NCBI GenBank assembly: GCA_027031265.1
Contig: JALVRO010000203.1
Location: 1 to 33,173 of the forward strand
Origin: Bacteroidales bacterium
GTDB taxonomy: Bacteria; Bacteroidota; Bacteroidia; Bacteroidales; S143-33
Direction of reading: 5' to 3'
DNA length: 33,173 bases
Under the pieces are notes generated by a model. That model worked only from the letters and a program-made list of their open reading frames with translations. It did no database searches and was not told the DNA's origin. A program made the position numbers and the translations under genes. The stretch's first letter is position 1, and each line of letters starts with the position of its first letter. Below are positions 1 to 33,173 of the stretch, in pieces.

Positions 1-524
1 TGTCAGTACTCCATGGTCACGAGCAAAAGACGTTAATTTCTTAACAGGGAAAATAACTCCTGTGGGTGAAAAAATGTGACTGATGAAAATCACCTTAGTC
101 TGCCGGGAAATAGCCTCAAATATAGGTTCTCAAAAGCCTGGGGCATCTGCACAGTATGGATATGATAGCCTTTCTGCCCTGAATAATATTGCCACACTTT
201 GACACAAGCCCCATACTCCCAATCTGTTATAATAACCTGGTCACCTTTTCCCAGTGGTAGGGAGTGTGCTACCGTGTTAGCACCAAAGGTGCTATTCTCT
301 ATGAATGCCAGATTATTAGGATCTGTACCGACAAAAGAGGCAAGCCTGTCTCTCACCTTTCCCAATTCTTCTACCCAACGCCAGATGTTAAACACAACAG
401 GGTCTTTCTCAACTTCCTGTTGCCAGTGCTGAAGAGCTTTCATTACAGGTCTGGGCACAGCGCCAAAAGAGCCATGATTCAAAAACACTATCTCGTCTGC
501 TAACAAGAATTCATCTTTAATCAT
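1..524 (-). pseudogene. Class V aminotransferase (isopenicillin-N-epimerase-like), partial at window edge and frameshifted near 125
   Basis: ORF 90..524 (-) begins MIKDEFLLADEIVFLNHGSFGAVPRPV..., typical of class V PLP aminotransferases. After about position 125 the homologous reading continues in another frame (FEAISRQTKVIFISHIFSPTGVIFPVKKLTSFARDHGVLT) with no stop to position 1. Could be a real pseudogene or a sequence error. Confidence 0.7.
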
Positions 525-639
525 AATAACAATTTTTTAGAATTCAAGACATCAAGTTACTACTATTGTGATAAATGTTAAAATTATTGATTTATTTTAG
601 ATTTTTATTTAATTTTTAAAAACAAAAACTTATTGTGCT

Positions 640-861
640 ATGAAAAAGAATGTTGGAACACTTGATCGTATAATCCGTGTAATTATAGCTATTGTGTTTG
701 GTTATTTATATTTTGCCAAAATCATTACAGGTGCCTGGGGCATTGTTTTGCTTATGCTGGGATTGATTTTTCTCTTTACAGCTATTGTAGGACACTGTGC
801 CTTGTATGTACCCTTTGGCATTAGTACCTGCACGAAAAAAGACCGAGACAAAAAAGAATAA
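640..861 (+). CDS. Small membrane protein, DUF2892 / YgaP-like transmembrane domain
   Basis: MKKNVGTLDRIIRVIIAIVFGYLYF...GHCALYVPFGISTC; two hydrophobic segments and a DUF2892-like pattern. Confidence 0.8.
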   Translation: MKKNVGTLDRIIRVIIAIVFGYLYFAKIITGAWGIVLLMLGLIFLFTAIVGHCALYVPFGISTCTKKDRDKKE

Positions 862-882
862 ATGATTTTCCTCTACATGTAT

Positions 883-914
883 AGCTCGCCAGACTTTGGG
901 CGGGCTATTTTTTT
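883..914 (+). terminator. Intrinsic terminator after DUF2892 gene
   Basis: AGCTCGCC/GGCGGGCT stem (one G-U) followed by ATTTTTTTA. Confidence 0.7.
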
Positions 915-1060
915 ATCTTTAAAACTGCACTGCACCTTACCAAAAAATAATATAGTAGAAAATCATCCCTTAAATTGAATAGTTCATCAAAAGCATTTAA
1001 TAATTAGTCGATTATTAACATAAAAAAGGATAAATTATAACAATTCATTAAAATTTCGTT

Positions 1061-4000
1061 ATGATGAAAGCAATTAGACCTTTTGTGGCGCTTCTTATTC
1101 TACTACCACTATTCGCCTACGGCCAGCAGGTTTATAATCCTGATTTTATTGCTAATGAAGGGACTGTACCAGGTGACCATTTTGGGCAAAGTGTAGCAGT
1201 CTATGGAGACTATGCAGTCATTGGTATGCCTGACTACGATAATGGTAAAGGTAGGGCTTTTGTATACAAATTTGAAAATGGTAACTGGGACAGGGTAGCG
1301 ATATTACAACCAAGCGTAGAACAAATAAATTCTAAATTCGGATTTTCTGTGTCAATCAGTCAGAATTATATAGCAGTAGGTGCGCCTTATTACAATAATG
1401 GCTCAAATGCAAAAGTAGGAGCCGTCTTTGTTTATTACTCTTCCGATGGCAACTGGTCTGGCATGCTTACGGCTTCAGCTCTTTATCCTTATTTTCAAGA
1501 AGATAGAGAATATTTCGGCTACAGTCTTTCTATTACTACAATTCTTGTCATAGGCGCTCCGGGTAAAGAAAATGGCAAAGGTGCTGTTTATATTTACAAT
1601 CCTATTAGTGGCAACAATTGGGATTTCTTAGCACTTCTCACGAATGATACAGGGCAACAAGGTGATAGCCTCGGTACTAGTGTTGATGTGTGGCTAGCAA
1701 ATACAATCATCACTGGTGCTCCCGGCGTAAACTCTGGTACTGGAGCAGCATATATTTATCAAATCTCAGGATCGTGGACATCAACAGGAACTCCAAGTGC
1801 ACAGCTAGTCCCGGGGAAAATAAATACCGGGGACCACTTCGGAGTGTCTGTCGCCATTGATAGCTTTGCTGTGGTTGGGGCAGATAAAGGTGATGCCTCG
1901 GGAGAAAACGAGGGAATGGCCTATGTTTTCGAAAGACCTGAAACGGGTTGGCTGGGTCAGATCAATGAAAGCTTCGTGCTATATGCTAATAACTATTCCG
2001 GCACAAATCAAAGTTTAGCTTTCGGTCGTAGTGTGGATATCTATGAGGCTAAAATTATTGCCGGTGCACCGGGCGAGAATAATGGTACAGGTGCTGTTTA
2101 TCTCTTTACGCCTCCATATAATAATATCACAATTTCCGAAAAAGCTATTTTCAAAAACAATGAAAATAATGGTCATTTTGGTCAAAGCGTGGCTTTTGGA
2201 CAAAAACAAATTATTGTTGGCGCACCAATTACTAACAATATTGGTCTAGCTTATCTCTTCATTGGTCCATACAAAATATTTGACCCCTCTAGCCTGTCAG
2301 ACCTGTGTGGTAATGATACAATATCAATGAATGCTTATGGCGTGCTTGTCAGCCAGTATCAATGGTTTTACAAAAAACAATCTGAAACCGACTTTACACA
2401 AACTACCGATAATTCCAATTTCTCCGGCTCTGGCACACAGAGGCTTACCATTGCCCTGGACCACACATTCCAGAATTGTAATATTTTCTGTCATTTGATT
2501 AATTACTATAGCGGAACAAACACCGGAGTCAACACAGATACAGCTGTCATTGGACTGGAAACTACGCCACCTACAATCACAGTGAACAATACCTATCATC
2601 ATTATTACCTGAACAATGGAGGTGTCGCAAAACTACACTTTAGTGATTACGCAACTGTCAGTGATAATTGCGATATTGCCGACACAGTGTTTCTCATCGG
2701 CTTGAATCCAAGGATAAAAATAGATTATGCAACGTGCGATGACCTGAATAAAATTAAAAAATTCTGGCTATCTGCTACTGATGTATCTGGCAACAGTACA
2801 CATACAATGGATCAGTATAGCTATGAAGCTCACGACACAATCAGTCCCACCTTTGATGTCTCAGAAGACGAGCTTTACCTAGACAATAATGGACATGCCA
2901 GTCTGAATCCAGATGCTATCATACGTAATGTACATGATAATTGTGGAGTTACTGATACTATTTTTAGCCAAAGTGAATTTACCTGTCAAGACATAGGCGA
3001 TGACACCATAACCGTCACAGTCACAGACCTTGCGGGTAATTATGTGAGTAAAAAAACAATTATTCATGTCAACGACTATGTCTGGCCAACGCTCACACTC
3101 AAATCAGGCACAGTGGACGTATATCTTGATTCAAATGGAATAGCAGTTCCATACCCACTCATTGACACAGCTTATGACAATTGCACTATTGTGGACACTT
3201 TAGCCGATACCCTGACCTGCATGGCGCTTAACAAAACCGTCACTGTTAACATTACAGTTAAAGATGAATTTGGGCTAGAGACTAAAAAACAAGCAACTGT
3301 TCATGTAAAAGATACTATAAAGCCTTATATAAAAACCCGTAGTGTAAATATCTACCTTGATTCCACTGGCGTAGACACACTGCATCCATACATGGTTATC
3401 GACTCACTGTGGGATAACTGCACAGTCGTAGACACATTTTTTGGCTCTCATGAACAAATAATAGTGAATTGTGGGACAACTAATGGTACTCATGTTGGAA
3501 TGCTTAACGCCGTTGATGATGCAGGGAACCAGACTTCTTCCGTATTCTTTTACTTCACGTATGACACACTCAAACCCATCCTGACCTGCCCACAGGATCA
3601 AGGAAAGCAAGTAGATGCTTCGGGCTTTTACACTGTAACAGACTCTACACTGGACGCCTCTGCTTATGACAACTGCGGTATAAAACGTCTATTTAACCGC
3701 ATCAATGACAGCACTACTCTGAAAGATTATGCTTTTGCTCCGGGAGATTATGAAATCGTCTGGATAGCTGAAGACCCAAGTGGCAACAGGGATAGCTGCT
3801 CATTTCACCTGATAGTCACAGGTAATTCCACAGGGATTCATTCTGTTGAAAGAGATGTTAAAATTTACCCCAATCCTGCTAAAAATGCATTATTCATTGT
3901 ATTCAACGAGCCAGCAATGGGACAAATAACTGTTTTCGACGACCTGGGTAGGGAGGTTTATTCAAAGAAATTCAATTCCAGCAAAATACGTCTAAATATT

Positions 4001-4081
4001 AACGACTATCCACAAGGCCTTTACACACTAAAAATTAAGCTACCAGACAAAACCCTACAACGTAAATTCATCAAGCAATAA
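1061..4081 (+). CDS. Secreted protein with FG-GAP-like N-terminal repeats, HYR-like repeats and a type IX secretion C-terminal sorting domain
   Basis: Signal peptide; repeated DHFGQSVA...VIGAP...NGxGAxYxF blocks; about five YLDxNG...DNCxxxDT blocks; C-terminal KIYPNPAKNALFIVFNEP...QGLYTLKIKLPDKTLQRKFIKQ. Confidence 0.9.
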   Translation: MMKAIRPFVALLILLPLFAYGQQVYNPDFIANEGTVPGDHFGQSVAVYGDYAVIGMPDYDNGKGRAFVYKFENGNWDRVAILQPSVEQINSKFGFSVSISQNYIAVGAPYYNNGSNAKVGAVFVYYSSDGNWSGMLTASALYPYFQEDREYFGYSLSITTILVIGAPGKENGKGAVYIYNPISGNNWDFLALLTNDTGQQGDSLGTSVDVWLANTIITGAPGVNSGTGAAYIYQISGSWTSTGTPSAQLVPGKINTGDHFGVSVAIDSFAVVGADKGDASGENEGMAYVFERPETGWLGQINESFVLYANNYSGTNQSLAFGRSVDIYEAKIIAGAPGENNGTGAVYLFTPPYNNITISEKAIFKNNENNGHFGQSVAFGQKQIIVGAPITNNIGLAYLFIGPYKIFDPSSLSDLCGNDTISMNAYGVLVSQYQWFYKKQSETDFTQTTDNSNFSGSGTQRLTIALDHTFQNCNIFCHLINYYSGTNTGVNTDTAVIGLETTPPTITVNNTYHHYYLNNGGVAKLHFSDYATVSDNCDIADTVFLIGLNPRIKIDYATCDDLNKIKKFWLSATDVSGNSTHTMDQYSYEAHDTISPTFDVSEDELYLDNNGHASLNPDAIIRNVHDNCGVTDTIFSQSEFTCQDIGDDTITVTVTDLAGNYVSKKTIIHVNDYVWPTLTLKSGTVDVYLDSNGIAVPYPLIDTAYDNCTIVDTLADTLTCMALNKTVTVNITVKDEFGLETKKQATVHVKDTIKPYIKTRSVNIYLDSTGVDTLHPYMVIDSLWDNCTVVDTFFGSHEQIIVNCGTTNGTHVGMLNAVDDAGNQTSSVFFYFTYDTLKPILTCPQDQGKQVDASGFYTVTDSTLDASAYDNCGIKRLFNRINDSTTLKDYAFAPGDYEIVWIAEDPSGNRDSCSFHLIVTGNSTGIHSVERDVKIYPNPAKNALFIVFNEPAMGQITVFDDLGREVYSKKFNSSKIRLNINDYPQGLYTLKIKLPDKTLQRKFIKQ

Positions 4082-4102
4082 ACAGTGGACAAAATTCTGA
4101 TG

Positions 4103-4131
4103 AAAAAGGAGGCGAAATTCGCCTCCTTTTT
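4103..4131 (+). terminator. Intrinsic terminator
   Basis: AAAAAGGAGGCGAAATTCGCCTCCTTTTT, near-perfect hairpin with T run. Confidence 0.85.
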
Positions 4132-4154
4132 CATATCTTTAAAAGAAAAAAATC

Positions 4155-4508
4155 ATGAAGGAAAAAGTCACACATCTGTCCCACGTCCCACAGGAAAAAG
4201 TTGAAATGGAAGGCGTCAGAGACGCATACATCCAATGGCTTATTAGCGACAAAGACGGTGCTCCAAACTTTGCAATGCGCCGTTTTATAGTCAAGGCAGG
4301 AGGCTACACACCTTTCCACCATCACCCTTATGAGCATGAAGTACTTATCCTATCGGGCAAAGGTCAGGTCATAATTGGCAATAATGCTTATGACGTGCAC
4401 AGTGGCTCCGTCGTTTTCGTTCCACCGGATGTTATGCACCAGTTCCGCAACAGTGGCAATGGCGACCTGGAGTTTATTTGCGTAATACCTAATCTGCCTA
4501 AGAAATAA
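4155..4508 (+). CDS. Cupin domain-containing protein
   Basis: GGYTPFHHHPYEHEVLILSGKGQVIIGNNAYDVHSGSVVFVPPDVMHQFRN matches cupin motifs. Confidence 0.88.
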   Translation: MKEKVTHLSHVPQEKVEMEGVRDAYIQWLISDKDGAPNFAMRRFIVKAGGYTPFHHHPYEHEVLILSGKGQVIIGNNAYDVHSGSVVFVPPDVMHQFRNSGNGDLEFICVIPNLPKK

Positions 4509-4543
4509 AGACTGCGGAATTGTCCAAAAACAAAAAAACTTGG

Positions 4544-4736
4544 TTGCGGGCTTACACAGGAGTTCTTCCAGACTAACAACCTCTGCGCACGTACTTAAAG
4601 CACGCACAACATACATCAATAGCAGGCGTATAGAAACTGCCCTGACGAACAACCACTACACGATACCCACAACATACATCAATAGCGGGGTGCTAACGCA
4701 CACCCGCTATGATTATGCAGTCTCCTGAGCCCGCAA
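4544..4736. repeat. Intergenic element bounded by an imperfect inverted repeat and containing a 19-bp direct repeat
   Basis: ttgcgggct (4544-4552) with agcccgcaa (4728-4736), and aggag/ctcct further in; cacaacatacatcaatagc at 4605-4623 and 4668-4686. Confidence 0.5.
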
Positions 4737-4898
4737 TTAGTCAAGAATATTGCAGACAGAACGAGCTATACTCCTGCCTGTCTAAAAAAGTACACTTGTC
4801 TTCAAAGTCTTATCTCCATTGAAAGGTCAAATCTTGTCAATGACGAAGATAAACACAACTGGTTTAACAAATTCCCCGTCGACGGACCACCTCCTACC

Positions 4899-6032
4899 TC
4901 AGGCTTTTTCCTTTGTGGCATGCTCTGCCTTGCGCTCTTTGTTCATTATAAGAGTCTGCTGACCAATGGATTCCTGGTGTATTAGTTTAAAAAGCTTTTC
5001 CACGAATGAGCTGGAAAAGCCTTTTTCCCCTGCTACCTGTTGTGCCCGCAGAATAATCTGCTGCCAGCGTTTCTCCTGGAATATGGTCATATTGTATCTT
5101 TTTTTCAGCTCGCCAATACGTCTAACAACATTCATACGGTCCGAGAGTATCTCCATAAGCAGACTATCAAAAACATCAATCTGTGCCCGCAGCTTTACCA
5201 GTTCTTCTTCCAGAAGACGGTCTTGTGCTTGCGCTTTTCTAAGTTGCAGATTTGACAAAAGTTCCATGAGTTGATCTGGGGTTATTTGCTGGTGGGCATC
5301 ACTCCAGGCCTGCTCTGGTGTGATGTGAGCCTCAATCATTAGTCCATCAAAGCTAAGATCCATTGCCTTTTGCGCAACACTCTGGAGCAGGTCACGGCGT
5401 CCTGCAATATGGCTCGGGTCATTAATGAGCATGATGTTAGGCAACTGGGCTTTAAGGTCCAATGCAATTTGCCAGTTTGGTTCATTACGATATATTGATT
5501 GACCATAAGTAGAAAAACCACGGTGTATAGCGGCTATGCGTCTTATTCCTGCATTATAGATACGCTCTATTGCGCCTATCCACAGGTCTAAGTCTGGGTT
5601 TATAGGATTTTTTATCATAACAGGTAAATCCACACCTTGTAGTGCGTCGGCTATTTCCTGCATAAGAAAAGGATTGGCTGTCGTACGCGCACCTATCCAC
5701 AATATGTCAATGCCATATTTCAGTGCTTCATACACATGGCGGGCCGAGGCCACTTCTGTTGTAGTCATCATACCTGTCTCTTGCTTGACACGTCTGAGCC
5801 ATGGCAAACCCCTCTCGCCAACACCGCTAAAGGTATTAGGCCGTGTGCGTGGCTTCCATATACCAGCACGAAAGATTTTTATACCCCGGCCAGAGAGAAG
5901 ATGCGCAGTAGAGAGGACCTGCTCCTCTGTCTCAGCGCTACACGGACCGGCTATTATGATTGGCCGCTCTCCCAGATCCATGTCCCACTGCTTCATTGGG
6001 AGGATATCCAGATTATTATTCTTTCCATTCAT
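4899..6032 (-). CDS. Bifunctional 3-deoxy-7-phosphoheptulonate synthase / chorismate mutase type II
   Basis: DAHP synthase core (IIAGPCSAETEEQVL...FRAGIWKPRTRPNTFSGVGERGL...INDPSHIAGRR) followed by a C-terminal chorismate mutase helix region (LRAQIDVFDSLLMEILSDRMNVVRRIGELKK). Confidence 0.93.
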   Translation of the reverse strand: MNGKNNNLDILPMKQWDMDLGERPIIIAGPCSAETEEQVLSTAHLLSGRGIKIFRAGIWKPRTRPNTFSGVGERGLPWLRRVKQETGMMTTTEVASARHVYEALKYGIDILWIGARTTANPFLMQEIADALQGVDLPVMIKNPINPDLDLWIGAIERIYNAGIRRIAAIHRGFSTYGQSIYRNEPNWQIALDLKAQLPNIMLINDPSHIAGRRDLLQSVAQKAMDLSFDGLMIEAHITPEQAWSDAHQQITPDQLMELLSNLQLRKAQAQDRLLEEELVKLRAQIDVFDSLLMEILSDRMNVVRRIGELKKRYNMTIFQEKRWQQIILRAQQVAGEKGFSSSFVEKLFKLIHQESIGQQTLIMNKERKAEHATKEKA

Positions 6033-6921
6033 GGCTCAATGTTTTTGTTGTTAAAATGTTTGGTTGTGTGATGTTTAATATTTCGTAAATCATGTTTGCC
6101 CTGTGAATGAGAATGTTAAGGTCTTTTTTATTACCGCTGGCTATTGCCTGACGAAAAGCCAGCATGTTGTCGATATAAGCATCCAGCACATCAAGCATAT
6201 TATCTCTATTCTGTAAAAAGATTGGTGTCCACATGCTTGCAGCGCTATTGGCAAGTCGGACTGTGGAGCGGAATCCACCGCCTGCCATATCCAGAATATT
6301 ATTCTCGTCCTGTTCCTTATCCAGTACTGTCAGGGCAAGGACAAATGAACTAATATGCGATATATGTGACACATAGGCAGCATGGAGGTCATGAGAATCG
6401 CTGTCAATGTAAGAAATATTCATGCCTATAGCCCTATAAATTTCCTTTACAAAGCTCAGGGCGTCTCTATCAGTGTCCTGTGCATCTACGACCAGAACTT
6501 TTTTGCCTGTAAAAAGTCCAATCATTGCAGCCTTTGGTCCTGAGTATTCTGTGCCTGCCATAGGATGTGTGGCCACAAACCTTTTGCGACGGGGATGGTT
6601 TTTTATTGCTTTTATCAGAGTCACTTTGGTAGAACCCACATCTATAACAACTTGATTGTCTACCATGTCTAATACTTCTAAAGCCAGCTGTGGCAGGGCA
6701 TCAACAGGCACAGACAATACAATCAGATCGCTATCCCTGACACCTCTGTCCAGACTCACTGCCTCGTCTACCAGACCTAATTCCAGCGCTTTGCGCAGGT
6801 TCTGCGGATCTTTATCAATACCATAAACTTTTTTTATACCGAGCCGGTGCTTAAACTCCAATGCCAGGGAACCGCCAATAAGGCCTACACCCACAATGGC
6901 AACAGTTAGATTAGTGTTCAT
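6016..6921 (-). CDS. tyrA: Prephenate dehydrogenase
   Basis: N-terminal GVGLIGGSLALEFK NAD-binding motif, THPMAGTEYSGP, and operon context. Overlaps the downstream gene by 17 nt. Confidence 0.9.
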   Translation of the reverse strand: MNTNLTVAIVGVGLIGGSLALEFKHRLGIKKVYGIDKDPQNLRKALELGLVDEAVSLDRGVRDSDLIVLSVPVDALPQLALEVLDMVDNQVVIDVGSTKVTLIKAIKNHPRRKRFVATHPMAGTEYSGPKAAMIGLFTGKKVLVVDAQDTDRDALSFVKEIYRAIGMNISYIDSDSHDLHAAYVSHISHISSFVLALTVLDKEQDENNILDMAGGGFRSTVRLANSAASMWTPIFLQNRDNMLDVLDAYIDNMLAFRQAIASGNKKDLNILIHRANMIYEILNITQPNILTTKTLSHEWKE

Positions 6922-8095
6922 ATTGAATTTGTTTTTTATGTTGATGGTTAATTATTCTCTTCAAAGCAGTCAACAGGTTCGTTGTACCTGCAGCCAAAGA
7001 CAAACGCACATACTTATGTCCATTTTGACCAAAGATTGCACCCGGAGTAATGAATATGTCATACCTGCTTAGCACATAATCAGAAAACTCATAAGAGTCT
7101 TTAAATCCCTGTGGAATAAGCGCCCACAGGAACATACCGACCTGTCCTTGTTGTGCACTGCATTGCAGTTTTTCCAGTATCTTTAACCCCACAGAATGAC
7201 GTTTCTGGTAAATCATGTTTATTCTCTCATACCAGCTATCTCCTACTTGAAGTGCTTTAGCTGCTGCATGCTGTAGAGGCAGAAACATGCCTGAGTCAAC
7301 ATTACTCTTAACCCTGACAATAGCATCTATATATTCCTGGTGCCCCAGTACAACACCTATTCTCCATCCAGCCATATTATGTGACTTACTCAGAGAGTTA
7401 AGTTCAAGCGCCACTTCCCTTGCTCCTGGTATGGACAACAGGCTCAGAGGCTCGGCACACAGAATAAAGCTATAAGGATTGTCATTAACCAGAAGAATAT
7501 TATGCTCGCCCGCCCATTGTACCAGACGCGAAAACAACTCTCTGTTCGCACGCACACCTGTAGGCATGTGAGGATAATTAAGCCATATTAGTTTTACATT
7601 CCTCAGATCCATACTCTCCAGCTCATCAAGGTCAGGAAGCCAGCCGTTTTGTGGTAAAAGATTATAAGTCTGGGCTTTAGCTCCCAGCATACGGGCCACT
7701 GCTGCGTAGGCAGGATATCCCGGATCCGGTACAAGAACCGTCTCCCCAGGATTGACAAAAGCCATTGTTATATAAAAAATTCCTTGTTTTGAGCCCATCA
7801 TAGGCAAGACCTCTGTCTCCCAGTCCAGCCTGACTCTGAAAAGCCTGTCATACCACTGGGCAAAAGCCTGGCGCAATTCATTCAGCCCCTTATATGGCTG
7901 GTAGCCGTGTGAATTTTTGTCCTCTACCAGCGACTGAACTACAGTAATAGCAGATTCAGGCGGAGGCAGGTCAGGATTTCCAATACCCAGATTAACAATT
8001 TCCCTTCCCTGGGCCTGTAGCTGGCGAATCTGACGTAGCTTTGTTGAGAAATAGTACTCACGTATTAGAAATAATCTTTCTGCTGGTGCTATCAT
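6911..8095 (-). CDS. PLP-dependent class I/II aminotransferase, first structural gene of the aromatic operon
   Basis: Fold type I signatures: NLGIGNPDLPPP, GSKQGIFYITMAFVNPG, NSLSKSHNMAGWRIG. Overlaps tyrA by 11 nt. Confidence 0.92.
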   Translation of the reverse strand: MIAPAERLFLIREYYFSTKLRQIRQLQAQGREIVNLGIGNPDLPPPESAITVVQSLVEDKNSHGYQPYKGLNELRQAFAQWYDRLFRVRLDWETEVLPMMGSKQGIFYITMAFVNPGETVLVPDPGYPAYAAVARMLGAKAQTYNLLPQNGWLPDLDELESMDLRNVKLIWLNYPHMPTGVRANRELFSRLVQWAGEHNILLVNDNPYSFILCAEPLSLLSIPGAREVALELNSLSKSHNMAGWRIGVVLGHQEYIDAIVRVKSNVDSGMFLPLQHAAAKALQVGDSWYERINMIYQKRHSVGLKILEKLQCSAQQGQVGMFLWALIPQGFKDSYEFSDYVLSRYDIFITPGAIFGQNGHKYVRLSLAAGTTNLLTALKRIINHQHKKQIQYEH

Positions 8096-8123
8096 AACTT
8101 TGAGTTTAAAAATTTGTGTAAAA

Positions 8124-8164
8124 CAAAAAGCCCTGGATAGAAAAAATCTACCCAGGGCTTTTTT
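8124..8164 (-). terminator. Attenuator 2 terminator hairpin upstream of the aromatic operon
   Basis: Minus strand AAAAAGCCCTGGGTAGA-TTTTT-TCTATCCAGGGCTTTTTG: 17-bp stem (one G-U on this strand; A/C mismatch on the other) ending in a T run. Confidence 0.85.
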
Positions 8165-8192
8165 GCTGTTGTCAAAATAATACTATAACAGC

Positions 8193-8270
8193 TCACCTAC
8201 CCCGGGTAGATAAGTAGCTGTAAAAAAAGAAGAAATAAAAATATGTATAAAATGGTGCCATAATCCTCAT
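8193..8270 (-). CDS. Leader peptide 2, MRIMAPFYTYFYFFFFYSYLSTRGR* (6 Phe and 5 Tyr of 25 aa)
   Basis: Codon-by-codon translation ATG AGG ATT ATG GCA CCA TTT TAT ACA TAT TTT TAT TTC TTC TTT TTT TAC AGC TAC TTA TCT ACC CGG GGT AGG TGA; directly upstream of terminator 8124-8164 and the aromatic operon. An alternative start at 8259-8261 gives 22 aa. Confidence 0.85.
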   Translation of the reverse strand: MRIMAPFYTYFYFFFFYSYLSTRGR

Positions 8271-8300
8271 AAAATCGTGTAATTAAGTATTTTATAAAAC

Positions 8301-8333
8301 AAAAAGGAGTTTCAATCTAAGATTGAAACTCCT
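8301..8333 (-). terminator. Attenuator 1 terminator hairpin
   Basis: Minus strand AGGAGTTTCAATCT-T-AGATTGAAACTCCT followed by TTTTG; perfect 14-nt arms (8305-8318 / 8320-8333). Confidence 0.85.
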
Positions 8334-8373
8334 GAACAATAACTTAAAGGTTCCGGGCTTTTGTCCAGGAGCT

Positions 8374-8415
8374 TCAGGTTAAAAAATAAAAATATGAAAA
8401 TGCAAAATTTCTCAT
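8374..8415 (-). CDS. Leader peptide 1, MRNFAFSYFYFLT* (4 Phe and 2 Tyr of 13 aa)
   Basis: ATG AGA AAT TTT GCA TTT TCA TAT TTT TAT TTT TTA ACC TGA, about 20 nt downstream of the predicted transcription start and upstream of terminator 8301-8333. Confidence 0.72.
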   Translation of the reverse strand: MRNFAFSYFYFLT

Positions 8416-8442
8416 CACTTGCTATAAAATTTTGTTATTAGA

Positions 8443-8472
8443 CAAATATAAACAAATCGTATTACATACAAA
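8443..8472 (-). promoter_or_regulatory. Bacteroidota-type sigma-A promoter for the attenuated aromatic operon
   Basis: Minus strand TTTG (8469-8472), 18-nt spacer, TATATTTG (8443-8450), matching TTTG / TAnnTTTG. Predicted start about 8436, roughly 20 nt before leader peptide 1. Confidence 0.65.
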
Positions 8473-8534
8473 ATTTTTTAACAAAAAAATTAAACAGTCG
8501 TGTTAGACTAAGGCCAACGTACTATGAATAAGCA

Positions 8535-9080
8535 TCATATCATTGTCGGGCCAAAGTCATCCGGGAAAAAGCGAGGCATATCAGGGCCGCCATCCCAATT
8601 TATTGGTCTGTGTATGTGGCAATATGGGCCTTTGCCGGTGCGGTCGTAGTAATCCTGATGATAATCTTCTGCAGGCCAAAACCGGTCATAGGGCAAAAGA
8701 CCTGTTTTTACATCATATCCCAGACTTAATAATTTCATTATCACCTGCTGTGCAATTTTCTTCTGATTCTCATTCAGATAAAAAATGTTTGACCTGTACT
8801 GGGGACCAATATCAGGCCCCTGGCCATCTTCCTGTGTAAAGTCATGTATCTCAAAGAAATATTTAACCAGATCCTCATAAGTAATTTTCTGTGGGTCAAA
8901 TTCCACAAGCACGGCCTCGTAATGACCTGTTGTACCAGTCTTTACTTGGTCATAAGTAGGTTTATCCACATGTCCGCCTGTGTATCCGACAGTTGTAGAA
9001 ACCACACCATCTAATTGTTTAAACAGATGCTCAACACCCCAGAAGCATCCAGCTGCAAAAACTGCTTTTCCTGTTTCCAT
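8535..9080 (-). CDS. msrA: Peptide-methionine (S)-S-oxide reductase MsrA
   Basis: AVFAAGCFWGVEHLFKQLDGVVSTTVGYTGG...YEDLVKYFFEIHDFTQEDGQGPDIGPQYRS...AEDYHQDYY, MsrA signatures. Confidence 0.97.
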   Translation of the reverse strand: METGKAVFAAGCFWGVEHLFKQLDGVVSTTVGYTGGHVDKPTYDQVKTGTTGHYEAVLVEFDPQKITYEDLVKYFFEIHDFTQEDGQGPDIGPQYRSNIFYLNENQKKIAQQVIMKLLSLGYDVKTGLLPYDRFWPAEDYHQDYYDRTGKGPYCHIHRPINWDGGPDMPRFFPDDFGPTMI

Positions 9081-9224
9081 TTGTCTGTGCTTTTTATACC
9101 TTTTACAAAAATAAAATAATCTAAAATCCGTTGCCTTGCAAATATTATAGAATACGAGGTGTTTTCTCCACGCTTGTATGGGAAATATGAGTTTACATTA
9201 AGATTTTTTCAATTAGTAATGGAA

Positions 9225-10097
9225 TTAGACCTTTATGCGTTCAAAGTTCAGGCCAAAGACAGCCTGTACTTTGGAAACAGACACAAAAGCCTTGTCATCC
9301 TCTTCTTTTATAACCCGCAGGATTCGTGCCTCATCTTGCTTTCGTGCCACGACCAGGAGCACATCAAATTCCCGCTTAGTATACCATCCATAGCCACGCC
9401 AGAGAGTAACACCACGTCCTACTTCATTGACAATACGTTCTGCAATCTGGTGAGTGCTCTGTGAGAAAACCATTATCTGGAAAGACTGCCGTTGGCCTTC
9501 CATGACTAGGTCTATAGCATAAGAAGCTACAGCCATCACTACGTAACCATATACGAGTTTTTCCACTGAATGGAATACCAGATATGACGACAGAATTATC
9601 AGAGCATCTGTGTAGAGAATAACCTTACCTGGGCTGATATTACGATAATTACTAACAATAAGCGCAATTATGTCTGTACCACCAGAATTTCCACCATTAT
9701 TAAAAGCAATACCCAATCCTGCGCCTGCCAGTCCTGCTCCTATGAGTGTAGCCATGAATTGATCGCTTACCAGAGGCTCAGTAAAGATCTTTTGCAAAAC
9801 CATAAAAAAAGCAGTGTTAACCAGAATACCGAAAATTGAATTCAAAGCAAAACGCCGTCCCAGGGTCTTATATCCAAGCAGAATCAATCCAATATTTATC
9901 AAAAGATACCACACACCTACGGGTATACCAAAGGTATAATACAACAGCGTGGAAATACCAGCCACTCCTCCACCTACAATCTTAGATGGAATAAGAAAAG
10001 CTGACCATCCAAAAGCGAAAATAAATAGGCCCAGGATGATAAAAAAGTATTGCCTAACAAGCTGAAAGATTGTTTGTTTGGTTTTACTCATGTGCAA
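9225..10097 (-). CDS. YitT family membrane protein with C-terminal DUF2179
   Basis: GGGVAGISTLLYYTFGIPVG...GLGIAFNNGGNSGGTDIIALIV and a DUF2179-like C terminus. Confidence 0.9.
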   Translation of the reverse strand: MHMSKTKQTIFQLVRQYFFIILGLFIFAFGWSAFLIPSKIVGGGVAGISTLLYYTFGIPVGVWYLLINIGLILLGYKTLGRRFALNSIFGILVNTAFFMVLQKIFTEPLVSDQFMATLIGAGLAGAGLGIAFNNGGNSGGTDIIALIVSNYRNISPGKVILYTDALIILSSYLVFHSVEKLVYGYVVMAVASYAIDLVMEGQRQSFQIMVFSQSTHQIAERIVNEVGRGVTLWRGYGWYTKREFDVLLVVARKQDEARILRVIKEEDDKAFVSVSKVQAVFGLNFERIKV

Positions 10098-10178
10098 AAT
10101 GTTTTTTAAAATTCAAAAACAAGGTACAAAGCTATTTTTTTAAGGCGAAACTTTTTCTAAAAAAATCTTATCACTTCA

Positions 10179-10350
10179 TCACACTTTAAACCGCTCAAAA
10201 TTAACTCCAAACACTCTCTGGGTCCCGGAAACAGACACAAAGCCTACTATCCTCATCTTTAATAACACGTAAATATAAGTCCCATCCTCATAATGGGAAT
10301 ATCCAGAATAATATCAATAGGACACCTGGAATACCAGATACATTCCCATA
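10179..10350 (-). pseudogene. Decayed 3' fragment of a second YitT/DUF2179 gene
   Basis: Minus-strand reading GFVSVSGTQRVFGVNFERFKV* aligns to AFVSVSKVQAVFGLNFERIKV* of the adjacent intact gene. Further upstream WYSRCPIDIILDIP and LRVIKDED in shifted frames align to WYTKREFDVLLVVA and LRVIKEED. Confidence 0.8.
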
Positions 10351-10503
10351 ATTTTAAAAGGAATAAAAAAATTGTCCACAAATAAGACATTAGTAATATA
10401 ACTATCTGATTATCCTGTATTAAGAGCTTCACACCTTTTTGTCATTTCATTACTAAATTTCATTTTTTATCTTCGTATCTTACAGAAGGTAATAAAGAAA
10501 ATT

Positions 10504-12441
10504 ATGTTTACACCAGATAATCTACAAGAGTACCAGCAACATTTCCGCCATTTTGTGGAAAAAGAGCGCATGGCCGAAAAACAATTTCATCTGGATGAAA
10601 TAAGACGCTTACATGGACAGCAACGAGAAAAACGCGGCAGAGCAATTCTTCACCTAAACGCTAAGCTCTTAGGACATTTTCTCGACTATTATGTTTACCG
10701 CTTAGGACGGCCACACATGCCCGAACACCAGATAAAAACAGGTGATATAGTGCTCGTTAGTGCTGGCAATCCACTTCATTTTAACATAGAAGGCACTGTC
10801 AGTGCTATTGGCAACCGTTTCATTGAAGTAATGCTTCCACAGCGCATATTTAAAGCACAGGAATACCGGCTAGATCTTTATGTTAATGACATCACATACA
10901 AACGTATGCTCGAGGCTATAGACTCTCTACTCTCTTCGCTCTTTCCCGTCGATATACTGCTGGGCAAACGTTCTCCACACGTCAAAGAAATAGAAATAAC
11001 AAGTCCACGGCTCAATGATTCGCAGAACAAAGCTTTGACCAGGGCTGTGGAGAGTGAATTATTCCTCCTGCATGGCCCGCCTGGCACTGGGAAAACATGG
11101 ACACTGGCCGAGATTATTCGCGCAAATCTGGGCAAAAAGATCCTTGTCACTGCCGATAGCAACGTAGCTGTAGACAACCTTGTGGAATATTTCACCGATC
11201 AGCAGATTGTCCGGATTGGGCACCCTGCACGTATTGACCAGAAACTATTACGGTTTAGCCTGGACGTGCGTATCCGCAGTCATCCCCGTTACAAGAAAGT
11301 AGAAAAGCTCACAAAGCAAATAGATCAGTTGAGGCGTGAGCAGGAGGAGCGTTATATCAAACCCAGCCCCAGCAAGCGTCGCGGCCTGTCTAATGAACAG
11401 ATCATTGAGATGGCCGAGCGGGGCAAAGCCGCGCGAGGCCTGACAGCCAGGACCATGGTCAAGATGTCACACTGGATAAAACTTCAGGACAAAATCAACG
11501 CTCTGTACAAGAAACGCGAGCGTCTGGTAGAGAGCATAGCAGGTGAAATACTGGACGAGGCCGTGATAATCTTTGCCACCAATGCAGGGGCAGGCAATGA
11601 GTTTCTCCAGGGCCGCACCTTTGATATTGTCTTTGTGGACGAGGCGGCCCAGGCCACAGAGCCATCAGTGCTCATTCCGCTGGTACGGGCCCGCCGTGCG
11701 GTGATGGTCGGAGACCATCACCAATTGCCGCCCACTGTCCTGTCGCGTGATGCGCAGGACCTTAGCGTGACGCTATTCGAGCGCTTGACAGGTCTTTATC
11801 CTGAGGCTACAGACATGCTGACCACCCAATACCGTATGAATGACATTATATGCCGCTTTCCCAGCTGCAAGTTCTATGACTGCCGCCTGCAAAGCCATGA
11901 ATCGGTGCGGGATATTGTGTTTTCGGACCTGACAGGAGGCAAGACAAGCGCTCTAGTGGGCGGCAATGTACCCATAGTTTTCTATGACACGGCGGGTCGC
12001 TGGCGCGAGAGGAAAAAGGCAGATAGCCCATCGCGTTATAACCCCGGCGAAGCAGACTTTGTTACCAGACTGGCCCGCGAGCTCCTCTGTCCCGGACTCA
12101 GGCCAGAACATATTGGCATTATTACCCCATACAAAGACCATGAACAGTACATAAAACGCCGTACTGGCGAGATAGAAGTCAAATCAGTTGATGGCTTCCA
12201 GGGACGTGAGAAACAGGTTATTATCCTAAGCCTTGTGCGATCCAATGAAGAAGCACAGATAGGCTTCCTCAAAGACCTCAGACGCCTGAATGTGGCTATC
12301 ACACGCGCCAAACGTAAACTAATAATTGTTGGGGATGCCCAGACTTTGACTGCTGAGCCGTTTTTTGCAGAGTTGATAGATTATATCAAAGACAATGGCC
12401 TTTTTCTCAAAGCCGGAGAATTTTCTAACCTTAGCAAATAA
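10504..12441 (+). CDS. SF1B helicase, IGHMBP2/UPF1-like AAA domain protein
   Basis: Walker A GPPGTGKTWTL, Walker B VDEAAQATEP, GDHHQLPPTV, SVDGFQGREKQVIILSLVRSN, LNVAITRAKRKL. Confidence 0.93.
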   Translation: MFTPDNLQEYQQHFRHFVEKERMAEKQFHLDEIRRLHGQQREKRGRAILHLNAKLLGHFLDYYVYRLGRPHMPEHQIKTGDIVLVSAGNPLHFNIEGTVSAIGNRFIEVMLPQRIFKAQEYRLDLYVNDITYKRMLEAIDSLLSSLFPVDILLGKRSPHVKEIEITSPRLNDSQNKALTRAVESELFLLHGPPGTGKTWTLAEIIRANLGKKILVTADSNVAVDNLVEYFTDQQIVRIGHPARIDQKLLRFSLDVRIRSHPRYKKVEKLTKQIDQLRREQEERYIKPSPSKRRGLSNEQIIEMAERGKAARGLTARTMVKMSHWIKLQDKINALYKKRERLVESIAGEILDEAVIIFATNAGAGNEFLQGRTFDIVFVDEAAQATEPSVLIPLVRARRAVMVGDHHQLPPTVLSRDAQDLSVTLFERLTGLYPEATDMLTTQYRMNDIICRFPSCKFYDCRLQSHESVRDIVFSDLTGGKTSALVGGNVPIVFYDTAGRWRERKKADSPSRYNPGEADFVTRLARELLCPGLRPEHIGIITPYKDHEQYIKRRTGEIEVKSVDGFQGREKQVIILSLVRSNEEAQIGFLKDLRRLNVAITRAKRKLIIVGDAQTLTAEPFFAELIDYIKDNGLFLKAGEFSNLSK

Positions 12442-12518
12442 AACTGTTCTACGAGAATTGACAATTTTTTAAGACAAAAAAGCGAGATAAACATTCAAAC
12501 CAATAATTAACAAACATA

Positions 12519-12526
12519 TACTTTTG
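12519..12526 (+). promoter_or_regulatory. Candidate -7 element TACTTTTG upstream of ORF 12548 and the nucleotidase gene
   Basis: Matches TAnnTTTG; no clear -33 element seen. Confidence 0.3.
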
Positions 12527-12547
12527 TAGACGAAGACAACACCTTTT

Positions 12548-12733
12548 ATGATAGCAGATTCAATAAAGCCTCCAAAATTAGATTATTTAACTATTACGCC
12601 GGTATATCCTGGCACGGTTTCTCGGGAATACCAAATCTTGGTAGAACAAGATAAGTTTGTATTTATTATCAATTTCATTTTTCTTAAAATTATTAATAAT
12701 TTCAAAGTCCAAATATTAAGTGCAGGGCCATGA
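12548..12733 (+). CDS. Short ORF (61 aa) overlapping the nucleotidase start through ATGA; coding status uncertain
   Basis: Stop TGA 12731-12733 overlaps ATG 12730-12732; no family recognised. Confidence 0.25.
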   Translation: MIADSIKPPKLDYLTITPVYPGTVSREYQILVEQDKFVFIINFIFLKIINNFKVQILSAGP

Positions 12734-14466
12734 AAAAAATATTACTTTTATTAATTGCAATCTCTGTGATACTAACCTCATGCCATCAAAAGCATGAAAA
12801 TTATGTTATTAATGTCCTTGAGACCTCTGATGTTCATGGTCAAATTTTTCCATATAATTTCGTATATGGAGACACAGCAGACCATTCCCTGGCGCAGGTG
12901 TACACCTATGTAAAACATGTAAGATCACAAGCATCAGAAGCAACAATTCTGCTGGATAATGGAGATATCATCCAGGGCGACCCAACGGTTTATTATTACA
13001 ACTTCATTGACACTACTGACAAGCATCTGGTAGCCAGAGTATTTAATTTCATGGGATATGATGCAGCTACGGTTGGTAATCATGACATAGAGGCTGGTCA
13101 TGCTGTTTATGACCGTCTTCGCAATGAGTTTGATTTTCCATGGCTATCTGCTAATGCTGTGCGCACAGACAATGGCCAGCCTTATTTCCGACCTTATACT
13201 ATCCTCAAGCGGGGAGATATTAAGATAGCAATTCTGGGTCTGACAACACCTGGTATTCCCCACTGGCTGCCCAAAAACTTATACAAAGGCATGGTGTTTA
13301 AGGATATGATAGAGACAGCCCGTTATTGGGTCAAGTATATCAAAGAAAACGAAAACCCTGATATTCTCATTGGACTATTCCATGCAGGTCACGATTGGAG
13401 TTACGGTGGAGCAGATAGTAGTGAGTGTTGCAACGAGAATGCCTCATTGCTCATAGCCCAACGTATACCAGGGTTTGATATTATTCTTATAGGTCACGAT
13501 CATGATGAATTTGTGACTTATGTGGTTAATAACAAAGGTGATAGCGTCCTGGTACTGGACCCCGCTTCCAAGGCCCGCTTCATCAGTCATGCTGTTATCA
13601 CACTTACCTGGGATAGTAAAAACAAACAATACATCAAACATGTGACAGGCAAGCTCGTGGCTACTGATACAATAAAGCCAGATCCGGGTTTTATCAAAGA
13701 ATTCTGGTCTGATTTCTTAAAAATAAAAACATATATTTCAGACACAGTGGGTTTTCTAAGCCAGGAGTTGGATAGCCGCCAGGCCTTTTTTGGCGATAAT
13801 GCTTTCCTTGACCTTATCCACCGAGTACAGCTTCAGGTCTCTGGTGCAGACATTTCCTTTGCTGCACCACTCAAATTTAATGCACAAATACCTGCAGGTC
13901 CTGTGACAGTTGGAGAGATGTTCAGTCTCTATCGTTATGAAAATATGCTTTACACAATGCGTCTCAAGGGTAGCGAGATAAAAGACTATCTGGAATATTC
14001 TTATAGCTTGTGGCTCGATGACAAGCCACAGATAGACGGCCATCTTCTAGAATTTGCTCCCGACGGGCACAGGCTAAAGAACAAGTATTACAACTTTGAC
14101 TCAGGCGAAGGCCTGCTCTACAGCGTAGACCTGACAAAGCCCGAAGGAGAAAGAATAACAATAACAGGATTGACAGACGGAAGGACCTTTGACACAGCAG
14201 CTTATTACACAGTAGCAATAAACTCCTATCGTGGTAATGGTGGCGGAGGACATCTGACACGTGGAGCACATATACCACAGGATAGCCTCTCCAGCCGCTT
14301 GATAAAATCCACTGACAAGGATCTGAGACTGTATATAATGCAATATCTGGAGAAACAAAAAGTCTATGAACCAACGGTCAACAACAACTGGCAGTTTGTA
14401 CCAGAGAAATTAGCGCAGAAGCTCGAGCAGAAAGATTATCAGATATTGTTTGGAACCCAGAAATAA
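12730..14466 (+). CDS. 5'-nucleotidase / bifunctional metallophosphatase lipoprotein (UshA/CpdB-like)
   Basis: Lipobox ILTSC; VLETSDVHGQIFPYN, VGNHDIEAG, GHDHDE; C-terminal 5'-nucleotidase domain. Confidence 0.93.
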   Translation: MKKILLLLIAISVILTSCHQKHENYVINVLETSDVHGQIFPYNFVYGDTADHSLAQVYTYVKHVRSQASEATILLDNGDIIQGDPTVYYYNFIDTTDKHLVARVFNFMGYDAATVGNHDIEAGHAVYDRLRNEFDFPWLSANAVRTDNGQPYFRPYTILKRGDIKIAILGLTTPGIPHWLPKNLYKGMVFKDMIETARYWVKYIKENENPDILIGLFHAGHDWSYGGADSSECCNENASLLIAQRIPGFDIILIGHDHDEFVTYVVNNKGDSVLVLDPASKARFISHAVITLTWDSKNKQYIKHVTGKLVATDTIKPDPGFIKEFWSDFLKIKTYISDTVGFLSQELDSRQAFFGDNAFLDLIHRVQLQVSGADISFAAPLKFNAQIPAGPVTVGEMFSLYRYENMLYTMRLKGSEIKDYLEYSYSLWLDDKPQIDGHLLEFAPDGHRLKNKYYNFDSGEGLLYSVDLTKPEGERITITGLTDGRTFDTAAYYTVAINSYRGNGGGGHLTRGAHIPQDSLSSRLIKSTDKDLRLYIMQYLEKQKVYEPTVNNNWQFVPEKLAQKLEQKDYQILFGTQK

Positions 14467-14489
14467 TTTAGCTTTTGCCTGTAGCATAG

Positions 14490-14523
14490 AAAAGCCCAGG
14501 CCTGGGAGGGTCTGGGCTTTTTG
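14490..14523 (+). terminator. Intrinsic terminator
   Basis: AAAAGCCCAG...CTGGGCTTTTTT hairpin. Confidence 0.8.
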
Positions 14524-14663
14524 TTATTTAGTCGACAAATTTATGGTTTTTAATTGAAAAAATCAATGACTTTTCTCATCTAATAATTACCTGACAATCA
14601 ATAAATTTTATTGTTAATTTTTCTCAACGGCCATGAGTCTACCAAACATTCAAAAACAAAAAA

Positions 14664-15824
14664 ATGAAAAAGTTTTTTTTCTTTTTAATGCTTCTCTCCT
14701 CCTTGCTTTTCATCTCTTCTTGCAAAAAAGGAGGCAGAAGCAAGGTAAAGAACGTTGATCGAGAACCAAATGATAATATCAAAAAAGCGGTTCTTCTCAA
14801 GTCTGACACTGGCACATTTGTCACCAAATTAGAGAGTGGGTCAGATGTTGACTGGTTCAAATTCAATATTCCTGCACCTGGCTATTACATTGTAATAACT
14901 GAGAACACGGACATACCGAAAGAAATTTATTTAGCAGTACAATTTTACTATTATGATGACACAAAACCTTATAAGACAGTATCAATATCAGGGGATATGG
15001 CCTTTCCTGCTATTCTCCATGTAGACCAGCCTGGAACTTATTACTTTACCATAAGAGAATATTGGGAACAAAGCTATGAAGAGCCAATTGTTTTCAAAAC
15101 AAGATTCATAAAAGAATTTGATAAATATGAAATCAATGACTGGTATGACATGGCCAGAGACCTGGACATTAACAGCCAGATTACTTTTTACATTTATCCA
15201 TATTATGACCATGACTGGTTTAAGATCAAACTCAATGGACAAAAAGGCTATCTCAAAGCAATGGTCAAAGAGACCCACGATGAGGTCACTCCTGAATTAC
15301 GCTACTATACCTACGATGAATGGTCAAAGGAGAAAGTTAAAGTTTACCTGGACTGGAACAAGCTACCTGTGTCCATTCCCTTGCCTAATGAAAAGTTCAT
15401 TTATTTAGAGCTTCACGACGACTGGGACGACAAGCAAACTCTTGAACCTTACACACTTAAATTACAATATTTACCAGAGATGGATTCATTAGAACCTAAC
15501 GATGACTACCAACATGCAACGGTAGCGCATATTGGGGATACATTGAATGTTGCGATTTTCCCCAGATATGACAAGGATTATTTCAAGCTAACCATACCAG
15601 ACACAGACTCTGTAACACTGCTTGCTCTAAATTACGAAGGCGACATCAAACCAGAGGTTAAATTCTTTACCCTGGACAACTACGAAAAACTGAAAGATTA
15701 TTCTGATTGGCATCTGTTGCCATTTACATTTGCTGTGGAGCCTGGCAAGACATATTATTTCTGCCTGCATGACGACTGGGAAGATGCAGAATCCGAAAAA
15801 CCGTTCCAGCTTATAATCAAGTAA
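14664..15824 (+). CDS. Lipoprotein with three PPC (bacterial pre-peptidase C-terminal)-like repeats
   Basis: Lipobox LFISSC; repeated REPNDN...DVDWFKF, KYEINDW...DHDWFKI, LEPNDD...DKDYFKL. Confidence 0.75.
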   Translation: MKKFFFFLMLLSSLLFISSCKKGGRSKVKNVDREPNDNIKKAVLLKSDTGTFVTKLESGSDVDWFKFNIPAPGYYIVITENTDIPKEIYLAVQFYYYDDTKPYKTVSISGDMAFPAILHVDQPGTYYFTIREYWEQSYEEPIVFKTRFIKEFDKYEINDWYDMARDLDINSQITFYIYPYYDHDWFKIKLNGQKGYLKAMVKETHDEVTPELRYYTYDEWSKEKVKVYLDWNKLPVSIPLPNEKFIYLELHDDWDDKQTLEPYTLKLQYLPEMDSLEPNDDYQHATVAHIGDTLNVAIFPRYDKDYFKLTIPDTDSVTLLALNYEGDIKPEVKFFTLDNYEKLKDYSDWHLLPFTFAVEPGKTYYFCLHDDWEDAESEKPFQLIIK

Positions 15825-15859
15825 GGAACAATACAATATATTGCGCAAAAAAGCACCTC

Positions 15860-15902
15860 CCCCGACACTGTCCGAAAAATATTTAGCAGTGTCGGGGCTT
15901 TT
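15860..15902 (+). terminator. Intrinsic terminator
   Basis: CCCCGACACTG ... CAGTGTCGGGG followed by CTTTT. Confidence 0.7.
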
Positions 15903-16110
15903 GCAATTAAGCATTTAGCTAAAACTGAAAAACGAAATTAATCATCATAAGACTTAACTAATATCACGCAAATCTTTTTTTCCACCTAAAAATCATTATC
16001 TTGTATAAACAAATGTATACTGAATGTTGTTATACCGGACTTAGTTAGTAAAAGATAAAATAGTTTTGGTATTACCTCCTAACAGCACTTAGTATCTAAA
16101 AAATTACCCT

Positions 16111-17073
16111 ATGAAAAAGATTAGTTTGTTTTTAACAGTACTGGCGATGATGTTTTCCCTGAATGTTGTTGCGCAAAGTAATGATGTCAAAGGTTCTGAG
16201 GACTATCCTTTGATCCAGCGTTTTCCTGGCTCTGACCTTGAATTTTACAAAGTATTCAAATGGCAGGAATATAATGTACCTCTGGTAAAACTTTCTTACG
16301 ACGAAGGTATAGGCAGGTATTTCCCCCACATGCTAAAGACCGAAGGACGTCTGATAAGATACCAGTACACAACACCGGCAGAAAATAATCCTGCTTATGT
16401 GTACAAAACATTGCTAGACAACCTTCAGAAAAATGGTTTTACTATCCTGGTCAAAGGCAAAGGTATAGAAGGCATTGGTAGCAATTCAGAAGATTTCTGC
16501 AACTACTATTACGATAGCAAGCGGACCGGACAATTTGGCCTTAAATATTATCCACGTGGAGAAGACACACATTGCTTCATCGTTGCGCGCAAGCCTGGCA
16601 CAGAAAAGAATGTTTACACAGTGATTTACATCTCAGGTTTTTCGGACAAGACGCTTATCACACAGGATGTTATGGAAGCAAACAGGGAAGATATCCTCAG
16701 CGCCCAAAATATAGACCAGACCCTGGCTGCATACGGACACATCACCATTTACAGTATACTTTTTGATCCTGGCAGTGCAGAGATAAAGCCCGAATCCGAG
16801 CAGACGCTCAAGGTCATAGCAGATTATCTCAATGCTAATCCAGGTAAAAAATTCGTTATAGTAGGCCACACAGACAACACAGGGGACTTTGATGCTAATG
16901 TCACTCTCTCTAAGCAGCGCGCACAGGCTGTCATGCAAGCGCTAACCAGTAAGTATTCGGTCAATCCTGCACAACTTAGAGCTTACGGTGATGGACCTAC
17001 TTCGCCAGTGGCAACCAACGCAACAGACAATGGCAAAGCACAAAACCGCAGGGTAGAGTTCGTTGAGCTATAG
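16111..17073 (+). CDS. OmpA family protein
   Basis: Signal peptide; C-terminal LFDPGSAEIKPESEQTLKVIADYLNANPGKKFVIVGHTDNTGDFDANVTLSKQRAQAV. Confidence 0.93.
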   Translation: MKKISLFLTVLAMMFSLNVVAQSNDVKGSEDYPLIQRFPGSDLEFYKVFKWQEYNVPLVKLSYDEGIGRYFPHMLKTEGRLIRYQYTTPAENNPAYVYKTLLDNLQKNGFTILVKGKGIEGIGSNSEDFCNYYYDSKRTGQFGLKYYPRGEDTHCFIVARKPGTEKNVYTVIYISGFSDKTLITQDVMEANREDILSAQNIDQTLAAYGHITIYSILFDPGSAEIKPESEQTLKVIADYLNANPGKKFVIVGHTDNTGDFDANVTLSKQRAQAVMQALTSKYSVNPAQLRAYGDGPTSPVATNATDNGKAQNRRVEFVEL

Positions 17074-17122
17074 AAAAATTACACAAGCCTGATAATTAAG
17101 GTTTTTCCACACATTTACCTAT

Positions 17123-17154
17123 AAAAAATCCGGAGGTTAGCCTTCGGATTTTTT
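17123..17154 (+). terminator. Intrinsic terminator
   Basis: AAAAAATCCGGAGG-TTAG-CCTTCGGATTTTTT. Confidence 0.85.
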
Positions 17155-17217
17155 ATTTAAAATAGGTAGCATGGTAATGCCTTATTACAAAAGCAAAACA
17201 CACTATAACTCTTTGCC

Positions 17218-17245
17218 CCGCAAGGTGCTATTAGCACGCTTGCGG
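17218..17245. repeat. Stable bulged intergenic hairpin without T tail
   Basis: CCGCAAGGTGCTA-T-TAGCAC(G)CTTGCGG, 13 pairs with one bulged G. Confidence 0.6.
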
Positions 17246-17449
17246 TTTGTGGGCTAAGGTAATATCAGTACGTTTTGAACTGGCATGAAATGAAATGTCC
17301 ATCAAATACACCCGTTTTACTTCAATCATAACTTTATCCTGTAACAAAGAACAAATAAAAAAAGGAGCCTGCTAAAAATGATTTTACCCTTTCGCTGCGT
17401 ATTTTGTAAATTTGCTATTGCTCAGTGTACACATCAAAAGCCATGAGCC

Positions 17450-18784
17450 ATGACAGTAACGCTGTGGATATTGCTTGGTTATTTCGTCTTGCTATTTGCT
17501 ATAGCATGGTATTTCTCGCGTCACCAGAACATAGAAGACTATTTTGCCAACAAGCGCCAGACCAGTCTGTGGTTGATGACCTTTTCTACTGTGGCCACGG
17601 TTGTGGGAGCAGGTGGCACTGTCGGCATTGTAGCAGAGGTGTATAACACAGGCATATCTTACGGTCTGGCACTGCCTGCTGCTTATATCTTTGGCATGTT
17701 AATCCTGGCATGGGTGTCGCCGCGAATAAAGCAGGCAGGCGACAGGTACAAAGCCTATACTGTGGTAGATTTCTTTGGTAGCCGCTTTGACGGGAAAAAC
17801 CGGATTCTGACGGCTATTTTGCAGATTATCCTGCTAATTATCTGGATAGGTGCACAGGCCGTTGCTATTGCTTCCCTTACCTCTGTGCTCACAAAAATGG
17901 AATACACATGGGCACTGGCTCTTACTGCCTTGATAACAATTCTATACACTGGCATGGGAGGCCTGAAGATTGACATTATAACGGACTTTATACAGTTCTG
18001 GATCATTTTGATAGTGTTTAGTGTGCTTGCATTAATGGGTAATAAGCTCACTGGAGGCGTTAGCGGGATGTTCGGCCGGCTGCCGCAGGGTCATCTGAAT
18101 CCTTTTGCATTTGGTGGTGTGGGTTGGTTTGTCGGCATTATTCTGCTTAGCGGCTTTCTGTTCCTGGGTAACACCTCACACTGGCAGAGGATTTTTTCTG
18201 CCCAATCACCGTCCGTTGCTAGAAAGTCTTTCCTTTGGACCATTCCGTTTGTGATAATAATCTCGTTAATCATTCTATGGATTGGCCTTGAAGCTAGTGT
18301 AATACTGGACATGCAGGATAAAAACAAGGCTATCTTTGTTTTCATGGACAGGGTCCTGCCTCCAGGTTGGCAGGCTGTGGGATACGCAGCAATCCTCGCT
18401 GTAATTATGTCATCTATTGATAGTTATGTGGTCGGAGGATCAGCTATTATCTACAAGCTATTGGGTGCAGATAATGGAAAGAGTATGATAAGAGCTCGCA
18501 GTATAACTGTTGTTTTTGGTTTGCTGGGATTTGTGATAGCCTATCTTGTGCCGGACATTGTTAAGCTGTCTCTATTGATAACGTATCTGGCATTGATCTT
18601 TGTGCCTGCTATCTTTGCAGGTCTTTTCTCTGAAAAAGTGTCTGCCAATGCTGCTTTTTATTCAATACTCGTGCCAACGATTATCCTATTTATCCTGTTC
18701 TGGAAGATGCCTAAGTCTGTGTTTTTGATAACAACGCTTTTGAGTGTGCTAATAGTGGTCTTTTATGATAGGATTGTGAAGTAG
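17450..18784 (+). CDS. Sodium:solute symporter (SSS) family transporter
   Basis: Multi-TM; NIEDYFANKRQTSLWLMTFSTVATVVGAGGTVGIVAEVYNTGISYG, SSS-like. Confidence 0.9.
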   Translation: MTVTLWILLGYFVLLFAIAWYFSRHQNIEDYFANKRQTSLWLMTFSTVATVVGAGGTVGIVAEVYNTGISYGLALPAAYIFGMLILAWVSPRIKQAGDRYKAYTVVDFFGSRFDGKNRILTAILQIILLIIWIGAQAVAIASLTSVLTKMEYTWALALTALITILYTGMGGLKIDIITDFIQFWIILIVFSVLALMGNKLTGGVSGMFGRLPQGHLNPFAFGGVGWFVGIILLSGFLFLGNTSHWQRIFSAQSPSVARKSFLWTIPFVIIISLIILWIGLEASVILDMQDKNKAIFVFMDRVLPPGWQAVGYAAILAVIMSSIDSYVVGGSAIIYKLLGADNGKSMIRARSITVVFGLLGFVIAYLVPDIVKLSLLITYLALIFVPAIFAGLFSEKVSANAAFYSILVPTIILFILFWKMPKSVFLITTLLSVLIVVFYDRIVK

Positions 18785-19215
18785 GTGTGGGTGCGTCTGG
18801 CGACGGTCATACGATGACTCCGATATGGCGCAAGGCAGTGATGAGAGTTAGTCTCGGCGGTCTTCTCTAGAACAGTTATGCCTCGTGGGGCTACGTAAGG
18901 GCATCGCTTTGTGGAACCACATAGCAATGCGGGGTTACGTAAGGATCATGCCTAACGGGATTCTGTGGACCGACTGTGTCGCCTCGGGCCACGCAGTCCC
19001 CTACGGGGTAACCCAGGGAACATGGCTACGCCATGTGGTGGGTGTGGCGTCGAAGCGATGTAATGCCACACAGGGTTACTAATAGGTCAGGTGTGACTGG
19101 TGTTGACATAGGAACATAGCTACGCTATGAGGTGGTTGACGTCCAAGGTCAGGAATATATCACCTCTGCAGGGCTACGTAAGTGGCGTGGAGCGGCATGA
19201 TGTGGTTGTGCCTTT
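18785..19215. repeat. GC-rich cluster of short hairpins and repeated motifs (GGyTACGTAAG; GGAACATrGCTACGCyATGwGGTGG)
   Basis: GG(C/T)TACGTAAG at about 18889, 18933 and 19172; hairpins at 18901-18930, 19020-19036, 19042-19071 and 19115-19129. Confidence 0.65.
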
Positions 19216-19219
19216 CTGC

Positions 19220-21916
19220 TTAACTGCTAAAAAACTCCTGGATATGATTAATAATCATATCTTTATTTATTTTCCACATTGAATAAGTTACGGGTAAAAG
19301 CCTTAAATTTATGCGGTTGAGGATTTTGTATTTCTCTATATCAAAAGCCTGTGCAAACCGTCCATATCCTATAAGGTCAATGCCAAGGAATTTACCATTT
19401 TTACCCAGAATAATATCAACATAATGTCCGGCTGTGAAGAATTTTACCCAGACCTGAAATCCCTGCTTTTCGAAATACTGTTTAACCTGGTCGCTAAACT
19501 CGTCTTTTATTTCCCCTTCCTTTTGTGACGGTCCGGCTATAAAACTTTCAAGGTACTGACGCAGAAGTTTGTTTTCAAGTTTTTCTATATCAAGCGAATG
19601 GATAATTATTTGCAATTTTTTTGCTCGTGTGATAGATACATTAAAGACATTTGGATTTGAGACATAACGGAAAGCCGATGCATGGGAATTATTGTCCAGA
19701 GCAAAGCTCAGTATCATTATATCTCTTTCGTCTCCCTGAAACCCGTAAGGAGTATCGATCCTGAGTTTGTGTTTCTGCAGTAATGCAATAGGGAAAGTGT
19801 CAATGATTTGTTTTTCTAAATATTCAACCTGTTGTCGCAGAGGTGATAAAATGCCGATAGAAGAAGCTAATTCTCCGCTCAGATTCTTTTCCTGTTCTGT
19901 TATTTCTTTAAGAATTTTCATTACCTGCCGGGCTTCTTCCCGGTTGTAGCCGTTTTCGCCCCTGGTACCTTTGCATTTTATTATTTTTATTCCTTCGTCG
20001 GGCGTAAGTCCTGGCCTGAAGGTCATTATCCTTAGATTTCCGTTGTAAAATTTGTTGTTACTAAACTGGATAATAGCAGGCTTGCTCCGGAAATGTTCAT
20101 CAAGGAAAATCAGCTGGTCAACAGTTTTTGCGTTATTGATAGCAAGGTCAATGAGGCTAAGATTACGATAGTCAGTTATCTGGTCAAAATCCCCAGGGAT
20201 ACTATATTTTTGCTTGAGGTAATTTTGTTTTGCTGTGGCAAGAAAAGAAAAATGTCTCAGTTGTCTGGGGTCTCCTGTTATGACGATTTTCTTTGCCCTG
20301 AAAAGTGCAGGTATGGGCGAGGCAAGGTCGCTTTGTGTGGCCTCATCAAAAAACACGTAATCAAACAATTCTTTGATTAAAGGCAAGGAATCACGCAGGT
20401 CTGATAGTTTGACAAGCCATACTGGAAAAATTTTTAACAAAATGTGAAAATTTGTATGCGAAAAAATTCTCTGGACTTTAGTTGTTTTCTTTGATTTAAG
20501 TGCCTGCAGTAGCTGTTTTAGATCATTGTAAAAATGGCTAACAACCTCGTTAATGTTTTTTATATGAGTAGCCCTAACATACTGTCGTGTGAGTAAAATC
20601 TTCTGGTCATAAAGCTGGTATAATTTCTCAATAACTTCAATAATTGTCTTTTTATTTTTCAATCTGATTTGCAGCCATTTAGCAAGCAATTTAAACAAAA
20701 ATGACTGTTCTGTTAGAGTTTTAGCATATAACTCCTCTTTTCGTACCAGTTTTGCAAACTTTCTTTCCAATTTACGGATTTCCTTGGTTATAGCCTGGAT
20801 TTGCCTAAAAAGAGACGAAAGATTAGTCGTATTTTGCGGCACAATTCCGCTAAGTAAGTCTCCTAAATATTTGACTGCTTCTTGTTTGTAATTCTTTTTC
20901 CCAACTCTGAGCACTATATTTTCCAGTTCCAGTTCTTTTTCAATTTTATCTGCCACAACGTCAATAGCCTTATCAGTAATTGCAGTGATTAAAACAGATT
21001 TACCCAGACTTATTTTTTCAATTGCCAGGGAGGCGAGGGTATAAGTTTTCCCTGTTCCGGGAGGACCGTTTATCACAAGGAAAGAATTTTGTTTACTCTG
21101 GTCAATAACTTTTTGTTGTGCCTGACTGAGTATTGATGGGACAAAGCCTGTTCTTTCGGGCAGGTTCACCCGCTGACTTGTGCCAAAATATAAATTCATT
21201 AAAGCCGAGGGCAAAGATTGTTGTTCAGCTATATGGTCAAGTTCATTCAAAATTCCACGTGTGTTTAAAGATTTTTTGACAATAGCCAGGGCGCTGGCAG
21301 GAATTAAGTAAAACTGGTCTGGTTCTAGCTCTTTTATGATTTGTTTTATTCTCTTTAACTCCAGGAGACGCGGAAACTCAAGCATGTACGATGTGTCAAT
21401 AAAAGAAAATTTTTCTGATAAAATTTTGCTAATATTTGCAATAACTGGGTAATCAACTTGTTTATTAAGCGTCACGGCATAAATCTGTTCTGCTGCCGGT
21501 GAAAAAATTTCTTCATCATCACTCAGGTCGTTCAGCACACTTAAATTAAGCCTAAGATCATGTTGGGAAATCTTAACATAGTAAAATTCCTGTTTCTGGA
21601 AAATCTCTGCTGGAAAGACAAACAATGGCGAAAAAAACTGTTCTCTATCCTCATTTTTGCCCACAAGGAACACAGAAGCATAGATTAATTCTTTTTCCTC
21701 TATGTACAATTTGAGTTTTTTCAACACTCTTGTTGCATAATCTGCTGGTATAGGCAGGTAAGGATAAAAATTTGGTATAAGTTGTTCCTCGTCCTGTATA
21801 AAATATTGTTCAACAACGTTTTTAGAAAGGAAATTACGGATAATATTTGACCTGTTATCCTCCTCAAAGCATGCACGGAAATATTTAATAAGGTTAGAAT
21901 GGGTTTGCATGTCCAT
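19220..21916 (-). CDS. SF1 helicase (DNA2/NAM7-like) with C-terminal restriction-endonuclease-like segment
   Basis: NGPPGTGKTYTL, FFDEATQSDLASP, ITGDPRQLRHFS, GFQGDERDIMILSFA, NVSITRAKKLQI; C terminus HYVDIILGKNGKFLGIDLIGYGRFAQAFDIEKYKILNRINLRLLPVTYSMW resembles Vsr/MTES_1575-type nuclease folds. Confidence 0.85.
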   Translation of the reverse strand: MDMQTHSNLIKYFRACFEEDNRSNIIRNFLSKNVVEQYFIQDEEQLIPNFYPYLPIPADYATRVLKKLKLYIEEKELIYASVFLVGKNEDREQFFSPLFVFPAEIFQKQEFYYVKISQHDLRLNLSVLNDLSDDEEIFSPAAEQIYAVTLNKQVDYPVIANISKILSEKFSFIDTSYMLEFPRLLELKRIKQIIKELEPDQFYLIPASALAIVKKSLNTRGILNELDHIAEQQSLPSALMNLYFGTSQRVNLPERTGFVPSILSQAQQKVIDQSKQNSFLVINGPPGTGKTYTLASLAIEKISLGKSVLITAITDKAIDVVADKIEKELELENIVLRVGKKNYKQEAVKYLGDLLSGIVPQNTTNLSSLFRQIQAITKEIRKLERKFAKLVRKEELYAKTLTEQSFLFKLLAKWLQIRLKNKKTIIEVIEKLYQLYDQKILLTRQYVRATHIKNINEVVSHFYNDLKQLLQALKSKKTTKVQRIFSHTNFHILLKIFPVWLVKLSDLRDSLPLIKELFDYVFFDEATQSDLASPIPALFRAKKIVITGDPRQLRHFSFLATAKQNYLKQKYSIPGDFDQITDYRNLSLIDLAINNAKTVDQLIFLDEHFRSKPAIIQFSNNKFYNGNLRIMTFRPGLTPDEGIKIIKCKGTRGENGYNREEARQVMKILKEITEQEKNLSGELASSIGILSPLRQQVEYLEKQIIDTFPIALLQKHKLRIDTPYGFQGDERDIMILSFALDNNSHASAFRYVSNPNVFNVSITRAKKLQIIIHSLDIEKLENKLLRQYLESFIAGPSQKEGEIKDEFSDQVKQYFEKQGFQVWVKFFTAGHYVDIILGKNGKFLGIDLIGYGRFAQAFDIEKYKILNRINLRLLPVTYSMWKINKDMIINHIQEFFSS

Positions 21917-22055
21917 TGAAAACTCCTTTAACCTAAATTAGACTAAAAATAAACAAAAAATTTAATAAATTTCAATTGTTTAAAAGTCTTAGTCTACGTT
22001 TCCAGCGTGACAAAAGGGCACCGTGGAACATGGACGTTATACAAATATTTCAGAT

Positions 22056-22139
22056 CATACCTAAGCCATTGCTTGTACCTTTCGGCTCTATGGCCTTGCA
22101 CTGATACGTAAGGGGCATAGCTAAGGCATTTGTTCATAC
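22056..22139. repeat. Imperfect direct repeats related to the 18785-19215 cluster
   Basis: CATAcCTAAGcCATTgCTTgTAC (22056-22078) and CATAgCTAAGgCATTTgTTCATAC (22116-22139), with TACGTAAGG between. Confidence 0.5.
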
Positions 22140-22159
22140 GGGAATTTGTGTACTGCAAA

Positions 22160-22204
22160 CAATAAAGTCGTGGCTGCCCACGGTGGGCAGCCACGACTTT
22201 ATTG
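22160..22204 (-). terminator. Long perfect palindromic terminator downstream of the S41 peptidase
   Basis: CAATAAAGTCGTGGCTGCCCAC-G-GTGGGCAGCCACGACTTTATTG: 22-nt arms, perfect. Confidence 0.75.
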
Positions 22205-22224
22205 CTATAATTCCTGCGAAAAGA

Positions 22225-25200
22225 TCACTTCTGCTCCAGCTCCTTCAATAGCACCTGCACTGCTGTCTCTAGCTGCTGGTCCTGACCCTTTATGATCTTG
22301 TCATAGTCGTTCCACACCTTGACATCAGGATCTAGCTGTTGGTTCTCCAGGTAATGGCCTTTAAGGTCTTTTGCTCCGACCTGTGGTATGCCGAAATAAA
22401 GCGTAGGATCCATGAGTGTCTCCCACCACACGGCTGTCATGGTGCCAGCTATTGGCATACCAATTAGTTTGCCCAGCCTCAAAGTATGATAAGCATAAGG
22501 GAAGCCGTAACCGTCGGAATAATTCGACTCATTAACCAATACAACTGATTTTTTTATCCACTTAGTAAATGGCTCATAACCAAAATAACGTCCTCGTGGC
22601 CAGAACTCAACGTATTTCCTGCCACCAAATAGAGTTACCAGATCATCATGTAGCCATCCACCTGTGTTGTAACGGGTGTCAATAATAATAGCATCATATC
22701 TGGCTTCCCTACCCAGAGCATCAGAATAAACCTGGCGGAAGCTAGAGCTATTCATAGCCCTCACATGAACATAACCAATATGGCCATTGGAGAGCTTGTG
22801 TGTATGATCTCTCATTTTACGCACCCAGCGCTTGTAAAGGATATTTACTTCCCCGCCTCGTGAAATTGGTGTGACTGTCTCTGTCCACTCCCTGGCGCCA
22901 CGCTTTAGTCCTACGACAACTATTTTTCCTGTCTTATGATTAAGCAGCCGGAAGAGGTCCTGCATATTATTAACAGGCTGATTATCAATTGACACAATAA
23001 GATCTCCCGGCTTAGCCTGTGTTTCGTCGTTAAAGAAAGGACCACGTTCTAGTATTTCTGCAATTTTGACGCCTGGTCCTGTGTAACTGAGGTCATAGAG
23101 CAAACCAAGCGAAGCTGTACGGTCCCGGTCCTTGCGATAATCACGATAGCCAGAGCCTGTATGAGAAGCATTCAGCTCGCCAAGCATTTCGCTCAACATC
23201 TCAGCAAAATCATAATTATTGTTGATAGAAGGCAGAAATTGGCGGTAATGCCTGCCATAATACTCCCAGTCCACACCTTGCATGTTGGGATCATAGAATT
23301 TTTCTTTCATCTCCCGCCACACATGGTCAAATAGATATGCTTTCTCAGCATAATAGTCAATGACTTTTTCTGCCTGATAAGAAACATTCGAACGTTCCAG
23401 GCTTTGTGTGTTAATCTTCTTTATACTTCCATTGTTAGATAACAGGAATAAAGTTTTACCATTGTTGGTAAGGAATATACTAGCTGGGCCTGAAAGCTTT
23501 GTAACGAGCTTTGTTTCATGTTCACGCACTTTTACACGCCATAGGCCATAGCCTTCCTCATAGCGCGCTATATAGAAAAGGGTCTCCCCGTCATTGGTAA
23601 GCACAGCGTCACTAATGCGTGCTGAATAACGAGTCAGACGAACGATGCGTTCCTCCAGATTCTGAAGGTCCAGTTTGAGAGGTTTGATTTTCTTTGTGGT
23701 GTCTTTTTTCTGTTTTTTCTGTTTCTCTTTCCAGGCCTTATATTGGTCGTCTGGCATATTAAACACATCGTATGCTTTCTGGTCAAAAAACATAAGATAA
23801 ACATCATCCTCTGCGCCCCAGCTACCATGGCTACGATAGCCCTGACGATCAGAGAACCAGATCATTGCCTTACCATTCATCACCCATTTGGGCGCAGAAT
23901 CTTCATAACCACTCTGTGTAATATTATGTAGTTTGCCACTGCCATCTGCTTTAACCAATCCCACATCTGTGATAAACAAAACATGTGGTGAAAAAGTTAC
24001 CAGCAGCCATCGGCCATCTGGCGACCAATCAAACCACTGGTCACCATCGCTGTATGAATAATTATATTTGCCATCAAGAACAGTACGGGTTTTTTTGGTC
24101 TTGAGGTGAATAACCCTCAATGTGGTACGATTCTCCAGATATGCTACTTCTCTGCCGTCTGGTGAAAATTTGGGCTGGAACTCCTCGGCCGGGGTAGCTA
24201 TAACAGTCTCCTCTTTTAATTTCCTGGCCAGGATAAACGAACTGGCATCCCTGTCATCAATCTTTGTCATGTATATATTCCAGCTACCATCCCTCTCACC
24301 GGCATAAACAACAGCCTTACCGTCCGGGCTAAAGTCCACGCTACGCTCTTGCTCTGGTGTATTTGTGATCTGTCGTGTAGAACCTGTCTCTACAGATACA
24401 ACGTAAACGTCACCACGCACAACTATTGCAACATATTTTCCATCAGGACTGACAGACATCTCGGTTGCATCGCTGGTAAAGACCTTGTACTCAGGCTTTG
24501 GATCAAGACCAGCGTAATTAATCTTTACCTTAACTATTTGTGGTTTCCCGCCGTCCCTGAGAGTGTAAATATGTCCGTCATAAGAGAAGCACAGGGTTCC
24601 GTCATTGGAAATAGTCAGAAAACGCACTGGATTACGCTCGAAACTGGTCAGCTGCATAGGCTGACCTGTACCATCAGCTTTCATTTTAGCCACATTAAAT
24701 GTGTTATTAAACTGCTCTGTCAGATAATAAATCCACTGTCCATCAGGTGAGACAACTGGCTCACGATCCTCGCCCACGAAATTTGTTAGTCTGATATGCT
24801 TACCTGTCTGTGGGTTATAAACCCAAATATCACGCGTCACAGGACTATGGTGATGCTTGCGCCAAAAATCTTCCACACCTTTAATATCCTGATAAACAAA
24901 ACGCCGTCCATCTTTCATAAAGCTAACGTGCTCTGCAGGTGTAGATAGGACTTGTTTAAAAGTCTTTGCGTCTATGCTTATTTCATAAAGTTCTGTTAAC
25001 CAACCTGTAGGGAACTGCAAACCATTAGGGTCTTTCTGAAAGAAAGTGGTATATAGCACAAACTGCCCATCAGGGGAAAAAGCCCATGGCTTCTCATTAC
25101 CAGAATAATAGGTCAGACGAATGGACTTGCCCCCCATAGCAGGCATCAGGAAAATGTCAAAATTTCCAAACTCATCTGAGGCATAAGCAATATACTTGCC

Positions 25201-25422
25201 ATCTGGAGACCACACAGGAGCATATTCATAAAAAGACGAAACTGTCAAGGGAATAGCTTCTCCTCCTTTTACTGGCACTTTCCAGATATTACCTTTGTAT
25301 TCGAAAGCTATGTACTTACCATCAGGAGATATGGCAGGATAGCGTAGCCAGGAGGCAGGTTCCTGACTCTTTAACCAAAACCCTGACAATAAGATAATTA
25401 AAAACAATAAGATTCTTTTCAT
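22225..25422 (-). CDS. Tricorn-like S41 family peptidase (WD40-like beta-propeller, PDZ, C-terminal peptidase)
   Basis: Signal peptide, repeated SPDGKYIAF/SPDGQ blocks, PDZ GDLIVSIDNQPVNNMQDL, C-terminal S41 region with IIDTRYNTGGW and SNYSDGYGFPYA. Confidence 0.93.
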   Translation of the reverse strand: MKRILLFLIILLSGFWLKSQEPASWLRYPAISPDGKYIAFEYKGNIWKVPVKGGEAIPLTVSSFYEYAPVWSPDGKYIAYASDEFGNFDIFLMPAMGGKSIRLTYYSGNEKPWAFSPDGQFVLYTTFFQKDPNGLQFPTGWLTELYEISIDAKTFKQVLSTPAEHVSFMKDGRRFVYQDIKGVEDFWRKHHHSPVTRDIWVYNPQTGKHIRLTNFVGEDREPVVSPDGQWIYYLTEQFNNTFNVAKMKADGTGQPMQLTSFERNPVRFLTISNDGTLCFSYDGHIYTLRDGGKPQIVKVKINYAGLDPKPEYKVFTSDATEMSVSPDGKYVAIVVRGDVYVVSVETGSTRQITNTPEQERSVDFSPDGKAVVYAGERDGSWNIYMTKIDDRDASSFILARKLKEETVIATPAEEFQPKFSPDGREVAYLENRTTLRVIHLKTKKTRTVLDGKYNYSYSDGDQWFDWSPDGRWLLVTFSPHVLFITDVGLVKADGSGKLHNITQSGYEDSAPKWVMNGKAMIWFSDRQGYRSHGSWGAEDDVYLMFFDQKAYDVFNMPDDQYKAWKEKQKKQKKDTTKKIKPLKLDLQNLEERIVRLTRYSARISDAVLTNDGETLFYIARYEEGYGLWRVKVREHETKLVTKLSGPASIFLTNNGKTLFLLSNNGSIKKINTQSLERSNVSYQAEKVIDYYAEKAYLFDHVWREMKEKFYDPNMQGVDWEYYGRHYRQFLPSINNNYDFAEMLSEMLGELNASHTGSGYRDYRKDRDRTASLGLLYDLSYTGPGVKIAEILERGPFFNDETQAKPGDLIVSIDNQPVNNMQDLFRLLNHKTGKIVVVGLKRGAREWTETVTPISRGGEVNILYKRWVRKMRDHTHKLSNGHIGYVHVRAMNSSSFRQVYSDALGREARYDAIIIDTRYNTGGWLHDDLVTLFGGRKYVEFWPRGRYFGYEPFTKWIKKSVVLVNESNYSDGYGFPYAYHTLRLGKLIGMPIAGTMTAVWWETLMDPTLYFGIPQVGAKDLKGHYLENQQLDPDVKVWNDYDKIIKGQDQQLETAVQVLLKELEQK

Positions 25423-25521
25423 GACTAAAACTTATTTATGTTTATATGTTTATCTTTTCAACCAAATTAGCAAAAAATTTCTCATTTAATAATTATTTTT
25501 GGTATGCTAAACTAAACAATC

Positions 25522-26823
25522 ATGAAAACACCCATCTACGACACTCATTGCCACCTTCTTTACAAAGGATATATAACACGCCGTATCCTCTACACCCTAC
25601 TGGATTTGATGTCAGATCTTGACAAACTCATAAGCTACAATAAATTTAAAAATGAAGCCACACAAAAACAAAAAATAAAAATCTCATCATTGATAAAACG
25701 CACAATAAATGTGATAAACCTGATGATGTCTTCCTCATCCCAGGACGTCCTCCATCATCTCGAACACAGCTATGGACAGATGGACCTTATTATAGTTCCT
25801 CTTGCTTATGATGTATCATCCTGCTTTCAAGAAGCTTACGCACAGGATATTAGCACACTAACAATAAGACAGGAACGTGACCTGCTTAACGATATCAGGA
25901 ATGACTTACTCTTTATACTGGATAGGTATGTACAGAAGCTCACACATTACAAAATTTTTTCTCAATTAAAGAGTCTTCATAACAAACTCGAACTACTGAC
26001 TAACAACAAAAACACAGAGACTAGAGCTCTCAATAGCAAGGATGTATATATGTTTCAGCTAAACCAGCTACTGGAGCTAAAGCAGGCATATCCAGGGCGC
26101 GTTTATCCTTTCCTCTACGTGGATCCAAGACGGGCACACACACTCAGACTAGCTAAAGAGCTTGTTGGCAAAGACAAACCATTTCTGGGAATAAAACTAT
26201 ACACACCAAATGGTTATTCACCCCTTGATCAGAATCTGCTTGAACTATACGAATACTGTCAGCAAGAGCAAATCCCTATCACTGCACACAATGCTTATGG
26301 CGGCTTCTCCACATTTGTAAAAAAACTTGAGATAAAAGGGGGCTTTTTCCGCAACGGTCAGATTATTGAACATAATGGCTGGATAGAATTCGAAACAGAC
26401 TTTTTCACTTCTCCTCACAAGGCTATTCTCGAGAGGGCTGAGAGACTTAACCATCCCATGCTCTGGGCTAAAGTCCTGGAACTTTTCCCTCAGCTACGAC
26501 TAAATCTAGCTCATTTTGGCGGAGATGGTAAGCACTGGCAAGAACATGTAATAAAACTAATGATTAAATACGCAAACGTCTACACTGATCTGTCCTGCCA
26601 GACCCAAGAGCGTATGCTCCAGCATATTAAGAAAAATTATCTCCATCTAGCACCACAAAAATTCCTCTATGGATCAGATTATTACCTGAACCTATTCTTC
26701 ATTGACAGTTTCCAGCAGTATTTTGCTAACTTTCTAAAAGTCTTTGACGACACAGAGCTTGAAAGACTGACTTACCAGAACGCACAGGCCTTTTTGTTCG
26801 CAAGCAAGAAGGTTATCAGCTAA
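25522..26823 (+). CDS. Amidohydrolase family protein (TIM-barrel metal hydrolase)
   Basis: N-terminal YDTHCHL, KLYTPNGYSP, PITAHN, LAHFGGDG, FLYGSDYY. Confidence 0.85.
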   Translation: MKTPIYDTHCHLLYKGYITRRILYTLLDLMSDLDKLISYNKFKNEATQKQKIKISSLIKRTINVINLMMSSSSQDVLHHLEHSYGQMDLIIVPLAYDVSSCFQEAYAQDISTLTIRQERDLLNDIRNDLLFILDRYVQKLTHYKIFSQLKSLHNKLELLTNNKNTETRALNSKDVYMFQLNQLLELKQAYPGRVYPFLYVDPRRAHTLRLAKELVGKDKPFLGIKLYTPNGYSPLDQNLLELYEYCQQEQIPITAHNAYGGFSTFVKKLEIKGGFFRNGQIIEHNGWIEFETDFFTSPHKAILERAERLNHPMLWAKVLELFPQLRLNLAHFGGDGKHWQEHVIKLMIKYANVYTDLSCQTQERMLQHIKKNYLHLAPQKFLYGSDYYLNLFFIDSFQQYFANFLKVFDDTELERLTYQNAQAFLFASKKVIS

Positions 26824-27251
26824 CTATCCTTTGCCAATAGCCACTCTCGCGCCTCTTGCTCATCAGAAAAGAACCTTGTCTCAAACTTGTGAAAAATACG
26901 TTTCTCCTCAATTGTCTGTTGTACAGACAAAGTGGCTATCATGTGACGAGGTACTACAACTGCCAGTTTCTTTACACCTGATTCATTATATGCAGGCAAA
27001 AGAATATCATTTGCTTCTTGCTGTAATGTCAAAGATATAATAAACAACAAGTCCTTGGCCATCAAGAGGACATAAGGCTTTTTTTGCTGTCGAAGTACTC
27101 CGGCTGCTTTCCTTATTTCCTCAATATATTCCGAATCATTCATTTTTACTGTCTCTGGCAGCCAACGGTAGACTAATATATCCCCGTCAATCCACGCTTG
27201 TTGATATTTGGAATCAAGCAACATAAATATATTTTTTGTTAAATTTAACAA
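26820..27251 (-). CDS. STAS/SpoIIAA-like hypothetical protein
   Basis: 143 aa; C terminus FFSDEQEAREWLL typical of SpoIIAA-like proteins. Starts 7 bp after the upstream FAD-oxidase gene stop. Confidence 0.6.
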   Translation of the reverse strand: MLNLTKNIFMLLDSKYQQAWIDGDILVYRWLPETVKMNDSEYIEEIRKAAGVLRQQKKPYVLLMAKDLLFIISLTLQQEANDILLPAYNESGVKKLAVVVPRHMIATLSVQQTIEEKRIFHKFETRFFSDEQEAREWLLAKDS

Positions 27252-27258
27252 TTATTTC

Positions 27259-30147
27259 TCACCTGACCAAAGCCTCAAACAAAATTTCCACTGGATGATA
27301 AGTTCTCCGGCCTGTTCCATGCGCTATATGATGACGGCAGCTTGTACCAGGTGCTATTACCACAGTCTCTTGGGCAGCCTGCCTGATTGCTGGAAATAGC
27401 ACAAGATTACCAACCTTCATAGATAGTTCATAATGCTCTTTTTCATAACCAAAAGAACCAGCCATACCGCAACATCCTGATGGAATTTCCTCGATTTCGT
27501 AATTCTCTGGCAGAGATAAAACCCGGTGTGTGTATTTTGTGCTGGACAATGCTTTCTGATAACAATGCCCATGAAAGATGATTTTCTTCCTGTCCTTTAC
27601 AAACCAGTCACCGGTAATGTGCCCTGCCTCTGCTTCCCGTGACACAAACTCTTCGAAAGTATATGTCCACTGCGCGATATTCTTTGCTTCCTCTAACAAA
27701 GACCTATCTACAAGGTCCACTGCCTCGTCCCTGAATGTTAGTATTGCCGACGGTTCCAGGCCTACTAGTGGTGTGTGCTCTGAAATTTTACCAGCCAATC
27801 GATAGATGTTTTTGTTAATGATTTTCCTGGCCTGCTTGAGCAATCCTTTTGATAAATATGTGCGGCCACTTACCTCAATGTTTGGAATAATAACTTCATA
27901 TCCAAGGCGTTCGAAGAACAACACAGCCTTGATACCTATGTCACTGTCATATTGATTTGTAAATTCATCAATAAACAGGTACAGGTGGCGATCGCTTTCA
28001 GATCTTCTGTGCTTTGTGTACCACCACCTAACAGTCTGCCTCGTAAGCTCTGGTAGGTCTCTTTCAGGAGCAAAGCCTGTCCAGCTCATCATAATCTTTA
28101 GTAACTTACTGTTTAACAGCCAGTTGGCAAGACGTGGAAAAAGTAGCATTATCTTGTTAAACACAGGGAGATTGGCTATAAGCCATGTCCTGAGAGGCAC
28201 ACCATGGATGTCATAATAATGTTGCAAAAACTCCTGTTTGAGCTTTGTCATATCCACATTGGCCGGACACTCGGCCTTACAAGCCTTACACATCAGGCAG
28301 TTATCAAGAATCTCATATAGCTCTTTCTGGGTAAAATCCCCAGGCTTTTTGCTGCCTACCAGAATTTCACGAAGCATGTTTGCCCTGGCACGTGTGGAGT
28401 AATATTCATCTTCTGTGGCTTTGTACGAAGGACACATTGTGCCACCGACTATCTGCTTCTGACGGCAATTGGCAGAACCATTACATTTCAAAGCTAATTT
28501 CTCGAAACCACCTTCGCTATCATAACGGAAATAAGTCTGCACCTTTGGCATGTTCCATTCCACAGGCACACGCAAGTCCTGGTCCATAGGCGGTGTATCC
28601 ACTATTTTCCCCGGGTTAAAAATATTCTCAGGATCCCATGTGCGCTTTATCTGGCGAAACATCCCATAAATATCCTGGCCATAGAAAAATGGTATCAACT
28701 CACCACGCAGCCGGCCGTCGCCATGCTCGCCGCTCAGAGAACCACGATATTTCTTGACCAGGGCGGCAATGTCATAAGCTATTGAACGAAAACGGCGAAG
28801 GTCTTCCCTATCTCGCAGGTTAAGCACAGGACGCAGGTGCAGTTCGCCGCTCCCAATGTGAGCGTAATAAACGCAAGAAGTATTATAGCGGTCCAATACC
28901 TGCTGCACCTCACGAATATAATCAGGTAAGTACTTGGGCGCCACTGCCGTATCTTCTATTACGCTCACTGGTCGCGCCTTCCCATACAAATTTGGCAACA
29001 CACCAAGGCCAGCATTGCGCAGTTTCCACACACGTTGAATGTCTGCATTCCATATCAAAGGAAAGTAATAACCTAAACCCCCACGTCGCATAGCCTCCTC
29101 CATGTCTTTTGCCCAGGCCATTATCTCCTGCTGTGTCTCTGCCATAAATTCCACAATCAGTATGGCACCAGGGTCCCCCTGTACAAAAAAGCGGTTTTTT
29201 CTTTGCTCTGGGTTATCCTTTGTCAATTCGAGCACCGTACTATCCATTAGCTCCACAGCTGCTGGCTCAAAGTCCAGAGCAATCAAATTGGCATAAAAGG
29301 CATGCTCTAGTTTCTTCAGATGCACGGCTACCACAGCCCTATGTCCAGGCGGCAGGGGCGACAGCTCAAGCTTAAATTCTGTAAAAAACATCAATGTTCC
29401 TTCACTACCTGCCAGAAGACGGGCAAAGTTGAACCTCCCCCTGCCGCCAAAAGGCTCTGTGTCCAGCAAAAGATCAAGAGCATAACCAGTATTACGTCGC
29501 TTCACATCTGGATCAGGGTAATTGTGCCGAATCAGTTCACGGCGTTTTTCGTCATTGAGTAGGTTGTAGATCTGGCGGTAAATTTTCCCTTCCAATGTCT
29601 GTAACTGTAATTTTTGCTTAAATTCCTCGCTGGTTAGCGGACCAAAGGTGACATAGCTCCCATCTGACAGAAAGCCGCTTACTTGCAGCAATTTATCGCG
29701 TGTAGATCCATAAACCAGTGAATGCAGACCCGAAGCATTATTACCCACCATGCCTCCTAGTGTGCAACGTGTGCCTGACGAAGTCTCTGGACCAAATAGC
29801 AGGCCATAAGGCTCAAGCTTTTTATTCAGCTCTGCCCACACAATGCCTGGCTGTACACATGCCCATCTTTCCTTCTCATTGACCTCCAATAGCTGTGTCA
29901 TATACCGTGATACATCCACGACTATGCCCTCGCCTACTACCTGGCCAGCAAGCGATGTTCCTGCACCACGCGGTATCAAAGGCAAACCATTACTGCGTGC
30001 AAACTCTATCAGAGCCAGAATATCCTCATTACTACGTGGAAAGGCCACAGCAATTGGTATTTTTTTATATTCCGAAGCATCCGTGGCATATATTGTACGA
30101 ATCGAAAGATCTGTGTGTATTTCTCCTCTGAAGCCTTTGATTCTCAT
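27259..30147 (-). CDS. FAD-binding and (Fe-S)-binding oxidoreductase (YdiJ / D-2-hydroxyacid dehydrogenase-like)
   Basis: FAD_binding_4 PRGAGTSLAGQVVGEGIVVDVSRYM; CLMCKACKAECPANVDM; CCG-type GCCGMAGSFGYEKEHYELSMKVG. Confidence 0.92.
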   Translation of the reverse strand: MRIKGFRGEIHTDLSIRTIYATDASEYKKIPIAVAFPRSNEDILALIEFARSNGLPLIPRGAGTSLAGQVVGEGIVVDVSRYMTQLLEVNEKERWACVQPGIVWAELNKKLEPYGLLFGPETSSGTRCTLGGMVGNNASGLHSLVYGSTRDKLLQVSGFLSDGSYVTFGPLTSEEFKQKLQLQTLEGKIYRQIYNLLNDEKRRELIRHNYPDPDVKRRNTGYALDLLLDTEPFGGRGRFNFARLLAGSEGTLMFFTEFKLELSPLPPGHRAVVAVHLKKLEHAFYANLIALDFEPAAVELMDSTVLELTKDNPEQRKNRFFVQGDPGAILIVEFMAETQQEIMAWAKDMEEAMRRGGLGYYFPLIWNADIQRVWKLRNAGLGVLPNLYGKARPVSVIEDTAVAPKYLPDYIREVQQVLDRYNTSCVYYAHIGSGELHLRPVLNLRDREDLRRFRSIAYDIAALVKKYRGSLSGEHGDGRLRGELIPFFYGQDIYGMFRQIKRTWDPENIFNPGKIVDTPPMDQDLRVPVEWNMPKVQTYFRYDSEGGFEKLALKCNGSANCRQKQIVGGTMCPSYKATEDEYYSTRARANMLREILVGSKKPGDFTQKELYEILDNCLMCKACKAECPANVDMTKLKQEFLQHYYDIHGVPLRTWLIANLPVFNKIMLLFPRLANWLLNSKLLKIMMSWTGFAPERDLPELTRQTVRWWYTKHRRSESDRHLYLFIDEFTNQYDSDIGIKAVLFFERLGYEVIIPNIEVSGRTYLSKGLLKQARKIINKNIYRLAGKISEHTPLVGLEPSAILTFRDEAVDLVDRSLLEEAKNIAQWTYTFEEFVSREAEAGHITGDWFVKDRKKIIFHGHCYQKALSSTKYTHRVLSLPENYEIEEIPSGCCGMAGSFGYEKEHYELSMKVGNLVLFPAIRQAAQETVVIAPGTSCRHHIAHGTGRRTYHPVEILFEALVR

Positions 30148-30400
30148 ATTATTGCTTATTTTAAACGCTGCCTATAATGTGTATAAAGTTTTAAAAATTC
30201 CCTGTGCCAGACAAAAATTATTATATTATTCAATGATCCTATCTAATAACCTACTAATTATAAATGAATTACAAAACTCAAAGATCTTTAACCTCACGGT
30301 CACAATACAAAAAGTTATACCAGCTGTTATGCTTTTGTTTTTAGAGTTTTTTTTACCTTTGTATCAAATTTTTGAGAAATAAATAAAATCCACAACAGCT

Positions 30401-33067
30401 ATGGACAAGAATCTACCTAAGAATTTTGAGCCTTCACAAATCGAAGAAAAATGGTATGATTACTGGATGAAGCACAAACTTTTCCACTCCGAACCTGACG
30501 ACCGCAAACCATATACAATCGTGATCCCACCACCCAATGTGACGGGTGTTTTGCACATGGGACACATCCTTAACAACACAATACAGGATATTCTCATCCG
30601 CCATGCACGCATGAAAGGCTATAATGCCCTGTGGGTGCCTGGCACCGACCATGCTTCTATTGCTACAGAGGCCAAGGTAGTGGCTAAACTCAAAAAACAG
30701 GGCATTGACAAATATGACCTGACTCGCGAGCAGTTCCTCGAACATGCGTGGGAATGGACACACGAACATGGCGGTATCATTCTCAAGCAGCTGCGCAAAC
30801 TAGGGGCTTCTGCTGACTGGGACCGCACAAACTTCACTCTGGACGAACATTATTACCAGAGCGTTATCAAGGTGTTCGTTGACCTGTACAACAAAGGTCT
30901 TATTTATCGTGGCTACCGTATGGTCAACTGGGACCCTGAGGCCAAGACAGCCATTAGCGACGAAGAGGTCATTTACAAAGAAATACCTGGCAAGTTATGG
31001 TATGTCAAATATCCCGTTGTTGGCGAGGACGACGCTATAGTCATTGCTACCACACGTCCCGAAACAATTCTTGCTGACACTGCTATTGCCGTCAATCCAC
31101 AGGACGAGCGCTATAAAAAATACATTGGCAAGAAAGTCATTGTTCCCCTCATTGAGCGTGAAATACCTGTCATTGCTGATGATTACGTTGATCCTGTATT
31201 TGGTACTGGTGCCCTGAAAGTGACACCTGCACACGACCCTAACGACTATGAAATAGGCCAGCGTCATAACCTCGAAGTTATTGACATCTTTAACGAAGAC
31301 GCCACACTGAACGAAAATGCAAAATTCTTCGTAGGCAAAGACCGCTTTGAGGCACAGAAACTAATGGTCGAGGAGCTCGACAGGCGCGGTCTTCTGGTCA
31401 AAGAAGAAGATTACTTGCACAATGTTGGCTTCTCCCAGCGTACAGATGTGCCAATCGAGCCACGCCTGTCCAAACAGTGGTTTCTGAAGATGAAGCCCCT
31501 GGCAGAGCCGGCCCTGAAGGCTGTGATGGATGGCGAAATCCGCTTTGTTCCTGAGATGTTTAAGAACACCTATCGCCACTGGATGGAAAACATACGTGAC
31601 TGGAACATCTCACGCCAGCTATGGTGGGGACATCGTATTCCTGCATACTACATCCGCGACACAGAAGAGTTTGTCGTAGCAGAGACCAAGGAACAGGCGC
31701 TTGAGCTGGCTAAAGAAAAAACTGGTGACCAGAGCCTAACAATGGATGATCTGCATCAAGACCCAGACACACTCGACACATGGTTCTCTTCATGGCTATG
31801 GCCAATAGCCGTATTCGATGGCATACGTCATCCTGACAATCCTGACATCAATTATTATTACCCAACAAGTGTGCTGGTCACTGGTCATGATATTATTTTC
31901 TTCTGGGTAGCCCGTATGATAATGGCTGGTTATCATTACCGTGGCACTTATCCATTCAAGGATGTATATTTCACAGGCATGGTTCGTGATAATCAGGGCC
32001 GTAAGATGTCCAAATCGCTTGGTAATTCTCCTGATCCTCTGGACCTAATTTCAAAATATGGTGCAGACGGAGTGCGCTTTGGTATTCTCTCATGCTCCCC
32101 AGCTGGTGGTGACCTGCTTTACAAAGATGACCTACCTCAGCAAGGACGTAACTTTGCCAACAAAATATGGAATGCTTTCCGCCTTATCTCTATGTGGAAA
32201 GTAGACGAAACTCTGGGACAGCCTGCTGTCAACAAAGTAGCTGTAGAATGGTTTGAACATAAGCTAAACTCAGTTATTGACCAGACTGAGAAAATGTATG
32301 ATAATTATCGACTTTCTGAGATTCTGATGACCCTTTACCAACTCTTCTGGGATGACTTTGCATCATGGTACCTGGAGATTATCAAGCCTAAGTTTAACAA
32401 AGAAAAAAATACTGCTTTCATAGACCGTCATACTCTGGAAGCAACAAAATCCTTCTTCGACAGCCTGCTTCGCCTCTTGCATCCTTTCATGCCATTTATT
32501 ACCGAAGAGCTGTGGCAGAAGCTGAAAGAGCGCAAACAAGGACAGAGTATCATGTATGCTCCTTATCCAGAGGCTAAAGGATATGACCAGCAGTTACTTG
32601 AGCTTTTTGAGGACACGAAGAAAATTATCAGCACCATCCGTTCTCTCAGAAAAGAATATAAAATTGAGCCCCAGCAAAAACTTAACATCAAGGTGCGTGT
32701 CATCGACGGACAATATAATAGTACATTTGATGATGTTATACGTAAACTCTCAGGCATTGACCAGATAGAGCTTATTAATGATAAAATCAAAGGCGCTAAA
32801 GTCTTTATGATAAAGACTCTGGAATATAACATACCTCTTGGAGACCTGATTGATCTCAAAAAAGAACTCATTGACCTAATAGAACAGTACGATTATCAAA
32901 AAGGTTTCCTTCAGTCTGTACTAAAGAAACTTAACAATGAGAAATTCCTCTCTCGTGCGCCTGAGCAGGTTGTAGCCCGCGAAAAAGAGAAGAAAGCTAG
33001 TGCCGAGGCTAAGCTAAAGGCACTGAAAGAACAGATCAGTGAACTAATGGGCTTATTCCTTGACTAA
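30401..33067 (+). CDS. valS: Valine--tRNA ligase
   Basis: PPPNVTGVLHMGHILNNTIQDILIRHARMKG, KMSKSLGNSPDPLDLI, C-terminal coiled coil. Confidence 0.98.
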   Translation: MDKNLPKNFEPSQIEEKWYDYWMKHKLFHSEPDDRKPYTIVIPPPNVTGVLHMGHILNNTIQDILIRHARMKGYNALWVPGTDHASIATEAKVVAKLKKQGIDKYDLTREQFLEHAWEWTHEHGGIILKQLRKLGASADWDRTNFTLDEHYYQSVIKVFVDLYNKGLIYRGYRMVNWDPEAKTAISDEEVIYKEIPGKLWYVKYPVVGEDDAIVIATTRPETILADTAIAVNPQDERYKKYIGKKVIVPLIEREIPVIADDYVDPVFGTGALKVTPAHDPNDYEIGQRHNLEVIDIFNEDATLNENAKFFVGKDRFEAQKLMVEELDRRGLLVKEEDYLHNVGFSQRTDVPIEPRLSKQWFLKMKPLAEPALKAVMDGEIRFVPEMFKNTYRHWMENIRDWNISRQLWWGHRIPAYYIRDTEEFVVAETKEQALELAKEKTGDQSLTMDDLHQDPDTLDTWFSSWLWPIAVFDGIRHPDNPDINYYYPTSVLVTGHDIIFFWVARMIMAGYHYRGTYPFKDVYFTGMVRDNQGRKMSKSLGNSPDPLDLISKYGADGVRFGILSCSPAGGDLLYKDDLPQQGRNFANKIWNAFRLISMWKVDETLGQPAVNKVAVEWFEHKLNSVIDQTEKMYDNYRLSEILMTLYQLFWDDFASWYLEIIKPKFNKEKNTAFIDRHTLEATKSFFDSLLRLLHPFMPFITEELWQKLKERKQGQSIMYAPYPEAKGYDQQLLELFEDTKKIISTIRSLRKEYKIEPQQKLNIKVRVIDGQYNSTFDDVIRKLSGIDQIELINDKIKGAKVFMIKTLEYNIPLGDLIDLKKELIDLIEQYDYQKGFLQSVLKKLNNEKFLSRAPEQVVAREKEKKASAEAKLKALKEQISELMGLFLD

Positions 33068-33086
33068 CAAGTATATACATCTCCAA

Positions 33087-33123
33087 AAACGAAAATGGCG
33101 GCTATGTGCCGCCATTTTCGTTT
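33087..33123 (+). terminator. Intrinsic terminator after valS
   Basis: AAACGAAAATGGCGGC-TATGT-GCCGCCATTTTCGTTT, perfect 16-bp stem. Confidence 0.85.
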
Positions 33124-33173
33124 CATCAAATTAAAATTGACCTTATACAATAAAATTATTATCTTCAACTTTT

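Follow-up and report, generated by a model that had tools for sequence, protein, structure and literature searches.

A probable tandem leader-peptide attenuator of the trp/phe type ahead of an aromatic amino acid operon in a Bacteroidales bacterium

The 440-nt intergenic region between msrA (9080–8535) and an aminotransferase gene (8095–6911), both on the minus strand, contains two consecutive units, each with an aromatic leader peptide, an antiterminator and a terminator. The upstream unit, attenuator 1, is very probably a ribosome-mediated transcription attenuator of the trp/phe type, the first of two in series before an operon that encodes, in order, an aminotransferase, TyrA and a DAHP synthase/chorismate mutase fusion. 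Its presence in the sequence is confirmed. The sequences of the units, their computed folding preferences and their conserved anatomy and geometry are what the analysis shows. The analysed stretch of DNA (the window, 33,173 nt) belongs to a genome that is 96.5% complete and assembled in 346 contigs.

Anatomy of the leader region

The features of the region and of the operon behind it are as follows, in the direction of transcription.

8535–9080, minus strand: msrA, upstream of the leader region
8443–8450, minus strand: putative promoter, TATATTTG, a perfect match to the sigma-ABfr −7 consensus TAnnTTTG (motif match)
8374–8415, minus strand: leader peptide 1, MRNFAFSYFYFLT, 13 codons, stop codon UGA at 8376–8374 (ORF)
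8341–8380, minus strand: 1:2 protector hairpin 1, AACCUGAAG (8380–8372) with CUUUAAGUU (8349–8341), 8 of 9 positions paired (folding)
8361–8376, minus strand: antiterminator 1, 5′ arm, which opens at the stop codon; UGAAGCUCCUGGACA is 8376–8362 (p = 0.005 versus shuffles)
8324–8339, minus strand: antiterminator 1, 3′ arm; UGUUCAGGAGUUUCA is 8338–8324
8301–8333, minus strand: intrinsic terminator 1, 13-bp stem 8333–8321/8317–8305, UUA loop, U run to 8301
8193–8270, minus strand: leader peptide 2, MRIMAPFYTYFYFFFFYSYLSTRGR, with Phe or Tyr at 11 of 25 residues (ORF)
8193–8213, minus strand: 1:2 protector hairpin 2, UUAUCUACC (8213–8205) with GGUAGGUGA (8201–8193) (folding)
8199–8211, minus strand: antiterminator 2, 5′ arm, within the leader 2 ORF; pairs with 8158–8146 over 13 bp
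8125–8163, minus strand: intrinsic terminator 2, 17-bp stem and U-rich tail
6911–8095, minus strand: class I/II aminotransferase, presumed aromatic, the first structural gene (PF00155)
6016–6921, minus strand: prephenate dehydrogenase, tyrA (PF02153; NF006307, 335.5 bits against a cut-off of 295)
4899–6032, minus strand: DAHP synthase fused to chorismate mutase (PF00793, PF01817)

Phe and Tyr make up 6 of the 13 residues of leader peptide 1. The sequences named in the initial annotation of this unit each occur once in the leader region, on the minus strand and where they had been placed. The annotation had described a 15-bp antiterminator with two G-U pairs starting from the UGA of leader 1, which is correct; one extra A-U pair brings the helix to 16 bp. 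As also proposed, the antiterminator takes up 10 nt of the terminator 5′ arm, the segment common to both being 8324–8333. The terminator had been called perfect, and its complementary arms (8333–8320 and 8318–8305) are present, but pairing all 14 bp would leave a 1-nt loop and 13 bp is the realistic stem. The competing hairpin between AACCUGAAG and CUUUAAGUU likewise exists, but it is interrupted by one C-A mismatch. Attenuator 2 (8125–8270, minus strand) is a second complete unit of the same design, placed in series with attenuator 1, and both leaders mix Phe and Tyr codons.

The TAnnTTTG motif (8450–8443) begins 35 nt ahead of leader 1, and a TTTG lies upstream of it at 8469–8472 on the same strand, with a spacer of 18 nt. 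A Bacteroides study gives TAnnTTTG as the Bacteroidota sigma-ABfr −7 consensus (PMC7366714). Placed from TATATTTG, the transcription start would fall at about 8436–8437. In the survey described below, 57 of 68 loci have the same motif no more than 100 nt ahead of their first leader, against 8% in shuffles; it mostly lies 24–40 nt before the leader ATG.

Dinucleotide shuffling of the 440-nt region (3000 shuffles) yields an aromatic leader in 8% of cases and a strong terminator in 0.1%, and never the two together (0/3000); the real sequence has two such combinations. When the rest of the window was scanned for a leader plus terminator unit, no further place scored. It is highly improbable that the hairpin at 8305–8333 is a plain terminator for msrA and the short ORF a chance product of the A/T-rich spacer. 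Such a reading draws on the position of msrA, a gene of the same strand whose end lies 200 nt upstream, and on the fair frequency with which Phe/Tyr-rich ORFs arise in the shuffled spacer. It is opposed by the promoter motif between msrA and leader 1, by the failure of shuffles to produce leader and terminator together, and by the recurrence of the same plan and spacing before orthologous operons, where the first leader mostly stands behind its own promoter motif. It also leaves the antiterminator unexplained.

Folding of the two attenuators

The response of attenuator 1 to translation was modelled by masking the ribosome footprint during folding, with the footprint edge placed 13 nt beyond the A-site codon, counted from its first base. 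Since the loop-proximal 7 bp of terminator 1 can coexist with the antiterminator, the probability of the terminator was measured over the basal 6 bp of its stem. Without a ribosome, the core of antiterminator 1 has a probability of 0.02, and the 1:2 hairpin and the terminator prevail; the probability of the hairpin is 0.96, in keeping with the earlier proposal that it competes when the leader is untranslated. With the A site at successive codons, the antiterminator core rises from 0.06 at Y8 to 0.43 at F9 and 0.74 at Y10, and falls to 0.50 at F11, 0.37 at L12, 0.10 at T13 and 0.00 at the stop codon. The base of the terminator follows the opposite trend across these positions. Setting the footprint edge at 10 or 15 nt moves the pattern by about one codon. 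In this model, attenuator 1 would favor antitermination only if the ribosome stalls on one of the last aromatic codons.

From these parts we infer a sequence of events that extends from the start of transcription through translation, stalling and termination to the logic of two units in series. RNA polymerase would start near 8437, and a ribosome would translate the 13-codon leader 1. Where charged tRNA-Phe and tRNA-Tyr suffice, the ribosome would reach the UGA and cover the antiterminator 5′ arm (8376–8362); with antiterminator 1 blocked, the terminator at 8333–8305 would fold and transcription would end. Where charged tRNA is scarce, the ribosome would stall at F9-Y10-F11 and prevent the 1:2 hairpin, while the antiterminator arm would stay largely accessible. 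The 16-bp antiterminator could then form and remove 10 nt from the terminator arm, so that polymerase would proceed to leader 2, a presumed repeat of the Phe/Tyr charging test. If leader 1 were not translated, the 1:2 hairpin would restore termination. The initial annotation had read the geometry in this way, with release at the UGA leading to termination and an upstream stall to antitermination, and the masked folding and the comparative evidence below both support it, the comparative evidence more strongly.

Attenuator 2 behaves differently at equilibrium, where the full-length RNA always folds into terminator 2, which is far more stable than antiterminator 2. Because the terminator wins every such fold, any switching by this unit could, in the model, only be kinetic. 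In masked folds of the RNA before the 3′ arm of terminator 2 exists, antiterminator 2 has a probability of 0.98 as long as the stall is at codon 16 or earlier, and of 0.00 once it is at codon 20 or later.

Conservation among Bacteroidota

The comparative survey covers 98 homologous loci: 17 from related genomes, 80 from Bacteroidota and a few others, and the window; these loci share ancestry and are not phylogenetically independent. A strict scan, which required an aromatic leader with a terminator behind it, is positive in 60 of 98 loci; the opposite strand gives 0 of 98. The corresponding figures for a looser scan are 61 and 4. After filtering, the union of the two scans contains 69 of 98 loci, and in these 69 an aminotransferase orthologue comes after the leader, either directly or behind a prephenate dehydratase gene. 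They include Bacteroides, Phocaeicola, Prevotella, Salegentibacter, Saprospiraceae, Chitinophaga, Hymenobacter, Pseudarcicella and many Bacteroidales MAGs. No attenuator was detected in the remaining 29 loci. Among the loci in which no aromatic leader attenuator was detected are those of Pedobacter and Sphingobacterium (L060, L066, L072, L074, L089), and Sphingobacteriaceae may regulate the orthologous gene differently.

A DNA similarity search with the leader region against 30 relatives returned one short, weak match and nothing useful. The aminotransferase was not found in three genomes of the same genus at the threshold used, and there is therefore no close orthologue to compare. The attenuator is conserved in plan and not in sequence.

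The conserved plan extends to distances. In a set of 79 attenuators, the best antiterminator was taken as the helix that occupies part of the terminator 5′ arm; it is significant against shuffles at p ≤ 0.05 in 56 of 79 cases and at p ≤ 0.01 in 39. In 97% of the 79, a gap of 3–18 nt (median 11 nt) separates the end of the aromatic run from the start of the antiterminator, versus 33% in shuffles, where the aromatic run is defined by us and the shuffles preserve composition and not history. This gap is roughly the length of RNA occupied by a ribosome in front of its A site. What is conserved is how far the antiterminator lies from the regulatory codon, as would be expected if a stalled ribosome were the sensor. 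The position of the 5′ arm relative to the leader stop codon is variable (24 after it, 12 across it and 43 inside the ORF), and the two attenuators of the window represent two different kinds of placement.

Most relatives have a single attenuator. Two units were found by script in 10 loci (L001, L021, L035, L038, L040, L053, L067, L083, L094, L099), and an eleventh tandem, L018, whose first leader is MSENTRTYYYYNYYRLKPGGGVLC, was judged by eye. TAnnTTTG is absent from the inter-unit spacers of all 10 script-found tandem loci. Tandems occur in 4 of 10 operons without prephenate dehydratase versus 7 of 59 with it, a weak difference (Fisher p = 0.046) that counts the by-eye L018. The antiterminators of L035 are not significant against shuffles. 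The second leaders of L040 and L053, loci that otherwise differ, share the motif FFFFG(F/Y)PPKG, hinting at selection on peptide or RNA beyond codon identity.

Two terminators in series should multiply. We consider it unlikely, though worth weighing, that one attenuator regulates while the other is a relic or constitutive, attenuator 2 perhaps mainly setting a low basal level. The equilibrium folds of the full-length RNA, in which attenuator 2 never prefers antitermination, point that way, as does the single attenuator of most relatives. Both units of the window nevertheless keep a long antiterminator (16 and 12–13 bp; p = 0.005 and 0.01 versus shuffles), antiterminator 2 dominates up to codon 16 and is gone from codon 20 before its terminator is complete, and tandem copies recur in 10–11 loci.

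Leader composition, related systems and implications

The codon mix of the leaders varies with the genes of the operon. About 1 kb separates leader and aminotransferase in 59 loci, and all 59 have a prephenate dehydratase-like gene upstream of the aminotransferase; where the spacer is short, the gene is present in 0 of 10 operons. Leaders of the 59 operons with prephenate dehydratase mix Phe and Tyr (mean F/(F+Y) 0.56), and leaders of the 10 operons without it are Tyr-rich (0.28, or 0.22 minus the window), a difference with a Mann-Whitney p of 4e-5 in a test that ignores the kinship of the loci. Near-pure Tyr leaders, such as MYYYAYYYLNGNKGSYVLL and MATILYTASYYYYYANA, occur in L018, L021, L052, L063 and L071, whose operons have no prephenate dehydratase. 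The window is an exception: its operon lacks prephenate dehydratase, and leaders 1 and 2, with F/(F+Y) of 0.67 and 0.55, are the most Phe-rich of that class.

Prephenate dehydratase (PF00800) was not found in the operon, in the whole genome (G000) or in three congeners (G001–G003), and the Phe part of the signal is therefore left with no obvious end product. Chorismate synthase is present in the genome, and TrpA has no match above the cut-off there. The only chorismate-binding match in the genome (L107) lies within an apparent pabA/pabB/pabC folate cluster. By the usual routes, the organism seems capable of making Tyr but neither Phe nor Trp. Two contig-end pieces, L113 (G000:C204:2–721) and L114 (G000:C94:8–1006), together resemble the alpha subunit of indolepyruvate:ferredoxin oxidoreductase, each piece being below the cut-off for that family. 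Such an enzyme is a possible alternative source of aryl-pyruvate for the aminotransferase of the operon. Some anaerobic Bacteroidales make Phe from phenylacetate with an enzyme of this kind and an aminotransferase; speculatively, this route would give the operon a role in Phe synthesis.

The dependence of leader composition on operon content also bears on the nature of the signal. Attenuation by an RNA-binding protein or a small molecule (a riboswitch, T-box or TRAP-like system), in place of Phe/Tyr-tRNA, is hardly credible. Alternative folds with or without translation would suit it, yet no Rfam model, T-box and riboswitch models included, reaches its gathering score in the window, and low-threshold matches are at chance level. 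Apart from the stems, what is conserved is a run of aromatic codons at ribosome distance, and the Phe/Tyr content of that run follows the operon genes. The Rfam Phe_leader model (RF01859) was rejected as a match, scoring 15.3 bits against a cut-off of 55, at chance level and in attenuator 2 only. Phe/Tyr-tRNA charging, read by a ribosome on the leader, remains our preferred reading.

Leader-peptide attenuation is a textbook mechanism that was worked out in Proteobacteria. As in the enterobacterial trp, phe (pheL/pheA) and his systems, a short ORF with many codons for the regulated amino acid precedes a biosynthetic operon, the 1:2, 2:3 (antiterminator) and 3:4 (terminator) helices compete, and the stop codon lies where a ribosome terminating on it would cover strand 2. 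The window differs from these systems in its phylum, in the lack of sequence similarity, in its mixed Phe and Tyr codons and in the presence of two units in series; unlike enterobacterial attenuators, its leaders show no Shine-Dalgarno-like sequence. A codon-enriched ORF, a terminator, a mutually exclusive antiterminator at the footprint of a ribosome on the stop codon and a conserved arrangement are all found, which would place attenuator 1 in the leader-peptide class on sequence grounds. Vitreschak et al. (2004; FEMS Microbiol Lett 234:357) reportedly computed attenuators of amino acid operons, and their abstract is said to mention Bacteroidetes/Chlorobi. Lopatovskaya et al. (2010) are likewise said to have predicted leader-peptide attenuators of amino acid operons by comparative genomics. 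In the literature searched, which did not extend to Vitreschak et al., we found no paper describing a Phe/Tyr leader from Bacteroidota.

According to Naville and Gautheret (2010), Proteobacteria and Actinobacteria were the only groups with known leader-peptide systems before their own Firmicutes cases (PMC2965389). A Bacteroides thetaiotaomicron transcriptome study describes, in general terms, leader-like sORFs in long 5′ UTRs; the passages concerned give no aromatic operon or mechanism (PMC7366714). For the tandem form, the Salmonella mgtCBR leader has two short ORFs, each acting on alternative hairpins; its attenuators sense ATP and proline and have been termed a singular example (PMC3641672). 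The window resembles mgtCBR in that each of its two leader ORFs comes with alternative structures of its own; no TAnnTTTG lies between its two units, and a single transcript is predicted. Unlike mgtCBR, both leaders of the window carry the same codon class, and each has its own intrinsic terminator. The predicted mechanism is that of the known trp/phe/his attenuators, here in a tandem variant and widespread in Bacteroidota, a phylum on which the literature searched has little.

We tentatively suggest, as a possibility short of an expectation, that leader-peptide attenuators control the Phe/Tyr operons of Bacteroidota, with a codon mix that reflects which genes the operon holds, and that in several lineages two units for the same signal form a gate in series, multiplying termination and broadening the control range. 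In the lineage of the window, Phe codons would persist despite the lack of prephenate dehydratase, perhaps because phenylpyruvate, the product of a 2-oxoacid:ferredoxin oxidoreductase, is turned into Phe by the regulated aminotransferase. Few RNA regulators of amino acid synthesis appear for Bacteroidota in the literature searched, and an attenuator design with ribosome-sized spacing recurs across the phylum, including Bacteroides, Prevotella and Flavobacteriaceae. The tie between leader composition and operon gene content amounts to a natural experiment on what leaders sense, and the presence of two attenuators in series in several lineages raises the testable question of what reason a cell has to check one signal twice.
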